A stretch of 64,000 nt of DNA from Phycisphaerales bacterium Planc_01 (GTDB lineage: Bacteria; Planctomycetota; Phycisphaerae; Sedimentisphaerales; Anaerobacaceae): contig LVBB01000069.1 in assembly GCA_001603075.1 (NCBI GenBank), positions 1 to 64,000 of the forward strand, given 5' to 3'. The notes beneath the pieces are model-generated. The model did not search any database, was not told the DNA's origin, and saw only the letters and a list, made by a program, of their open reading frames with translations. Both the position numbers and the translations under genes were made by a program. Positions 1 through 64,000 of the stretch are shown here, one piece after another; positions within the stretch are counted from its first letter, which is position 1, and the number at the start of each line of letters is the position of its first letter.

Positions 1-234
1 GATGCGGGGATCATCCTTCTTTGTCAACGAACCGCCGGCCATATTGGGACTGTCCCTGAGCATCGTGGCGAACTTGTAGAGCCCAAAGCTCCGCCCGCCT
101 TTACCGATCCGTTCCTGGCGGTAGAAGACATGCCCTTCACCGGTGCATCGCAAGATGATGACTACGGGGATCAGCAGCGGAGACAACACGACCAGGGCTG
201 CAGACGACAAGAGAATATCAAACGCTCGCTTCAT
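1..234 (-). CDS. Initiating sugar transferase of the exopolysaccharide locus (WcaJ/PglC-type), 3' end cut by the window
   Basis: Seventy-eight residues are visible and the frame stays open at base 1. The protein starts MKRAFDILLSSAALVVLSPL, the N-terminal membrane hairpin of bacterial sugar transferases (PF02397), followed by YRQERIG and LYKFATM, which match the family's QERVG...YKFRSM block. Such enzymes move a sugar 1-phosphate from a UDP-sugar to undecaprenyl phosphate and so start the repeat unit. It lies 24 bp after the dehydratase gene in the same direction. The 4,6-dehydratase and DegT aminotransferase upstream suggest a 4-amino-4,6-dideoxy-HexNAc phosphate donor; that substrate is an inference. 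The catalytic C-terminal part is outside the window. Confidence 0.88.
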   Translation of the reverse strand, partial: MKRAFDILLSSAALVVLSPLLIPVVIILRCTGEGHVFYRQERIGKGGRSFGLYKFATMLRDSPNMAGGSLTKKDDPRI

Positions 235-258
235 CTTACGGCTCCTCCGAATCCAGGA

Positions 259-1467
259 CTACATTCGGCCGTCGAGGCTCTTGTTCCGTTCGTCATGTAC
301 AAATTCAGGAAGAGTCTGCCGGAAAAGGGCAACCAGCTCCGGTTTTGTCCACCTGCCGGAGGAACGCATTCGGGTGATCTCGGCGGAGAACCGCTCCAAC
401 TGGCACTGGTCCGGGACAGACTCGTTCTTGATTACGCCAATGCTCCTGAACCTGTGCAGGTCGAGCGCGTCTGTCTCGGTGGTGAACTCCTCGAAGCCCT
501 TCTCACCGGTCGTATCGCTGCGGAAGAAGTGGCACGGCCATTGGCCCTTCTTCGTCAGCTCATCCACACGGGCGCGAGCCTCATCCTCGCTTGCGCACTC
601 ACACGGCTCGTACCCCATCCCCGACAAGTACCGCCGTGCAACGTCGGCAAATGTGATCAGGTGAAGCCGTTCGCTGAGCTTGGGAAAGAGATTGTCCCGA
701 TTTTCTCCGAGCAAGCAGGACATCAGGCACAGCTCACCCGACTCCTGTGGGGTGATGAAATACCTGCGCACATCGCACGGAGCAGACAACGGCTGTCGCT
801 TGGCCATGCGCTGGCGGAAGCCGTGAAGCAGACTGCCATCGGAGAACGCGACATTGGCGAAGCGGGCCGTCGAAACAGGAATCCGCTCGCTCCAACCCAC
901 CAGGAACATCTCCATGATCCGCTTCGAGGCGCCCATCATGTTCACCGGATTCGTCGCTTTGTCCGTAGAGACACAGAAGTACTTTCGTGCCCCTTGCTCG
1001 ACGGCATGGCCGACGGTGTGGTTTGTGTTGAGGATGTTCACCTCAACCATGCGCATAAGAGTGTAGGGGTCGCGCTCGCTGCGGACGTGCTTGAGGGCCG
1101 AGAGATTCAGGATATAGTCGAATGGCCCCTCATGACGGAGGAATACATCGAATTCCCGTGAGCCGCAATCGAGGATGAACGTGCGGAAGTCGCCCTCAAT
1201 ATATCCGAGCGAGCTTCGCAGGTCGCGCACGAGTTCGACCATGTTGTTCTCGCTGAGATCCACCACACAGAGCCGTTTGGGGCTTCGCTTGAAGAGTTCC
1301 TTGACCACGGCCTGGCCAATCGACCCGGCTCCACCAATGACCAGAAAGGAACCCTCCTGCACCTGTGCGGAAATCTGCGGTTCCCAGGCGGCAATATCCT
1401 CGCGGAAGAGCGGCACATCGCGACCGATCAGCGAAAGACAGTCATTCACAAGTTGCCAGTTCTCCAT
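259..1467 (-). CDS. CapD/FlaA1-family UDP-HexNAc 4,6-dehydratase (soluble short-chain dehydrogenase)
   Basis: 402 residues. The nucleotide-binding GGAGSIGQ lies at about 45-52, the family motif NLSALKHV near 121-128, and the catalytic segment STDKATNPVNMMGASK at 167-182. As in WbpM-type dehydratases, Met sits where classical short-chain dehydrogenases have Tyr (MxxxK), and Asp-Lys of STDK would do the acid-base chemistry. The family converts UDP-GlcNAc-type sugars to the 4-keto-6-deoxy form, the substrate of the aminotransferase just upstream. There are no membrane helices, unlike WbpM or PglF. The C-terminal extension of about 130 residues is seen in the longer members of this family. Confidence 0.85.
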   Translation of the reverse strand: MENWQLVNDCLSLIGRDVPLFREDIAAWEPQISAQVQEGSFLVIGGAGSIGQAVVKELFKRSPKRLCVVDLSENNMVELVRDLRSSLGYIEGDFRTFILDCGSREFDVFLRHEGPFDYILNLSALKHVRSERDPYTLMRMVEVNILNTNHTVGHAVEQGARKYFCVSTDKATNPVNMMGASKRIMEMFLVGWSERIPVSTARFANVAFSDGSLLHGFRQRMAKRQPLSAPCDVRRYFITPQESGELCLMSCLLGENRDNLFPKLSERLHLITFADVARRYLSGMGYEPCECASEDEARARVDELTKKGQWPCHFFRSDTTGEKGFEEFTTETDALDLHRFRSIGVIKNESVPDQCQLERFSAEITRMRSSGRWTKPELVALFRQTLPEFVHDERNKSLDGRM

Positions 1468-1521
1468 TGTCGCTTCCGGTGATGGGCAATCGACACCCCA
1501 TACTCTGCTTCGCTTGACACA

Positions 1522-2682
1522 CTATGCGATGATCTTCTTCAGGGTATCGCAGACGTATTCGACCTGGTCAAATGTCATCGTGGGAAACAGGGGCAGCGTA
1601 AGTTCTCTGGCCGAGATATCCGAGGCGATTGCTGTCTCGCCCAAGCCCCCGTCTCGATAGGCCGTGAACTCCTGGAACGCGGGATAGTGGATACTCGACT
1701 GAATGCCATGCTCGATAAGCCCGTCGATCACTGCCTTGCGGTCCAGGGACTCGTGCAGCAACACAGGGAAGATATGGTAGCTCGGCGTCCCCAGACAATA
1801 GTGCCGGAAGGGAATGTGGATGTCGCGGACACCGTTCAAAAGATCGAAGTACCGGGCAGCAAGCCTTCCTCTGTGTCGATTCGCCTCCGGCAGCTTCTCC
1901 AACTGGACAAGCCCGATGGCCGCCCGGATCTCGTCCATCCGGTAATTCAAGCCCGGCTCGACCACGTCGTATGAAATCGCTCGGCCCGTATACCGGTCCA
2001 ACGTGAGACTCGTCATGCCGTGGGAGCGAAGATGCCTGATCCTCTCATGCATCTCCTGCGTCCGCGTGACCACCATCCCGCCTTCGCCGATGGAGAGGTT
2101 CTTGTTCGTGAAGAAGCTGAAGGCACCGATATCCCCTATTGTTCCGCAGGCCTTGCCCTTGTAGTCCGCTCCCGGCGCGTGGGCGGCATCCTCGATCAGT
2201 GCAATGGGCCTGCCATTGGACTTGTCCCGCACAGCGGATAAGATGGCATCCATATCGCAGGCATAGCCGCCGTAATGAACGATCAACACAGCCTTCGTTT
2301 GCAGAGTGATCGCGGCAGCGACCCCCTCAGGCGAGATATTCCAGTCATCATACGATGTACAGTCCACCAGGATTGGCTCGGCGCCGACGAGCCGCACAAC
2401 GTTGATATCGGCGACAAACGTCAGCGATGGGATGATCACCTCATCCCCCGGTCCCACTCCCGCCGCCAGCAGTGCCATATGCAATGCCGCCGTGCCGTTT
2501 GCTACGGCCGTACAAGAGGCCCCATCGCCAAGGAAGTCACCGAAGGAGCTTTCAAAAGTCCTCGTCCTTTCCCCCATCGTGATCCAGGCGCTGCGGATCA
2601 CGTCCACGGCGGCCTGGACTTCACGGTCGTCGTAGTTCAGTTCAAAGAGTTGAACTTGCCACATGGGGATGCTTTCTCTCAC
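1522..2682 (-). CDS. DegT/DnrJ/EryC1/StrS-family PLP-dependent sugar aminotransferase
   Basis: 386 residues from a GTG that overlaps the stop of the upstream glycosyltransferase (GTGA); an ATG six codons in (MWQVQLFELNY) is an equally good start. ANGTAALHMALLAAGVGPGDEV, the EDAAHAPG aspartate near 165 and the Schiff-base lysine in FTNKNLSIGEGG (about Lys194) are all present. The family transaminates 4-keto (or 3-keto) nucleotide sugars. Next to a CapD-type dehydratase and a sugar transferase it most likely makes a UDP-4-amino-4,6-dideoxy sugar. The exact sugar cannot be read from the sequence. Confidence 0.88.
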   Translation of the reverse strand: MRESIPMWQVQLFELNYDDREVQAAVDVIRSAWITMGERTRTFESSFGDFLGDGASCTAVANGTAALHMALLAAGVGPGDEVIIPSLTFVADINVVRLVGAEPILVDCTSYDDWNISPEGVAAAITLQTKAVLIVHYGGYACDMDAILSAVRDKSNGRPIALIEDAAHAPGADYKGKACGTIGDIGAFSFFTNKNLSIGEGGMVVTRTQEMHERIRHLRSHGMTSLTLDRYTGRAISYDVVEPGLNYRMDEIRAAIGLVQLEKLPEANRHRGRLAARYFDLLNGVRDIHIPFRHYCLGTPSYHIFPVLLHESLDRKAVIDGLIEHGIQSSIHYPAFQEFTAYRDGGLGETAIASDISARELTLPLFPTMTFDQVEYVCDTLKKIIA

Positions 2683-3698
2683 CGTGATATGGCTATGCTC
2701 TTGTTGCTCTTCTTTCGCAGAATCAGAAAATCGATTATTCCTGCCAGGTAGCCCACACCATAGGCCACGTGCTGAACCAGATGAGCGTACATCGTCAATA
2801 TACAGACCACGCCTGTCCTACTCGCGTGCCACGAGAAGCACAGATTGGCCACCAGATAACAGGTCACCCCCGCCAGGACAAACAGCCCCCATGCCGGACT
2901 CCATGGGATCAGAACACCGCCCAGAAGCAACAGGACGAACGCTACCGGTACGAACTGCCTCAATGTTGCGGGCGATCCGAGTCTCTTGTTCACCAAAGGC
3001 TTGAAGTAACCATACTGATAGAACATCCGGAACAGCTTCGCATATGTGTCGCGCGCATAGTACCTGACGACGACATCGGGCACGACATAGAGTTTCATCC
3101 CATGCTTCCTCATTCTGGCATTGAACTCATCATCCTGATTCCTCACCAAATCTTCGTCAAAGAGGCCGATCCGGTCAAAGACCTCTCGTCGGAAACACCC
3201 GAATGGCACGGTGTCAACCTCGCGCACGCGAGCTGTCCCAATCCGAAAGTGTGAGTTTCCCACTCCAAATGGATTGCTCATAGATATGGCAATCGCTCCT
3301 GCTTTTCGTGAATCATTCGGAGGCACGGTCTCGAGCAGGCCGCCGACGTTATCTGCCTTCAACTCCCGGAGGTATCTGATGAGCGAGGACACGTAACTCT
3401 CAGAATACGACGCGTGACAGTCTATCCGAATAATGATATCACCCTTGGCGCAACGAATCGCTCGATTCAGCCCGGTTGAGACAATACGCTCGGGGTTCTC
3501 GATCACCATAAGGGCAGGATTCCTCGCCTTGATTTCTTCCAGGAGCATCCTTGTGGAATCGCCTGACATCCCATCGGCCACAATGATCTCAAGCAACTCT
3601 TTCGGATAATCCTGGGCCTCAAGCGACGCGACTACGCTGAAGAGATACTCCTCTTCGTTCCGAACAGGCATGATTATGGATACTCTCGGCACATTCAT
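2679..3698 (-). CDS. Family 2 glycosyltransferase with C-terminal membrane helices (ExoA-like)
   Basis: 339 residues. The N-terminus VSIIMPVRNEEEYL and the nucleotide-sugar motif ADGMSGDS near 41 define a GT-A fold GT2 enzyme. QDDEFNARM is the usual catalytic-region signature. Residues about 250-325 form two or three hydrophobic helices ending in a basic tail, so the protein is probably anchored on the cytoplasmic face of the inner membrane, as in ExoA of succinoglycan synthesis. It overlaps the aminotransferase start by 4 bp and is presumably co-translated with it. Donor and acceptor sugars are unknown. Confidence 0.85.
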   Translation of the reverse strand: MNVPRVSIIMPVRNEEEYLFSVVASLEAQDYPKELLEIIVADGMSGDSTRMLLEEIKARNPALMVIENPERIVSTGLNRAIRCAKGDIIIRIDCHASYSESYVSSLIRYLRELKADNVGGLLETVPPNDSRKAGAIAISMSNPFGVGNSHFRIGTARVREVDTVPFGCFRREVFDRIGLFDEDLVRNQDDEFNARMRKHGMKLYVVPDVVVRYYARDTYAKLFRMFYQYGYFKPLVNKRLGSPATLRQFVPVAFVLLLLGGVLIPWSPAWGLFVLAGVTCYLVANLCFSWHASRTGVVCILTMYAHLVQHVAYGVGYLAGIIDFLILRKKSNKSIAISR

Positions 3699-3740
3699 GT
3701 CGAATAGCCGGCATCGCGAACTGAGAGGCCCCGCAGCATG

Positions 3741-4340
3741 TCAGTCTTCCCAGCCGCGTTGTGCACCGTCGTGCTTGGCTGCACCGGAGATGCGGCATTC
3801 CGCTTCGATCTCGCGGAGTAGGCGTCTGGCCTGTCGTGTGGACAGGCCCCAGTACTGGGAGGCAGCCAATCGGTGGAAGATACTCTCCGGGAGCCTGCGG
3901 CAGTGTACCTTTGCCGGAATACCGAAGCACACCGTGTTCTCCGGCACGTCCTTGTTCACAAACGAAAGGGCTCCAATGATCGCGCCGTCGCCAACCGTGA
4001 CTCCCTGCCGAAGGACCGCGCCCGCGCCGATCCACACATCATGACCCACCGTGGTCGTCTTGTCATCCACGCATTGGTCGCTCAGCCTCCGGGAGGTGCT
4101 GTACCACCAATACGAATGCTCCATCCCACCGATCTGGACACCGGGTGCAATGGAGCAATAATTCCCTATGACAGCCCCATTCAGGATGGCGTTGCGTCCG
4201 ATATATGTATACTGCCCCACCTTGCACCTGTTCATACACACTCCGGAACACACACGCGCCAGGATCGAGACTCTGTTTCTCTTCCACACATTCGCAGGAA
4301 GACAGGCCAGACTCCTCAACATGAAGAAGACTCCTCTCAT
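3741..4340 (-). CDS. Left-handed beta-helix (hexapeptide repeat) acyltransferase, CatB/WbbJ-like
   Basis: About 199 residues from the ATG at 4340. The open frame runs further up, but that part overlaps the preceding glycosyltransferase. Hexapeptide repeats are clear (VGQYTYIGRNAILNGAVIG and VGHDVWIGAGAVLRQGVTVG), and FGIPAK is the classic C-terminal motif of these trimers. The loop ending in HSY and the downstream VGHDVWIG resemble CatB-like xenobiotic and O-antigen acetyltransferases. In this locus it probably O-acetylates (or acylates) a sugar of the repeat unit using acetyl-CoA. The alternative in-frame ATG at 4367 cannot be excluded. Confidence 0.8.
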   Translation of the reverse strand: MRGVFFMLRSLACLPANVWKRNRVSILARVCSGVCMNRCKVGQYTYIGRNAILNGAVIGNYCSIAPGVQIGGMEHSYWWYSTSRRLSDQCVDDKTTTVGHDVWIGAGAVLRQGVTVGDGAIIGALSFVNKDVPENTVCFGIPAKVHCRRLPESIFHRLAASQYWGLSTRQARRLLREIEAECRISGAAKHDGAQRGWED

Positions 4341-4371
4341 GTTATCACGCCAGGCGCACCCGTGCATCGCG

Positions 4372-5355
4372 CTACCGTTGGCCATCAAGCGCATCACGAT
4401 ATAGGCGCACGAGTCTCGTGGCGATAAGCGGCACAGCCATGCGTTCGACATGTCTCCGGAGATCACTTGGGCGAGATCGCGAAAGCACGTCCGCCAAGCA
4501 CCGCGCAAGGGCCTTCGGGTCGGGATCGGCCACGTGGCAAGCCGGTTCCACCCGAGCGATGTCACCCACATCGCTTACATCCGTGCTGACAAATGGCACA
4601 TTGCAGGCAAGCGACTCCTTTACAATGTTGGGCCATCCCTCATGGGTGGAGGTCAGGAGCAGCACGTCACACGCATTGATGAAGACCGGCACCTCATCGT
4701 GCGGCCGATCCGTGAGAGTCTTCAGTTTCACCTGCGGCAGAACCCTCTGCAACTCTCTCACCGCCGCCTGCGCCAGCCACGGACGCTTGAGGGGGTTCTG
4801 GCCAAGCACCGACGAAAACAGAACCCAAGGCGAAGAATCGTCTCCGGCTCCAAGAAGACGACGCGCATCGGCGCGATTCATCGGCTTGAAACACGCAAGA
4901 TCCACACCGCTGGGAAGACTCTCACAGCGGAGCTCCGGCATCTCCTGCAAGACCTCCGCCCGCATGCGATTGGACACCGTGATTACCATATCGAATCGAC
5001 GCAGGCAGGCCCGCGTCATCTTGCGTGACAGCAACCAGTGAAGCCGCCCCTTGAACGTCGGCGAGTCCCATCCGTACCAGTCCGAGCCGCGAAGCGTAAC
5101 CACCCGTCGCCCCGCCAGACGTGACGAGAACATCGCGCACCCGGAGCCGTACTGCGCATGTACAAGATCACATGTCCTTGCCTGATTTCTAACGTCCGGG
5201 GAGGGGCGCAGAATGCGCCACGAGCGGCATTCCGCGTGGGCGCCGATCATTCGTATGTCGACCCCTTGACGACGCACGCCATCTGCCAGCACATGCATGA
5301 ACACACCGCTACATGATGGATGGGATGGAAATGTGTGTATCCACGCTACCTTCAT
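4372..5355 (-). CDS. Family 4 (GT-B) glycosyltransferase
   Basis: About 327 residues. I chose the ATG at 5355 because MKVAWIHTFPSHPSCSGVF is a normal GT4 beginning; the frame is open to 5415. The N-terminal Rossmann half carries DLVHAQYGSG. The C-terminal half has TSTHEGWPNIVKESLACNVP, the EGxPNxxxE form of the EX7E donor-binding motif. It sits 63 bp after the polymerase-like gene and 31 bp before the acyltransferase. Retaining transfer to the growing lipid-linked repeat unit is the likely role. The donor is unknown. Confidence 0.83.
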   Translation of the reverse strand: MKVAWIHTFPSHPSCSGVFMHVLADGVRRQGVDIRMIGAHAECRSWRILRPSPDVRNQARTCDLVHAQYGSGCAMFSSRLAGRRVVTLRGSDWYGWDSPTFKGRLHWLLSRKMTRACLRRFDMVITVSNRMRAEVLQEMPELRCESLPSGVDLACFKPMNRADARRLLGAGDDSSPWVLFSSVLGQNPLKRPWLAQAAVRELQRVLPQVKLKTLTDRPHDEVPVFINACDVLLLTSTHEGWPNIVKESLACNVPFVSTDVSDVGDIARVEPACHVADPDPKALARCLADVLSRSRPSDLRRHVERMAVPLIATRLVRLYRDALDGQR

Positions 5356-5418
5356 GTCGTCATCACCAGCATATTGTGGAGGTCGGACTAGCGCCAATGG
5401 CAGCCAATTGCACACCCC

Positions 5419-6897
5419 TCATATGGACCGCCCCACCTCGTGGTCGAGTTCACCAAGAGCCAGTTGTTCCCTGCAGAAATGGTTCGACGCAAGGCTGATG
5501 CCAATGAAATACCACACCATCTCGCGCCATTGCCACGACAATGACAGACCGGCACACAAGAGCACCCCCAGACCGATCGTCGGCACGCTCAGGAGAAGCT
5601 CCGGCCGTCTGTCGGGCATCGCTCTCCGTAGCAAAAGAAGACATCGCAGCGCTCGCCACAGGATCGCCGACAGCATGGCAAAACCCACACTGCCAAGGCG
5701 CACGAGTATTTCCAGATACAGATTGTGAATCGCGATGAATCGGCCTGTGCGGGATTCCATGGTCATCATGCTCGTATAGGGTGAATTCCCGTGGCCGAGA
5801 ACGGGCTTCTCCAGAAACGCCTCACACGCCGCACCAAACAGTTCCCACCGGCCGCTCGTCGCACTGATATACTGGCCGTCGTAGTTGTATCGCTGGAAGA
5901 ACCTCACAAACAGACCGGACACGTTTACCATGTCCGCCCGCATCATGATCGCCACTCCGACGGCAGCAAGCGCCCCTGCGCGAACGACCTTTCGGCGGTC
6001 TCGGCCAGTGCAGACAACGCAAAATATGCCGAACAACATAATGAAGCACAAGGCCCCGCCCCTCGACACCGTCGCCGAGACAGTGGCCCCAGCGGCACCG
6101 ATCGCGGCCAACCCCAACAAGCCAGCCCCTCTGAGCTGGCCTGTGACAAGGAGATACAAGGCAAACGCGCAGAGCGCCGAGAGCATGGAAGAGAACTCGT
6201 TCGGATCTGTCCCTTGAAAAGAGGAACGAGTCACAGCGTCGCCGGTGTGATCCGAAGGTCCCGTAACAGCGAAATAGACTGTTATGACGATTATCGCCAC
6301 GCTGATGCACAAAGCGGACAGATGAAGGCTTTCCACAAAGTACAATCGTCCCTTCAGTTTCAGGAACTCGTAGAGGCATAGCGCCATGATGATCTTCGGA
6401 AACACGGCTTCGACGTTCCAGAGCAGCGATCGCGCCACGGTATTCAGATTCTCGAACGCTCTGTCTCTGAGTTCATACGCTCCGCCGGGGAACTCTCCAT
6501 TGACCGCCCCCACAACGGTGATAGCCAAGAAACCGACCACCCACAACGACTCGCGATCATAGTCCCCGCTGCGATGCCTGCGCCATCGGAACAGGTGAAT
6601 ACAACAATAGATCACCACAACACCCGCGAGCAGCTTCGTAATCGTGACGCTCTCAACGGACACCAGGATGGTCTCGATCGCGGGACTGATCAGCATGGAC
6701 GGAATGATGAATCGCTCGTCCCACAGAATCAACAGGGAGAACATAACCAATGAAAGAACCGATGATTGAATAAGAACGGACACGGCGACCACGCCGCCAA
6801 AGACACACACCGGAGACACGCTCTGCGTCTTCCAATAGAGTCCGCTGTCCATACAGACTGGACTTTGTGCTCGGATGGTATTCATCGGCCACATCAT
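5419..6897 (-). CDS. O-antigen polymerase/ligase-like membrane protein (Wzy candidate)
   Basis: About 492 residues from the ATG at 6897; the upstream open frame overlaps the preceding gene and is left out. Around ten hydrophobic segments are separated by short basic loops. A large periplasmic loop ends in LGHGNSPY, and after it comes AIHNLYLEILVRLGSVGF, the HNxxLEIxxxxGxxG signature of the O-antigen ligase domain (PF04932). In the middle of a Wzx/glycosyltransferase cluster it is the best candidate for the polymerase that joins flipped repeat units. A second PF04932-like protein with TPRs lies at 13552-16089, so the division of labour is open. Confidence 0.8.
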   Translation of the reverse strand: MMWPMNTIRAQSPVCMDSGLYWKTQSVSPVCVFGGVVAVSVLIQSSVLSLVMFSLLILWDERFIIPSMLISPAIETILVSVESVTITKLLAGVVVIYCCIHLFRWRRHRSGDYDRESLWVVGFLAITVVGAVNGEFPGGAYELRDRAFENLNTVARSLLWNVEAVFPKIIMALCLYEFLKLKGRLYFVESLHLSALCISVAIIVITVYFAVTGPSDHTGDAVTRSSFQGTDPNEFSSMLSALCAFALYLLVTGQLRGAGLLGLAAIGAAGATVSATVSRGGALCFIMLFGIFCVVCTGRDRRKVVRAGALAAVGVAIMMRADMVNVSGLFVRFFQRYNYDGQYISATSGRWELFGAACEAFLEKPVLGHGNSPYTSMMTMESRTGRFIAIHNLYLEILVRLGSVGFAMLSAILWRALRCLLLLRRAMPDRRPELLLSVPTIGLGVLLCAGLSLSWQWREMVWYFIGISLASNHFCREQLALGELDHEVGRSI

Positions 6898-6901
6898 TTC
6901 G

Positions 6902-8035
6902 TCACACGAACGATACCCTCTGATACAAGTGCAAGTGTTTGCGTGCGCACTCCTCAATGGAGAACTGAGAGGCTTTCTCCGGACCGTTCTGTGAGAACCT
7001 TTGCCGCAACTCGCGGTCCTTCAGGAGCCGGTACATTCCTTCCGAGAGCGCCTCCGGGGAAGACACGGGCACAATCAGACCATTCTCCTCATGATCGACG
7101 ACTTCGCTGTTGCTGCCCGCATCGGTAGCGACGACGGGAATCCCGGACGCCATCGCCTCGAGAAGCGAAATGCTCAGTCCTTCCCAGTTCGATGGCATCA
7201 CGTACACGTCGTACTTCCTGAGCACGTTCGCAATGTCGTCTCGAACACCCTCCAGCCGTATGTCCTGCTCCACTCCTTCCTGCCGAATCGCCTGCTGAAG
7301 CGTCCCTTTGAGTTCTCCGTCTCCGATGATGGTGATCTTCGGAAATGGCTGCAACTCGGCATGATATCGTTCTTTGAGTAGACGCACGGCGGAGATGAGA
7401 GTCCGGTGACCCTTTTGTTCTGTCAGACGGCCAATCGCCACGACTGAGACAGCCCGCGTCCGTATCTCTCTGTCGGGAAAAGCAAATGCGCTCAGGTGGA
7501 TTCCGTTGTAGATGGTGTGAATCTTGCCGGCCGGCACGCCGACTCCGAGCGCGATGTCTTTGACTCTCTTGGAGATCGCGACAAACCCGGAGAATGCCCC
7601 TGCAAAGAGATACCGCACTATCCATGGATGCTTCACCTTTGTGTTGTGGACGGTTTGAATCAGGCGGCTCCGCGCGAAACACATGGACCGGACAACATGA
7701 AATGACACAGACTCAAGGTGTGTGTGAATGATCGCGGGTCCATATCTTCTGGACAGCGTTCTGAGCTTTCTGTCCGTCTGACACCAGTCTTTGTGAGGAC
7801 TCTTTCCGAGGATCTCCACTGGGATACCGTCGCGCGTCAGGTCCGAAATGAACCGCCCTTCAAAAGACATCCTGCTATGATTCGTTGGGTCGATCTGCGC
7901 CATGGCAGTCAACACCCAAAGGGCAACATCCCCCCCCTGCCTCTTCATCTCCAACAGCAGAGACTTCACAAGGCATTCTGCGCCGCCGGGACCACATGAT
8001 TCTATAACGTGCACGATTCGCGGTGTTGCCTTCAT
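6902..8035 (-). CDS. Family 4 (GT-B) glycosyltransferase
   Basis: About 377 residues from the ATG at 8035, where MKATPRIVHVIESCGPGGAE is the glycine-rich N-terminal acceptor-side loop of GT4 enzymes. The 78 open codons before it overlap the previous gene and look like noise. The donor site is clear: PSNWEGLSISLLEAMASGIP (EX7E) followed by ATDAGSNSEVV. VAIGRLTEQKGH at about 240 starts the C-terminal Rossmann half. It ends 4 bp before the polymerase-like gene. The substrate sugar is unknown. Confidence 0.85.
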   Translation of the reverse strand: MKATPRIVHVIESCGPGGAECLVKSLLLEMKRQGGDVALWVLTAMAQIDPTNHSRMSFEGRFISDLTRDGIPVEILGKSPHKDWCQTDRKLRTLSRRYGPAIIHTHLESVSFHVVRSMCFARSRLIQTVHNTKVKHPWIVRYLFAGAFSGFVAISKRVKDIALGVGVPAGKIHTIYNGIHLSAFAFPDREIRTRAVSVVAIGRLTEQKGHRTLISAVRLLKERYHAELQPFPKITIIGDGELKGTLQQAIRQEGVEQDIRLEGVRDDIANVLRKYDVYVMPSNWEGLSISLLEAMASGIPVVATDAGSNSEVVDHEENGLIVPVSSPEALSEGMYRLLKDRELRQRFSQNGPEKASQFSIEECARKHLHLYQRVSFV

Positions 8036-8075
8036 CAAGAACCCTCTGTCTTCTGCCCCGGCGTGTCCAGACGGG

Positions 8076-9047
8076 TCATCCCCGCTGGAACCGCAATCGC
8101 CACTGCCACATCCAGTGTATGAGATGTGTGGGCAACAGCGAGAGAGCAAACCACCCCCACTTCTTGCACAAGAATCGCTTGGTCTTACAGCACCGCAGCA
8201 ACGCTCGCGCAGTACCCCCTCGGCCCCACAGAACGTGATCTGTCGCCGCGGCGATGGTATACTTCGCACAATACTCCTGCAGGTAATTCCTTTCGGAGTC
8301 TCCGATCAATCCGTCAGAGATTGCCTTTGTCGCCAGTTCCACCAACTGGAAGTTGTCGCCCGAACCACTTCTGGTATTTCTGTTGACACAGCTTCGGCCT
8401 TCTGCTTCCCGGTGATACACGGAACAGACGCAAGCGCTATAGGCAATCGGGTAGTGCAGCGCAATTCGCAGCCACATATGGCCGTCTTCCCCCAGATGCT
8501 CCCCAATCGGAAAGTCGCCAACTCGCTCAAACACATGGCGCGGGACCGCAACGGCCGAAGAACTGAGCTGGCATCCCAGCAGTGCGGCCCTGTAGTAATT
8601 TTCTATGATGCCTTCAGAGTATCGTTTGCCAAAGCCATCGCAAACCAGCCGGGTCACTGCTCCCGAGGGCTTATGAATCTCAGACGCCGTGGCATAGGCA
8701 CCCGCCTCGGGAAAACGGCGCGTCAACCCCACAATCGTCATCAGAAACTCCGGCAACCATTCATCATCGGCGTCGAGAAATGCCGTGAGCGGCGCGCGTG
8801 CCTCCGCAATGCCGCGGTTTCTGGCCGCTGAGACACCGTGATTGCCCTGGTCAATCACACGAATCCGTGGATCGGTATACCCACGCACGAGAACTGGACC
8901 CCCATCTGTAGAACCGTCATTCACGACGATCAGCTCGAAATCAAGGAAGGTCTGGCCCAGGACCGACTCGACGGCCCGGCGAACGTATTTCTCCTTGTTG
9001 TACAACGGTATGATCACACTGACGGCTGGCTCTTGATCACCGCTCAT
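8076..9047 (-). CDS. Family 2 glycosyltransferase
   Basis: 323 residues. The N-terminus has VSVIIPLYNKEKYVRRAVES, VVNDGSTDGG at about 41-50, GVSAARNRGIAEA and the metal-binding FLDADDEW, all canonical for GT2. The C-terminal third is helical and arginine-rich without clear membrane spans. Its first codons overlap the end of the pyruvyl transferase gene by 11 bp. It should add one residue of the repeat unit on the cytoplasmic side of the membrane. Confidence 0.86.
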   Translation of the reverse strand: MSGDQEPAVSVIIPLYNKEKYVRRAVESVLGQTFLDFELIVVNDGSTDGGPVLVRGYTDPRIRVIDQGNHGVSAARNRGIAEARAPLTAFLDADDEWLPEFLMTIVGLTRRFPEAGAYATASEIHKPSGAVTRLVCDGFGKRYSEGIIENYYRAALLGCQLSSSAVAVPRHVFERVGDFPIGEHLGEDGHMWLRIALHYPIAYSACVCSVYHREAEGRSCVNRNTRSGSGDNFQLVELATKAISDGLIGDSERNYLQEYCAKYTIAAATDHVLWGRGGTARALLRCCKTKRFLCKKWGWFALSLLPTHLIHWMWQWRLRFQRG

Positions 9048-10269
9048 CCCCTCGACCTCCCAATTCCAGAGAATGCTTCAGTGCCAACACCGCTTCCTCC
9101 GCCTGCGGGTACACTGACCCCATGTATTTGCGGAGACAACCCTGAATCATACCGGTGTCCTGGAGCACCAAGCTTACCTTCTCCACCACGCGGTCAGGTA
9201 TTACCTCCTCGGGAGATAGGAGATAGTCGGTGTGGCCAAAAAGCAGTTCATTCAAACCGTATGCCTTGCAACTGTACGCAAGACTCACTGTCGGCACATA
9301 ACTGGAAAACGCCGCGATCGTGGCATGCGTACGGGCCGCAACCAGACAATGCAGTTGCGATATGATCCATTTCGTCTCCGCTGCCGACAGGTTATCCGGC
9401 AGACAGATGACCCTTTCTTTCTCATGGCCCTTCAGAGAATCAAACGCAGCTTTCAGGAGAGCATGATCATTGCTATGAGGAGAGGTCACGTGGGGTATGA
9501 GCACAATGGGCCTGTCCCACTTGCGGACCAGTGCTCTGATGATCTCTGTGGTTGTGACGATGAACTCCCTCATATGAACCCCGGGCATATACCTGGCCAT
9601 CAGCGGACTGACATTAAGGCCGATGGGCGCTTGGGCCTGCATGTCGAGGCCGACGATCCCGACATCGACCGGTACAGGCTCCATGACAAAAGCAGGATCG
9701 GGCATCATGTGCACTTTGTCGGCCAGTCCATTGCTCTTCAGGTAATCGTATGAGCGTCTCTCCCGTACGAAGACAGCGGACACATCTCGCCTCAAATGAG
9801 AGAACATCACACGTGCGAAGTCCGGCTCCTTCTCGAAAGGACCTACCGATGCCCCCCAGAGAAACACAGGGATCTTCTTCTCTGCCAGGTACTTGCCCAG
9901 ATCGATGTAGTGCTGGGGCACCCCGTAGTCCAGCGTGTAGTTGTCGCCTCCGATGGACAGCACTGCGACGGCCCGCTGTGCCTCCGTTCTCATTTGACCA
10001 AACCGCAGAGATCGGCTGAGGGGGGGCCAGAAGACGTCACATGTATGCATCGCCACCCACCGTGGCGACCCCCTCTTGATCCGTCGTAACGGACAGTGGA
10101 CAATGTCCGGGTCCGACTCGCTGGGCATGAGGGGACTCATCAGCATGTTCACGAACTTCGGCCTTTTGAAGGTGGTCCTGAAAAGCCTGGCCGTACCGCG
10201 AACAATCGCCTCGCACCCTCGGTTCAGATAAGTTCCATTCCCTACGAGTAGAAATCTGTCATCGCCCAT
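9037..10269 (-). CDS. Polysaccharide pyruvyl transferase family protein (WcaK/CsaB-like)
   Basis: About 410 residues from the ATG at 10269, which lies inside the last 28 bp of the preceding gene; the 44 open codons before it belong to that overlap. The start MGDDRFLLVGNGTYLNRGCE matches the family's GxxGxxNxGDE-type opening. Also present are SIGGDNYTLDYG, FLWGASVGPFE, FVRERRSYDYL and the late LVAARTHATIAAFSSYVPTV block (R-x-H-x3-A). The family transfers pyruvate from PEP to a sugar as a ketal. Ketal pyruvate would give the polymer negative charge. Pairing with an FrhB-like protein is a recurrent arrangement in surface-polysaccharide loci. Confidence 0.8.
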   Translation of the reverse strand: MGDDRFLLVGNGTYLNRGCEAIVRGTARLFRTTFKRPKFVNMLMSPLMPSESDPDIVHCPLRRIKRGSPRWVAMHTCDVFWPPLSRSLRFGQMRTEAQRAVAVLSIGGDNYTLDYGVPQHYIDLGKYLAEKKIPVFLWGASVGPFEKEPDFARVMFSHLRRDVSAVFVRERRSYDYLKSNGLADKVHMMPDPAFVMEPVPVDVGIVGLDMQAQAPIGLNVSPLMARYMPGVHMREFIVTTTEIIRALVRKWDRPIVLIPHVTSPHSNDHALLKAAFDSLKGHEKERVICLPDNLSAAETKWIISQLHCLVAARTHATIAAFSSYVPTVSLAYSCKAYGLNELLFGHTDYLLSPEEVIPDRVVEKVSLVLQDTGMIQGCLRKYMGSVYPQAEEAVLALKHSLELGGRGDER

Positions 10270-11672
10270 CGTCGGTAAAGTCCTGCCCGCAGAAGGATCC
10301 CATTGGAAATGCGATACGACAGGTACCGGCGTCTCGCCCTGTCCACTGCGCGCCGCGAGTCCTGCATGCCAGACTGGAATGCAGCCAGGTTCTTGCCACA
10401 TTCAAGCCACATGACGCGCGACTGACGGGATATCTGGTACCGAGCCAGCTCGAGCCGTCCTATGCCCAACGGTCGAAGCCATGCACCTGTGTTCCATCTC
10501 TTGACCGGCACGGGAAGCCCTGTCTGCCTGAGCCGGGATATTCTGTCGCGCATGCCTCCCCTCTTTGAGCAAAGCACCCCCATCTGACTGCGGATGACCT
10601 TCTCCACTTGGATCCGGCGAAGGACAGCTTTCTTTGGGTGTTCCAACTCGTGTTCGAAGAGTCCATTGATCCACGCATCCCTGGTTAGGATCAGGCTGTG
10701 TCCCTTGGCGTCTTGGCAATACTCCGGCAGCCATGCGTCCATAACAACCGCATCAGCACACTCGGCGAAGACATCGTCGCAGAAATTGCAGGCGTTGGGG
10801 GTGAAATACCAGTCCAACCATGCCCGATCGATGCCCTGTGTCCAGAACACGGTGCCTTCCTGCTTCCGGCCGGGTTCTGGGACACAGGTGAATCCCAGGC
10901 CAAAATCTGACGCTGGTCGCGATCTGTCTTTGACGCGGAACTCCACCCTGGACAAGTGGTGAGGATCGCCCCCTCCCAGCGCACAGACATATTCGGCAAA
11001 GCTCCTGCTCTTGGTCTGGCCGCAGACCAGACCAAGAACATACTTGATCCGCTGTCGGAGCGGCGGCACCCTCTGCTGGGCCAGGCGAATCGCCTTGCAC
11101 ACACAGGGCAGTCCTACGATGGCGTATCTGCCTGGGTGCTTGGCAACGAATGCAAGGACCCCCTGCGTGGTCACAGGGTAGTAGCAGGAGCGACGACACC
11201 TTCGAATCTCATCGGCGCGCCTGCACACCTCGTATCGGAACAACAGAGTGGGATCGTCGTTCGGCGAGACACAAAGAACCATGTCTACGGCCTTCTCAGC
11301 CAGCAACGTCTCCAGAAGCCACGTGGCTATTCCACCCGATGCACAGCCCCACCGGACTTCGGGATCAGCCACATGCCCAACGAAGGCATCGCGATAATAC
11401 CCTGTTTCGATCGCATGCTTGATCTCTCGCATCTTCTCGAACAACGTGGCGCCCAATTCATCTTCGTTGGCGTTGCCGTCCAGAAACGGGCACACACGAG
11501 CGCACAATCCACAGCCGGTACAGTCGCTCGCGAGATAAGGCCGATACTCCCCATAGTCGTTGAAGCGCATTTGGATGGCATGCCGCACACACACACCCGC
11601 ACACACACCGCAACCACAACAGTAGTCACGTTCTACAACATGCTCCAGTATCATCTGCCAGCCAGAGGTCAT
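10242..11672 (-). CDS. FrhB-like iron-sulfur protein (coenzyme F420 hydrogenase/dehydrogenase beta subunit family) in a polysaccharide locus
   Basis: About 476 residues from the ATG at 11672, directly after the flippase stop; a TTG four codons earlier is possible. Two ferredoxin motifs sit at the N-terminus: CCGCGVCAGVC and CTGCGLCARVCP. GCASGGIATWLL and the later NFCDDVFAECADAVVMDAW are typical of the FrhB C-terminal domain. True FrhB oxidises F420H2 with FAD, but homologues without hydrogenase partners are common beside polysaccharide pyruvyl transferases. No hydrogenase or F420 genes are seen here. A redox step on a sugar or on a PEP-linked group is possible; the function is not known. Confidence 0.8.
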   Translation of the reverse strand: MTSGWQMILEHVVERDYCCGCGVCAGVCVRHAIQMRFNDYGEYRPYLASDCTGCGLCARVCPFLDGNANEDELGATLFEKMREIKHAIETGYYRDAFVGHVADPEVRWGCASGGIATWLLETLLAEKAVDMVLCVSPNDDPTLLFRYEVCRRADEIRRCRRSCYYPVTTQGVLAFVAKHPGRYAIVGLPCVCKAIRLAQQRVPPLRQRIKYVLGLVCGQTKSRSFAEYVCALGGGDPHHLSRVEFRVKDRSRPASDFGLGFTCVPEPGRKQEGTVFWTQGIDRAWLDWYFTPNACNFCDDVFAECADAVVMDAWLPEYCQDAKGHSLILTRDAWINGLFEHELEHPKKAVLRRIQVEKVIRSQMGVLCSKRGGMRDRISRLRQTGLPVPVKRWNTGAWLRPLGIGRLELARYQISRQSRVMWLECGKNLAAFQSGMQDSRRAVDRARRRYLSYRISNGILLRAGLYRRWAMTDFYS

Positions 11673-11673
11673 G

Positions 11674-13230
11674 CTACGTGGCAACTACCCTTGCCATCAT
11701 TCTGCGGATTCTCTGTGGTACGAGATCAATCATCAGTCGCCGGTCCGAGCCGGGCAGAGCCGCCCAGACGGCGGCGAACCCAACGACGCCAATGACAAAT
11801 GCCAGCAAAATCAAGTTCATCCAGGAGGTGGGAGTTGCATAGCGATTGATGGCGTAGCCGAATCCCAACAGGACGATCAGAAGTCCCAATCCTGACAGAT
11901 AGGACGTGATGAATGTGTGCCAGGGTCGGTGCAGAATCCAAGCGGCATAGAGTGGCGTGAAGACGGCGTTCTTGGCGGCCAGTACGATGGCTCCTGCAAT
12001 GGCTATGCCATAGACGCCCCAATGAAGGTACGTAACCAACGACAGGGCGACTCCAAGATTGACCACACCCATCAGGAGAGTCACCAGACCTGGCCAGCGG
12101 ACCTTGTTCAACGCGACTTGGATGTTGAACAATGGCATCACACCCACATTGATCACCAGATGGCAGAGCAGCAGCACCATGAGCGGGGCCAGCGGAACGA
12201 AAGACTCGCCCAGCCACAGGCGCAACAGCGGGGCACTGAAAACGCACATCATGCTGATGGGAACAGCCAGAGTAAGTGAAAGCACGCGCACCGCCACCTG
12301 ACAGAGACGAACCACGTGCTCCATGTCGGACTTGGCGTAATATATCACAATCATCGGGGCGATCACGCCCGACACAATCATGCCACCGTGACGAATGAGG
12401 GCTGCCCATTGCTGCACGGCGGCGTAATCACCTGCCGCTTCAGCGCTGACGAAGCGGTTGCACAGCCATATGTCGATACGCAGAAAGAGCAAAGCCCCGA
12501 TACTGTTGAGCAGCAGCCAGCCGCTCATCCCCGCGAGCTGATGGATCTTGTGCCAATCATAGAAGCGTCGCCTCAGCACCAAAGCCGGAGCCAGACGTTT
12601 CCCGACGACAACTTGAACAACCAGCAAGACCAGGCCAATACCCAGATCCACATACCCCACATATCGCAGAGCCGGACCAAAGGCCAGGAAGAGTGTCACA
12701 ACTCCTGTCAGCCGAAAGAAACAGCGGCCTATGTCAATGATCCGGCAGATGTCCAGGCGGTTGTTGGCATACATAGGTACAGCGAAGACGCTCGCCAGAA
12801 GATTGACGAGATAGACGACGGCACTGCACATCAGGAGCAGAATCGCATCTCGAAACAGCTCACCGGGAATGCTGAAGAGAGTACCCGCATGGTAGATGAC
12901 GAACATGAACAGAGGAACCTGAAGCAACCCGATCGCCAAATAGGAGAAGAAGGCGGTGTTGAAGACGCGATTTGCTTCTTCCGTGTCGTCTCGCTGAAGC
13001 GCGACGGCAAGAAAGCGATTTACGGCACTGGCGATGCTGTGGGAGATCAAATTCACGTATTCCGTCATCATCCCGGCGATAGGAATGAGCCCGTAGGCAG
13101 CACGCCCCAACTGCCGGACCAGATAGGGCACCAGCAAGACGCCGATCACCACCTGAGTGACAAAGGCGAGCACCTGAAAAAGGGAGTTTCGAGGCAATTG
13201 CCTCTTGAATAGAGCGGTTGTATCCGGCAC
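11674..13230 (-). CDS. Wzx-type polysaccharide flippase (MOP superfamily)
   Basis: 518 residues from a GTG; I saw no better in-frame ATG near the conserved N-terminus. About 12-14 hydrophobic segments run along the whole length. The N-terminal amphipathic start followed by LVPYLVRQLGRAAYGLIPI is the usual MOP family opening. It should flip the undecaprenyl-linked repeat unit to the periplasm for polymerisation. It is the first gene after the 321-bp gap and probably leads the sugar-specific half of the locus. Confidence 0.85.
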   Translation of the reverse strand: MPDTTALFKRQLPRNSLFQVLAFVTQVVIGVLLVPYLVRQLGRAAYGLIPIAGMMTEYVNLISHSIASAVNRFLAVALQRDDTEEANRVFNTAFFSYLAIGLLQVPLFMFVIYHAGTLFSIPGELFRDAILLLMCSAVVYLVNLLASVFAVPMYANNRLDICRIIDIGRCFFRLTGVVTLFLAFGPALRYVGYVDLGIGLVLLVVQVVVGKRLAPALVLRRRFYDWHKIHQLAGMSGWLLLNSIGALLFLRIDIWLCNRFVSAEAAGDYAAVQQWAALIRHGGMIVSGVIAPMIVIYYAKSDMEHVVRLCQVAVRVLSLTLAVPISMMCVFSAPLLRLWLGESFVPLAPLMVLLLCHLVINVGVMPLFNIQVALNKVRWPGLVTLLMGVVNLGVALSLVTYLHWGVYGIAIAGAIVLAAKNAVFTPLYAAWILHRPWHTFITSYLSGLGLLIVLLGFGYAINRYATPTSWMNLILLAFVIGVVGFAAVWAALPGSDRRLMIDLVPQRIRRMMARVVAT

Positions 13231-13551
13231 GATGCGCTATCCCTCTACCCGACCGTACTCAAAGACAGTCGAAGATCTGGAACCACCGGAAACCTCAAGC
13301 CACGAATCGCGATCCGCCTTTCGGCGATCCGGCGGTGGCATGGCACGATCTGTCTGGATGCCATGTATAACAGGTTGCCTGCCACTCCACCACAGCGTGA
13401 TCTCCTCTGGACGGCTTTGTCTGCGCGGACTCCGTCCTCGTGGGTGTACGGGTCACCGACGCTGGATGAATGTCGTCGGCCGAAAGCGGTCGAACGAACA
13501 TTCGCTATGTTCTGTTCTCTTGCTCTTCGCGACCTGTGTCGCGCCTCGAAC
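13231..13551 (-). other. Intergenic gap between the Wzy-TPR gene and the flippase gene
   Basis: 321 bp without a convincing gene. It separates the export and assembly half of the locus from the sugar-specific half and is the natural place for a promoter or processing site for 1-13230. I looked for -35/-10 pairs on the minus strand and found none worth calling. Open frames here are extensions or shadows of neighbours. Confidence 0.6.
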
Positions 13552-16089
13552 CTATGGCACGGCGCGGGGCTGGCCGGCGATGCGCGGATCGACCGACAAT
13601 CGGTCGATCAAGCGCTTGGCCGCCGCATGCTCGGGGCGCAGGCGCAAACAGGTTTCGGCCTCACGAATCGCATCTGCGAGGGCCCCTGTCTCTGCCAGCA
13701 AGCGCGCCCGATTGAATCGCCAATCGACCCGGCTGTAGTCCAGGTCGAGAGCCTGACGGTAGAAGTCGATCGCCTCGCCCACCCTGCCGTCGCGGGCATA
13801 GATCCCGCCCAACCACGCGAGCGCCCAGGCGGGCGGATCCGATTTGAGACACCTTTGCTCCAGCAACGTCACAACCTTGCGGCGGACTTGCTCGACAGAT
13901 TCCGTGCTCTGTCCCGACGTCTCAAGGACGCTCACCATGGTGTTCAAGCGTTGGATGTCCTCGGCGGCGATCCGCAGGGCCAGGTCCGGTCGATCCGATT
14001 GGTCTGTCAGGAGCATCGCGATCTCTCGAAACAGCCGGCCGTCGAGTGCCGCAGCGCGGTCGAGATGCGCAAAGGCCACGTCCACATCGCCCTCCTCCAG
14101 CGCCAATGTCCCGGCAACAAGACGTGCGGTCGCGTCACACGGTGCGAGCTTGACGCCTTCGCGGATGTGATGGGCGCCTTCGTCGATCCGGCCCAGCACA
14201 GAGCGCTCCAACTGGCCGAGAACGCACCACGTCGCGCCGAACGTCGGACACGATGCGCGGGCGCGGTTCAGTTCATCCGCAATCCGCTCGGCAAACTCCA
14301 ACGCCTCCACCGGGAGTACGAGCAGGCCCGTGTTCGGATCGGTCGTACGGCTCATCGAATGCCATCGGTACACATTCAACCAGTGTCGATATGTGACGTT
14401 GTCCGGCTGGCGATCCACCGCCTTGCCGGCATGTCCCAGAAGGTGGACGTACTCTTCATCCGTGCCTTGCCAGCCGTCTTCCATGAGGCCGCGTTCGGCC
14501 GCCAGCACTTGTCTCCAATGGGCCTCGGCGACACGGGCGCTGTTGGCGCCGAGCAGCACCCACACCCATACCGCACAGGCGACCGCCAATCCGGCCGTCC
14601 AGAACGGCCGGGAATGCGAGGTGACGCAGACCGCCTCCGGAGGAGCCCCATCGGCCTCGTTCGTCCCGAGGCGAGACAAGCGAATCAGAAGGGCACAGAA
14701 GACAGCCGTCAGAATGGCATTGGCCGGCAGGTGCTGTCCGAAATCGCTCAGGCTGTGCAGCAGGATGGCCACCAGACCGAATCCGAGACCGTAGGCGACC
14801 GAACAGATGGGAACATGATTTCCCTTGACGGCGCGCACATAGTGGACTGCAACGAACGCCGCAAATGCCAGAAGCGCTGCGAGGCCAAGGATCCCCGTCT
14901 CTTCGGCGGCCTGGGCATACTCGTTCTCGGCGTGAGACGCCAGCGCCGGCACGGAAGACCGGTCGAACTCCGGATACACCACTTCGTGGGTACCCAGACC
15001 CGTGCCGAGGATGGGGAATCGCGCCCACGCCACCGCAATGTCACTGAGGATCTGTCTTCGACCGCCTTCCGCGTTGGACAGATCGCGCAGCGTCGCCAGT
15101 CGATCATAGACCGCATCGAAGCCGATGTAGAGCACACAGGAGAACGCCCCGAGGGCCAACACGACCATGATCCACCCTGAGCCTCGCATCGGCCTTCTCA
15201 AACTGAGAACCACGGTGGTCAATGCGCCGGCCATCAGCATACTGATCACGCCCCCGCGACTCATCGCCAGAAACACTGTGCCGGCGCCCACGACCGCCAT
15301 CGCCAGAAGCGCCCATATGGGCCTGGCTCCGGGTGAGCCAAGGTACTCCGCGACGGCCTCAGGGGTCACCCTGCGACGAGCGAACCCGCGCCGAACCAGG
15401 TAGAGCAGCGCGCCCAGCGCCGCCCCGATAGACAGATTTGTAAACTGGGCATAGTGACTGTGATTGACGAAGGGACCGGAATGGGCGACGCCGTGCGGAC
15501 TGTCCACGAACCAGTAGATCTTGTTGTTGCCGAAGAGATTCTGCGCCGCGGTCAGCACGGCAACCCCCGCACCGACAACGGCAATCGCCACCAACAATCG
15601 CACGATCTGATCGGGTCGCCGATAGACATTCAGAACCACAGCGAACACCGCTGCAATCGCCAGAGCGAGCCGCAGACCGTGACGGGTCGCTTGCGGATAG
15701 AAGCTGATGGTCATATGAGAAAGAGCCTCTCCGGCGCCAGGCAGGTCGCCCAGCAGTTCGGCCTTGCGAGAGGCCGTGTTCGGCGAGATCACCTGAACCA
15801 GGACGGTGGGCAGGGGAATCAGTTGCACCAGGACCACGATCAGAAACGCCACGACCGGTACATACGCCCACGTCCAGACCAGGCTGACCCGGCCGCTGAG
15901 AACCGGCTTCAGGAGAAAGCAGACCGACATCGCGCCGGCCAGCGCAATCACGATCAGCTCGCTCCAGGCCTCGACGGCGCCGAACGCCAGCGGCATGAAG
16001 GCCAGCATGGCGATCAGCAGACCCTCCATCACGCGGTCCAGTTGGTCGCCTCGATCGTCCGAGATCCAGGTGGTTCCATCCATGGCCAT
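13552..16089 (-). CDS. O-antigen ligase/polymerase-like membrane protein with C-terminal tetratricopeptide repeats
   Basis: About 845 residues from the ATG at 16089, which has GGGAG seven bases upstream; a GTG six codons earlier is less likely. The first 470 residues hold about eleven membrane spans. VNHSHYAQFTNLSIG and the loop LGTGLGTHEVVYPEF...HAENEYAQAAEETG resemble the PF04932 ligase signature. The rest is soluble, alpha-helical and ends in TPR units (ALAWLGGIYARDGRVGEAID and YSRVDWRFNRARLLAETGAL). Wzy-TPR fusions are known in planctomycetes and other bacteria. It may polymerise, ligate to a surface anchor or organise the export complex. Confidence 0.78.
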   Translation of the reverse strand: MAMDGTTWISDDRGDQLDRVMEGLLIAMLAFMPLAFGAVEAWSELIVIALAGAMSVCFLLKPVLSGRVSLVWTWAYVPVVAFLIVVLVQLIPLPTVLVQVISPNTASRKAELLGDLPGAGEALSHMTISFYPQATRHGLRLALAIAAVFAVVLNVYRRPDQIVRLLVAIAVVGAGVAVLTAAQNLFGNNKIYWFVDSPHGVAHSGPFVNHSHYAQFTNLSIGAALGALLYLVRRGFARRRVTPEAVAEYLGSPGARPIWALLAMAVVGAGTVFLAMSRGGVISMLMAGALTTVVLSLRRPMRGSGWIMVVLALGAFSCVLYIGFDAVYDRLATLRDLSNAEGGRRQILSDIAVAWARFPILGTGLGTHEVVYPEFDRSSVPALASHAENEYAQAAEETGILGLAALLAFAAFVAVHYVRAVKGNHVPICSVAYGLGFGLVAILLHSLSDFGQHLPANAILTAVFCALLIRLSRLGTNEADGAPPEAVCVTSHSRPFWTAGLAVACAVWVWVLLGANSARVAEAHWRQVLAAERGLMEDGWQGTDEEYVHLLGHAGKAVDRQPDNVTYRHWLNVYRWHSMSRTTDPNTGLLVLPVEALEFAERIADELNRARASCPTFGATWCVLGQLERSVLGRIDEGAHHIREGVKLAPCDATARLVAGTLALEEGDVDVAFAHLDRAAALDGRLFREIAMLLTDQSDRPDLALRIAAEDIQRLNTMVSVLETSGQSTESVEQVRRKVVTLLEQRCLKSDPPAWALAWLGGIYARDGRVGEAIDFYRQALDLDYSRVDWRFNRARLLAETGALADAIREAETCLRLRPEHAAAKRLIDRLSVDPRIAGQPRAVP

Positions 16090-16187
16090 GTCAGATCTCC
16101 CACCCACCGGGGGCCAACGCCCCGTTGCGGGTCGCCCGGCGGGAAGGCCGGACGTGGATCACAGCGTCGCCGACGTGCAGCACCATC

Positions 16188-18470
16188 TTATTGAACTCCT
16201 TCAGAAATCGCAGCCACCACCGATTTCGGTCCGACCCGATGCGACGAGGTCGGTCGCGTCTTTGCTGCCTTGGCCTTGCCTCGACCAGACCCGTTCGATC
16301 CGCCGTAGGTGCCGTAATAGCCGTAGCGATCCCCGCTCCGGGCGACGTCGTTGACCACTGCGCCCAACAGGTGCGCGCCCACCCGTTGCAGACCGTCGAT
16401 CGCGCGCTGGCCGATCTTCCTCGTGGACTTCCCTGCTCGCAGCACAAGAATCGTCACGTCACAGACCGCGCCAAGAATCTGGGCGTCGGCCACAGCGGTC
16501 ACCGGCGGCGCATCGACAACGATGCGGTCGTACGCCTCTCCGAGACGCTCCAGGAGGGCGGTGAATCGCCCGCTGTTGAGAATCTCCGAGGGATTGGCCA
16601 CCCGTGGACCGCATGAGAGCAGGCTCAGGCCCTTCACCGATGTCGCCTGGATGGCCAGGCCGAGCTTCATCTGCCCGGCGAGCACAGCGCTCAGGCCGCC
16701 CCGATCGTTTTGCGCCTCGAAGATCGTGTGCTGCATCGGCTTTCGGAAATCCGCATCGAGAAGGATCGTCTTCTGGCCGGCTTGGGCCATCGCAATGGCG
16801 AGATTGCTGGCCAGGGTGGACTTGCCGTCGCCCGCGGCCGGCGAAGTGACCAGGAGGGTCTTGGCCCTGTCTTTGGGAGCACCGAAGAAGATGGCCGTTC
16901 GTATCGTACGAAAGGCTTCCGCCTCGGGAACATCGGGTTGCCGATAGACCTTCTGGCCTCGCGCGGGAATCGTCTCCCGCTGGGACATGGCGGGGACCAC
17001 CCCGAGGACCGACAGGCCGAGGACAGCGGAGATCTCCTCGCCGGACCGCAGCGTCTGGTCCATGAAGTCGCGCAGCACCGACAGGCCGCCCCCCGCCAGG
17101 AGCCCGAGGATCAGAGCCATGGCCATGATCTTGCTCTTCTGCGGATGCGACGGCGATTCCGAGACGAGGGCCGGCTCCAGAATCTCCATGCGCAACTGAC
17201 CGACGTCCTCGCCGACGATCGTCCGGATCTCTCGGATCTGTTGCTCGACCGTCTGGCAATACGTCATCAACTGGGACACCTCTGTGTGGAGACGCTGATA
17301 CCTGTTGAGTTCCCTGTTCAATTGGGCAACCTTCAGGCCCTGCTCCCGGTGGAGATCCGCCAGTTCCTCCTCGCGTTCTTTGGCTTCCTGGAACTGCCGC
17401 TCAGCCGCGGCGAGCAGGACGCGCACGAATCGATCGTTCAGCTCGGTGATGGTCGCCTTGAGTCGCTCGATCTGCGCCGTGAGCGAAGCGATTCTCGGGT
17501 GATCCGGCGTCAGCTCGGCCAGAAGCGCCTCCAGACTGGATTGCCCGTTGGTCAGTTGCGCCTCCAACTGGGCAATTTCGTTGCCACCGGCGGCATAGGC
17601 CGCAACCTGACCTCGCGATCGCGCGTACTGTCGCAGCGCCTCCGGGTCGTTCGCCAGCATCTGTGCGCTGCGGAAGAACAACTCCGCATCGCTGGCTCTC
17701 AGTTGGGCCTGGGTATACTCGGTCTGCAGCGTCAGATAGAGCTGGCCGACGCCGCTGCCCTGGTCCGAGCCCAAAGCAAGCGGCATGGATGTGCTCTGGA
17801 ACACTTCCAGCTCATCGCGTTTCTCCTCCAGTTCGGCGCTGGCCCGCGCCATCTCTTCCTGGAGGATCTTCAGGACCTGCGAGGAGTTCTTCCGCTGGTT
17901 GTCGGATCGCGAGGCCATGTAGGCATCGACGACCTTGTTCACGATCTGGGGCACCTCCGCGGCATGAGGGGAACTGAACGATACGCTGACGATCTCGTCC
18001 CTCCTGCCGACCTCCACATGAAGGTTCCTGCGCAGATAGCCCATCGGGACATTGATTTCGGCGAATGTACGCAGCCGCCGGATCTCGGGCAGCTCGAACA
18101 CCGCCCCGAGAATCGGACGCGAGACGAGCAGTTCCGCCTGCGTATAGAGATATCGGTCCGTCCGCGGAATGCGTCCCGACTCATACGATTGCGCGATGGG
18201 GATGCCGCCATAGTCGAGATACAGCTTCGCCGTGCTCGTGTAGATCGGCGTGGCCGTCTCGATGTAAACCATCCCCGCCGCCAGGGCCAGCACGAGACAG
18301 ACGAACATGATCCAGCGACCTCGCCATATCACACTGACGAGGCTCTCGGGCACGTTCGTCGGCGTCCGTGCCGGCACGGGATGTCCGGCCATACGCCCAT
18401 CAGGCCATCGGTCCATCCGGCTGCGTCGCTGGATGGGAAGTCGTTCGTCGCCTGTGTTCTCAAGCACCAT
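16188..18470 (-). CDS. Fused Wzz-type chain-length regulator and BY-family tyrosine kinase (Wzc-like)
   Basis: 760 residues. A cytoplasmic N-tail is followed by a membrane helix near 53-70, a periplasmic Wzz domain with long coiled coils (about 195-410) and a second helix near 447-465. The kinase has Walker A SPAAGDGKST at 543-552, Walker A' ILLDADFRKP at 569-578 and Walker B VVDAPP at 651-656. A tyrosine cluster (Tyr716, 718, 719, 722) near the end is the usual autophosphorylation tail. Its start overlaps the Wza stop by one base (TGATG). It should control chain length and couple polymerisation to export. No matching phosphatase gene is in the window. Confidence 0.92.
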   Translation of the reverse strand: MVLENTGDERLPIQRRSRMDRWPDGRMAGHPVPARTPTNVPESLVSVIWRGRWIMFVCLVLALAAGMVYIETATPIYTSTAKLYLDYGGIPIAQSYESGRIPRTDRYLYTQAELLVSRPILGAVFELPEIRRLRTFAEINVPMGYLRRNLHVEVGRRDEIVSVSFSSPHAAEVPQIVNKVVDAYMASRSDNQRKNSSQVLKILQEEMARASAELEEKRDELEVFQSTSMPLALGSDQGSGVGQLYLTLQTEYTQAQLRASDAELFFRSAQMLANDPEALRQYARSRGQVAAYAAGGNEIAQLEAQLTNGQSSLEALLAELTPDHPRIASLTAQIERLKATITELNDRFVRVLLAAAERQFQEAKEREEELADLHREQGLKVAQLNRELNRYQRLHTEVSQLMTYCQTVEQQIREIRTIVGEDVGQLRMEILEPALVSESPSHPQKSKIMAMALILGLLAGGGLSVLRDFMDQTLRSGEEISAVLGLSVLGVVPAMSQRETIPARGQKVYRQPDVPEAEAFRTIRTAIFFGAPKDRAKTLLVTSPAAGDGKSTLASNLAIAMAQAGQKTILLDADFRKPMQHTIFEAQNDRGGLSAVLAGQMKLGLAIQATSVKGLSLLSCGPRVANPSEILNSGRFTALLERLGEAYDRIVVDAPPVTAVADAQILGAVCDVTILVLRAGKSTRKIGQRAIDGLQRVGAHLLGAVVNDVARSGDRYGYYGTYGGSNGSGRGKAKAAKTRPTSSHRVGPKSVVAAISEGVQ

Positions 18471-20080
18471 CAGTCTCCCCAGAGCTGCTCCGGGCGCAGA
18501 TAGACGCCCATGCTCAATCGGAAATAGCGATCGAGGAAGGTATTCGTACGCGTGCGAGGCGTGTGTTCCACCGATACGACATCGCCGGGCCTGACCGGCA
18601 AGGCAAGCTGGGCCGTCAACTCTTCCTGATTGCGGGGATCGACCAGTTGGAATGTCGCGCTGGCCACCGTACCATCGGCCCTGAGCCTGTAGATACTCAC
18701 GTAACGAGGGCTGGCCACCATGTCGAGTCCGCCGGCAAAGGCCAGCACTTCGGCGAGCCGGAACTGAGTCCCGACCGGATAAGGGAAGTTCCCCGGCGAG
18801 CGAACCAGGCCGAGGACCGTGACATACTGGATCTGAAGTCGCTCGACGATCACCGAATCGCCTTCCTTCAGAGCGACGTCGACAAAAGGAATGTTCAGTC
18901 CCCGAACCGGCAGGGCAATCGTGGTCTCCCCCGCATCGGAGGGACTTGCCAACGGTGCGGCGGACTGCTCGGTCGGGGCGGCCATTCCGTGGCTGGCCCT
19001 GTCCACCTGCGAAGCGTCAGCCAGCCACGCAACGTAGTCCCCCTCGCCGCTGCGATGCCAATCGGAATCGCCGGTATACACCGCCAGGTGCACCCGGGCC
19101 TTGCGATTGTAGGAGAGCAGCATTCGCTCCAGTTGCAGCAATCTGCGGTCCAGCACGGCGACAGGCAAGCGATCGACTCTGGCCGCCGCCGTCTCCAGCA
19201 GCATCCCCTTCTGAGGATCGTTCGCAACGTCGAGCCACTGGCGAACCAGCACCTCTCCCTCTCGTTCAAGACCGATCCACCCCGTTGTCGCGAGCGGCCC
19301 TTCCGGCCGGAACCACACACGTAGGAGAGAATCCGTGTCCGAAAGCGCCCCCCCCGGCCTGACGCCACGATGTTGGGACGCCTTTTGCGGTGCGCCATAA
19401 CGGTCGCCTCGAACGTCGCGCAGCGGTGCCAGCCCACGATCCGGCGATGGCGTCGGTTGCCCACTCGCCGCATCACGTCGCGTAATCCGAATGACCGCCG
19501 CCCCCTCGCTGGTGATGCCCCCCGCCTCCATCAGCAACGCCGCCAGTGACATCTGATCGTGGCGCAGGCTGTAGACCCCCGGGTTCGTGACACTGCCGAG
19601 GATCTGAACCCGTTGCGCTCTGTACTCAAGAACCTCGGCGTATACCGACGGCTTGGTCTTGACGAACTCCGGATAGTAGGCGTCGACCACGGCCGATTCG
19701 ATCTCGGACAGCGATCTTCCTGCGACGGCGATCTGGCGACCATCCGGAATCGTAATCACGCCGGCATCATCGACGCGACACCTCCGCGTCGCTTCACCCG
19801 TGATCGCCGCCCCGCCCTGGGGGACGCCCGGAAACAATGTCAGCGGCATCGTCAACTGCAGGACATCGCCATGCGTCACGCGATACGGCCCCGCCGGCAT
19901 CCTCGCCCTGCTGATGCGGTCGAGATCGACGGAAGGCCCCTCGGGACCGGCGCTCTCAAATTCCACCAGTCGCTCGGGCGAAGGCAGACGTATGCGGTCA
20001 CCGCAGCCAAGCAGACATACAGACAGACCGATCAGAGCCACCGGCCATCCAACGTGACGTGGGACGACTTTCGTTCTCAT
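18470..20080 (-). CDS. Wza-type polysaccharide export lipoprotein with SLBB domains
   Basis: About 536 residues from the ATG at 20080, preceded by GGAGG at 8-bp spacing; a GTG upstream is weaker. The signal peptide ends in a lipobox LSVCLLGC. The poly-export motif is seen at YRVTHGDVLQLTMPLT, followed by SLBB-type blocks (VQILGSVTNPGVYSLRHDQM and VTVLGLVRSPGNFPYPVGTQ). The stretch of about 180 residues between the two SLBB blocks is an unusual insert. It should form the outer-membrane export channel or its periplasmic part and work with the Wzc-like protein encoded just downstream. Confidence 0.88.
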   Translation of the reverse strand: MRTKVVPRHVGWPVALIGLSVCLLGCGDRIRLPSPERLVEFESAGPEGPSVDLDRISRARMPAGPYRVTHGDVLQLTMPLTLFPGVPQGGAAITGEATRRCRVDDAGVITIPDGRQIAVAGRSLSEIESAVVDAYYPEFVKTKPSVYAEVLEYRAQRVQILGSVTNPGVYSLRHDQMSLAALLMEAGGITSEGAAVIRITRRDAASGQPTPSPDRGLAPLRDVRGDRYGAPQKASQHRGVRPGGALSDTDSLLRVWFRPEGPLATTGWIGLEREGEVLVRQWLDVANDPQKGMLLETAAARVDRLPVAVLDRRLLQLERMLLSYNRKARVHLAVYTGDSDWHRSGEGDYVAWLADASQVDRASHGMAAPTEQSAAPLASPSDAGETTIALPVRGLNIPFVDVALKEGDSVIVERLQIQYVTVLGLVRSPGNFPYPVGTQFRLAEVLAFAGGLDMVASPRYVSIYRLRADGTVASATFQLVDPRNQEELTAQLALPVRPGDVVSVEHTPRTRTNTFLDRYFRLSMGVYLRPEQLWGD

Positions 20081-20589
20081 CGTGTGGACCTCCACTCCTC
20101 CTGTGCATCACTGCCCGCCCCTGGCGGGATATCCACATCGCCCGCTGAACCGGCACGCCGGCCGGTTGGGCGGATGCGTCGCGGATCCCCGCCCGACATC
20201 CGGGCAGAAATACACCCTGAGCAGTCCCGCAACACCCGACATCGGAACGAGACGGCAAGCCATACCGCCCGCCTCGCCCGGACAGGCCCGTTCCGGGTCT
20301 GCTTCAACAACACAACACGTTTCACCGTGGACTGTGGCTCAGGCATGAACACAGTCGCCGGTGCTTGCTCAACGAAGTTCCTTGATGGTTACGGCATAAT
20401 CCGAATCGTGCTTCTTCGGCGATTCAGGCCACAACTTCACCCGCATCGGTGTGGCCGCCGATGCGCAGACCCTCCACACAAGAGCATGAGTGGATTTCTA
20501 CACGCTCAGACCTCCTACCCTCAGCAGCAGACGAGATCACGAGGATCCCATCTCCATCCTCAGAGACATCCCAGTCCGACCCGGCGCAC
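20081..20589 (-). other. Long leader/intergenic region upstream of the export gene
   Basis: 509 bp between the small secreted protein gene and the Wza-type gene. No convincing gene, tRNA or terminator was found. The open frames on both strands have unremarkable composition and no good ribosome sites. As the region directly upstream of the conserved export genes it is a likely place for a promoter or regulatory leader, but nothing specific can be shown. Confidence 0.5.
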
Positions 20590-20847
20590 TCAATAGAGCG
20601 TCGGCTGGTATTCACTCCGCAACGCCGGACGGAACGGAATCCGGATGGCCTGCCGCGTCAGATTGATCGGTGCCTGGAGTTCGCCACCGGTCAGCACAAC
20701 CGTCCGCAGAGCGAAGGGATCGAACAAGGTCGTCGCCTTGTCCGACGACTTCTCGTCTGCCTTGGTCGCCGCGAGAACCGACGGTGCCAGCGTACCGGCC
20801 ACCACGCCGAGAACCACGACGGTCAACAGCACATTCCTCCAGTTCAT
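20590..20847 (-). CDS. Small secreted or membrane-anchored protein of unknown function in the exopolysaccharide locus
   Basis: 85 residues from the ATG at 20847, chosen because AAAGGAGG lies six bases upstream. MNWRNVLLTVVVLGVVAGTLAPSVLA is a signal peptide with an AxA-like cleavage site. The mature part of about 59 residues is mixed-charge, then beta-like (RTVVLTGGELQAPINLTRQ), with no cysteine. I do not recognise a family. Its place between the paralogous pair and the Wza gene suggests an envelope accessory role. Confidence 0.6.
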   Translation of the reverse strand: MNWRNVLLTVVVLGVVAGTLAPSVLAATKADEKSSDKATTLFDPFALRTVVLTGGELQAPINLTRQAIRIPFRPALRSEYQPTLY

Positions 20848-20936
20848 TCGGTGCCTCCTTTTCCCAGCCATACACGGCCTCCTTTCCTGTGTTCACTGAT
20901 GAACACGATCCCATCACGCGAGTCCGAAGCACGCAC

Positions 20937-22091
20937 TCAGAACTCGCGGGGCACAACAACCTCATACGCGGGGCAAGCGTCCCGTCCCCCATAGGCGGAG
21001 AGGGCAACTTGACCACCGTCATCCACTTGTTCATCGACCTCGTCGGCGGCGGCATTCGCCAGATCCACCAGAGCCTGCAACACGCGCCCGGCCTCCGAGT
21101 AGAATGCCTGGCCGCCAAGGGTCAGATGCTGCCGAACGCGCCCGTCATCCTCGACACTCCGGAGCAGCAGGTCGTGCAGCTCCTCGCTCGCCAGAGCGAT
21201 CTCTGGATCTCCGCTGACGTGACGGGCCCCCGCCAGTCCCAACGCACTGGACGTCGACTCCTCCGTATACCCGCCGGCCGGCCCCCCGGGCACGGCGATG
21301 CGATGATCGAATCTCCAATAGAAGCTTCCCGCGAGGCGGCCGTCGAGAATCCGATGACTCAGAAGCAACTGCGGCAATTCGCCGAACGTATGCCCGCGCC
21401 AGTAAGAGACTCCCCGTGCGTACGGGTCCAACACAGTCCCGTCCAACCGGTCGATCTGAGACAATGCCCATGTGGCCATCCCGAGTGCCATGACCGGGAA
21501 CTCGGAAGACCCGTCGTCCACCTGAATCAGACAGTCCACCAGGGCCTCTTGCCAGATCTCCTTGTCTTCAGCGTCCACATAGAACGCCGCAACGACATGT
21601 TGGGCCAGATAGAACACAGCCAACGATGGGTCGATCCGGCCGAACTGCGACGTGTAGCCGGGCGTTCCCCCCCGGGCCTGGTGGGACACCGTACGGTAGA
21701 AGGCATCCAATGTCGACCACCAGATATTCGGCACGTCGTCGGCAGAGATCCGGCTCAAGCACATCAAGGCGTACACCTCGTCGCCGTAGTAGTTGCCCTC
21801 CGCAGCGCGCAGGATGAAATCACCCCCGCGGACGGCCGCAATCCTGGCGTCCTCATCACCGGTCATCTCGTGGGCCTTGGCAAGACCCGCCACGATCGAG
21901 CCGGTGTGCGCCTCTTCACCGGCCCACGAACCATCGAGCGGACCGCCCACCGCCTGGCCGAGCACCAGGTAGATCGCCGCCGCTCTGACCGCCTCCACCG
22001 TCTCGGAGACCTCGACCGCCTGCGTCCTTCGCACCGACAGGAGCAAAAGTACGCAGAACAAGATGACCTTGGCGCTGCCGGAAATTCGCAT
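20937..22091 (-). CDS. Secreted protein of unknown function, paralogue B of a tandem pair (alpha-toroid-like)
   Basis: About 384 residues from the ATG at 22091 (AAAGG upstream). A signal peptide ends near residue 27 (RRTQA). The mature protein is helical with regularly spaced repeats such as LAKAHEMTGDEDARIAAVRG, a pattern of alpha/alpha-toroid proteins. It shares FPVMALGMATWAL, LAGSFYWRFDH and AGGYTEES with the protein encoded at 22128-23246, so the two arose by duplication. No catalytic motif was recognised. Co-direction with the export genes suggests periplasmic modification or handling of the polymer; this is inference. Confidence 0.62.
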   Translation of the reverse strand: MRISGSAKVILFCVLLLLSVRRTQAVEVSETVEAVRAAAIYLVLGQAVGGPLDGSWAGEEAHTGSIVAGLAKAHEMTGDEDARIAAVRGGDFILRAAEGNYYGDEVYALMCLSRISADDVPNIWWSTLDAFYRTVSHQARGGTPGYTSQFGRIDPSLAVFYLAQHVVAAFYVDAEDKEIWQEALVDCLIQVDDGSSEFPVMALGMATWALSQIDRLDGTVLDPYARGVSYWRGHTFGELPQLLLSHRILDGRLAGSFYWRFDHRIAVPGGPAGGYTEESTSSALGLAGARHVSGDPEIALASEELHDLLLRSVEDDGRVRQHLTLGGQAFYSEAGRVLQALVDLANAAADEVDEQVDDGGQVALSAYGGRDACPAYEVVVPREF

Positions 22092-22127
22092 CGTCCACAC
22101 CTTTCGTACGATCAGAGGATCGCACGC

Positions 22128-23246
22128 CTATTCCTGTCCGATCGCCGCCTCAGCCTCTGCATCGACATCCGTGTTGGCGTCACGGCTCCAGTACTCCTCG
22201 ATACTCCAGAGAACTTGCAGCATCTCCCCTGCAAAGGCGTTGTACGTGGGGCCCTGCATGGCCAGGTGCACGTAGACGAAGCCATCCTCATCGACCCCCG
22301 CCAATAACGCCCGTTCGGCCGCGGCAATCGCCATATCGGCCTGCTCGTTCGCGGGGTCGGGGTTCTTCGACGCGGCGGCGATCAATCCCAACGTGCCGAA
22401 GATCGTGTCCTCGGTGTACCCGGCGATCACCCCTTCCGTACCACCGTCCGTGTGATCGAACCGCCAATAGAAGCTGCCGGCCAGAACCTCGCCTTCGGGA
22501 ACCTGATGCCCGGCAAGCAGTTCGGGAAGATCGCCCACGGTCCGCCCCTCCCAGCCGGACTTCGGCCCCGCTGCATCCGACGCAACCAACGTCTCATCCG
22601 GCGTATCGGTCACGATCAGCGCCCACGTCGCGACCCCCAGAGCCATGACGGGAAAATCCGCTTCGTCGTCCACCTCAGACAGATAGCGAAGAAGCGCACG
22701 GCGATAGACGTCGATGTCTTCATCCTGGACGTAGTCGGCCGCAACGAGCAGATACGCCAGATGGTATGTTGCGGTCGACGGCTCCAGCTCGTCGAAGACC
22801 TGAAGGTACGCCTCCGTCGTGCCCGCCACATCGGGATTCCGATGGTTCAGGAAGAACGCAACCAAGGCATCCCGCCAAGGGTTCTGATTCGGGTCGTCCG
22901 ACACCTCGCTCAACCGCAGGAAGGCGTACGCCTCATCGCCCAGAAGGGCGCCATACACCGCAACCGTATCGAAAATCCACTGTCCCGCAAGGTGGGCCGA
23001 GGCGAGATACGATGAATCCTCGGTCCGCTCGTAGGCGCAGACCATGCCTGCCGCAATCGGCCCCGTGAAGTACATCTCCAGCGGCCAGGCCCCCGCATCC
23101 AGTCCGTCCTTGACCTGTTCCTGATCGAGACGTGACGCAATCAGGTTGACCGCCTCCTCCAACGTCGGCGAAGCCGTCAGACCCCGGCCTCCAAGCGCGA
23201 AGACCAACACCAAGATGGAACACAAACCCCTTCGACTGGACAACAT
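22128..23246 (-). CDS. Secreted protein of unknown function, paralogue A of a tandem pair (alpha-toroid-like)
   Basis: 372 residues. A strong AGGAGG lies five bases before the ATG. The signal peptide is MLSSRRGLCSILVLVFALGG and ends near TAS. The mature protein is rich in acidic residues and helical, with FPVMALGVATWAL, VLAGSFYWRFDH and VIAGYTEDTIF at the same relative places as in paralogue B. The C-terminus is strongly acidic. It is the first gene of the long minus-strand block, so the block promoter should lie just beyond 23246. Function unknown. Confidence 0.65.
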   Translation of the reverse strand: MLSSRRGLCSILVLVFALGGRGLTASPTLEEAVNLIASRLDQEQVKDGLDAGAWPLEMYFTGPIAAGMVCAYERTEDSSYLASAHLAGQWIFDTVAVYGALLGDEAYAFLRLSEVSDDPNQNPWRDALVAFFLNHRNPDVAGTTEAYLQVFDELEPSTATYHLAYLLVAADYVQDEDIDVYRRALLRYLSEVDDEADFPVMALGVATWALIVTDTPDETLVASDAAGPKSGWEGRTVGDLPELLAGHQVPEGEVLAGSFYWRFDHTDGGTEGVIAGYTEDTIFGTLGLIAAASKNPDPANEQADMAIAAAERALLAGVDEDGFVYVHLAMQGPTYNAFAGEMLQVLWSIEEYWSRDANTDVDAEAEAAIGQE

Positions 23247-24156
23247 CGTGTCCTCCTTTCCTTACCCTCCTCCCGGAAGCATCCTGCATATCCCTTTCCA
23301 GCCAGGACGCATCCATCAGGGCGATGTCACAGACTCGGGCCCGTCAACCGGGCACGCCGACTACCCAAGGGACATTTTCCGCAGGACTCTTGTCGCCCCG
23401 CTGCGACAGACTTCCACTGTGCCGCATCTTGGCAGGCAATTGTCATTTTCGCAAGTCCGCGATTCCAACGTCATCTCCAGCACTGTCATCACAATCAACG
23501 ATCATCCCAGGCACGCGTACGAGCCGCCGTCGGTCGGCACATGGTGACGCTCCCGTGGCGGACAGTCGACGTGCGCAACAGAACCGCCGGCATAGAAAGA
23601 GGGAGTCACTGGCGTGTCACCGTACCGCAGGGAGGTTCGCTGCATGGCGTTCGCTTGATGGGACATCACAGCCCGATGCGCCTCCGCCGGCCGTCGCACA
23701 CCCCCCGAAACCACAATAGCCTCCGTTGCCGAATCCACGTCCATTCCTCCGAGCGACCAAGCTCGACAGTGATCCGGGCCCGACATCGCCGTCGCCGGTC
23801 AACCATCGTCACTCGAGCATCCATTCATCCATGTCACATAACGTGGTCGTCATCATAGCGTGGTGGTTGTCTCTGTCTATTGTGGAACATACGTAATTTG
23901 CATCAGGACCTTGTCGGCCTGGATCGCGATGGGAGAGCATCAATGGACAGGCGGTCGAGCCGCCGGAACCGGCCAGCGGGTGAGGAGCCAATGGGGTGGG
24001 GTTACGCGTGCCGAGACGCGGAACTGTGGAACTTCGAAACTCAGACGGAAGATCGCTACGGTCGTCGGGCAACGAAGATGCGCAAAGCGCCGGGTTGGAA
24101 GCCGCTCGCGCTGCATCCGCCAGGCAGGCGGCGTTCTTGCACCGAACTGCTCAGCG
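23247..24156. other. Large intergenic region upstream of the exopolysaccharide locus
   Basis: 910 bp with no convincing gene. It should contain the main promoter of the minus-strand exopolysaccharide block and the 3' end region of the gene at 24157. Open frames on either strand (for example 23809-24072 minus) lack ribosome sites and have arginine/proline-rich random-looking translations. The part around 23870-23900 is visibly richer in A+T (tacgtaatttgcatc). No standard promoter pair could be defended. Confidence 0.5.
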
Positions 24157-24789
24157 CTATCGCATGACCCAGGACGTGTCCTTGTGGACCACCTGCACGG
24201 AATCTCTCAGCGCCGGGTCGCCCCGGAAGGCGTAGTCCAGCACCAACGTCTTCCGCAAAAACACCTTGACCGGCTGGCCTGCACCATCCACAGCGACAGG
24301 ATGGTCGATGGAGGCGGTCTCATTGCTCAGCCCGGTGACGAACACCTTGAAGCCCGTCGCCTGGTTGTCGAAATCGGGCCAGATCACCACGATGTCCTTG
24401 GCGTTGTCCTCGCCCTGAAGAATCCGGTTCTCGACCGCCCCCAGCGCTTCAAGGAACGGATACCGGTCCTGATGGCGCTGTTTGATCCTCTCGAAAGCGA
24501 CGGGCGGGACTTTCACGCCGGCAGGCACGATCTGGAACGTGTCGGACATCAGCTCGCAACGCGGATGGAACTCGACATCCTGGCCGGTCCGATTGGTCAC
24601 CGTCAGGATCATGTACCAGAATCGAGCCGGACCGTTGCCTCCCCATGGAAGAACGAGCTGCTGGGGCTGCTCGAATTTTACCTCTACAGTCCATTGTCCC
24701 GGCCTCTGAACGACCGCCGGCTCCGGCGCCGCCAAGCAGACACCCGCCGCCACCGCCAGAACCGTCCCATAAAGCAAACACCTGTTCAT
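24157..24789 (-). CDS. Secreted protein of unknown function
   Basis: 210 residues from the ATG at 24789, with GGAGAGGG upstream. The longer open frame to 25203 overlaps the glycerate kinase gene and is rejected. MNRCLLYGTVLAVAAGVCLAA is a signal peptide. The mature part looks like a beta-sandwich: WYMILTVTNRTGQDVEFHPR and FVTGLSNETASIDHP read like Ig-like strands. It follows glycerate kinase by 124 bp in the same direction. No enzyme motif was seen. Confidence 0.65.
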   Translation of the reverse strand: MNRCLLYGTVLAVAAGVCLAAPEPAVVQRPGQWTVEVKFEQPQQLVLPWGGNGPARFWYMILTVTNRTGQDVEFHPRCELMSDTFQIVPAGVKVPPVAFERIKQRHQDRYPFLEALGAVENRILQGEDNAKDIVVIWPDFDNQATGFKVFVTGLSNETASIDHPVAVDGAGQPVKVFLRKTLVLDYAFRGDPALRDSVQVVHKDTSWVMR

Positions 24790-24913
24790 CCAGTATCCCT
24801 CTCCAGAGAGAGCCATGATTCGTATAACGCGCCAACTTCCACGTCTTCCCCATTTTACAGCAAAACCACCCGCAAGCCAAGAAGAATTTGGCCCGAGAGC
24901 GGCCTTGTCTGCC

Positions 24914-26038
24914 TCATCCCGCCAGGTGCTGTCTCGCGAATCGTCCGGCAGCCTCGGACAGCAGCTCTTCGCTGCGTTCCAGCGCGGACGGCAGGTCCAT
25001 TCCGGGCGACATACAGGCCAGGACGGCTTCGATCCCCGCCGCCTGCCACAGCCGCTCGGAAAGATCGACCTGGCCGGCGATGACGGCGACCCTGGCGCCG
25101 CCTTCCCTGGCCACCCTGGCGACGCCGGAGACGACCTTGCCCCGCATCGACTGGGCGTCGAAGCGGCCCTCACCGGTAATGACCCAGTCGGCGTCGCCGA
25201 CATCTGATCGCAGGTGCGCCTGCGTCATGACGGTCTCGATCCCCGATACGAGGCGGGCGTCCATGAACGCCACGGCCCCGGCTGCCAAGCCGCCGGCGGC
25301 ACCGGCGCCGGGCAGGTCGCGGACGCGGACGCCAAGCTGGTCGGCCGCGAGCGCTGCCAGGTGCGACAGACCGGCGTCGAGAATCTCGACCATCTCCGGC
25401 GTCGCCCCCTTCTGCGGCCCATAGACCCGCGCGGCTCCGTGCGAGCCGCACAACGGACTGTCCACGTCGCACAGCACGTCCACAGGTATCTCGATGCCGC
25501 AATTGGGCGGAACGATCTCACAGATGCGTCCGAGCCCCCCGCCGCCAAGGGGGACCGCCGTCCCGTCGCCCGCCAGGAAGCGCCAGCCCAGGGCCGTCGC
25601 CGCGCCGACGCCGCCATCGACGGTGGCGCTGCCGCCGACGCCGAGCAGAATCCGCTCGGCCCCGTGGTCCAGAGCCGCACGGACGAGCTGGCCCGTCCCG
25701 AAGGTGGTTGTCTTCATGGGGTCCAGTCGCTCGGGCCGCAGCAGTCCCATCCCGCTGGCCGAAGCCATCTCCACCACCGCCGTCCGGTCGGCCGGCAGCC
25801 AGGCGAACCCCGCGCGAACCTCCATCTCCGCCAGCGGCCCCATCACGGTCGCAGGGACCCACTGCCCGCCGGAGGTCGCCATCAGGGCCGCCGCCGTCCC
25901 CTCCCCGCCATCGGCCATCGGCCTGACGACGATCTCCACCCCCGGCTGGGCCGCAACGATCGCCTCGGCAACAACGCCGCACGCGCGAGCCGCGCCCAGC
26001 GTGCCCTTGAACGAGTCCATCGCAATCACAATCTTCAT
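24914..26038 (-). CDS. Glycerate kinase (GlxK/GarK family)
   Basis: 374 residues, the normal family length. MKIVIAMDSFKGTLGA is the conserved start. RPMADGGEGTAAAL, the glycine-rich LLGVGGSATVDGGVGAATAL and GEGRFDAQSMRGKVVSGVAR are diagnostic. The enzyme phosphorylates D-glycerate (to 2-phosphoglycerate in this family) and feeds glyoxylate or sugar-acid catabolism into glycolysis. No partner genes of the glycerate pathway are adjacent. Confidence 0.92.
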   Translation of the reverse strand: MKIVIAMDSFKGTLGAARACGVVAEAIVAAQPGVEIVVRPMADGGEGTAAALMATSGGQWVPATVMGPLAEMEVRAGFAWLPADRTAVVEMASASGMGLLRPERLDPMKTTTFGTGQLVRAALDHGAERILLGVGGSATVDGGVGAATALGWRFLAGDGTAVPLGGGGLGRICEIVPPNCGIEIPVDVLCDVDSPLCGSHGAARVYGPQKGATPEMVEILDAGLSHLAALAADQLGVRVRDLPGAGAAGGLAAGAVAFMDARLVSGIETVMTQAHLRSDVGDADWVITGEGRFDAQSMRGKVVSGVARVAREGGARVAVIAGQVDLSERLWQAAGIEAVLACMSPGMDLPSALERSEELLSEAAGRFARQHLAG

Positions 26039-26068
26039 CCGCCGTCCAGTCTCCCCATCCCCCCGCCC

Positions 26069-27037
26069 CTAAACATCGGGCTCCACCTTCAACCTGTCTC
26101 GTATATATGTGCGGGTGTCTTTCACCACCTCGTCGAACTCTGCCCGATGGATGCGCTTGGACTCAAAGTCGATCTTCACGTCCTGAAGGAACTTCTCGAA
26201 ATCCGAGTTCTGCTCACAGAGCTTGTTGATCGTCTCCCAGTCGAGAAGATCTCTGTTGCGAGCTGGATAAAGAATACCCGAACTATCGATATCCTCCAGA
26301 TCGAGATGGATAATGCCGATTCCAAAGGAGGATGCAAGTCGTTCAAGCTCAGATAGGAATTCGTCATCCTGAAGGATGTTGGCCGCCACCAGATATCCCT
26401 CATGTGCCCAGGAGGAGTTCGAGACAGCCTGAAAATAGGCTTCCCTGTAGTTCGCCTTGGTCAGGCTTCTCTTCAGCTCAAATGAGAACAACCTCAGGGA
26501 ATTGTTGTCTGATAGCCGATTGAATTCGATCACGTCGGGACGCCAGTCATCAAGCGGCAGGTAGAACCCCACCATGTCAGGATGAACCCATTCATTGTAT
26601 CCCGAACGCTGCGACTTCTCGTGATAGATCGTCTTGGTGAAAATGGATCGGCCACGGTTGAAGGTAGGGTTGGCGTATGCAAAGTATGTCAGAAGCGGAT
26701 GCAGGTCACGCTCGCGATACTCCGTCTTATGCTCCTTCTTCTTCGTCTCTTCCTTTTCGATCTTCGCGAGGGCATCGGGCGGCAGTTCGACACCTCGTTC
26801 TTTCAGAAAGAACCTCGCAGGTCGTTTGCCGACCTTCATGAAGCGAGAGTCGTCGTTGTCGCGGACTTCGACGTATAGCTGCGCGCCAAGGCTCTGCCAC
26901 GGCGTCTTGCCCGACGTTCGGATCTTGGCGGCAAGGCCCCTGTCCTTGCCCGTCTGCCAAACCTCCTGGTAGGTCAAGGGCGCAGAGGCTTGCTTCAACA
27001 CATCATACGCCAGGTCAAGAAAAGAGTATGCTGCCAT
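26069..27037 (-). CDS. HARE-HTH domain protein with a PD-(D/E)XK nuclease-like C-terminus
   Basis: 322 residues from the ATG at 27037, which has AGGAG six bases upstream; the longer frame to 27085 is less likely. Residues 1-70 (YSFLDLAYDVLKQASAPLTY, then GKTPWQSLGAQLY) match the HARE winged-helix module seen fused to restriction enzymes. A lysine/glutamate linker follows. About residues 165-205 contain WRPDVIEF and then FSFELKRSL, spaced like the D...ExK site of PD-(D/E)XK nucleases, with QAVSNSSW as the supporting helix. No methyltransferase or defence partner is adjacent. Nuclease activity is inference. Confidence 0.7.
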   Translation of the reverse strand: MAAYSFLDLAYDVLKQASAPLTYQEVWQTGKDRGLAAKIRTSGKTPWQSLGAQLYVEVRDNDDSRFMKVGKRPARFFLKERGVELPPDALAKIEKEETKKKEHKTEYRERDLHPLLTYFAYANPTFNRGRSIFTKTIYHEKSQRSGYNEWVHPDMVGFYLPLDDWRPDVIEFNRLSDNNSLRLFSFELKRSLTKANYREAYFQAVSNSSWAHEGYLVAANILQDDEFLSELERLASSFGIGIIHLDLEDIDSSGILYPARNRDLLDWETINKLCEQNSDFEKFLQDVKIDFESKRIHRAEFDEVVKDTRTYIRDRLKVEPDV

Positions 27038-27299
27038 CGCGATCTCCTGCTTTCTATTGACCGGACACAATCGGTGATGCGGCACTCTATCGCGTCCAGG
27101 GCTCGTCTCACCCGATCAATTCGCCGGATCGGACAAGCATCTGCGAGTCTTCGCCCCACGGATACATCGCAAGGTATCTGCCTGCTTCTCTCCTTATTCT
27201 ATCGGCTCACAACGAGAAAGAACCCAGCAGATTATTCGACCCAACGACTTTTTGATTGACGTGCGGGGCGGGTTTGGTATGATGTTCATAGAACTAATA

Positions 27300-27600
27300 C
27301 AGGAGGGTTTGGGTGGTATGGGATGGGTGGACTTAGGCTGGAGGCTGGAGGCGGGAGGCACGCTTCGACAGGCGTCCCGGCTATGCGACGAGCGACGAGA
27401 TACGCGGCGTGCCCGCTTGGGCAGTCGTGCCAAACAAAGCCAATTGGGGGGGGCTGGAGACCGGAGACTGGAGGCTCCTGTGGACACATCTACGCTTCTA
27501 CCCATCTACGCATCTACGCTTCTACGCAAGCCGCCGCCGACCCATCGTGCGAAACAAAGCCAATTTCGGCGTTTGCGGGCTGCCAATGGGGGGCCGGGCG
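27300..27600. repeat. Intergenic repeat element with two copies of an aaacaaagccaatt core
   Basis: The core cgtgcSaaacaaagccaatt occurs at 27426-27445 and 27546-27565, exactly 120 bp apart. Between them lie catctacgcttctac at 27487 and 27511 and related tacgcatctacg units. Before them is a purine-rich ggctggaggcgggaggc/ggagaccggagactggagg stretch. All six frames translate to repetitive peptides without a ribosome site, so this is not a normal gene. It looks like a dispersed noncoding element of this genome, but only one locus is visible here. Confidence 0.6.
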
Positions 27601-27608
27601 GGTATAAT
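27580..27608 (+). promoter_or_regulatory. Sigma-70-type promoter for the DAHP synthase-chorismate mutase gene
   Basis: CTGCCA at 27580-27585 and a perfect TATAAT at 27603-27608 are separated by 17 bp. The predicted start of transcription is near 27615. The promoter lies at the downstream edge of the repeat-bearing region. Confidence 0.6.
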
Positions 27609-27625
27609 AATAGGTTTGTGGGAGT

Positions 27626-28765
27626 TTGGACTGGCAATGGATAACGCCTGGTAAGGTTTGGACGGTTTTGAAAGACGGCATTGAACCCTTGAAGAAGCTC
27701 AGCCGGGCGATTGCCCCGGTAGAGAAGTGGCTGCCGCAGGACCAGGTCCCGTGGGTGATCGCCGGGCCGTGCAGCGCCGAATCGCTTCCGCAGATGCTGA
27801 CCACGGCCAAAGGCCTGGTCAAGTGCTCGCACGTCAAGGTCTTCCGGGCGGGCGTGTGGAAACCCCGCACCCGACCGAACGCCTTCGAGGGCATCGGTGC
27901 CGTCGGGCTCGACTGGCTCAAGGCCGTCAAGGACGAGACCGGCCTGCCGACCGCCACCGAGGTCGCCAACACCGAGCACGTCGAGCTGTGCCTCCAGGCC
28001 GGCGTGGACATCCTCTGGATCGGGGCCCGCACCACGGTCAGCCCGTTCAGCGTGCAGGAGATCGCCAACGCCCTGCGGGGCGTGGATATCCCGGTGCTCG
28101 TGAAGAACCCGATCAATGCCGATCTGGGCCTGTGGCTGGGCGCCTTCGAGCGGCTGCTCGATGTGGGCGTCAGCAAGCTGGGGGCCCTGCATCGCGGGTT
28201 CTCGACGTACGTCGAGACCGAGTTCCGCAACGAGCCCAACTGGCAGATCCCAATCGAGCTGAAGCGCCGGCTGCCCGATCTGCCGCTGCTGTGCGACCCG
28301 AGCCACATCGCCGGGGCCCGCCACCTCGTCGAGCCGGTCGCCCAGATGGCGCTCGACCTGGGCATCACCGGGCTGATGATCGAATCGCACATTCACCCGG
28401 ACGAAGCACTCAGCGACGCCAAGCAGCAACTGACGCCGAAAGACCTGTGCCACATGCTCGACAGGCTTCGGGCCCGAGACGCCACCGTGACCGACCGCGA
28501 CCTGAAGCGGCACATGGCCCGGCTGCGGTCGGAGATCAGCCACATCGATGCCAAGATCATCGAGGACCTGGCCGAGCGGATGAAGTGGGTCGAAGAGATC
28601 GGCCGGCTCAAGCAGCAGCACAACGTCCCGGTCCTGCAACTCGGGCGGTGGGAGAACCTGCTGGAGGACCACATCGCCAAGGCCGAGAAGGTGGGCCTCG
28701 ACGCCGAGTTCATCAAGGCCATCTTCGAGACGATCCACGCCCAGGCGATCAAACGCCAGTTGTAG
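27626..28765 (+). CDS. Bifunctional DAHP synthase (class I) / chorismate mutase type II
   Basis: Up to 379 residues. The N-terminal domain has WVIAGPCSAESLPQM, FRAGVWKPRTRPNAFEG, LWIGARTTVSPFSVQEIANAL, PVLVKNPINAD and LLCDPSHIAG, the conserved blocks of DAHP synthase, which condenses PEP and erythrose 4-phosphate. Residues about 275-379 (MARLRSEISHIDAKIIEDLAE onward) are an AroQ-type chorismate mutase. DAHPS-CM fusions in this order are known, for example in Bacteroidetes, where the mutase gives feedback control. No in-frame ATG precedes the catalytic core, so a TTG (27626, 27668 or 27689) must start it. 27668 or 27689 suits the promoter better. Confidence 0.9.
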   Translation: MDWQWITPGKVWTVLKDGIEPLKKLSRAIAPVEKWLPQDQVPWVIAGPCSAESLPQMLTTAKGLVKCSHVKVFRAGVWKPRTRPNAFEGIGAVGLDWLKAVKDETGLPTATEVANTEHVELCLQAGVDILWIGARTTVSPFSVQEIANALRGVDIPVLVKNPINADLGLWLGAFERLLDVGVSKLGALHRGFSTYVETEFRNEPNWQIPIELKRRLPDLPLLCDPSHIAGARHLVEPVAQMALDLGITGLMIESHIHPDEALSDAKQQLTPKDLCHMLDRLRARDATVTDRDLKRHMARLRSEISHIDAKIIEDLAERMKWVEEIGRLKQQHNVPVLQLGRWENLLEDHIAKAEKVGLDAEFIKAIFETIHAQAIKRQL

Positions 28766-28979
28766 GCCGGCTCTGCCCTTCCCCGTGCGCGCCGTCCACC
28801 GGCCGACCGGCCGTCGGCAGCGAAGCGGCGCGCGGTCGCGTCCATCAATCCCTGCAAATCGGGTGTGACCGCGCCATTGGTTTGTGCCTCTAACGGGTAG
28901 AGAGCGCTCCGATAGATCCGGCGTGGGCCGGAACGGAAGAACCTGACAACTGAGGACCACGGGAAGGACGGGACGAGCG

Positions 28980-29120
28980 ATGAGAGCGCTGATGACGACA
29001 CTGTGGGCGTGGTGGTGCGAGTTGTGGGCCGACGATTTCTTCGCCGAGAGGGAGATCGACACGCACCGCTGGGACAACAAATCCGAAATCCTCAGGCGGC
29101 TTTCCAGCCGGACCTTCTGA
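28980..29120 (+). CDS. Possible small protein of 46 residues
   Basis: The frame starts MRALMTTLWAWWCELWADDF, continues with an acidic and polar segment (EIDTHRWDNKSEILRRL) and stops before the convergent sigma-factor gene. GGGA lies six bases and AAGGA further upstream of the ATG. The four tryptophans and the amphipathic pattern look non-random, but there is no recognised family. It could be a real small protein or chance. Confidence 0.38.
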   Translation: MRALMTTLWAWWCELWADDFFAEREIDTHRWDNKSEILRRLSSRTF

Positions 29121-29253
29121 CACCATCGGGGCATGAGCGGAGGCCCAGAACGCGTCCGCTCACACCCCATATTCTGCTACCCGGCCGTTCCGCCCGGGCC
29201 TTTCAGTCCTTCCTTCACCGCTGGCGGTTCCGTCGCGTGCATGAACGAGACGG

Positions 29254-29844
29254 TCAATTCGCCATCTCGCACAGGGTCGCGGCCTCCCAATCTTCTGCAA
29301 AGCGTCCGACAGCCGTATGCAGTCGGCTCTTGACCGTTCCGATGGGGATATTCAGAATCTCTGCGATCTCGGCATACGCGAACTTGTGGAAGTAGGCCAG
29401 GACAATGATCTCACGCAGCCTGGCGGGCATGCGAGAGATCACGCGTTTGACCGAGGCGGCCCGCTCGTCGCGGAGCAGATCGTCGTACGGCATCCGCTCG
29501 TCATGGTCCAGCGTGTTGAGCACGTCATCGATCGTGGACTCGTCGCTGTCGAACATGTTGCCCAGTTGCGTCACTTCGTTGCGCTGCATGCGCCGCAGGG
29601 CATCCTTGGCCTTGTTGGCGGCGATGGTGAACAGCCACGGCCGGAGCGGTCTGGACACATCGAAGGTGTCCCGGCTGACGAACAACTGAAGGAACGTCTC
29701 CTGGAAGACATCCTCGATCAGATCGGACCGGTTGAGAAACCGACGGAGAAAGGCATAGACGCTGTCACGATAGCGGTCCATCAGTTGCTCAAACGCCTCT
29801 TCATCCCCGGCCGCATATCTCTTCAAGAGTCTGGTGTCATCCAT
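29254..29844 (-). CDS. ECF-family RNA polymerase sigma factor
   Basis: 196 residues. GGAAGGGG lies six bases before the ATG. Sigma region 2 is LLKRYAAGDEEAFEQLMDRY...DVFQETFLQLF...RPWLFTIAANKAKDALRR, and region 4 is RMPARLREIIVLAYFHKFAY...NIPIGTVKSRLHTAVGRF. The linker holds an acidic segment (DSDESTIDDVLNTLDHDERM), as in several planctomycete ECF groups. No anti-sigma factor gene is adjacent in the window, so the control signal is unknown. It is convergent with the gene region at 28980. Confidence 0.92.
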   Translation of the reverse strand: MDDTRLLKRYAAGDEEAFEQLMDRYRDSVYAFLRRFLNRSDLIEDVFQETFLQLFVSRDTFDVSRPLRPWLFTIAANKAKDALRRMQRNEVTQLGNMFDSDESTIDDVLNTLDHDERMPYDDLLRDERAASVKRVISRMPARLREIIVLAYFHKFAYAEIAEILNIPIGTVKSRLHTAVGRFAEDWEAATLCEMAN

Positions 29845-30290
29845 AGTAAACCCCTTCCATTAATTGCCAATGAATCTGGATGCCATCGTAACAGATGGTG
29901 AATCTGCGGGAATCGGGTATTCGCTGGTTCCGGCCCCCGGTTTCGCCTTGGTTGACATACGGGAAATCCCCGATACCCCGAATCGTCGATAGGCTTTCTG
30001 AGCACCATCGAACCGCGTGGCGACCTGCGTCAAGCGACGCCAATATCCGACCGCAAATCGGGTGTTGATTTCTGTTGATCGCGTCGCGTCAGTATCTATA
30101 ATGGTCGCGCTCGGGGGACGATGAGAGAAGTCCGATCCAGTCAGGGTGGCCCGGCCCGGTTTTCGGCCGCAGAAGGGCCTTGGACCGGCCCTGCTGGATT
30201 CCCCGAAGGCTCAATCCGGACCGGGCGGCGAACCGAAGGCCACCGGCGCCCTCGATTTGAGGTTGTGAGCAGACGAAGGGGAGACCAGGC
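29845..30290. other. Divergent intergenic region between the ECF sigma factor and response regulator genes
   Basis: 446 bp between two divergently read regulator genes. The right half holds the promoter at 30075-30102 and a leader of about 180 nt for the response regulator. No coding sequence was supported here. The left part should contain the sigma-factor promoter, but no standard pair was visible. Confidence 0.6.
30075..30102 (+). promoter_or_regulatory. Sigma-70-type promoter upstream of the response regulator
   Basis: TTGATC at 30075-30080 and a perfect TATAAT at 30097-30102 with a 16-bp spacer. The leader to the ATG at 30291 would be about 180 nt and has no obvious terminator hairpin. 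Confidence 0.6.
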
Positions 30291-30974
30291 ATGGCCGCAA
30301 GGATGCAGGGCAAAACGAACCAGTCCGGCAAACATCGCATCGTCATCGTGGACGACCATCCCATCGTCCGGCAGGGGCTGGCGCAACTGATCGACCAGGA
30401 AGACGATCTGCACATCTGCGGGCAGGCCGAGGACGCCCATGAGGCCATGCGAGCCATCCGCCAGCTAAACCCCGACCTGGCGATCGTCGATATCTCCCTG
30501 AGAACAACCAGCGGGATCGACCTGATCAAGGACATCAAGGCGCAGTTCCCCACCCTGCCCGTGCTGACCCTGTCGATGCACGACGAGGCCCTCTACGCCG
30601 AGCGGGCCCTGCGCGCCGGGGCCAGGGGCTACATCATGAAGCAGGAGGCGCCTGCGGAGGTGGTCGCCGCGATCCGCCGGGTTCTGGCCGGGACAACGTA
30701 CGTCAGTCAGGGCATGGCTGCCAAGATGGTAAGCAAGATCGTCACCGGGCCGGGCGAGAAGGGCGCCTCGCCGGTCGATCGGCTCAGCGACCGCGAGCTC
30801 GAGGTCTTCCGCCTGATCGGCGAGGGCTATGGAACGCGGGAGATGGCCGACAAGCTGTACCTGAGCGTCAAGACCATCGAGACCTACCGCGCCCACATCA
30901 AGGAGAAGCTCAACCTGCAGGACGCCAACCAACTGCTCCGCGCCGCCATCCGCTGGGCCAATGCCCAGATGTGA
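30291..30974 (+). CDS. NarL/LuxR-family two-component response regulator
   Basis: 227 residues. The receiver domain has the acidic pair Asp21-Asp22 (VIVDDHP), the phosphorylation site Asp67 (LAIVDISL) and the conserved Lys117 (GYIMKQE). A linker leads to a LuxR HTH: LSDRELEVFRLIGEGYGTRE, MADKLYLSVKTIETYRAHI, KEKLNLQDANQLLRAA. It should bind DNA as a dimer when phosphorylated. No histidine kinase gene is next to it, so it is an orphan in this window. AGGGGAGACCAGGC precedes the ATG. Confidence 0.93.
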   Translation: MAARMQGKTNQSGKHRIVIVDDHPIVRQGLAQLIDQEDDLHICGQAEDAHEAMRAIRQLNPDLAIVDISLRTTSGIDLIKDIKAQFPTLPVLTLSMHDEALYAERALRAGARGYIMKQEAPAEVVAAIRRVLAGTTYVSQGMAAKMVSKIVTGPGEKGASPVDRLSDRELEVFRLIGEGYGTREMADKLYLSVKTIETYRAHIKEKLNLQDANQLLRAAIRWANAQM

Positions 30975-31005
30975 ACCGGCCGTGACGACAGGGCCTCGAC
31001 GTGGC

Positions 31006-31056
31006 GATATTGAAGATATGTGTATCGGTGATATCCCCTTAGAAGAGAGCGATATC
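31006..31056. promoter_or_regulatory. Cluster of GATAT motifs, possible operator
   Basis: GATAT occurs at 31006 and 31015, and the palindrome GATATC at 31030 and 31051. The two palindromes are exactly 21 bp apart, two helical turns. The cluster lies between the response regulator stop and the first gene of the secreted hydrolase block, where a regulator could bind. This is pattern evidence only. Confidence 0.3.
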
Positions 31057-31224
31057 TTGCCCGAAGCCACACGATCGACAAGGCTATCGGCTTGCCCGAG
31101 TTGAAATGCCCCCATCTGCGAAGGGCATTGGCTTCGTTGTCCGCACAAATTGGATCCGTGCAATATGTCCATGCCCCGAAACGTCCTGCACAGCATCTGG
31201 GCCAAGGCAATGGAGGCTATGCGC

Positions 31225-32403
31225 ATGAGTGATAGGAAACGACATCTCGGGATCATTTGGGTGGCGATGGCGGTCGCTGCGGTCCACGCGAGTCCCTACT
31301 ACGTGGCGATGGACGGCAAGCCGGAAGGGGACGGTTCACGGGAAAGACCCTGGCCGAGCGTGGAGCACGCACTTTCGCAAGTCGGCGGCGGACAAACGAT
31401 TCTCGTCAAGGCGGGCATATACCGCGGCTCGATTCAGATCGCAGGGCAGTTTGCTGGCACGCGGGAGCGGCCCACGGTGATCCGCTCGGAGGTCAAGTGG
31501 CAGGCGGTCATCGTCGGCGCCGAGCACCACGTCATCAGCAACGGCGGCGGCTGCGACTGGGTCGTCATCGACGGTTTCGAGGTCATGGGCGGACGCTACG
31601 ACGGTATCAAGATGAACGGGGATTACAACGTCGTCCGCAACTGCTGGGTGCACAGCAACAGGGCGATGGGCATCGCCATACACAATCGCACGGGCGGAGT
31701 GATCGAGAACAACCTCATCGAGTTCAATGGTGGCCACGTCCAGTTCGACCACGGCATCTACGCAAGCGGCGAGGGGTTGCTCGTCAGCGGCAACGTCATC
31801 CGGCACAACGCCAGCTACGGCCTGCACTTGTATCCATCCATCAAGGACACGCGGGTCGTCAACAATCTCGTGTATGGCCAGGTGCGCCGGCGCGGGATCA
31901 TCGTGGCGTGTCCCCAGGGCGGGGGCCGAAATAGCATCGTCAACAACACGGTCGTCGAGGAGCAACCGCTGACCATCTGGAATGGCAACGGCGAAACCGT
32001 GGCCAACAACATCCTGATCGCAGAACAAGGAGAGCCCTTCTCCTTCGACGAACGCACGCAGGACGTGAACGTGGACTACAATCTGTGTGTGCCCATGTCC
32101 GCTCGTCAGGGTCTGCACGGCCTGACGGGCGATCCCCGATTCGTGGACGCAATGAAAGGCGTGTTCTGGCTGCAGGCAGACAGTCCCGCCATTGGCAAAG
32201 GCTCGTCGCAGCACGCGCCGGCTGCGGATTTCTGGGGTCGTCCTCGCCCACAAGATCGAGCGCCGGACATGGGCGCGTTCGCCTTCGAGCCCCTCTTGAC
32301 CGGCGAAGAGGCCCGTGCCGACTGGGACCACGGCTGGGCCTACCACCGTCACGGCACGAAAGCCGGCCTGCCCGACCCGTGGGTCCTGCCCGCCATGGAG
32401 TGA
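31225..32403 (+). CDS. Secreted right-handed parallel beta-helix protein (polysaccharide lyase-like)
   Basis: 392 residues from the ATG at 31225, with GGAGG eight bases upstream; a longer frame exists but lacks a ribosome site. After a signal peptide (GIIWVAMAVAAVHA), YYVAMDGKPEGDGSRERPW is the DUF1565-like beta-helix opening. Coils follow at regular spacing: VVRNCWVHSNRAMGIAIHNR, GVIENNLIEFNGG, LLVSGNVIRHNAS, RVVNNLVYG, IVNNTVVEE. ADFWGRPRPQDRAPDMGAFAFE is the usual C-terminal end of these surface proteins. Pectate-lyase-like or polysaccharide-binding activity is likely; no catalytic residue can be assigned. It opens a run of secreted hydrolase-like genes. Confidence 0.75.
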   Translation: MSDRKRHLGIIWVAMAVAAVHASPYYVAMDGKPEGDGSRERPWPSVEHALSQVGGGQTILVKAGIYRGSIQIAGQFAGTRERPTVIRSEVKWQAVIVGAEHHVISNGGGCDWVVIDGFEVMGGRYDGIKMNGDYNVVRNCWVHSNRAMGIAIHNRTGGVIENNLIEFNGGHVQFDHGIYASGEGLLVSGNVIRHNASYGLHLYPSIKDTRVVNNLVYGQVRRRGIIVACPQGGGRNSIVNNTVVEEQPLTIWNGNGETVANNILIAEQGEPFSFDERTQDVNVDYNLCVPMSARQGLHGLTGDPRFVDAMKGVFWLQADSPAIGKGSSQHAPAADFWGRPRPQDRAPDMGAFAFEPLLTGEEARADWDHGWAYHRHGTKAGLPDPWVLPAME

Positions 32404-32434
32404 ACTGGATGCTGTCAGGGAAAGGAGCAACGCT

Positions 32435-33799
32435 GTGAACCGGAGGATCGCTGCACTGACCCTAAGCATGACGTGGAGGATATGCCTGTTGGCCGGAACC
32501 ATTGTCGTCTGCGGACGTCTGTCAGCGTCCACGCAATTGTCTGAGGCGGTCGAGCTGTACCGCTGGGTGGATTTTCCGATCGAGGCGCCGGGGGCCGCCG
32601 ACGGTATCGCCAGGTGGGACATGGAAGGCTCATGCGTCTGGACGCACGAGAACGGCGTCGCTCGGCGTACGAGCCTGCTGTGGTACTCCGGCTCGGGCGA
32701 CACGTATGTCTATCGTTTCGGAGGCTCGTTGCCGGGCCGCTGGCGTGGCGTGACCCGTTCGCCGGTGGCGGCCCTCGACGGCCTGGAACTGGCAGTTGAG
32801 GTAACGCCGTCGAGCAATCCGAGGCGGATCGGCTGGAGCGGACAACGGTCGGACGAGCCGACGGCATGGGCGCATCAGAAGGGGCCCGATGGAGAGCTGG
32901 TCAAGTGCACGCCCATTTTGATTATGATGCCGGATGTGCACCGTTGGCACGACGACCCGGCGGGCATGCGGGCGTTCGTGGCTGAGTTCAACGACCATCA
33001 CGGCTTCAATGGCGGCCATATTTCCACCATCGGGCATAGCTGGTTCGAGACCGGCTCGACCGGCAGTCTCCGCACCGCCCCTGCGACACCCGATGTGAGG
33101 ACCTTTGCTGCATTGGAGGCGGCCGCCTCTGAATGGTCGCAGCGCGGCGGCTGGCTGCACCTGTGGATGTGGGGCAAGGGCGCCGGCGGCGACTTTGCCA
33201 ACCTGCCCGGCGGCTACAATGGCGCTGCGAGCCGGCGGCTCAATCGGTACATCGCCGGCCGGCTCGGCCCGGTGCCCGGCTGGTCGATGGGGATCGGCTG
33301 GGACGTCGAGTTCTGGGCCGACGAGACGAAGCTGAAGTGGTGGCTCGACGATCTGGTCCCGCAACTGGGCGGCTGGCACCACTGGATCGGACTGCGTTAT
33401 TCCGACAGCAACATCGGGAAGGGACATGACCCGGAACCTGCCAACAAAGGCGAGTATCTGGCGCGCGGCAGCGCGTGGAACACGCTTCGCTCCGGCCGCG
33501 AGCAGTACGCCGGGTGGGAGCACTGGTCTACGATGACCAGCGACAGCGCGATCGACGCAGGCCTTGCGGCGGTTCCCGACAGGCCGATGATGAGCGAAGA
33601 CCGCTTTCGACAACGCCAGAGCAATTGGCCACAGAAAGACTTGCGTTCCGATGACGCCATCCTGAAGGAAATCCCGCGCTGGGCGACGCGCGGCGTGGCA
33701 GCGATCTACGGCAGGCTTTTCGACCGCACCGACGGGGGAAGTGACGCCTGGCCCAACAAGGTCGCCATCAAGGCGGTGATCGACAGGATCGAGGAATGA
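32435..33799 (+). CDS. Secreted glycoside-hydrolase-like protein (DUF5060-type N-terminus, TIM-barrel-like)
   Basis: 454 residues from the GTG at 32435, which has AAAGGAG seven bases upstream and gives a clean signal peptide (WRICLLAGTIVVCGRLSAS). Residues about 30-140 (YRWVDFPIEAPGAAD..DTYVYRFGGSLPGRWR) look like a DUF5060 beta-sandwich of putative glycoside hydrolases. Residues 150-450 fit a (beta/alpha)8 barrel with WLHLWMWGKG and MGIGWDVEFWAD; the glutamate of the latter is a candidate catalytic acid. It is the second gene of a co-directional block of secreted carbohydrate-active proteins. Confidence 0.65.
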   Translation: MNRRIAALTLSMTWRICLLAGTIVVCGRLSASTQLSEAVELYRWVDFPIEAPGAADGIARWDMEGSCVWTHENGVARRTSLLWYSGSGDTYVYRFGGSLPGRWRGVTRSPVAALDGLELAVEVTPSSNPRRIGWSGQRSDEPTAWAHQKGPDGELVKCTPILIMMPDVHRWHDDPAGMRAFVAEFNDHHGFNGGHISTIGHSWFETGSTGSLRTAPATPDVRTFAALEAAASEWSQRGGWLHLWMWGKGAGGDFANLPGGYNGAASRRLNRYIAGRLGPVPGWSMGIGWDVEFWADETKLKWWLDDLVPQLGGWHHWIGLRYSDSNIGKGHDPEPANKGEYLARGSAWNTLRSGREQYAGWEHWSTMTSDSAIDAGLAAVPDRPMMSEDRFRQRQSNWPQKDLRSDDAILKEIPRWATRGVAAIYGRLFDRTDGGSDAWPNKVAIKAVIDRIEE

Positions 33800-33824
33800 G
33801 CGACAGGAAAGGACTGAGGATCTG

Positions 33825-35231
33825 ATGAGATGTACTCGGCGACAGTTTCTACAGCGAACGATCGGGACAGCGGGCATGTTGTCCATTGGCGTGGGCAAGA
33901 CCATCGGTGCGGACACGAAGAAAGCAGGAACAGCGGCTGTCGCCGTCGGCGACTTCCTGAACAGCATCGGTGTGTGTTCGAGCATTACGGGGCGAGGGGA
34001 GACATTGGCCGGGACGATCGAGGCCCTCACGTACACCGGCATTCGGTTCATTCGATGCGGGCTGGAGGATCGTATCTCCGTCGGGGACATGGTTGAGCTG
34101 CGCAGGCAAACGGGCGCGCGAATCGCCTACGGCTTGCTGAGCGGCGGCACAGACCTTGCCCGGCTCATTCGGGAGGCCAGGCAGTTGGCCTCGGCCGGCG
34201 CACTGCTGGCGGTGGAGGGCAACAACGAGCCGAACAACTGGGGCATCACGTATCAGGGCGAAGCCGGAGGAAGGGACAAGTCGTGGCTGCCCGTCGCCAG
34301 GCTCCAGCGCGATCTGTACCAGGCCGTCAAGAACGATCCGATTCTGAGAGACTATCCCGTCTGGAACATCAGCGAAAGCGGGGCGCAGACGGACAACGTC
34401 GGTCTGCAATTCCTGACGATCCCCGACGGCGCCGGCACGCTGATGCCGGACGGAACGAAGTATGCCGATTATGCGAACTGTCACAACTACATCACGCATC
34501 CGAGCTGGCCGGGCCTGCACGACAACCAGACGTGGCGCAGCGCCAGTTCCGGCCCGGACTGCCCGGTGGACGGCTTGTACGGCAATTACGGCAGGACGTG
34601 GCGGCATCGTTTCGCCGGCTACAGCGAATCGGAGCTTCTGACGCTGCCGAGGGTCACCACGGAAACGGGCTATCCCGTGGGAGGGCCGGTGACGGAAGAG
34701 ATCCAGGCGCGCCTGTTCGTGAACCTCTATCTGGCCCAGTTCAAGCGCCGCTGGCGCCACACCGCCATCTACCTTCTGCGGACGCGTTCGAACGAGCCGG
34801 CGCACCACACCTACGCCATGTACAAAATGGACTATACGCCCAAGCAGGCCGCACATTACCTGCACAATCTCACGACCATCCTGGCCGACAGCAGCTCCGT
34901 GTCCGAGCCGGAGCAACTCGACTACTCGATCCCGAATCAGCCGGCGACCGTACACGATCTGCTGCTCCAGAGAAGCGACGGCACGTTCGCGCTGGTGCTG
35001 TGGGGCGAACGCTTCGCCGGTGGCGCCGACAGGGTCACAGTGGACCTCGGCGACAGGTGTGCCACGGTCAAGGTGTATGACCCAACGACGGGCGTGTCGC
35101 CGACGCAGAGCCTCACCGACGTCGGTTCGCTTGCGCTGACATTGACGGATCATCCTGTCATCATCGAGCTGGCCGGCTCTGGGGCGCAGTCTGTCGCACA
35201 GAACCACAGCCGGACGGAAAGGAGAAGCTGA
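33825..35231 (+). CDS. Tat-exported clan GH-A-like glycoside hydrolase
   Basis: 468 residues. RRQFLQRTIGTAGML is a twin-arginine signal. LLAVEGNNEPNNWG carries the NEP acid/base motif of clan GH-A, and VTTETGYP near residue 285 fits the nucleophile strand. The C-terminal 90 residues look like a beta-sandwich (LDYSIPNQPATVHDLLLQRS and DRVTVDLGDRCATVKVYDPT), common in GH39/GH5-like enzymes. The substrate is unknown. Its stop overlaps the next start by one base (TGATG), so the two are translationally coupled. Confidence 0.72.
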   Translation: MRCTRRQFLQRTIGTAGMLSIGVGKTIGADTKKAGTAAVAVGDFLNSIGVCSSITGRGETLAGTIEALTYTGIRFIRCGLEDRISVGDMVELRRQTGARIAYGLLSGGTDLARLIREARQLASAGALLAVEGNNEPNNWGITYQGEAGGRDKSWLPVARLQRDLYQAVKNDPILRDYPVWNISESGAQTDNVGLQFLTIPDGAGTLMPDGTKYADYANCHNYITHPSWPGLHDNQTWRSASSGPDCPVDGLYGNYGRTWRHRFAGYSESELLTLPRVTTETGYPVGGPVTEEIQARLFVNLYLAQFKRRWRHTAIYLLRTRSNEPAHHTYAMYKMDYTPKQAAHYLHNLTTILADSSSVSEPEQLDYSIPNQPATVHDLLLQRSDGTFALVLWGERFAGGADRVTVDLGDRCATVKVYDPTTGVSPTQSLTDVGSLALTLTDHPVIIELAGSGAQSVAQNHSRTERRS

Positions 35232-36682
35232 TGTTCCCTACTGGAAGAATGATCTTTCGGCTCTTCGGCGCGGGAATTGTGATCATATGGGCGGCGTCCG
35301 CAACGCGCGGCGCCGACGGCGATCGCATCCGGCCGTATGAAGCCAATCCCCACTATTGGCAGTACGAGGGCCAGCCTGTGATGCTGCTGGGCGGCAGCAA
35401 AACGGACCACATCTTCCTGCTGGACGACCTCAGGGAGCATCTCGACGAGATCCACGCCGTCGGCGCCAACTACGTGCGCAGTACGATGAGCCAGCGCGAG
35501 GGCCCGGAGCTCAAGCCGCACAAGCTGCTGCCGGATGGGACGTTCGACCTGGACCAGTGGAACGACGAGTACTGGCGGAGGTTCGCGAACATGCTGAGAT
35601 GGACCGCCGAGCGCGACATCATCGTCCAGATCGAAGTCTGGGACCGCTTTGATTTCTCTCAGCAGCAGTGGGAAACGAGCCCGTGGAATCCAGGAAAGAA
35701 CGTCAACTACACGTACGAACGGACGGGCTTTGCCACGACGTACCCCGCGCACGCCGGGCAGGACCGCCAGCCGTTCTTCCATTCGATTCCCGGCATGCCG
35801 AACTACAACGAAAAGCTGGACCTGGTTCGGAGCTATCAGGAGGCGTTCGTCGACAAGATGCTGTCGTACAGCCTGGCCTATGGGAACGTCCTTTATTGCA
35901 TGAATAACGAGACGTCCACGCCGCCCGCGTGGGGGCGGTACTGGATCAACTTCATCAAGGCCCGGGCCGCCGAGAAGGGCCTGAGCGTCTGGACGACCGA
36001 CATGTTCGACGACGCCTATCGGGGCGCCGAGGCGACCCATGCGCCGATCGTCTTTGAGGACGCGGAGCATTACATGTTTGCGGACATCTCGCAGGTCAAC
36101 AGCCGCAACTTCGATCAGGAGCATTGGGACAGGCTGCAATGGCTGCTGCAACAGGTCCGCAGGCACCCGCGTCCCAGCAACCACACGAAGATCTATGGCA
36201 GCGGCTATTACACCTTTGGCACCGGCGGGCCGGAGGACGGCGTCGAGCGATTCTGGCGCGACATCCTCGGCGGCTCGGCCGCCGCGCGGTTCCACCGCCC
36301 GGATGCGGGCAACGGCCTGAACGATCTGGCGAAGGCCAGCATCCAGGCGGCGCGCCTGCTCGAAAGCCGGATGAAGTTCTGGCTTATCACGCCGCACATG
36401 GAACTGCTCTCGGACCGCGCGCCGAACGAGGCCTACCTGGCGGCCAGCCCGGGGCGGTGCTACGCGCTCTATTTCACCAACGGCGGCTCGGTGTCACTGG
36501 ATCTGACCGATGCTCCCGGCACGTTCGCCATCACCTGGATCAGCGTCGCGATGGGCCGCACCGTCGAATCGTCGCAACGGGGCGGATACCGCCTGATGGA
36601 CAAGACGATCGAAGGCGGCCGCGTCGTGACGCTCTCGGCGCCATACAAAGGCGGTTGGGTCGCCGCGATCGTGAAGCAGTAA
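35231..36682 (+). CDS. Secreted glycoside-hydrolase-like protein, tandem paralogue 1 (apiosidase/DUF4038-like)
   Basis: 483 residues with a signal peptide (IFRLFGAGIVIIWAASATRG). IRPYEANPHYWQYEGQPVML opens the (beta/alpha)8 fold seen in DUF4038/GH140-like proteins. IIVQIEVWDRFDF is a barrel strand, and LYCMNNETSTPP has the Asn-Glu acid/base. A C-terminal beta-domain follows (SPGRCYALYFTNGGSVSLDL). It is clearly homologous to the next gene over its whole length (DEYWRRF, NVLYC.NNE, RFHRP). GH140 apiosidase is a structural guess; the substrate could be any plant or algal polysaccharide side chain. Confidence 0.7.
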   Translation: MFPTGRMIFRLFGAGIVIIWAASATRGADGDRIRPYEANPHYWQYEGQPVMLLGGSKTDHIFLLDDLREHLDEIHAVGANYVRSTMSQREGPELKPHKLLPDGTFDLDQWNDEYWRRFANMLRWTAERDIIVQIEVWDRFDFSQQQWETSPWNPGKNVNYTYERTGFATTYPAHAGQDRQPFFHSIPGMPNYNEKLDLVRSYQEAFVDKMLSYSLAYGNVLYCMNNETSTPPAWGRYWINFIKARAAEKGLSVWTTDMFDDAYRGAEATHAPIVFEDAEHYMFADISQVNSRNFDQEHWDRLQWLLQQVRRHPRPSNHTKIYGSGYYTFGTGGPEDGVERFWRDILGGSAAARFHRPDAGNGLNDLAKASIQAARLLESRMKFWLITPHMELLSDRAPNEAYLAASPGRCYALYFTNGGSVSLDLTDAPGTFAITWISVAMGRTVESSQRGGYRLMDKTIEGGRVVTLSAPYKGGWVAAIVKQ

Positions 36683-36695
36683 GGAGTGAAAGACC

Positions 36696-38099
36696 ATGAG
36701 AGAAACCGACAGACGCTCGATGTTGCGGCTCGGTCTTGTGTTCGTGTTGACCGCCTGCCTGTCCGCAACGTCATTGGCCGATCAGGCGGATCGCATCCAG
36801 CCGTATTCGAAGAATCCGTATTTCTGGCAATACAAGGGCAAGCCCGTGCTGCTGCTGGGCGGCAGCGATGACGACAATCTGTTTCAATGGGAGCGAGACA
36901 AGCTGGCGGCGCAGCTCGACACCCTGATCGCTTGCGGCGGCAATTACGTTCGCAACACGATGAGCGACCGCGATGAGGGAAACCTCTACGCCTTTGCCCG
37001 CGTCGGAGATCGCTACGATCTGGACCGTTGGAACGAGGAATACTGGCGGCGGTTCGAGTCGTTTCTGCGTCTGGCCGCCGAGCGCGACGTCATCGTGCAG
37101 ATCGAGCTGTGGGACATGTGGGACCTGGTGCGCGGCAATTGGGTCCGACATCCGTTCAATTCGCCAAACAACGTCAACTACACCGCCGCCGAGTCCGGCT
37201 TGCTGACGGAGGTCCCTTTCGACCCGGCCGAGGGACCCACGAAGCACAACTTCTTCCACACGGTCCCCGAACTGGAGAACAACACGCGGGTGCTCCGCCA
37301 CCAGGAGGCGTTCATCGACCGCGTGCTGGCGATCTCGCTGCCGTTTCCCAACGTGCTCTACTGCATCAATAACGAATCGGGCGAGCCACCCGAGTGGTCG
37401 CGACATTGGGCCAAGCGCATCCATCAGCGAGCGAAACAGCGCGGCGTGACCGCGCAGGTCACGGACATGCGCCGTCGGGAGGACATCACCCACGCCACGC
37501 ACCGGACCGTGTACGACGACACCGAGGTCTACACGTTCGCCGACGTCTCGCAGAACACCGGCAACCAGATCCGCGACCGCCGATTGCAGTATCGCCGCCT
37601 GCTCGAAGTCCGCAAATATCTCGCCGACACCCCGCGTCCGATCAACAACGTGAAAATCTACAACGACAATTTCGGCGGCGCGCCGAAGTTCCTGCGCAAC
37701 GTCTTCGCGGGTCTGGCGTCGACGCGGTTCCACCGCCCGGTTCCCTGGAACGGAGGCAGCCGTGGTCTGGCTCTGAGCGACGAGGCCCAACGGATACTGC
37801 GTAGCGTCCGCACCTTTACGAATGCGCTGGACTGGTTCACCCTGGAACCCCGGCCCGACCTGCTCAGCCACGACAACGGCGTATACCTGATGGCTCAGCC
37901 CGGCCGGCAGTATGCCCTCGGGTTCGACGGCGGCGGATCGGTCGCGCTCGACGCCCGCGCACTGCCCGGGCCGGCCCAACTGCGGTGGATGAAGATGCAC
38001 GAGAACAAGTGGATCGACGCCGGCCAGGTCGAGCCCGGTCGAGTCTCTCTGAGGCCACCCGGAGACGGGCTCTGGATGGCGTTGATCCTGGCTCGTTAG
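36696..38099 (+). CDS. Secreted glycoside-hydrolase-like protein, tandem paralogue 2
   Basis: 467 residues; signal peptide [19 protein letters not shown]. Shared blocks with the previous protein include the opening [20 protein letters not shown], then [42 protein letters not shown] and ASTRFHRP. The candidate acid/base is the Glu of NNES. It lies 13 bp after paralogue 1, and AAGGAG precedes its ATG. A tandem duplication with divergence suggests related but distinct substrates. Confidence 0.7.
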
Positions 38100-38115
38100 C
38101 AGGTATTGGAAGGAG

Positions 38116-38953
38116 ATGAGCCACCGCAATATGGGCAACGTCTTTGCCTACAGGCAGGTGGACGGCAAGTTCGATCTCGACCAGTGGAGCGACGAATACT
38201 GGCGGCGGTTCGACAACTTCCTCCGACTCACCCACGAGCGAGACATCATCGTCCAGATCGAAATCTGGGCCACATCACCTACACGCCCGAAGAATCCGGC
38301 CTGCCCACGGCAGCGGATTACCCGGCGACGGGTGTGCCCACGGACCATCTCTCTACACCTTTCTCGATATTTCGCAGAACAACACCCCGCGTGGCCAGCT
38401 CCACTGGAACCGGATTCAGCAGGTGCGTGCCCAGGTCCAGGACCGCCCGCATCCGTTGGAGGGCGAAGGAGACCACGAGAAATCCACCAACGTCGGTCTC
38501 GGCCTCAGCCCCCTGGCTCAGGCCCATATCCGCAGCGCCCGCAAGCTCACGGACGAAATGGGCTGGCCCAACGTTGAGCCCGACCTCGGTTTCGTCGAAC
38601 TCGCGGCGGACGGGCCGCTGGCCGTCCGGACGGAGAAGACCCATGTGGTCTATACGCGCGGCGCAGACGGGCAGGCGCGTTTGTATATCGACGGCGAGGA
38701 AGCGGCGGCTGCGAAGATCGGTGGCGACCTGTCGGCGTGGGACACTCAAGTGCGCCTGGCGCTGGGCAATGAACTCGGCGGCGACCGAGTCACTCACGTC
38801 GACGGCCAGGCCCTCTGCACCCACCGGCCCAAGCAGAACCTCTGGCAGATCGTGCGAAAGCACACCGCATCCAAGGAGCACGGCGCCGAGATCCACGTCG
38901 TCGTAGAGAGAGACAGCCGGACGCTCGAATTCCTCATCGCTCCCGTCGGCTGA
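38116..38953 (+). pseudogene. Decayed third copy of the tandem glycoside-hydrolase-like gene, joined to LamG and PDZ-like fragments
   Basis: Homology to paralogue 2 runs through at least three frames. [20 protein letters not shown] and [11 protein letters not shown] lie in the first, [14 protein letters not shown] in another, and [16 protein letters not shown] and [20 protein letters not shown] in a third. Segments between them, including the NNE catalytic strand, are missing. From about 38640 the frame becomes a LamG-like strand pair (ARLYIDGEEAAAAKIGGDLS). It ends in EIHVVVERDSRTLEFLIAP, which resembles the tail of a PDZ domain. So it is a composite remnant from deletions and frameshifts. 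The last 270 bp could still be translated. Confidence 0.72.
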
Positions 38954-38994
38954 CCGCCCGCGTCCATCCAACCATCGAATGGCCAGTCCACGAA

Positions 38995-39615
38995 TCAGGC
39001 CAGGTCGTCGTCACCTCCCACCACGATGGCGAAGCGGTCCGCCAACGAAGCCAGGTTCACCGCTTTGACCGTCGGGGCCGGGATCACACCGCCTCTGCCG
39101 TCAGGCAGATCGCGCGTCGTCGTAAGCTCGGCAACGAGGGTGCAGCGGTATCCCACCTCTGCCGCGTCGCGCGTCGTGGAATTCAGGCACATGTGAGTCA
39201 TGTACCCCGTGATGATCAGATCCTTGCGTCCCATCCGCGTCAGCTCCGCCTCCAGCGTCGTCTGCGTGAACGAACTGGGCAGACGCTTCTCGACGACCGG
39301 CTCGCCCGCAACCGGGCGCACCTTGTCGACGATCTCCACGAACCGCCTCTGGGGGTCGAAAACCCTGCCGCCCGGCACACCCACCTGGACGACGTGAATG
39401 ATCGGCACGTGCGCCGCGCGGGCCCGCGACAAAAACTGTGACAGAGCATCAATGGATCGTTCGATCTCCCACAGAGGCAGCAGACCCTCGGTGTACTCCT
39501 TCTGCGCGTCGATAACGATTACCACGCTCTGCGCCAACGGCGCCGGCTGTGACGGCAGCCCGGCCATCTGTCGAAGCGTCACAGGCCCATCTTGCGAAAG
39601 TCGCTCTGTTGTCAT
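38995..39615 (-). CDS. Isochorismatase-family cysteine hydrolase
   Basis: 206 residues. The Asp-Lys-Cys triad is seen: Asp36 (VVIVIDAQKEY), Lys110 (VVEKRLPSSF) and Cys143 (TGYMTHMCLNSTTRDA), with the usual cis-peptide region before the Cys. The family includes nicotinamidase, isochorismatase and other amide hydrolases, and these residues do not tell which one. Tandem with the large secreted protein gene at 39620 (4 bp away), on the strand opposite to the hydrolase block. Confidence 0.88.
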   Translation of the reverse strand: MTTERLSQDGPVTLRQMAGLPSQPAPLAQSVVIVIDAQKEYTEGLLPLWEIERSIDALSQFLSRARAAHVPIIHVVQVGVPGGRVFDPQRRFVEIVDKVRPVAGEPVVEKRLPSSFTQTTLEAELTRMGRKDLIITGYMTHMCLNSTTRDAAEVGYRCTLVAELTTTRDLPDGRGGVIPAPTVKAVNLASLADRFAIVVGGDDDLA

Positions 39616-39619
39616 CCCG

Positions 39620-41902
39620 TCACTTTGAGATAAGAACCTTGTCCTTGATTGGCACGGTCCGCGCGGAGCCGTCGTCGAAGACCACGCGCAGGGTGCGCGG
39701 CTCGGCCGTCTCGTTGATCAGCTCCCATGCCTGGCCCGAGCGGCGGACCTGCACCTTGTCAATTCCGAAGGCCAGCTCGCGCTGGCGGTCGATGTAGACG
39801 TGGCCATAGTGATTGAGGATACGCATCGCCGCCTCGGCCGCCGCCCCGTTGCCCCAGTCGTAGATCGTGAAGACGCCCATCCCCTCGCCTTCGGGACTGG
39901 TCCGCCCGCCATGGCCGTAGTTCTCCATCGTAAAGCCGTAGTCCTTGGGCCCGAACCACGGATAGACCTTCTCCCACATCGCCCGCACGGTCGGGTTCTC
40001 CGGGCAGTACATCATGATGAAGCCCGACTTGAGCGCTGCGACGCCGCGCTCGAAGTACGTCGGCTCGCCCGTCTGGCAGTAGTAGTCCAGGAACAGCTCG
40101 GCAAAGAGCGTCTGGCGCGAGTCGTTCCATTCGCCGTCGCAGTTCATCACGCCGAAGCCGCCCAGCGCGGGCACGTAGATGAACGGCGGCTGCCAGACCT
40201 GCTGGCCCATCGACAGCTCGTCGAGCGTGCGCCGGCCCCATTCGAGGTAACGCGGCTCGTTTGTGGTGCGGAACGTCGCCAGCAACGCCTCGGCGGTCCA
40301 GAACATCGAGAGGCTGTTCTGCTTGTGCATCGCGTTGCGGGCGATCTTCTGGCCCAGGTACTTGTCGCGTCCCCATCCGCAGCAGGACCAGTACGTCTCG
40401 AAGTCCTCCCATCGGCCCTCGGGAATGATCTCTTTGACGACCGCGTCCATGGCGTGGACGGCCGCGTCGCCGTACTTGATCCGGCCGGTCATCTCGGCGA
40501 GCTTCAGCAGGAATGTCACGCTCATGCTCGTTTCCGGCGTGCGGTTCATCACGGGCCCCGGCTTGTGCGTCTCGGGGTGCAGCCAGCCTGGGAAGAAGCC
40601 CTCGGCGTCCTGCAAACTCAGCAGCCGGTCCGCGTACGCGCACGCGTACCGCAGCAGACGCTCGTCCGGCTCCAGATCCTCGTACCAGCGAAGCATCAGC
40701 AGCGCCGTCCAGCTTGCATCCAGGACGTGGTACCATTGCGACGAGATGCCATGGTCGTGCGGACTGCGGTTCGAATTGCCCCAGAACGCGTGCTCCCAGC
40801 CTCGCGGACGGGGCAGCTTCTGGCCGTCCACATCGACCGTTTCGTTCGGCGTGCCGAGCACCGCCGGAAACAACCCGTCCTTCATCGGCGCCGCCAACGC
40901 CAGCGCCTTGGTCAGGCGGGCTTTCCGCAGAAGCTCCGCATTCGACGTTTGCCGGGCGTAGCGATACAGGCCCGAGGCGCTTCGCAGCGATGAGAACCAC
41001 GCCTGGTTCCAGATCGACAGGAACTCCCGCTGATACCACGGGCCGGGATAGTTGGGCGACTGTGAGATGTTGACGATGAACTGCGGCGCGCCGACGCGCA
41101 CGCCGCCGAGGTCGAACTCCTGCCAGACAGACTGCCCCCAGCCGTCGAACGCCCAGTCGTAGGTGTGCTTCACATAGGTGGTCAGCGGCGCCGGCAGCGG
41201 CGCGCCTTTGGCCAGCAGCGGACTGCCCCACCGCTTCCACTGAAACGCCGCCACCTTCGACCACGGGTTCCGCACGGCGCCGTCATCGCGGTAGGCAGTG
41301 ACGAAGAAACTCAGCTCCACCGGTCCCGGCGCGAACGTCATCCCCGGCGACTTCTTGAACAGAACGTGTTCGGGGACGTCTGTCAGCGTCATGCCCAGCC
41401 ACATCTTGCGCTGCGTCGCGTCGTAGTCCAGGAACCAGGGGTTCCCGTCGCGCCGGCCGACCGCGTCGAGGTCGGGCGCGATCGCCAGCGTCAGCGATCC
41501 GCGCTGCACGATCAGCGCCGGCGCGCGAAAGACGTGCTGCGCAATCACGTTGCCTTCTTCGGGGGCCAGGTGCGGCGCCCACCAGAAGTCCGGCTCGATG
41601 GCCAGATCGAACCGGATCGCAAGCTCGTCCTGCGCTACCGGCTCGGCCACGTCCCACGTCATGCGGACGTGCCGCCAGCCGTCGGCGACGTCGGTGACCT
41701 CCACACGCGGCGGATCACACTTCGCTAACTGCGGCGTCGAGAATCGCACGCACGGCGTCCCGTCGAGCGTCACGAGGTACCCCGCGTCCGTCCTGGCCAG
41801 CGTCATCCCTTCGGCCGCCCCCGACGGCTGGGCCAGACCGCCGACGATGAGCGCCATAGCGACGAACGCGCCGAAAATCAAATGGCTGTCTGTGCTCTTC
41901 AT
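39620..41902 (-). CDS. Large secreted protein, alpha-toroid-like (putative carbohydrate-active)
   Basis: About 760 residues from the ATG at 41902; an in-frame ATG eight codons earlier is possible. The signal peptide ends near PSGAAEG. Residues 30-240 form a beta-rich domain (VEVTDVADGWRHVRMTWDVA). Residues 270-700 look like an (alpha/alpha)6 toroid with aromatic-rich motifs such as SQWYHVLDASWTALLMLRWY, FETYWSCCGWGRDKYLG and YGFTMENYGHGG. A C-terminal beta-domain follows. The Cys-Cys pair and the HGG motif could be part of an active site. I cannot name the family; glycoside hydrolase or lyase activity is an inference from fold and context. Confidence 0.62.
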   Translation of the reverse strand: MKSTDSHLIFGAFVAMALIVGGLAQPSGAAEGMTLARTDAGYLVTLDGTPCVRFSTPQLAKCDPPRVEVTDVADGWRHVRMTWDVAEPVAQDELAIRFDLAIEPDFWWAPHLAPEEGNVIAQHVFRAPALIVQRGSLTLAIAPDLDAVGRRDGNPWFLDYDATQRKMWLGMTLTDVPEHVLFKKSPGMTFAPGPVELSFFVTAYRDDGAVRNPWSKVAAFQWKRWGSPLLAKGAPLPAPLTTYVKHTYDWAFDGWGQSVWQEFDLGGVRVGAPQFIVNISQSPNYPGPWYQREFLSIWNQAWFSSLRSASGLYRYARQTSNAELLRKARLTKALALAAPMKDGLFPAVLGTPNETVDVDGQKLPRPRGWEHAFWGNSNRSPHDHGISSQWYHVLDASWTALLMLRWYEDLEPDERLLRYACAYADRLLSLQDAEGFFPGWLHPETHKPGPVMNRTPETSMSVTFLLKLAEMTGRIKYGDAAVHAMDAVVKEIIPEGRWEDFETYWSCCGWGRDKYLGQKIARNAMHKQNSLSMFWTAEALLATFRTTNEPRYLEWGRRTLDELSMGQQVWQPPFIYVPALGGFGVMNCDGEWNDSRQTLFAELFLDYYCQTGEPTYFERGVAALKSGFIMMYCPENPTVRAMWEKVYPWFGPKDYGFTMENYGHGGRTSPEGEGMGVFTIYDWGNGAAAEAAMRILNHYGHVYIDRQRELAFGIDKVQVRRSGQAWELINETAEPRTLRVVFDDGSARTVPIKDKVLISK

Positions 41903-41932
41903 AGTCTCGATCGAACCTCCGCACATATTCGG

Positions 41933-43057
41933 TCAGCTCTTGAGAATGGTCAGAATCTCTTCGACGGTGACGGCGCGGCCGAGATTGCCGTTGGCGGCGC
42001 CGGGCGAGCCGCCGCCTTTGCCGCCGGCGGCACTCTGGATCGTCTTGAGCAGCGCCGCCGCGTCGAGCGTTCTGGAGCTGATCGCGACCCGCGTGCCGCC
42101 GACCGCGATTCCCACACCCTCGGTGACCTCGGCGATCAGGCCCGCCAGCTTCGCAACCAGTTGTGGCGGAACCTCGGCCACCTGGACGCCGACCTTCAAC
42201 GATTGCACTTCGCGCACCTGGGCCGACGCCGCCAGGCCGGGCAACATCTGGGTCCACAGTCGAGCGACCTCCTTCGTCAGGTCCCGGTCCTGCGCCTGGG
42301 CCTTTTCGAAGGTGGCCAGAAGTTCCGGCGTCGAACAGCTTGCCGCCTTGCGCAGCTCGCGCAGGACGTTCGTCTCCTGCTGCGAATATTCGAGCGCCTT
42401 GCGGCCCGCCAGAAAAAACAGCCGCGTCCCCTCTTTCTTGCTCTCGATATCACACAGCCGCACCACGCCGATCCGCCCCGTCGTCCGCACGTGGGCCCCG
42501 CAGCAGGCCGACTGGTCCCACGCGCCGATCTTCACGACGCGAATCACGTCGGCCTCGATGGGTTTCAATTCGTCCCGCACGCGCACGTCCGCCTCGTCGA
42601 AGACCGTCTCTACGGGAACATCGAGCATCACCACCTCCATCACCTCGCGCTCCAGCGCCATGACGGTTTCCCACTCCACCTTGCGGTCGAAATCGACCGT
42701 GCATCGCTCCAGACCGATGTGCACGCCGGTCGTCCGCAGGCCGAACCGCTCCAGTGCTATCCCTGAGATGATGTGCTGGGCGGTGTGGTGGCTTGCGGTG
42801 TGCTCGCGGCGCAGGCGATCCACACGCGCCCCATAGCGTCCGTCGCTCAGCGGCCGGTCGAGCCGGTGCACGATTTGCCCATCGACCACCTCGACACCCA
42901 GAACGTTCGCCTCGCCGAGCGTGCCCAGGTCCGGCGGCTGCCCTCCCTCGTCCGGATGGAACAGGACCGGGTCGGTGACCGCACGGCCACCCTCCATCGC
43001 GGTTACGACCACCTCCGCCTCCAACGTGTCGGGCTGCGTCCAATACAATCGTTTCAT
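41933..43057 (-). CDS. AlaX-type alanyl-tRNA editing protein with DHHA1 domain
   Basis: About 374 residues from MKRLYWTQPDTLE; an ATG seven codons earlier is possible. The editing domain shows the zinc ligands HTASHHTAQH and CCGAHV. VLFHPDEGGQPPDLGTLG is the conserved N-terminal block. The C-terminal DHHA1 domain ends with GGKGGGSPGAANGN. AlaX proteins hydrolyse Ser- or Gly-mischarged tRNA-Ala in trans. The lack of the aminoacylation domain excludes AlaRS itself. Confidence 0.9.
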   Translation of the reverse strand: MKRLYWTQPDTLEAEVVVTAMEGGRAVTDPVLFHPDEGGQPPDLGTLGEANVLGVEVVDGQIVHRLDRPLSDGRYGARVDRLRREHTASHHTAQHIISGIALERFGLRTTGVHIGLERCTVDFDRKVEWETVMALEREVMEVVMLDVPVETVFDEADVRVRDELKPIEADVIRVVKIGAWDQSACCGAHVRTTGRIGVVRLCDIESKKEGTRLFFLAGRKALEYSQQETNVLRELRKAASCSTPELLATFEKAQAQDRDLTKEVARLWTQMLPGLAASAQVREVQSLKVGVQVAEVPPQLVAKLAGLIAEVTEGVGIAVGGTRVAISSRTLDAAALLKTIQSAAGGKGGGSPGAANGNLGRAVTVEEILTILKS

Positions 43058-43482
43058 GGCCCGATTGTAGCAGTCCATCCGCCCCGTTCAACCCGCAAGC
43101 ACAGTTACAGTACAGAGCCATGGCCCGCCCTTGTGCCGAAAACAACCCAAGGATCGGCTGTCTGCCCGCTTTGCCGGAGGATAACTTCGGGCCGATGAGT
43201 GTCATCGAAAATGATGACAACGAATACGTACTTGCCACAATTGACGGCCGTTTGGAAATGGATAGGGTGCAGCCGACGATTGCCGACGGCAACGTCAGAC
43301 GCCCAGAGGAAAGGTGCAGTCGTAGGTCAGGGATGGCCAGACGCGGGGTGGGGGCAGCAATTCGATCCCCTTCCAGCACCGCCATCGCCCTTCCGAAATA
43401 CTCCGCCAATTCTCCGGACAGCAGAACGGCAGGGTTCTGCGCAGGGATGGTCGTCAACGAGTGAGAGAAAGGAGAGCAAGAG
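43058..43482. other. Intergenic region between the AlaX gene and a small secreted protein gene
   Basis: 425 bp. An open frame 43120-43464 (plus) and one on the minus strand were examined, but both lack ribosome sites and recognisable sequence. The last 25 bases carry GAGAAAGGAGAGC, the ribosome site of the gene at 43483. No clear promoter pair was found. Confidence 0.5.
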
Positions 43483-43824
43483 ATGGTCAAGAGAGCATTG
43501 TTCATCGCGGCGATACTGCTGATCGTGTCGAGCGCAACCCTGGCGGGCCCGCCGGGCCCTGGCGGTAAGAGTTCTGGCGCCGTCCTCACCCAGGGTACGT
43601 CGGTGGTGGTCACCCAGGGAAGCACCATCTACGGAACGGGGGTTGCCTACAGCGGTGCCTCCGCAGGAGCAAGCGGCTATCAGGTCGCGGCGAGCCCGAA
43701 GGGAATCGCCACCCAATCCACAACATCAGGCCTCCAGTCCAACAGCTTCCTGTCTGTGCTTTGGGGGCAGGCCAACGCGTATTTCTGCGGGGCCGTGAAC
43801 GTCTTCCAGAATCTGTTCCAATAG
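43483..43824 (+). CDS. Small secreted protein of unknown function
   Basis: 113 residues with AAAGGAG before the ATG and a signal peptide (MVKRALFIAAILLIVSSATLA). The mature protein is rich in Gly, Ser and Thr with a beta-like pattern (VLTQGTSVVVTQGSTIYGTG, then VAYSGASAGASGYQVAA) and one cysteine near the end. It is followed 48 bp later by a strong terminator, so it is probably a single-gene unit. No family was recognised. Confidence 0.65.
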   Translation: MVKRALFIAAILLIVSSATLAGPPGPGGKSSGAVLTQGTSVVVTQGSTIYGTGVAYSGASAGASGYQVAASPKGIATQSTTSGLQSNSFLSVLWGQANAYFCGAVNVFQNLFQ

Positions 43825-43871
43825 ACCGAGAGCCTCCAACCGGCCGCCCTGCAAGAGAATCCTGCGATCCG

Positions 43872-43910
43872 GGCGGCTGCGGCGAGCGGTCCGCAGCCGC
43901 CTTGGTCTTT
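43872..43910 (+). terminator. Rho-independent-type terminator after the small secreted protein gene
   Basis: A perfect 11-bp stem GGCGGCTGCGG (43872-43882) pairs with CCGCAGCCGCC (43891-43901) over an 8-base loop, followed by ttggtcttt. Confidence 0.7.
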
Positions 43911-44311
43911 CCGCTCCTGGAATCGTCGCCCACCAGAATACCTGCCCATCTGGGGCCTTTTTCGCCCAGGGCTACCCACCTTGTATCCGACGCCGGATTC
44001 GCCGAAACGTCCCGTAATACAGACACATACAGCATATCCTGCCCGAAATAGCGTTGATTTCACGATAGCAATCCGCTATGATGGAATCAGCGTATCGTCG
44101 GTGACGCCATGACGGCCAAGCCAGAAAGGAGAAGGGTGCGCTAATGCCGGCCGGGACCGGATGGACCACGACGCAGCGTCTTGATGCGGACCCCGTACGG
44201 CATTTCTCCCCATCGCCGCGGGCCTCTGAAACCTCCGCGCCATGGCGACACCCGGGCTTTCGTTCATCTCAGAATCCATCATTCAGACACGTTCGTTGAA
44301 AGGGTACGAAG
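43911..44311. other. Leader region of the beta-helix gene
   Basis: 401 bp with a promoter at 44054-44082 and a transcribed leader of about 220 nt before the ATG at 44312. An 11-codon frame at 44110 and a 51-codon frame from 44144 (preceded by AAGGAGAAGGG) are possible leader peptides but are not convincing. No known riboswitch pattern was recognised. Confidence 0.45.
44054..44082 (+). promoter_or_regulatory. Sigma-70-type promoter with an overlapping inverted repeat
   Basis: TTGATT at 44054-44059 and TATGAT at 44077-44082 are 17 bp apart. An inverted repeat ATAGC-N5-GCTAT (44065-44079) lies in the spacer and overlaps the -10 box, a position where a repressor would block RNA polymerase. Confidence 0.58.
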
Positions 44312-46261
44312 ATGAAGAGGGGCAGCATCGTTACGTGCATCGCCTTGGTGGTTCTGCTGTGCGGGACGGCCTCGGCCGCGAGCGTGTCCTGGGTCATGGG
44401 CCAGACGCCCCCGGCATCCTGGACGATTACCCCCCAGAATCCAAGCTCGTCGAGCGTGATCTCATTCCAGGGTCCGCTGGACGCGCCCAGCTACGGCAAC
44501 AGTTGCGTCGCCCGGATCGCCCTGGGCGGAACGCCGGAATTGACGGTCAACACGCTCAATCGGACGGTGACTCTGTGGTTCCAGGGCCCGGCCCCGACGA
44601 TCTGCCCGCTGATCTGGCAGCCGGTCTGCGGGCTCGAGGGCACATTCGGCCCGCTGTCCGACGGCAAGTGGACGTTTTACTGCCCGGTGCTGGGAATCGA
44701 AATCTCCTTCACTGTGGGCGGCGGCAAGGTGATCTACGTGGACCGCTCGGCGACGGGGCCGTCACCGGACGGCTCGACGTGGTTCCGCGCCTTCCGCAAC
44801 GTGCAGGACGCCCTGGCGGCAGCGGCATCCGGGGATGAGATTCGAATCGCCGACGGGACCTATCCGCCGGACCAGGGCGGCGGCCAGATTCCCGGCGACA
44901 GACGGGCATCGTTCGACATACCCGACGGCGTCACCCTGCGGGGCGGCTATGCCGGCTACGGAGCCCCGAACCCCGATGCCAGGAACGTCGCGACCTACGC
45001 GACCATCCTCAGCGGCGATCTGAGCAACAACGATCTGTGGGGCATTCTCAACAGAGACGACAACAGCTATCACGTCGTGACGATCGGCGGCAGCGCCCGG
45101 CTCGACGGTCTGACGATTGCCAACGGCCAGGCCGACGGGCCCTATCCCCATCACTATGGCGGCGGGATCTTCATCCAGGCCGGCGATCCGGTCCTCGTCA
45201 ACTGCACCATCCAGGGCAACACAGCGGTGTTCGGCGGAGGCATCGCCGCACTTGGCGCTTCGCCCTACATCGCCAACTGCAAGCTGTCGGGCAACCGGGC
45301 CCTGTTGTATGGCGGCGCCCTGTACAACCACGACAGCGGCACAACCCTGGCGAGCTGCCTGCTGACGGGCAATTCGGCCGGCAGCAACGGCGCCGGCGGC
45401 GGCTCGGCCGTCTGCAACATGGCCGCAGGCGGCGTCGGCGTGACCATCTCCAACTGCACGCTGGCCGACAACATCGGCCCGTGGCCAAGCGAGTACGTCC
45501 TGTACAACTTCAGCTACGGTGGTGGACTGACTCCGACCGAGACGATGAGCGTCCACAACAGCATCGTGTACAATGACGGCGGCGCCTCGCTGGTCTGGAG
45601 CGACGATCCATCGACCGTCGGCGTCACTCGCAGTATCATCCAGGGCGGCTGGTCCGGCACGGGCAATCTCAACGTCGATCCGCGATTCGTCGCCCGTGGC
45701 CTGTGGAGTATAGAGGGCCAATGGATCGACGCCGGCAGCGACTACCGTCTCCAGTCCACCTCCCAGGGGATCAACCACGGCAGCAATGCCCTGGTCGCCA
45801 CGGACCGGGCGGACGTCGACGCAGACGGCAACACCAGCGAGAGTCATCCACTGGATCTGGCCGGCCAGAACCGCATCCAGGGCAGCCAGGTCGACGCCGG
45901 AGCCTACGAGGGCGCGGGCACTACGCCGGTGCCGGAACCGGCCTGGCAGGCGGTCAGGACCTTCGAGATCACCTTCGACGTGCCCACCGGCGTTACCGGC
46001 CTGGTCACCTTGAATGGATCGTACTCGCACCAGATCGAGACCAGCTTCGTGGCGGAACTCAAGCTCGAGGCCACCGCCGCCTCCGCCGCCGGAGGAACGT
46101 GGACCGCCTGGTTCGATCCCGATCCCGGCAACATCGGCCCCGGAAGCACGACGGTCACCTGGCGCGTTCGCGGCGAGAATGTGAATGCCGGCGCGCTGAC
46201 GCCCGGCGCAACGGACGTTACGGTGGCACAGGTAACGATCTACGTCCGCCCGGCGCCGTAG
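44312..46261 (+). CDS. Secreted parallel beta-helix surface protein
   Basis: 649 residues; signal peptide MKRGSIVTCIALVVLLCGTASA. Residues 25-140 are a beta-rich N-domain. KVIYVDRSATGPSPDGSTWF opens the beta-helix, and coils with VTLRGGYAGYG, LVNCTIQGNTAVFGGGIAAL, ANCKLSGNRALLYGGALYNH and ISNCTLADN follow. The C-terminal 100 residues (WQAVRTFEITFDVPTGVTGL) are an Ig-like sandwich. Similar to the many polymorphic outer-membrane or choice-of-anchor-like proteins of planctomycetes. No anchor motif was seen at the C-terminus. Likely a cell-surface or polysaccharide-binding protein. Confidence 0.72.
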   Translation: MKRGSIVTCIALVVLLCGTASAASVSWVMGQTPPASWTITPQNPSSSSVISFQGPLDAPSYGNSCVARIALGGTPELTVNTLNRTVTLWFQGPAPTICPLIWQPVCGLEGTFGPLSDGKWTFYCPVLGIEISFTVGGGKVIYVDRSATGPSPDGSTWFRAFRNVQDALAAAASGDEIRIADGTYPPDQGGGQIPGDRRASFDIPDGVTLRGGYAGYGAPNPDARNVATYATILSGDLSNNDLWGILNRDDNSYHVVTIGGSARLDGLTIANGQADGPYPHHYGGGIFIQAGDPVLVNCTIQGNTAVFGGGIAALGASPYIANCKLSGNRALLYGGALYNHDSGTTLASCLLTGNSAGSNGAGGGSAVCNMAAGGVGVTISNCTLADNIGPWPSEYVLYNFSYGGGLTPTETMSVHNSIVYNDGGASLVWSDDPSTVGVTRSIIQGGWSGTGNLNVDPRFVARGLWSIEGQWIDAGSDYRLQSTSQGINHGSNALVATDRADVDADGNTSESHPLDLAGQNRIQGSQVDAGAYEGAGTTPVPEPAWQAVRTFEITFDVPTGVTGLVTLNGSYSHQIETSFVAELKLEATAASAAGGTWTAWFDPDPGNIGPGSTTVTWRVRGENVNAGALTPGATDVTVAQVTIYVRPAP

Positions 46262-46308
46262 AACGGGCTCGTTTCGCCACAGACTGTGGCACGCCAACAG
46301 GTTGTTCC

Positions 46309-46340
46309 AAAGGGCTGCGGGGCTCGCTCGCAGCCCTTTT
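46309..46340 (+). terminator. Rho-independent terminator after the beta-helix gene
   Basis: AGGGCTGCG (46311-46319) pairs with CGCAGCCCT (46329-46337) over a 9-base loop, extended by an A-T pair on each side, and is followed by a run of T. Confidence 0.8.
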
Positions 46341-46439
46341 CGCTTGCCTTGGCGGGTCGTGTCTGGTCTAATGAACCCCGTTGGAAGCGTTCGCGTCAGG
46401 GCGCAGTCGTGTGGGACTTCTGTGGGAAGGAGGATTGTC

Positions 46440-49334
46440 ATGTGCAGGCAACCGGTTCTCGCTCTCCTTGTGATGGCATCGGTCCTGAGTCCGGCAGACA
46501 CTACGTACGGTCGTTTCGATCCCGCCAAGGACACGGCCCTGCTGGGCTGGTGGTCGTTCGACGAGGGATCGGGCACGCTGGCGGCGGACGGCTCCGGCAA
46601 CGGCAACGACGGGACGGTCAACGGTGGCGCAACGTGGGTGGCCGGAGTGTACGGCAGCGCCCTGCAATTCAACGGCCAGGACGCCTACGTGGGCACAGGC
46701 AAGAGCCTGCTGAACGGCCTGACGGGTTTCACCATGGCCGGCTGGGTCAGTGCGGGAAACACCGGAGTCTATTCCAGCCTGTTCGGGCAGAATGACTTGG
46801 TCGAATTCGGGTTCACGACGGAGAACGGCGGTCAGGTCGGCACCTGGATGGCCGGCAATGGCTGGGCGTTCATTGGGGCCAACTACGGCTTTCCCTATCC
46901 ATCCTGGCATCATCTGGCGCTGGCCGGTGACGCGACGAGAATCGCCATCTACATCGACGGCCAGGAACAGGCCAGCGACGAAGGCGGTATGACCAGCGGC
47001 ACATCCTCCTATTTCTTCAGCATCGCAGGCAACGTGTTCAATGCAACGGGCGACTGGTTCCGGGGCGAGATCGATGACGTCTGGCTCTTCAGTCGGGCGC
47101 TGACAGAGGCGGAGATCCAGGCCCTGATGAAAGGGCCGGGCGGACCCGGCCTTGCGAGGGCCCCGCGCCCTGCCGACGAGGCGACCGACGTGCCGCGCGA
47201 TGTCGTATTGAGCTGGACGACCGGCGAGTTCGCCGCGCTGCACGACGTGTACTTCGGCACGGCGTTCGACGATGTCAACGATGCCGGGCGGGACAATCCC
47301 ACAGGTGTGTTGCTCAGCCAGGGCCAGGCGGCCGCCGCGTTCGATCCGCCGGGCGTTCTCGACTTCGCTCAGACGTACTACTGGCGGATCGACGAAGTCA
47401 ACGCCCCACCCGACAGCGCCATCCTCAAGGGCAACGTCTGGAGTTTCACGACCGAGCCCTTTGCCTATCCGGTCACGAACATCGTCGCGACGACGAACGG
47501 CATTTCCGACGAAGGGGCCGGACCACAGAACACCGTCAACGGCTCCGGGCTCGGCGCCGACGACAGGCACTCCATCGACGCCGACGACATGTGGCTGGCC
47601 GATCCGGTCGGAGAAGAACCCTTGTGGATTCAGTTCGAGTTCGAACGGGTCCTCAAGATGCACGAACTGCACGTCTGGAACTACAACGTTCAGTTCGAGA
47701 GGCTTCTGGGATTCGGCGTCAAGGGCGTCACGATCGAATACGCCACCGACAGCGCCGACTGGACGGCGCTCGGCGACTACCAGTTCGCTCAGGCAACGTC
47801 CAGAGCGGATTACGTCGGCAACACGGTGATCGACCTTTCCGGCGTGGCGGCCAGGTATATCCGGCTCATCATTGGTAGCGGTTACGGCACGATGGGCCGC
47901 TACGGGCTCAGCGAGGTCCGCTTCACGACGATCCCCGTATATCCGCGAGAGCCCGTGCCGGCCGACGGCACGGTCGGGCTGGCCCCTGAGATTGCCCTTT
48001 CCTGGCGCGCGGGGCGAGAAGCCACCTCGCACGAAGTGCACTTCGGCACCGATCCACAAACCCTCGCCCCGGCGGCAACGGTGGGCATACCCGGCTTTTC
48101 TCCGGCCGATCTCCAATTCGGCGGCAGCTACTACTGGCAGGTCGTCGAGATCAATGAGGCCGAGACAATCTCCTCCTGGGCCGGCGACGTCTGGAGCTTC
48201 TCGATACAGGAGTATGCCATCATCGAGGACTTCGAGGACTACACCGACGACCTCGATACCGGCCAGGCGATCTTCGATACGTGGATCGACGGCTGGGTCA
48301 ACAACACCGGCTCGATCGTCGGATACCTTGAGGCTCCGTTTGCCGAGCGGACCATCGTCCACGCAGGCAGACAATCCATGCCCCTGCAATACGACAACAC
48401 CGGCTCGCCCTGGTACTCCGAGGCCGCACGGACGTGGGACGCGCCCCAGGACTGGACCGGCCACGGCGCCGATGCTCTGGTGGTGCACGTCCAGGGCAGA
48501 GCGCCGGCGTTCTTCGAAACCGCCGACGGCCAGATCCTCCTGAACGGCATCGGCGCCGACATCTGGGATTCGGCCGACCAGTTCCGCTTCGCCTACAGGA
48601 GCCTGGCCGGCGACGGCTCCATCCTTGCCCGCGTCGATAGCCTGCTGGATTCGAATGCCTGGGCCAAAGCGGGCGTGATGATTCGCGAGACCCTCGAACC
48701 AGGATCGAGGCATGCCATGGTGGTCGTGACGCCGGCCAACGGCATCTCGTTCCAGCGCCGTCCTGTGGCGAACGCCGATAGTGAGAATTCCGATGCGGCG
48801 GGCATGGCGGCCCCCTACTGGGTCAAGCTGACGCGAACCGGCAGCGTCTTCACCGCACAACGGTCGGCCGACGGCGTCACATGGATCGACGTCCCTGCCA
48901 CAGCGCCGGTGAACATCGCGATGCCGGCCAACGTCTACATCGGCCTGGCCTTGACCAGTCACGATCCGGCGATCGCGACGGGCGCCGAGTTCTCTGACGT
49001 CACGACGACCGGCAACGTTACCGGCCCGTGGCAGCTTGCCGAGATCGGCGTCACGCAGCCGCAAGGCAATTCGGCCGAGCCTCTCTACCTCGCGATCGAG
49101 GACAGCGCCGGGCGGCTGCACGTCGTCCCGCATCCCGACCCCATCGCCACGGCAAGGCCGGGCTGGCGCCAATGGCGGATCCCGTTGAACGAGTTCCAGT
49201 CGGCGGGCGTTCGCACCGACAGCGTCAGGACCGTGTCCATCGGCGTGGGCAACCGCCAGAACCCGGCGCCCGGCGGCGGAGGCGTGGTGTTCATCGACAG
49301 CATCGGCTTCGGCAAGCCCGTGACGAGCGAATGA
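46440..49334 (+). CDS. Large secreted LamG/discoidin-type modular protein
   Basis: 964 residues from the ATG at 46440, with AGGAGG six bases upstream. A signal peptide is followed by a LamG domain (GWWSFDEGSGTLAADGSGNG to EIDDVWLFSRALTEAEIQAL). Then come two copies of a ~100-residue module (PADEATDVPRDVVLSWTTGE...YYWRIDEVNA and PADGTVGLAPEIALSWRAGR...YYWQVVEINEAE) flanking a discoidin-like domain (PLWIQFEFERVLKMHELHVW). The C-terminal third starts EDFEDYTDDLDTGQAIFDTW and ends YLAIEDSAGRLHVVPHPDP...IDSIGFG. It looks like one carbohydrate-binding fold split by a DUF1349-like insert (LLDSNAWAKAGVMIRETLEP). No catalytic domain was seen; polysaccharide binding is likely. Confidence 0.75.
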   Translation: MCRQPVLALLVMASVLSPADTTYGRFDPAKDTALLGWWSFDEGSGTLAADGSGNGNDGTVNGGATWVAGVYGSALQFNGQDAYVGTGKSLLNGLTGFTMAGWVSAGNTGVYSSLFGQNDLVEFGFTTENGGQVGTWMAGNGWAFIGANYGFPYPSWHHLALAGDATRIAIYIDGQEQASDEGGMTSGTSSYFFSIAGNVFNATGDWFRGEIDDVWLFSRALTEAEIQALMKGPGGPGLARAPRPADEATDVPRDVVLSWTTGEFAALHDVYFGTAFDDVNDAGRDNPTGVLLSQGQAAAAFDPPGVLDFAQTYYWRIDEVNAPPDSAILKGNVWSFTTEPFAYPVTNIVATTNGISDEGAGPQNTVNGSGLGADDRHSIDADDMWLADPVGEEPLWIQFEFERVLKMHELHVWNYNVQFERLLGFGVKGVTIEYATDSADWTALGDYQFAQATSRADYVGNTVIDLSGVAARYIRLIIGSGYGTMGRYGLSEVRFTTIPVYPREPVPADGTVGLAPEIALSWRAGREATSHEVHFGTDPQTLAPAATVGIPGFSPADLQFGGSYYWQVVEINEAETISSWAGDVWSFSIQEYAIIEDFEDYTDDLDTGQAIFDTWIDGWVNNTGSIVGYLEAPFAERTIVHAGRQSMPLQYDNTGSPWYSEAARTWDAPQDWTGHGADALVVHVQGRAPAFFETADGQILLNGIGADIWDSADQFRFAYRSLAGDGSILARVDSLLDSNAWAKAGVMIRETLEPGSRHAMVVVTPANGISFQRRPVANADSENSDAAGMAAPYWVKLTRTGSVFTAQRSADGVTWIDVPATAPVNIAMPANVYIGLALTSHDPAIATGAEFSDVTTTGNVTGPWQLAEIGVTQPQGNSAEPLYLAIEDSAGRLHVVPHPDPIATARPGWRQWRIPLNEFQSAGVRTDSVRTVSIGVGNRQNPAPGGGGVVFIDSIGFGKPVTSE

Positions 49335-49453
49335 CCGGCGGTGCGCCGCCGGCGTTCCCTGAGAATGCCGTTGCAGCGCACCGGCGTCGACGATAGGATG
49401 GGCGGCCGATCCACGTGGGACGACACGGAGACAAGGAAGGATCGCGTCGACGA

Positions 49454-50323
49454 ATGAAATTTGGCATCATCGCCAATCCCAAGTCCGGCTCGGCCAGTGT
49501 GGCGCGCAAGGCGGCGACCCTGGCGAAGGCCGGGAAGGTCCTCGGCCGCGACACCGTGGTGGCGGGACTCGACACCACGTCACGGGAGCAGTTCATTCAG
49601 TGCGCGAAGGACCTCGCGGAGAAGGTGGACGTCATGATCGTTGCCGGCGGGGACGGGACCTTCTCGGACATCATTAATGCGGTCTCCAGTGATGCGACGC
49701 TGTCGTACATGCCGCTGGGCTCCGGCTGCGCCCTGCGATATGCGCTGGGCCTGCCCCCGCAACTGTCGCATGTCGCTCGACAGATCCGCGACGGCCGACG
49801 GCACAGCCTTGACCTGATTCTGTGCGATGAGTCCGTCAAGGCCTTCATGGCCAGCGTGGGGCTCGAAGCGGATATCATCCACCGCCGCGAAACGCTTCAG
49901 GCGGACGGCGTGCATGGCCCCCATGCCTACGCCATGGCCACACTCGGATCGTTGCTGGCCCACCTCGAACGCGCCGATATGACGATCACGATCGACGACT
50001 GGACGTTCACCGTTCCCAGGGCGGTGACGGCCATCGTTACGAAGATCGCCTACTACGGCTATGGGCTGAGAATGGTGCCGGACGCGGCATTCGACGACCG
50101 TCAGCTTCACTTGCTGGCGATCAACGCCGGACGAGGCCAGCTCGTTCAGAGCCTGGCGACCGCTCTGATGGACGGCAACAGGTACGGCCGGCACGAGCAA
50201 GGGCGTCGGATTCAGATCCAGATGTCCCAGGAACGACACGCCCAACTCGACGGCAACCTCTATCGCCGGGGCAAGACCTTTGCCTTTCGCGTCCTGCCCG
50301 AAGCCCTGAAGATGTGGTACTGA
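49454..50323 (+). CDS. Diacylglycerol/lipid kinase family protein (DagK/YegS-like)
   Basis: 289 residues from the ATG at 49454 (MKFGIIANPKSGSA). The ATP-binding GGDGTF is at 65-70, preceded by VMIVAG, and PLGSGCALRYALG matches the family's PxGTxNxxA block with substitutions. The C-terminal beta-domain ends in AQLDGNLYRRG (family: xxDGE). The family phosphorylates diacylglycerol, sphingoid bases or related lipids. Ser-Gly-Cys in place of the usual GTGND is an unusual variant, so the substrate is uncertain. Confidence 0.82.
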   Translation: MKFGIIANPKSGSASVARKAATLAKAGKVLGRDTVVAGLDTTSREQFIQCAKDLAEKVDVMIVAGGDGTFSDIINAVSSDATLSYMPLGSGCALRYALGLPPQLSHVARQIRDGRRHSLDLILCDESVKAFMASVGLEADIIHRRETLQADGVHGPHAYAMATLGSLLAHLERADMTITIDDWTFTVPRAVTAIVTKIAYYGYGLRMVPDAAFDDRQLHLLAINAGRGQLVQSLATALMDGNRYGRHEQGRRIQIQMSQERHAQLDGNLYRRGKTFAFRVLPEALKMWY

Positions 50324-50440
50324 CCGGGTACGATTCGCCACCATAGTGGACCTCCGGTGCGAACCCCAGCCGGCCCGGGTCGTATAGAGTCCATCATGAC
50401 AACGACGGATCGAAAAGAAACCGACAAAGGAGTATCGAAT

Positions 50441-50581
50441 ATGGTCAAAAAGGCGGTTCTCTTGCTCGTGCTGGCCGTTCTGACGATGGCCTCATTCGGG
50501 TGCAACACGATTCGAGGAGTCGGCAGGGATATCTCGGCAGTAGGTGACGCCCTCTCCGACGCTGCGGGAGGCAACCCGTAG
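50441..50581 (+). CDS. Entericidin-like small lipoprotein
   Basis: 46 residues from the ATG at 50441, chosen because AAAGGAG lies eight bases upstream; a longer frame starts at 50357. Signal MVKKAVLLLVLAVLTMASFG ends at the lipobox cysteine, followed by NTIRGVGRDISAVGDALSDA, the EcnA/EcnB pattern (CNTxxGxGxDxxxxG). Entericidins are small membrane lipoproteins; the toxin-antidote role shown in enteric bacteria has not been shown for orphan copies like this. Confidence 0.82.
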   Translation: MVKKAVLLLVLAVLTMASFGCNTIRGVGRDISAVGDALSDAAGGNP

Positions 50582-50629
50582 CCACATCTGTGTCACGGAG
50601 GCGCCGCGGTCAAGCGATCCTCGCGGGTT

Positions 50630-51493
50630 TCATTCCGGCTTCTGCACCTGTCCGGTCATCGGCACGAATCGCACGGGCATGACCTTCCTCTGGTCGAGTC
50701 GTCCCTCGGCGTCCTTGACGATCAGGATCAGGTACTGGAAACCCGCCTCGCCGCTTACCGGCAGAATCATCCGCCCTCCCGGCTTGAGTTGTTCGAGCAA
50801 CGGAGGCGGGATGCGGTCGGCTGCCGCCGTGCCGATGATCGCGTCGAAAGGTCCCCTTTCGGGCCAGCCATAGTATCCATCGCCCGCCCGGACAAACACG
50901 TTGCGGTACCCCAACTCCTTCAGACGCTTGGCCGCTGTCCCTGCGAGAGGTTCGACGATCTCAATCGTGTAGACTCGACGGGCGATCTCAGCGCACACAG
51001 CCGCCTGATACCCCGAACCGGCTCCAATCTCCAGGACGATGGAATTCGGATCGAGCTTCAGGGCCTCGGTCATGAAGGCCACGATATACGGCTGGCTGAT
51101 GGTCTGCCCCTCCTCGATGGGCAAAGGGCGGTCTTCATAGGCATACCGCTGCTGCCGGGTCGGGACGAAGGCATGCCGAGGTACGACCTGCATCGCCTTG
51201 AGCACGTTGGGGTCTTTGACCTCGCGATCCCGTATCTGCGAATCCACCATCTTCTGTCGCTCCGCGATCCGCTCGCTGAACGCCGGATGGCTGTGGTCCG
51301 GCCGGATGGCCTGAGCCTCGTTCGGCTCCGAAGCCCCCGCCAGCTCCGAAGCCTTCGGATGGTCCGTGACCGACAGAGAAACCGGTTCCCGCGCCGTGTG
51401 GCGGACGAACCAGAGGGACAGCAGAAGGACCAGAGCGAACAGAAGCCCCAGGTGCTCGCGCGAGCCCACCTTCCTGCGATTCGCGGCAGCCAT
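50630..51493 (-). CDS. pcm: Membrane-anchored protein-L-isoaspartate O-methyltransferase
   Basis: About 287 residues from the ATG at 51493 (GGGGG eight bases upstream). An N-terminal signal anchor (LGLLFALVLLLSLWFV) is followed by a linker and then a Pcm domain: MVDSQIRDREVKDPNVLKAM, VPRHAFVP, YEDRPLPIEEGQTISQPYIV, the SAM motif VLEIGAGSGYQAAV, IIGTAAADRIPPPLLEQL and LKPGGRMILPV. Pcm repairs isoaspartyl residues with SAM. An anchored or exported form would repair periplasmic proteins only if SAM were available there, so a cytoplasm-facing domain behind the anchor is an open point. Confidence 0.88.
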   Translation of the reverse strand: MAAANRRKVGSREHLGLLFALVLLLSLWFVRHTAREPVSLSVTDHPKASELAGASEPNEAQAIRPDHSHPAFSERIAERQKMVDSQIRDREVKDPNVLKAMQVVPRHAFVPTRQQRYAYEDRPLPIEEGQTISQPYIVAFMTEALKLDPNSIVLEIGAGSGYQAAVCAEIARRVYTIEIVEPLAGTAAKRLKELGYRNVFVRAGDGYYGWPERGPFDAIIGTAAADRIPPPLLEQLKPGGRMILPVSGEAGFQYLILIVKDAEGRLDQRKVMPVRFVPMTGQVQKPE

Positions 51494-51743
51494 AGTCATA
51501 TCCCCCTACGATATTCGCCCATATCGTTCGATACGACGATCGCAGCGACTCTGTGCTGTGATTCTACGGTCCGACCTGGCCGATTGCACGCACAAACGCC
51601 GCACTGCGCCGGCGGCGAGCGGCCCCTGGAAGGGTCGCCGACTTTTTTGATGAAAAGGCAGAGGCGTGCGTCTATAGTTGGGGTTGATTCCATGGCAGCC
51701 GGAATCCGGACTCGTGCGGTATTCCAGAAGAGGAGACGATGCG

Positions 51744-52787
51744 ATGATGTGCTCGACTGTCCTGACTGTGATCGCGGCGACGCTTGCCGTGCTGCCGGCC
51801 GCACAGACCGGTCGCTCGGCCACCCCCGAGGACGATTCGGTCCGGGTGGTCGGCCTGGCGATCACTCCGGCGCAGCTCAATTCAGCCGCCGGCCCGTCGC
51901 TGCTTTTCGAGCCGGAGGAGTTGACCGACGGCGATGGGGCCGAACTCTACGCCGAGGCGGCCCGGGCCCTTCCGCAGGCAATGAACGGCGAGCAGATCCG
52001 CAACTGGCTGGCCGCCCCCCTGAGCGAACTGCCGCAGGCCCAGGTGCAGGCCCTCCTGCAACAGGCAAGGGCCAGCCTCGAACTGACCGGCCGGGGCGCC
52101 AGGTGCCGCAAATGCGATTGGCCGCCCTTCCAACCTGGGACGATGCCGGCCAACCTCAGCGGATACCGCGATCTGGCGAGGCTGCTGGCCCTGCGTGCAA
52201 GGCTGGAAGTCACACAGAAGCGGTACGAAAATGCGATCGAAACGATCCGGACCGGCCTGGCCATGGCCCGGCACATCGGCGAAGGCCCGACCGTGGTGCA
52301 GGGAACCGTCGGCGTCGCCATAGCGGCCATGGTGCTTCGCTGCGTCGAAGACCTGGCCCAGGGGCCCGGCAGCAGGAATCTGAATGCGGCCCTGCGGGCC
52401 CTGCCGCAACCTCTGATCGACGCCGAACAGGCGATCTCATCGGAACTGAAGAGGCTCGACGCCAACCGGCAGTATAGCGAGGCCGTCCGCACCATGATGC
52501 GGCGGCAGATGGAAGCGGGGTTCGAGCGCGTCCGCCAGTTGATGCACCGCCTCGACGAAACGGTCGCCGCACTGCAATGCATCGAGGCACTGCGTCACCA
52601 CGCCGCAACGCACAATGGCTCGCTGCCCGCCCGCCTGGAGGAGATCCACGGCGTCGAAGGCCCTGCCGGCGCCCAGGCGGCATTCGTGTATCGCGTGGAT
52701 GCATCAAAGGCCGTCCTCGAGGTTGCCCCACCGAAGGGCGGTCGGCCACGAGACGCCGTCCGCTATGAGATCACGGTGGCCAGGTAG
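51744..52787 (+). CDS. Secreted helical protein of unknown function
   Basis: 347 residues from the ATG at 51744, with GAGGAG eight bases upstream. A signal peptide (STVLTVIAATLAVLPAA) is followed by a long helical, TPR-like body (RDLARLLALRARLEVTQKRY to GPTVVQGTVGVAIAAMVLRC) and a C-terminal beta-rich tail. CRKC at about 122-125 could bind metal or form a disulfide. RHHAATHNGSLPARLEEI near 300 is like the end of several planctomycete hypothetical proteins. No enzyme motif was recognised. Confidence 0.65.
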   Translation: MMCSTVLTVIAATLAVLPAAQTGRSATPEDDSVRVVGLAITPAQLNSAAGPSLLFEPEELTDGDGAELYAEAARALPQAMNGEQIRNWLAAPLSELPQAQVQALLQQARASLELTGRGARCRKCDWPPFQPGTMPANLSGYRDLARLLALRARLEVTQKRYENAIETIRTGLAMARHIGEGPTVVQGTVGVAIAAMVLRCVEDLAQGPGSRNLNAALRALPQPLIDAEQAISSELKRLDANRQYSEAVRTMMRRQMEAGFERVRQLMHRLDETVAALQCIEALRHHAATHNGSLPARLEEIHGVEGPAGAQAAFVYRVDASKAVLEVAPPKGGRPRDAVRYEITVAR

Positions 52788-52923
52788 CCGGGTCGTGACA
52801 CTGTCGAGGCCGGGGCAGAGCCATCGGCGTTGCCGCAGTTGCCTGTAGCGGATGAACGCTGGAATCGGTACCATGGCCCGCATAAAGGACCGGGTATCGC
52901 CGTATGCACGAGAAAAGGAATGG

Positions 52924-54003
52924 ATGATGCGATTGGAACGATGGATCGGACGAATGGCTGCTGTCGCGGCAGCGGTGTTCTTCCTCGCAGGCTGCAGCAC
53001 ACCCGTCGATGATGCGCTCAAAGCCAAAGCCGAGAGGAAGGTCGAGTTGGACTATCCCCTCGGGTCGGGCTCGACGCTGGCCGTCTCGACGGCAAGCGGC
53101 TCGATCCGCGTCGCAGGAGACCAGACGAACGATGCACACGTCGTCGCCACCATCGTCGCCCGCGCCGCGACACGGGAACAGGCCCGGGAACTCGCCGAGC
53201 AGGTGACCGTTCGATTCGAGCGAACGGAGAAGGGAGTTCAGATCAAGGTCGACAGGCCCGCCCCCGCGAACAAACGCTCCGTCAGCATCAGCTACGAGAT
53301 CAGCGTTCCCCGCCAGACCGATATCGACTGCGACAGCGCATCGGGCGCGATCACGCTGACCGACCTGATCGCCAACGTCACCGGGCGCACCGCCAGCGGA
53401 CCGATCGTCGCGGCGCGGATCACCGGCTCGATCCAGTTGCAGTCCACCAGCGGCTCGATCCGGTGCGAGCAGATCGACCGCGGCGACATCCGTCTGGACA
53501 ACGCCAGCGGCAGCCTTCATCTGACCGACGCATCGACTATCGGGACCTGCCAGATGGTCACGGCATCCGGCTCGATAACCGGCCAGCGGATCGAGGCCAA
53601 GAGCATCCGAATGGACTCCGCCAGCGCCGGCGTGACCGCCCACGACGTGCGGGCCGAGGTGGTCAACCTCCGCTCGGCCAGCGGCAAGGTCGCCGCCAGG
53701 GAGATCTCGTGCGAACGGCTCCAGGCCGAATCGACCAGTGGGCACGTTTCCGTGGCCTTCTCGTCCGATGCGCCGGGCGACGTGGCCGCAGGCCTGAAAT
53801 CCGGTTCCGGCGGCGTCAGTGTCGTAATGCCTCGGAGCTTCGCCGGCCAGGTGGACCTGCGGGCCGGCAGCGGCTCGGTCCGTTTGAGCCAGCCGATCGC
53901 GGCGCGAGGCAAGCCGGGCAAGAACTACATCAGCGGCACGATTGGCAGCGGATCGGGCAGTCTGCTCGTCCGCTCCGGCAGCGGCGCCATCCGCGTCAGG
54001 TAA
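52924..54003 (+). CDS. DUF4097-like beta-helical lipoprotein
   Basis: About 359 residues. Lipobox VFFLAGC. The mature part is a repetitive beta-helix-like series: SGSIRVAGDQTNDAHV, CDSASGAITLTDLIANVTGR, STSGSIRCEQIDRGDIRLDN, ASGSLHLTDAS, SASGKVAAREI, GSGSVRLSQPI. These S-G-x-[IV] strands are typical of DUF4097/LiaG-like domains, often linked to envelope stress and regulated by adjacent membrane systems. No partner of that kind is next to it. Start ATG at 52924 or 52927, downstream of AAAAGGA. Confidence 0.75.
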   Translation: MMRLERWIGRMAAVAAAVFFLAGCSTPVDDALKAKAERKVELDYPLGSGSTLAVSTASGSIRVAGDQTNDAHVVATIVARAATREQARELAEQVTVRFERTEKGVQIKVDRPAPANKRSVSISYEISVPRQTDIDCDSASGAITLTDLIANVTGRTASGPIVAARITGSIQLQSTSGSIRCEQIDRGDIRLDNASGSLHLTDASTIGTCQMVTASGSITGQRIEAKSIRMDSASAGVTAHDVRAEVVNLRSASGKVAAREISCERLQAESTSGHVSVAFSSDAPGDVAAGLKSGSGGVSVVMPRSFAGQVDLRAGSGSVRLSQPIAARGKPGKNYISGTIGSGSGSLLVRSGSGAIRVR

Positions 54004-54042
54004 ACCCGATTCATGATCTGTGAGAACACCGGAGAAACGACC

Positions 54043-55029
54043 ATGAGCGAAACCCAGCGACAACCATCCGCGTCTTTGTCCCGACGCGCATTCCTGCAGT
54101 CGGCCGCTGCGGCCGCCGCCGCCCTTCACCTGGCCGATGTCCCGACCGGGGCCTCGCAGGGCGCCGGCAAAGTCAGGTTCTACAAGAACCTCGGGCACGG
54201 CCACATCGGCGTCCGAGCAAATCAACAACAGGCCCTGGATTACGCGGTGAAATTCGGATTCGAGGGGATCACACCGAACCCCGGTGAATTCGAGAACCGC
54301 TCGGCCGCCGAGATCCGCGACTGGGTCGAGACCATGAAGAGCAAGGGCGTTCGGTATGGCGCCGCCGGTCTGTCCGTCGAGTTCCGGCGGGACCAGGAGA
54401 GCTTCGAGCGCGGCCTCGAACGTCTGCCCAAAGAGGCCGCCATCCTGCGGCAACTCGGCGTCACGCGCGTGGCGACCTGGATCCTGCCCGGCCACGGGGA
54501 GCTGACGTATCTGCAGAACTTCAAGCAGCACGAGAGACGCCTGCGCGAGGCGGCCAAAGTGCTCGGCGACCACGGTATCCGGCTGGGTCTGGAATTCGTC
54601 GGGCCGCGCACCAGCCGGGCAAGAAATCGCTTCCCCTTCATCTGCGCCCAGAACGACATGATGGAGCTGGTCGAGGCCATCGGCACGCCGAACGTTGGCC
54701 TGCTGATGGACAGTTGGCACTGGTATACCTCGCACGGGACCGTCGAGGAACTGCTGACGCTGTCGAACAAGGACATCGTCCACGTCCACGTCAACGACGC
54801 CCCCGCCGGTATTGCGGTCGATGAGCAGGTCGATAATCGCCGGGCCCTGCCCGTGACGACGGGTGTGATCGACATGAAGGGATTCATCAACGCCCTGGTG
54901 AAGATCGGCTACGATGGCCCCGTCGAATGCGAGCCATTCGATCAGCAATTGCGACAGACCGACGCCGAGACGGCGCTACAGAAGACCGCCGACGCCCTGA
55001 AGCGCGTGTGGGCACTGATCGACTCGTGA
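54043..55029 (+). CDS. Tat-exported sugar phosphate isomerase/epimerase-like TIM barrel
   Basis: 328 residues from the ATG at 54043 (GGAGAAACGACC upstream). Twin-arginine signal SRRAFLQSAAAAAAALHLAD. The barrel has FGFEGITPNPGEF, RVATWILPGHGE, GIRLGLEFVGPRTSRARNRF, NVGLLMDSWHWYTSHG, VHVHVNDAPAG and GPVECEPFD. The Glu, Asp-His and Glu residues fit the metal site of the xylose-isomerase-like family (AP endonuclease 2 type). Export to the periplasm suggests an oligosaccharide or sugar-derivative substrate; none can be named. Confidence 0.8.
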   Translation: MSETQRQPSASLSRRAFLQSAAAAAAALHLADVPTGASQGAGKVRFYKNLGHGHIGVRANQQQALDYAVKFGFEGITPNPGEFENRSAAEIRDWVETMKSKGVRYGAAGLSVEFRRDQESFERGLERLPKEAAILRQLGVTRVATWILPGHGELTYLQNFKQHERRLREAAKVLGDHGIRLGLEFVGPRTSRARNRFPFICAQNDMMELVEAIGTPNVGLLMDSWHWYTSHGTVEELLTLSNKDIVHVHVNDAPAGIAVDEQVDNRRALPVTTGVIDMKGFINALVKIGYDGPVECEPFDQQLRQTDAETALQKTADALKRVWALIDS

Positions 55030-55076
55030 CTCGGCCCGGTGTACTGAGAACCGCCGTAAGCCTCCGTCGCGCTGGG

Positions 55077-55859
55077 CTACCACACAGGAAGAGGCCCGCT
55101 GAGCGGCCAACTCAGTTCGAACGTGCTGCCCACGGGATAGGGTGAGACGGACTCGACGTGGCCATCCACAAAGACCGCGTTGACCATGCCTCCATCCAAG
55201 TTTCCGCGCGGGGTCCGATGGAATGTCCCGAAGCTGTCGGCTCCGTTGGACGGTATGGCACGGAGGTTATTGTCGTTGATCCCGGCCACATTGATCTCCG
55301 GAATGACCCATGTGTTTTCCTCGGCAAAGTAGAACACACCTGCGGGATTGTGCACCCGCGTTTCCTGTTGCAGATTCTTGATCGCCTCTTGATAAGCGGC
55401 GGGGACCGATTGCCAGGCATCGCCGTTGAGATAGGAGTTCATCGTATAGCCGAACTGCGGCTCGACGGGAATCGTCCTCCCGCCGCAACGATGACACCCC
55501 CTCGTCCTGGCCACGACATCGAAGGCGGGACAAAGGTGGATGTCCAGACCCTTCAGATAAGGCCACAGCACACCGGCGAACTCCGGATGGCGATTGAGAT
55601 TCTTGCTCTCATCGTGCCAGTTGCAGTTGACGCCCTCCGCGTTGAAAAGCCATGTAAAGGAAAACGGGAACTTGAAGTTGTTATCGTCGGAGTACATACG
55701 CCCTGCCAAGGCATATTGGCGAAGGTTGGACTTGCAGCCGATCATCCGCGCCTGTTCCCTTGCCATCTGGAGCCCGGGCATCAGAATGGCCATCAAAATG
55801 GCGATCACCGCAATCACGACCAGCAGTTCAATGAGTGTGAATCCTGCGTTTCGCTTCAT
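55077..55859 (-). CDS. Type II secretion/type IV pilus-like pseudopilin with planctomycete C-terminus
   Basis: 260 residues from the ATG at 55859 (AAGGAG upstream); the open frame extends to 56744 but that part is a shadow of the next gene. [20 protein letters not shown] is a prepilin cleavage/methylation motif. [20 protein letters not shown] and the terminal [20 protein letters not shown] are the features of the DUF1559-like planctomycete family, whose H-x9-DG-type tail is here close to DGHV. Cys pairs (HRCGG, HLC) may form disulfides. Probably assembled in the envelope by a pseudopilus machine encoded elsewhere. Confidence 0.88.
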
Positions 55860-56093
55860 GATGGCACTCCTTATCCTGTCGACAGCACCGCCGTTTTGAA
55901 ATGACTCGATGACAAGACACCTACCGAGTTGCCCGTATTCCCAGACACATTCCAGATTATCCCCCTTGCCGGCCGCGGTGTCAAGGCCATTTCGCCGGCC
56001 AGGGCCCCGAAAACCGGGATCTCGTGAAATCTTCCCCCGGCTCGACCGACTACCCTGGCAGATGGAAAGAACCCTATGAAGGAGTGTTCGATC

Positions 56094-56771
56094 ATGAGCC
56101 TGGACCATTCCCACATCACGGTACGCAAGCATTCGTTCCTGTCCAGCGCGGCCTTCGGGCTCAGCGCCGTCGTCATCACGGTGGTGGTCAGTCTGACGGT
56201 GGTGTTGCTGTATGGCGTCCACCTGGCCGGCGAGAAGTCCGAGCGGGTCATCTCGCTGGCTCATGGCGTTATCCACGGCCTGCCGGAGTTCCGCCAGTCG
56301 CTGCCGCCGGCCCTGTCGGACATGCTGGACGACCGCCGCCAGCCGGATTACCGCCGCGAGTTGACCATCGACGCCCGGGTCGTCACCGCCCCCGGCTCGC
56401 ACGGGCGGACCCGGACGGCCATCGAGATCACCAACAACGGCTCCGAGGTCGTCTCGCTCCTGTCGCTGCGGGTGGTCCTGCTGGACGATAACGGCGGCCT
56501 GCTGACCGAATCGCAGGAATGGGCGGCCACCCCCTTCGCCGCCGACCATGACTGGCGGGGACCGATCCTGCCCGGCTCGCACCGGCGGTTCGTCTGCTCG
56601 GGCGGCCATCTGTACGACGTCGGCCCGCTGGACAACGTCCGGCCGGAGATCGAGATCACCGAGCTGCGGGTCTGGAACGGTCCGGAAACACAGCCGCACC
56701 TGCCCGGCGACGGGCCCGCCGAGCCGGCCTCCGCTTCCGCCCATGCCCTGCCGGCCGGCAACGGATCGTGA
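56094..56771 (+). CDS. Single-pass membrane protein of unknown function with an Ig-like outer domain
   Basis: 225 residues from the ATG at 56094, nine bases after AAGGAG. A single helix [20 protein letters not shown] follows a short cytoplasmic tail. The outside part has a beta-sandwich ([20 protein letters not shown], then [18 protein letters not shown]) and a proline/alanine-rich tail. It is divergent from the pseudopilin gene with 234 bp between them. No family was recognised. Confidence 0.62.
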
Positions 56772-56961
56772 AGACCCCAGCCGGCAGCCTGCCGCTACCG
56801 CGAAAGGTGCGATATTTCAGGAAGAATCTGTAGTCTTCGACTCATCTTCACCCCCGGTTCTGCCGATAGTGCAGAGCAGCGACCGAAATGTGCGCCGTCG
56901 CTCCAGGGCGCCCGCCCTGGAAACGGCGCCATCAGGTCTGCATCAGGAGAAGGGTGAAAAG

Positions 56962-57831
56962 ATGAGAAGACACACTGTATTCAGAGCCATTCGTATCGTA
57001 CTGGTCGTCCTGACGCTCGCATTCGTCGGCATCGGCGCATCGTGCATGAAGAAGGCGGCGACGGCCTCGCAGGAACCGCTCTACTCGTGCGTGGTGTTCG
57101 CGGACGGCGACGCCGGCGAGACCACGTTCGACGCCGCGTACGCCGACTACGCCCACTTGCTGGGACCGGCGACCCCGGAGGACATCCTGAGTCACCTCCA
57201 GCGGCGTCTCGGCTCCCTGGACCAGCTCAAACAGCACTACCATCGGACCTTCACCGAGGGATTGCCGGCCCTGGTCAAGGACGCCTTTACACCGGATTGG
57301 GATACGTGGGCCGAGTGGCAGGTCTTCGCCGAGAAGTTCGGTCCGGGCGACGAATTGTGGCAGTTCGCCCTGCCCGCATCGAGCGCAGGGGGCCAACGCA
57401 CTGTGCGTGGCTACGCGATCGTCCGCGACGGCAGCCTGCACGCGATGCTCCTGGACCGGACCGTGGTCTTCCATGCGAGCTGCGCCGACTACGCGCCGAT
57501 GCTCCAAGGGGTCGCCGACGAAGAACAGATCGTGGCGTGGAAACGGCAGCGATTCGACAGCCTCGAAGAACTGCGGCGGCACTACGGCGACCATTTCGGC
57601 CCGGATTCGACGCGGATTCTCCTGGAGGAAGAGTGCCGCCTCGATGAAAGCGGCAGTCCATCGACCAAGTGGGACCGCTGGCATGTCTTCGGGCGTCGGT
57701 ACCAGGCGGGCGATCAACTATGGTACTTCGAGTCGCCGGCTGCGACGTGGAACGGACCGTTCGGACGCTGCGGCTATCTCATCACGCGCGACGGCCGGAT
57801 CCACGCCATTCTCGTCGTCGCCATCAGTTGA
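56962..57831 (+). CDS. Exported protein of unknown function with an internal duplication
   Basis: 289 residues with a signal anchor (IRIVLVVLTLAFVGIGASC). Two repeats of about 120 residues are visible. SLDQLKQHYHRTF corresponds to SLEELRRHYGDHF, WAEWQVFAEKFGPGDELWQF to WDRWHVFGRRYQAGDQLWYF, and GYAIVRDGSLHAMLL to GYLITRDGRIHAILV. Each repeat ends in a beta-hairpin-like IxRDGxxHAxL. No family was recognised; the fold may be a symmetric dimer-like binding protein. Confidence 0.6.
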   Translation: MRRHTVFRAIRIVLVVLTLAFVGIGASCMKKAATASQEPLYSCVVFADGDAGETTFDAAYADYAHLLGPATPEDILSHLQRRLGSLDQLKQHYHRTFTEGLPALVKDAFTPDWDTWAEWQVFAEKFGPGDELWQFALPASSAGGQRTVRGYAIVRDGSLHAMLLDRTVVFHASCADYAPMLQGVADEEQIVAWKRQRFDSLEELRRHYGDHFGPDSTRILLEEECRLDESGSPSTKWDRWHVFGRRYQAGDQLWYFESPAATWNGPFGRCGYLITRDGRIHAILVVAIS

Positions 57832-58095
57832 ACAATCGATACAGAGCGGCGAGCCCTCACAGACGCACCGACCGGACGAACCGCCCGCCAGGAAAAGAAG
57901 GGGGATCTGCTTCAGCGTCGCCATCTTCGTGCCGATAGACGGAGCAGTTGAATCAGGCTTCGAAGGAGGGCCAGATGGTGGAGCGCCTCGGAGGGCATTC
58001 CCGAACATCCGCCGCCGACCGTGACGATGAGCGTCGCGCCGGCGGCTGTTCTATTGTCGCGGCGGACCGCTCGGATTTTTTTGCGAAAAAAGCAC
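57832..58095. other. Intergenic region with an A/T tract upstream of the tRNA promoter
   Basis: 264 bp without a supported gene. A T7 run and an A6 run separated by GCG (58076-58091) sit just upstream of the -35 box, in the place of an UP element for a stable-RNA promoter. Confidence 0.5.
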
Positions 58096-58124
58096 TTGTC
58101 AGGCCACGAGTGCGTAGGTATACT
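58096..58124 (+). promoter_or_regulatory. Strong sigma-70-type promoter of tRNA-Gly
   Basis: TTGTCA at 58096-58101 and TATACT at 58119-58124 with a 17-bp spacer. Transcription would start near 58131, eight bases before the mature tRNA. The A/T tract just upstream resembles an UP element. Confidence 0.75.
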
Positions 58125-58138
58125 CCAAGCGTTTTAAC

Positions 58139-58210
58139 GCGGGCGTAGCTCAGTGGTAGAGCGTCACGTTGCCAACGTGAATGTCGTGAGTTCAAGTCTC
58201 ATCGCCCGCT
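58139..58210 (+). tRNA. tRNA-Gly (anticodon GCC)
   Basis: The acceptor stem GCGGGCG pairs with CGCCCGC. The D-stem is GCTC/GAGC, the anticodon stem TCACG/CGTGA encloses loop TTGCCAA, and the T-stem is GTGAG/CTCAT. The anticodon is GCC. CCA is not encoded. It is transcribed in the same direction as tig. Confidence 0.97.
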
Positions 58211-58274
58211 TTTAGGGGGTTTCTCCCAGGGATGGGGCCCTTCAGACGTGTTTGGGCGTCGGGGAACCATATAG

Positions 58275-58406
58275 TATCGGCGAGTTACCGACTAACGGGT
58301 AGTTTGGCGTTGGTCGCCGATATGCTAAGCCTGGCTGCCTGCGGCGGCCGGGCCGGACATGGCGATCATCGGGCTAAGGGAGGTGTCCTCCCTGAGGCCT
58401 TTTTTG
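58275..58406 (+). promoter_or_regulatory. Structured leader between tRNA-Gly and tig, ending in a terminator-like hairpin
   Basis: A 9-bp perfect inverted repeat TATCGGCGA (58275-58283) and TCGCCGATA (58314-58322) encloses a smaller ACTA-ACGGG-TAGT hairpin. GGCTGCC-TGC-GGCGGCC follows. The last hairpin AGGGAGG-TGT-CCTCCCT (58377-58393) is followed by a T-run near 58400. It could terminate the tRNA transcript, attenuate tig, or be a small RNA. TATAGT at 58270 may be a -10 box but has no good -35. Confidence 0.55.
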
Positions 58407-58452
58407 TTTATAGGAATCAAGCAGAATTCACCGTCTGTCTGGGAGCACGAAG

Positions 58453-59982
58453 ATGGAGGAAGAAACGAAGGACTCGACCGCCTCAACGAACCAGGAGCAG
58501 GAGACGCCGCGAACCGCCAAGAACACCGTCACCGTCGAGGACGCCGGGCCCTGTAAGAAGAAAGTCAGCATCGAGATCCCTGAAGAGAGCATCAAGGAAG
58601 CCATCGACGAGCAGTACAAAGAGCTGGGGCGCGAGGCCGTCCTGCCGGGCTTCCGCAAGGGTCGGGCCCCCCGCCGTCTGCTGGAGAAGCGATTCGGCAA
58701 GGAGACCAACGAGCAGATCAAGCTCAAGCTCCTGGCCGAGGCCAGTGAAGCGGCGATCAAGGACAAGGAACTGGATATCCTCGGCGATCCGGACATCGAC
58801 TTCGAGAAGATCGAGCTTCCGACCGCCGGTCCGATGAAGTTCGAGTTCGAGGCGGAAGTGCGGCCCGAGTTCGAGCTGCCCAATCTCGAGAAGATCCCGG
58901 TCAAGCGGGAGAAGCTGACGGTCACCGACGAGCAGATCAGCCGCGAGATCGACCAACTGCGTCGCTGGTCCGGCGTCTGGGCGCCGCGGGAAGACGGCCA
59001 GGTCGAGGCCGACGACCAGATCATCGCCGATGTGCTGCTCCGGCCCGAGTTGAGCGAAGAGGAGAAGGCCAAGCAGGCCGAGGCCGCCGAGAAGGCCGAG
59101 AAAGGCGAGGAATCGGAGCAGAGCCCCGTGCTCGAAGCCGAGACCAAACTGGACAACACGGAGATCTACGTGCGGTCCCAGGGCTTCGTCGGCGCCGTTC
59201 CGGTCGAGAAACTCGATGAATGGCTCGGCGGCGCCAAGGTCGGCCAGACTCGAACGACCACCGTCGAGGTGCCCAAGACCTACTTCCGGGAAGAATATCG
59301 CGGGCGAAAAGTCGAGATCGAGGTGACGGTCAAGGAGATCAAGTATCTCAAGCCCGCCGAGATGAATGAACAATTCCTCGAGCGCTACGGCGTCGAGAGC
59401 GAGGCGGAACTTCGCGAGCGCGTTCAGGACAACCTGCAACAGCAGCAGGAATCCCGCATCCGCCAGGACATGAGCGAGCAGATCTACCAGTATCTGCTCG
59501 ACCACAGCAGTTTCGACCTTCCGCTGGACATCGTGGCCCGCCAGGCCGGCACGATCCTGCAGCGCCAGTACATCAACCTCCTCCAGCGGGGCTTGTCCCG
59601 CCAGCAGGTCGAAGAGCAGATGGAGCAGCTTCGCGCCGGCAGCGAGGAGCAGGCCAAGGAGCAGCTCAAGACCTTCTTCATCATGGACAAAGTGGCCGAT
59701 AAACTGGAGATCGAGGTCACCGAGGAGGAAATCAACGGACACATCGCCCAGATCGCCATCCAGCGGGGACAGCGGCCGGAAAAAATGAAGGAGCAGATGG
59801 AACGCGACGGCTCGCTGGCCCAGTTCCGCATGGACGTTCGCCAGAACAAATGTATAAACAAGCTGCTCGAAACAGCCGATATCACTGAACAAGAGGCTCA
59901 GGCAACCGAAGCCAAGCCCAAGAAGGCAAAGAAGACCGCCAAGAAATCGGCAGAGGATACGGCCGAAAAGGAAGACCAGTAG
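58453..59982 (+). CDS. tig: Trigger factor, ribosome-associated chaperone
   Basis: 509 residues. The ribosome-docking signature is VLPGFRKGRAPRRLLEKRFG near 73-92. A PPIase domain with an acidic, Lys/Glu-rich insert (SEEEKAKQAEAAEKAEKGEE) follows. The C-terminal helical arms (LLDHSSFDLPLDIVARQAGT, then IEVTEEEINGHIAQIAIQRG) are typical. The protein is longer than E. coli Tig (432 residues) because of the N-terminal acidic tail, the insert and a Lys-rich C-terminal tail (KPKKAKKTAKKS). GGGAG lies seven bases before the ATG. Next to clpP, as in many bacteria. Confidence 0.95.
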   Translation: MEEETKDSTASTNQEQETPRTAKNTVTVEDAGPCKKKVSIEIPEESIKEAIDEQYKELGREAVLPGFRKGRAPRRLLEKRFGKETNEQIKLKLLAEASEAAIKDKELDILGDPDIDFEKIELPTAGPMKFEFEAEVRPEFELPNLEKIPVKREKLTVTDEQISREIDQLRRWSGVWAPREDGQVEADDQIIADVLLRPELSEEEKAKQAEAAEKAEKGEESEQSPVLEAETKLDNTEIYVRSQGFVGAVPVEKLDEWLGGAKVGQTRTTTVEVPKTYFREEYRGRKVEIEVTVKEIKYLKPAEMNEQFLERYGVESEAELRERVQDNLQQQQESRIRQDMSEQIYQYLLDHSSFDLPLDIVARQAGTILQRQYINLLQRGLSRQQVEEQMEQLRAGSEEQAKEQLKTFFIMDKVADKLEIEVTEEEINGHIAQIAIQRGQRPEKMKEQMERDGSLAQFRMDVRQNKCINKLLETADITEQEAQATEAKPKKAKKTAKKSAEDTAEKEDQ

Positions 59983-59993
59983 AGGGATACCGC

Positions 59994-60701
59994 ATGTCCA
60001 TAGAGCACCCAGTGAGACCCTTCGCCAGCTATAACGACGCCTACAACCAGTATGGCGGCGGCCAATACCAGCGGTTTCGCCAGATGAGTCTGGACGACAT
60101 GCTGCTGGAGAACCGGATCGTGTTTCTGATCGGTGAGATCAACTACGCCCGGGCGGCCGAAGTCATCATGAAGATGCTGTATCTGGACAATCTCAAGCGC
60201 GGGCGGGAAATCAGCCTCTACATCAACTCGCCGGGCGGGACCGTCGACGACACGATGGCCATCTACGATACGATCCGTTTTGTGGGCTCGCCGGTGGCGA
60301 CCTACTGCATCGGCCGGGCTCAGTCGGGCGGCGCGCTGGTCCTGGCGGCCGGGACCAAGGGCAGCCGGTACGCCCTGCCCCACGCCAAGGTCATGCTTCA
60401 CCAACCCTGGGGCGGCGTCACGGGACAGGCCTCGGATATCAAGATCCAGGCCGAGGAGATCCTCAAGTCCAAGAAGGTCCTCGCCGAGATCTTCGCCAAG
60501 CACACAGGCCAACCCGTTGCGAAGATCATCGAAGAGACCGAGCGCGATCGCTATATGAGCGCGCAGGAGGCCAAGGACTACGGGCTGATCGACGAGGTGC
60601 TCCAGGAGGACGAGAAGAAGGATCAGCCGGCGACCACCGAGGACAAGGGCGCCAAGGACGAGCACAAGACAGACACGACATCGTCGGACGACAAGAGCTG
60701 A
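59994..60701 (+). CDS. clpP1: ClpP protease paralogue 1, Asp of the triad replaced by Glu
   Basis: 235 residues. The Clp core is present ([26 protein letters not shown]). Ser111 lies in GRAQSGGA where most ClpP have GQAASMGA, and His136 in MLHQPW. The position of the catalytic Asp in ERDTERDR reads EETERDR, so Glu181 replaces it. The C-terminus adds a charged tail of about 35 residues ([12 protein letters not shown]). It lies 11 bp after tig and 37 bp before clpP2. It may form mixed rings with ClpP2 and could be less active or regulatory. Confidence 0.9.
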
Positions 60702-60738
60702 CCGATCGCCGACTCTGACCAGCGAAGGAAAGATACAG

Positions 60739-61380
60739 ATGGCTGTGAATGAGCAATTGGTGCCTATCGTTATCGAGAAAACCGGTCGCGGGGAACGGGC
60801 GTACGACATCTTCAGCCGCCTCCTGAAGGATCGGATCATCTTTCTGGGCGGCCCGGTCAACGACGCCGTGGCCAACCTGATGATCGCGCAGATGCTGTTC
60901 CTGAGCAATGAGGACAGCAAGAGCGACATCCATTTCTACATCAATTCGCCCGGCGGGTCGATCACCGCCGGCCTGGCAATCTACGACACGATGCAGTTCC
61001 TTCGTTGCGACGTCGCGACCTACTGCGTCGGCCAGGCCGCCAGCATGGGCGCCGTGCTCCTGGCCGGCGGACATGCGGGAAAGCGGTTCCTGCTCAACAA
61101 CAACCGCGTCCTCCTGCATCAGCCCCACATCATGGGCGTCATGGAAGGGGCGGCCACCGACCTCGACATCGAAGCCCAGGAGATTCTTCGCCTGCGGAGC
61201 CGGCTGTACGACATCCTCGCCAAACACACCGGCCAGACGCCCGAGAAGATCGAGAAGGACTGCGACCGGAACCTCTGGCTCGGCGCCGAGGAATCCATCG
61301 AGTATGGACTGGCCGACCGGATCCTTCAGAAGGCACCGGAGATTGTCAAAGACCGTGAGAAGGACGACGACGAAAAGTAG
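60739..61380 (+). CDS. clpP2: ClpP protease paralogue 2, canonical catalytic subunit
   Basis: 213 residues. The triad is Ser102 (GQAASMGAV), His127 (LLHQPHI) and Asp174 (IEKDCDRN). The [18 protein letters not shown] block and the adaptor-facing N-terminal loop are normal. It is separated from clpP1 by 37 bp, and clpX is not within the window. This subunit is likely to carry the proteolytic activity of the complex. Confidence 0.93.
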
Positions 61381-61402
61381 CCCCCGGCTTCTGTGCGATC
61401 GC

Positions 61403-62047
61403 ATGGGAGTTCGTGTGTCGCGAGGTCACGTGTTCATCGCCTGTGGCCTCGCGGTCATCGGCTCGGCGTTTCTGTTTGTGGCCGGTTGCGGCATCGGCAG
61501 CGAGAGAAAGAGCCCGGCCGAGATCAAGACCCAGCAGATTGCGCGGGAGAAGACCGAGCTGATGCGGGACCTCCAGCAGACGCGGGCCGAGAACGTCCAA
61601 CTGGCCGAGCAGATCCAGGCCCTCTCGGTCCTTCCCCCGGACAAGCGGGCCAATCCCTATCAGCTCAAGCGGGTCAAGATCACCCGCTACAGCAACTTCT
61701 ACGACAAGGACAACGACGGCCGGCGGGAGAAGCTCATCGTCTACATCGAGCCCATCGACACCGAGGGCGACGCGATCAAGGCCGCCGGTACGGTGGACGT
61801 GCAGCTCTGGAACCTCAACAACCTCAATGGCGAGGCGATGCTTGGACAGTGGCGGGTCGAGCCGAATGAGTTGCGAAGGCTCTGGTACGACACGCTCGTC
61901 TCCGCCAGCTATCGCCTGACCTTTGACGCACCGGAACAACTGGACGTCCTGGCGGAACCTCTTACCCTCAAGATGACGTTCACCGACTATCTGACCGGCG
62001 AGATCTTCCGGGACCAGTACGCCATCGATCCCCGCGTCCACCATTAG
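61403..62047 (+). CDS. Lipoprotein with a coiled coil, function unknown
   Basis: 214 residues from the ATG at 61403; a GTG four codons in has a better GGGAG. Signal peptide ends at lipobox FLFVAGC. A charged coiled coil (REKTELMRDLQQTRAENVQL) is followed by a beta-domain (YSNFYDKDNDGRREKLIVYI, then VDVQLWNLNNLNGEAMLGQW). It lies 22 bp after clpP2 but the spacer is short of regulatory signals. Its stop overlaps the convergent pgeF-like gene stop by 3 bp. Confidence 0.65.
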   Translation: MGVRVSRGHVFIACGLAVIGSAFLFVAGCGIGSERKSPAEIKTQQIAREKTELMRDLQQTRAENVQLAEQIQALSVLPPDKRANPYQLKRVKITRYSNFYDKDNDGRREKLIVYIEPIDTEGDAIKAAGTVDVQLWNLNNLNGEAMLGQWRVEPNELRRLWYDTLVSASYRLTFDAPEQLDVLAEPLTLKMTFTDYLTGEIFRDQYAIDPRVHH

Positions 62048-62853
62048 TCTCGCTGTCGCGAAGGCCACAGCCCGATCGCAGCGGCGAAACGCCCGGCCGA
62101 CTCCCCTTCCCGGCGATGGCTGGGAAACACGCCATTGTGGCACATCGTGCAGACTCCGGCCGCGTGAATGGACGAGGACGGCACACCGGTGCGAATCAGG
62201 GCGTCGGCGTTGGCCGCCCAGAGATCGAAGTGGTCTTTGCCGCCGGGTCCCGGATGAAAGAACGATGCCGCGTGGCAACCGATTCCCTCAATCGCCGCGG
62301 CACGAACCTCTTCGCCCACCTCATAGCACTCCGGCCCCGCCGACGGGCAGATGCACGCGACCAGATCGCCCGCAGCGCAACCCGACTCGACCATGGTCCG
62401 CACGACGTTCGGGACGATCCTGGCGACCGTGGCCCGCCAGGAGGCATGGGCGAAACCGACGGCTTGGTGCCGCCGGTCGGCGATCAGCACGATCGGGCAG
62501 TCGCCGCTCTTGCCCAGCAGCGCCAACGAGCGGCTTGTCGTGACCAGTCCATCGGCGCGTCCCGCACAACCAGCGGCATCGCAGACAAGAACCTCGCCGC
62601 CGTGGACCTGCTCCAGAAAGGCGGCATCATCCAACTCGAGAAGCTGTGCGATCTCGCGGCCGGCGAGACTCGTCTCGTGGCGAACCCGCGCTACGTCCGG
62701 TCCCTGCCGAGTCGTAACGAGGTGCGGAACGCCGAGGGTCTCCAATGCCGCGAACCGGCCGATCCGCCAGCCGTTCGCCGATTCCTCCAAACGGAACCCG
62801 CCATTTGACCTCAGATGAGATTCAGGATTCAGGGGCTGCTTCCTGGCGATCAT
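62044..62853 (-). CDS. PgeF/YfiH-family protein (peptidoglycan editing factor / multicopper polyphenol oxidase type)
   Basis: 269 residues from the ATG at 62853 (MIARKQPLNPESH). FLEQVHGGEVLVCDAAG, SGDCPIVLIAD and VGFAHASWRATVARI hold the conserved His-Cys-His active-site residues. CICPSAGPECYEV and FDLWAANADALI are conserved family blocks. Family members hydrolyse purine nucleosides or correct peptidoglycan precursors. The start lies inside the end of the small basic gene at 62822-62989, in a different frame. Confidence 0.9.
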   Translation of the reverse strand: MIARKQPLNPESHLRSNGGFRLEESANGWRIGRFAALETLGVPHLVTTRQGPDVARVRHETSLAGREIAQLLELDDAAFLEQVHGGEVLVCDAAGCAGRADGLVTTSRSLALLGKSGDCPIVLIADRRHQAVGFAHASWRATVARIVPNVVRTMVESGCAAGDLVACICPSAGPECYEVGEEVRAAAIEGIGCHAASFFHPGPGGKDHFDLWAANADALIRTGVPSSSIHAAGVCTMCHNGVFPSHRREGESAGRFAAAIGLWPSRQRD

Positions 62854-62989
62854 CGTCGTGGGCCGCCTCCGGGACCTCACTGCCGTCCTGGCTGTTCTTG
62901 GTAAGCTTGCGTTGCAGTTTCTCCTCCTTTTTCTTCTTCTTGGCGATTTCCCTGCCACGCTTCGCGAATTTGTAGTTGTCTCTTGCCAA
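62822..62989 (-). CDS. Small basic protein (55 residues), TTG start
   Basis: Too short to be found by length alone. The TTG at 62989 follows AAGGAGG at a 5-base spacing. The protein begins MARDNYKFAKRGREIAKKKK, has a basic helical body and ends with an acidic tail (EAAHDDDRQEAAPES). N-terminal DNYKFxKRxRExAKKKKxEEK sequences recur in small bacterial proteins of unknown function, as far as I recall. It overlaps the start of the PgeF-like gene by 32 bp, so the two are probably coupled. Confidence 0.68.
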   Translation of the reverse strand: MARDNYKFAKRGREIAKKKKKEEKLQRKLTKNSQDGSEVPEAAHDDDRQEAAPES

Positions 62990-63146
62990 TACGGCCTCCT
63001 TGGTCCGGCATTGCCGATCTCACGCGTCGAATCCCGGGGCTATCAGACCTGGCCCACGAACAGGCGATACCCGTTCATACTTGATATCGCCCCACAAGTC
63101 ATGTGATTTGTGCCGATTCTCTCCGGCACCCTCGCACTCGTATCCG

Positions 63147-64000
63147 TCAGAGACGTTGATCGTCTTCGAGCAACCGCGTGCGAAGACCGTCGTAGTCCAC
63201 GTCCTGAACGGCGCAGCCTGCGTCGATGGCCTGTGCGGCGGCGGTCGCGGCGCTGTGGCCGAGGATCATGAACACCGGCTCCATGCGAATGGACCCGAAC
63301 GCGATGTGCGAGCTGGACAAGCAAACGGGGACGAGCAGGTTTTCGCACTCCTTCTTCCTCGGGCACAGCGCGCCGTAGGCGATGCGATACGGCTCGGGCG
63401 GGCTGACGCCGATGTCGCCCTCGTTCTGCACGTAGCCATCGGGCTTGACGTACCGCTGGACGTTGTGCGAATCCATGGTGTACGAGCCCATCCCCACCGG
63501 CTGCGGGACCGGCCGTTCGCAGAGCACATCGTTCTCGGTCATGACGTATTCGCCGATCATCCGGCGCGATTCGCGGACATAAAGCTGGTGCGGCCAGTGG
63601 CCGTTGTCTGTGAACTCGTCCCTGGCCAGACCCCACTGCCGCATCTTCTCCTGGACCTCGGCAGGCACCCTCGGATCGTTGGCGATGAAGTACATCAGGC
63701 CCTTCTGATAGGTCTCGTGCTCGGCGACGATCTCGCGGCGGCGCTCGTACGAGCCGTCGGGGTAGTCGTAGTTGTAGCCGATGTTGTCGGTGCTGAATGG
63801 GCCGTGGTTGTTCGTATCGGTTTTGCGGTTGGGGATCGGGTCGAATTTGTGGAAGGTCTCCCGCCAGCCCGTGCCGAAGACCCGCAGCAGCAGCTCGTAC
63901 TGCGCCGGATCGTAGCCGTCGGGCTTGGGGAACGGCACGCGGTTCTCCGGCACGTCCGTCAGGCACATGCGAAAGCAATAGGCCTGGATGCGATGATCGG
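63147..64000 (-). CDS. FAD-dependent oxidoreductase (PF12831-like), 5' end outside the window
   Basis: 285 residues are visible, open at the right edge, with no need for the internal ATG at 63968. AYCFRMCLTDVPENRVPFPK is typical of the family. The C-terminal part contains VPVCLSSSHIAFGSIRMEPV, then FMILGHSAATAAAQAIDAG, the end of the FAD-binding fold. Such proteins are abundant in planctomycetes and are often called xanthan lyase or FAD-dependent oxidoreductase. The substrate is unknown. Confidence 0.82.
   Translation of the reverse strand, partial: DHRIQAYCFRMCLTDVPENRVPFPKPDGYDPAQYELLLRVFGTGWRETFHKFDPIPNRKTDTNNHGPFSTDNIGYNYDYPDGSYERRREIVAEHETYQKGLMYFIANDPRVPAEVQEKMRQWGLARDEFTDNGHWPHQLYVRESRRMIGEYVMTENDVLCERPVPQPVGMGSYTMDSHNVQRYVKPDGYVQNEGDIGVSPPEPYRIAYGALCPRKKECENLLVPVCLSSSHIAFGSIRMEPVFMILGHSAATAAAQAIDAGCAVQDVDYDGLRTRLLEDDQRL

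Follow-up and report, generated by a model that had tools for sequence, protein, structure and literature searches.

Riboswitches and attenuators that work through terminator/antiterminator platforms have a conserved core in the 5' leader, an intrinsic terminator downstream of it, platforms that vary by lineage, and a core strand that can base-pair with part of the terminator region. Riboswitches for metabolites usually control several operons each. The autogenous leaders of ribosomal proteins (L20, S15, L10) are lineage-restricted structured RNAs that each belong to one operon near the translation machinery, and a single-copy leader that accompanies one gene across a whole class is closer to these than to metabolite riboswitches. 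T-box leaders involve a tRNA and attenuate transcription by a terminator, and in small RNAs of the 3'ETS-leuZ type an RNA lies between the 3' end of a tRNA and an intrinsic terminator; 3' external spacers of tRNA transcripts can act in trans. Here we describe a structured RNA located before tig, the gene of trigger factor, which is the first chaperone that newly made proteins meet. It lies in a 64,000-nt stretch of contig LVBB01000069.1 of Phycisphaerales bacterium Planc_01 (hereafter the window).

The tig leader shares the core, terminator and platform features of riboswitches and attenuators, and in sister orders the complementary strands as well, but differs in having no Rfam match and only one target gene, and its exclusive pairing is seen in sister families. 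It resembles the autogenous leaders in its restricted lineage and its single operon near the translation machinery, although tig is not a ribosomal protein gene. As in T-box leaders a tRNA is involved and a terminator is present, but this tRNA is encoded in cis, is not sensed as far as one can read from the sequence, and no T-box sequence accompanies it. Like RNAs of the 3'ETS-leuZ type it follows a tRNA and is itself followed by an intrinsic terminator, but it has a conserved fold and keeps its link to tig even where the tRNA is missing. The literature searched describes no such RNA and names no structured leader RNA for trigger factor. We consider, with a probability of roughly two in three, that the core RNA is a class-wide cis-regulatory leader of the tig operon, which switches between the core with its terminator and an alternative pairing of two strands called b and D. 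It is probably a new, previously undescribed family of structured leader RNA, of the attenuator or orphan-riboswitch type.

At or above the gathering score, Rfam 15 gave the tRNA as the only significant match in positions 56500-60500 of the window and in eight relatives. The bacterial small SRP RNA (4.5S, RF00169) was rejected as an identity because the SRP RNA of this genome lies elsewhere, on contig C58. A T-box leader, or a T-box-like sensing of tRNA-Gly, was also rejected: the Rfam scans of the window and relatives gave no T-box match, tRNA-Gly is dispensable, and the GGC of the core that could face the anticodon GCC is not invariant (GAC in leaders L069 and L071).

The features of the locus are collected in Table 1. 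The transcript of tRNA, leader and tig probably starts at the TTGTCA-N17-TATACT site, and a consensus scan found no + strand promoter site between tRNA-Gly and tig. The sequence-only reading of this DNA had proposed a perfect 9-bp closing stem, inner hairpins, and a terminator-like hairpin with a T-run about 50 nt before tig, and each of them could be located. The closing stem, P1, joins TATCGGCGA (58275-58283) to TCGCCGATA (58314-58322) and encloses P2 (58288-58294/58300-58307); a further hairpin occupies 58329-58353, and the terminator hairpin at 58371-58400 runs into T6, 47 nt 5' of the tig ATG at 58453. The conserved unit begins at 58269 (AUAUAG...), some bases 5' of position 58275, where that reading had begun it. 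This stretch of the window folds at -67.9 kcal/mol against -50.6 kcal/mol for 200 dinucleotide shuffles (z -4.75), none of which was as stable. In the minimum-energy fold of the single sequence, 58312-58318 pairs with 58361-58367 and displaces P1. Comparative data show that P1, and not this rival, is the evolutionarily maintained pairing; the pairing of the P1 3' strand with the downstream strand has a family median p of 0.68 and a strand-swap p of 0.88, and we keep it as a putative local alternative only.

Table 1. Features of the tRNA-Gly, leader and tig region of the window, with the evidence for each.
Feature	Positions	Strand	Evidence
Promoter-like site TTGTCA-N17-TATACT, 5' of tRNA-Gly	58096..58124	+	Sigma-70-like consensus scan, 10/12 matches
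tRNA-Gly, anticodon GCC, conserved neighbour in the order	58139..58210	+	ARAGORN, Rfam RF00005
Spacer with family-specific 5' element UCCCANGGAUGGG ... hairpin ... GGGAACC	58211..58268	+	Alignment of tRNA-core spacers
Conserved core RNA, 59 nt	58269..58327	+	Covariance model match, 78 bits; block identity across genera
P1 5' strand UAUCGGCGA	58275..58283	+	Compensatory changes at 8/9 P1 pairs (A1), 9/9 (A2)
Internal loop, 5' side G-K-U-A, conserved	58284..58287	+	G and A invariant in class alignment
P2 5' strand	58288..58294	+	Compensatory changes at 6/7 pairs (A2)
P2 3' strand, one bulged base (58305); strand b begins here	58300..58307	+	A1 and A2 covariation
Internal loop, 3' side CGUUGG, conserved; remainder of strand b	58308..58313	+	Near-invariant columns
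P1 3' strand UCGCCGAUA	58314..58322	+	A1 and A2 covariation
P3 hairpin, sequence not conserved	58329..58353	+	Single-sequence fold
GGCGAUC, can pair with GGUCGCC 58312-58318, rival of P1	58361..58367	+	Minimum-energy fold
Intrinsic terminator GGGCU-A-AGGGAGG / CCUCCCU-GA-GGCCU, then U6GU3	58371..58409	+	Fold z -3.2
tig (trigger factor), ORF of 509 aa, presumed controlled gene	58453..59982	+	ORF; homologues 3' of core in relatives
Two clpP-like genes, presumed on the tig transcript	59994..61380 (ORFs 59994-60701, 60739-61380)	+	ORFs; named by eye from sequence

Comparison with relatives by blastn reveals a 56-nt block (58269-58324) with 78-93% identity to sequences from further genera of the family and from one other family; the sequence flanking it is not conserved. 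The core is built of two helices, P1 and P2, and a conserved internal loop; the hairpin and the intrinsic terminator come after it. Two alignments were scored over the nine pairs of P1 and the seven of P2, one at the order level with 52 distinct cores (A1) and one class-wide with 29 cores (A2). In A1, 95.2% of the cells pair and 11 of the 16 pairs show two-sided compensatory changes (57 two-sided cells vs 14.4 in shuffles and at most 13 in slid-strand controls), and in A2 such changes occur at 15 of the 16 pairs (90 cells vs 30.0 in shuffles), so that the covariation and the conserved stem on which the sequence-only reading had staked its candidate are strongly present. Class-wide, the invariant parts are bases of the internal loop (G-K-U-A in its 5' side, CGnnGG in its 3' side) and a C-G pair in P2. 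Since the helices are compensated and the loop is invariant, we read this pattern as a receptor core with free helices.

The distribution of the core points to the same gene throughout. Iterative profile searches combined with ARAGORN recover the arrangement tRNA-Gly, core, (terminator) and tig across the order, where the covariance model R1 finds the core in 120 of 161 genomes, in one place each. Models R1 and R2 extend to other orders of this planctomycete class, and the core is present in 133 of 397 class genomes, practically once per genome. A search for conserved structure upstream of tig had been suggested, and for 82 of the 84 distinct leaders the tig alignment indeed begins within 700 nt 3' of the core; covarying secondary structure thus coincides with a constant position 5' of tig across lineages, as in a cis-regulatory leader. 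The two exceptions are L123, which has no tig match in the stretch read, and L134 of family f19, where tig is about 1.45 kb away behind another gene and the leader may act on another gene before tig. The start of the gene that separates core and terminator from tig in L134 resembles, by eye, a class I fructose-bisphosphate aldolase. A GTDB-wide scan for the exact pattern, covering 84,980 species, gave six places, all in Planctomycetota records and all 5' of tig. Matches outside the class were not accepted as real cores, being weak, without tig and high in G+C, which looks like chance; second core copies were rejected too, as the weak extra matches inspected sit in long open frames or lack tig. 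A diverged core that the fast search had scored negative is present 5' of tig in L217, L219 and L230 and, by eye, in L226. The core has been lost in L221, L225 and L228, where tRNA-Gly is followed directly by tig without an evident terminator (by eye). The terminator is missing from L133 and L136, whose core stops about 15 nt short of the tig start, beside the ribosome-binding site, and thus the output in these two may be translational.

On the preferred reading, that of a cis-regulatory leader, the transcript in this order would start 5' of tRNA-Gly, and maturation of the tRNA 3' end would make the leader the first part of the tig mRNA. The core, with its helices P1 and P2 and the conserved internal loop, would be the receptor for a ligand or protein, a role suggested by its conservation and by the compensatory changes in its helices. 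With the core held in its fold, strand b (the 3' side of P2 and the CGUUGG loop) would be locked away, the terminator would form and tig-clpP would be turned off; with the core released, strand b would be free to pair with the downstream strand D and the terminator would be prevented. We infer this switching, its direction and its trigger. Because one gene is guarded, once per genome, our guess is that autogenous control by a protein is the likeliest trigger, exerted by trigger factor or by a partner at the ribosome exit site or in the Clp system, and the first candidates to consider would be trigger factor, the Clp proteins and the exit-site ribosomal proteins. That trigger factor, or such a partner at the ribosome exit or in the Clp system, controls its own operon through a new class of RNA, a leader that owes its 5' end to tRNA processing and takes both its promoter and a variable cap (Gly, Arg or none) from a tRNA gene, is a tentative proposal, and we would not be surprised to see it fail. 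A class-wide, single-gene RNA before tig, proven by covariation, is an orphan regulator, and a direct search for its ligand is now feasible. If the proposal is true, a tRNA gene heads a chaperone mRNA and so links tRNA transcription, ribosome-associated folding and Clp proteolysis.

The trigger could also be a metabolite instead of a protein, which would make the leader an orphan class of small-molecule riboswitch for tig within the same general reading. The compact core with invariant loop bases, the expression platforms that differ by lineage (terminator or translation-proximal) and the b:D switch strand would all suit such an RNA. However, it occurs in more than 130 genomes, once per genome and only before tig, and trigger factor is neither a metabolic enzyme nor a transporter, so we regard a metabolite trigger as unlikely.

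The relation to the tRNA gene is close in some lineages and absent in others. tRNA-Gly(GCC) stands 5' of the core in nearly every genome of the order, and also in families f9 and f18, with a tRNA-core spacer of 3 to 136 nt (at most 25 nt in 24 of 71); in several genomes of the order the core begins 3-10 nt past the tRNA. A spacer of 25 nt or less is too short for a promoter, and the leader would thus be co-transcribed with the tRNA in those genomes. Of the coupling between tRNA-Gly and tig-clpP that the sequence-only reading had proposed, co-transcription is therefore likely in the order, but the core persists without tRNA-Gly: f11, f15, f22 and parts of f19 and f20 have none before the core, which is still 5' of tig, and in f11, f15, f22 and others no tRNA at all is near the core. 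In L182 of f20 (L182:545-693) tRNA-Arg(ACG) takes the place of tRNA-Gly, 8 nt 5' of the core. Families f20 and f22 have a promoter-like sequence directly before the core, e.g., TTGACC-N18-CATAAT in L217 (by eye). Since other lineages lack tRNA-Gly or have tRNA-Arg in its place, the element belongs to tig and not to the tRNA, and on these comparisons the constant partner of the core is tig.

These data also bear on the idea that the core is a tRNA-linked small RNA, namely the 3' trailer of the tRNA-Gly transcript with its own terminator, acting in trans, tig being merely a conserved neighbour. It would account for the tRNA-Gly(GCC) found before the core in the order, f9 and f18, for the terminator that follows the core in most cases and for the single copy. 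A trailer of this kind would always be linked to a tRNA, yet the core stays before tig in the families without tRNA-Gly and with tRNA-Arg in L182, and in L133 and L136 it lies directly against the tig ribosome-binding site with no terminator in between, which leaves this idea rather improbable. Among the options of attenuator, small RNA and tRNA coupling raised at the outset, an attenuator before tig is the best supported, and a free small RNA fits less well.

A second conserved element, UCCCANGGAUGGG, a variable hairpin and GGGAACC, lies between tRNA-Gly and the core in the window and in about 17 relatives (among them L003-L007, L012, L015, L016, L032, L034, L035, L050, L100, L101 and L107). 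It is confined to part of the window's family and may be a 5' domain of the leader RNA.

An intrinsic terminator is found between core and gene (fold z -3.2 in the window), and a U-run lies 3' of the core in 78 of 80 leaders. The strands of the putative switch are best seen in the sister families f9, f18 and f19, in which the loop or 3' arm of the terminator holds strand D (consensus CCAACGCCUGRC), complementary over 8-12 bp to strand b (RYCAGGCGUUGG), that is, to the P2 3' strand and the invariant loop. At p 0.05 or less, b matches D better than it does shuffled sequence in 8/8 leaders of f9, 8/8 of f18 and 2/2 of f19; a control strand reaches this level in 2/8, 2/8 and 0/2, respectively. Each leader's own b:D is better than those swapped between genomes (p 0.0005), a value inflated by relatedness; control strand a gives p 0.006 in these families. 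Changes in b are matched in D, as seen in L187 (ACCAGG/CCUGGU vs GCCAGG/CCUGGC) and in f9 (GGUCAGG/CCUGACC). Sequence comparison shows that the core folds as described, that it goes with tig and that b and D are complementary in the sister families; D fits what one would expect of an antiterminator that is exclusive with the core.

An energy model run up to the end of D gives, for the core vs b:D, -47.7 vs -48.4 in L183, -32.8 vs -35.0 in L126 and -30.6 vs -35.5 in L125. As D emerges the two are near-equal or b:D is favoured in L183, L181, L125, L126 and L134, and in L184, L123, L176 and L180, with the terminator still unfinished, the core has an advantage of 1.5 to 5 kcal/mol; once the terminator is complete, core plus terminator wins in nearly all leaders modelled. 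Such modelled energies are compatible with a kinetic off-switch in which a held core lets the terminator form and turns tig off.

In the window's own family the antiterminator appears degenerate. D is reduced to CYGAYGCC at the terminator 3' arm (GAGGCC in the window, with one mismatch), the b:D pairing is weak (p 0.05 or less in 5 of 29 leaders, and 0.45 in the window itself), strand swaps within the family give no b:D coevolution, and the energy model of the window retains the terminator whether or not the core is formed. For the window, the alignments and fold show the receptor core, the link to tig and the terminator, and we infer its switch from the sister families. Of the 29 leaders of the family, 24 have GGC[UC]RR, a copy of the P2 5' strand, in the 5' arm of the terminator (6.6 expected), and one could hypothesize that an alternative antiterminator forms when this copy pairs with the 3' strand of P2.

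The terminator stem at 58371-58400, like that of other leaders of the family, has a conserved internal loop UAA/(U)GAY that resembles the UAA/GAN motif; the family pattern is GGC-UAA-GGGA / UCCC-U-GAY-GCC, which several members break. The loop would be unexplained if the stem were a mere terminator.

In family f4, core and terminator are present with no visible exclusive pairing, and their coexistence there, and weakly in f1, would suit an RNA that acts by processive antitermination or by binding the polymerase (like HK022 put or EAR), so that the polymerase passes the terminator without any exclusive base pairing. We think this very unlikely, as the sister orders do show exclusive pairing and L133 and L136 have no terminator that the polymerase would need to pass.

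A DNA element, either promoter or repressor operator, has next to no chance of being the explanation: AUAUAGU at the 5' edge of the core does resemble a -10 box and P1 is an inverted repeat, but compensatory changes at 15/16 positions, P2 included, keep the pairing and not the sequence, P2 loops grow by long inverted repeats (L038, L039), and transcription starting after such a -10 box would cut P1, which compensates as RNA and would span the start site; AUAUAGU was accordingly rejected as a promoter in its main function.

The apical loop of P2 is enlarged by long inverted repeats at L039:615-768, L056:about 418-570 and L038:721-822. In L039 the repeat is CCCCGCACCTATTTTGAG...CTCAAAATAGGTGCGGGG, and L056 has a related palindrome. 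These repeats look as if a palindromic mobile element had inserted at the sole site that the RNA tolerates.
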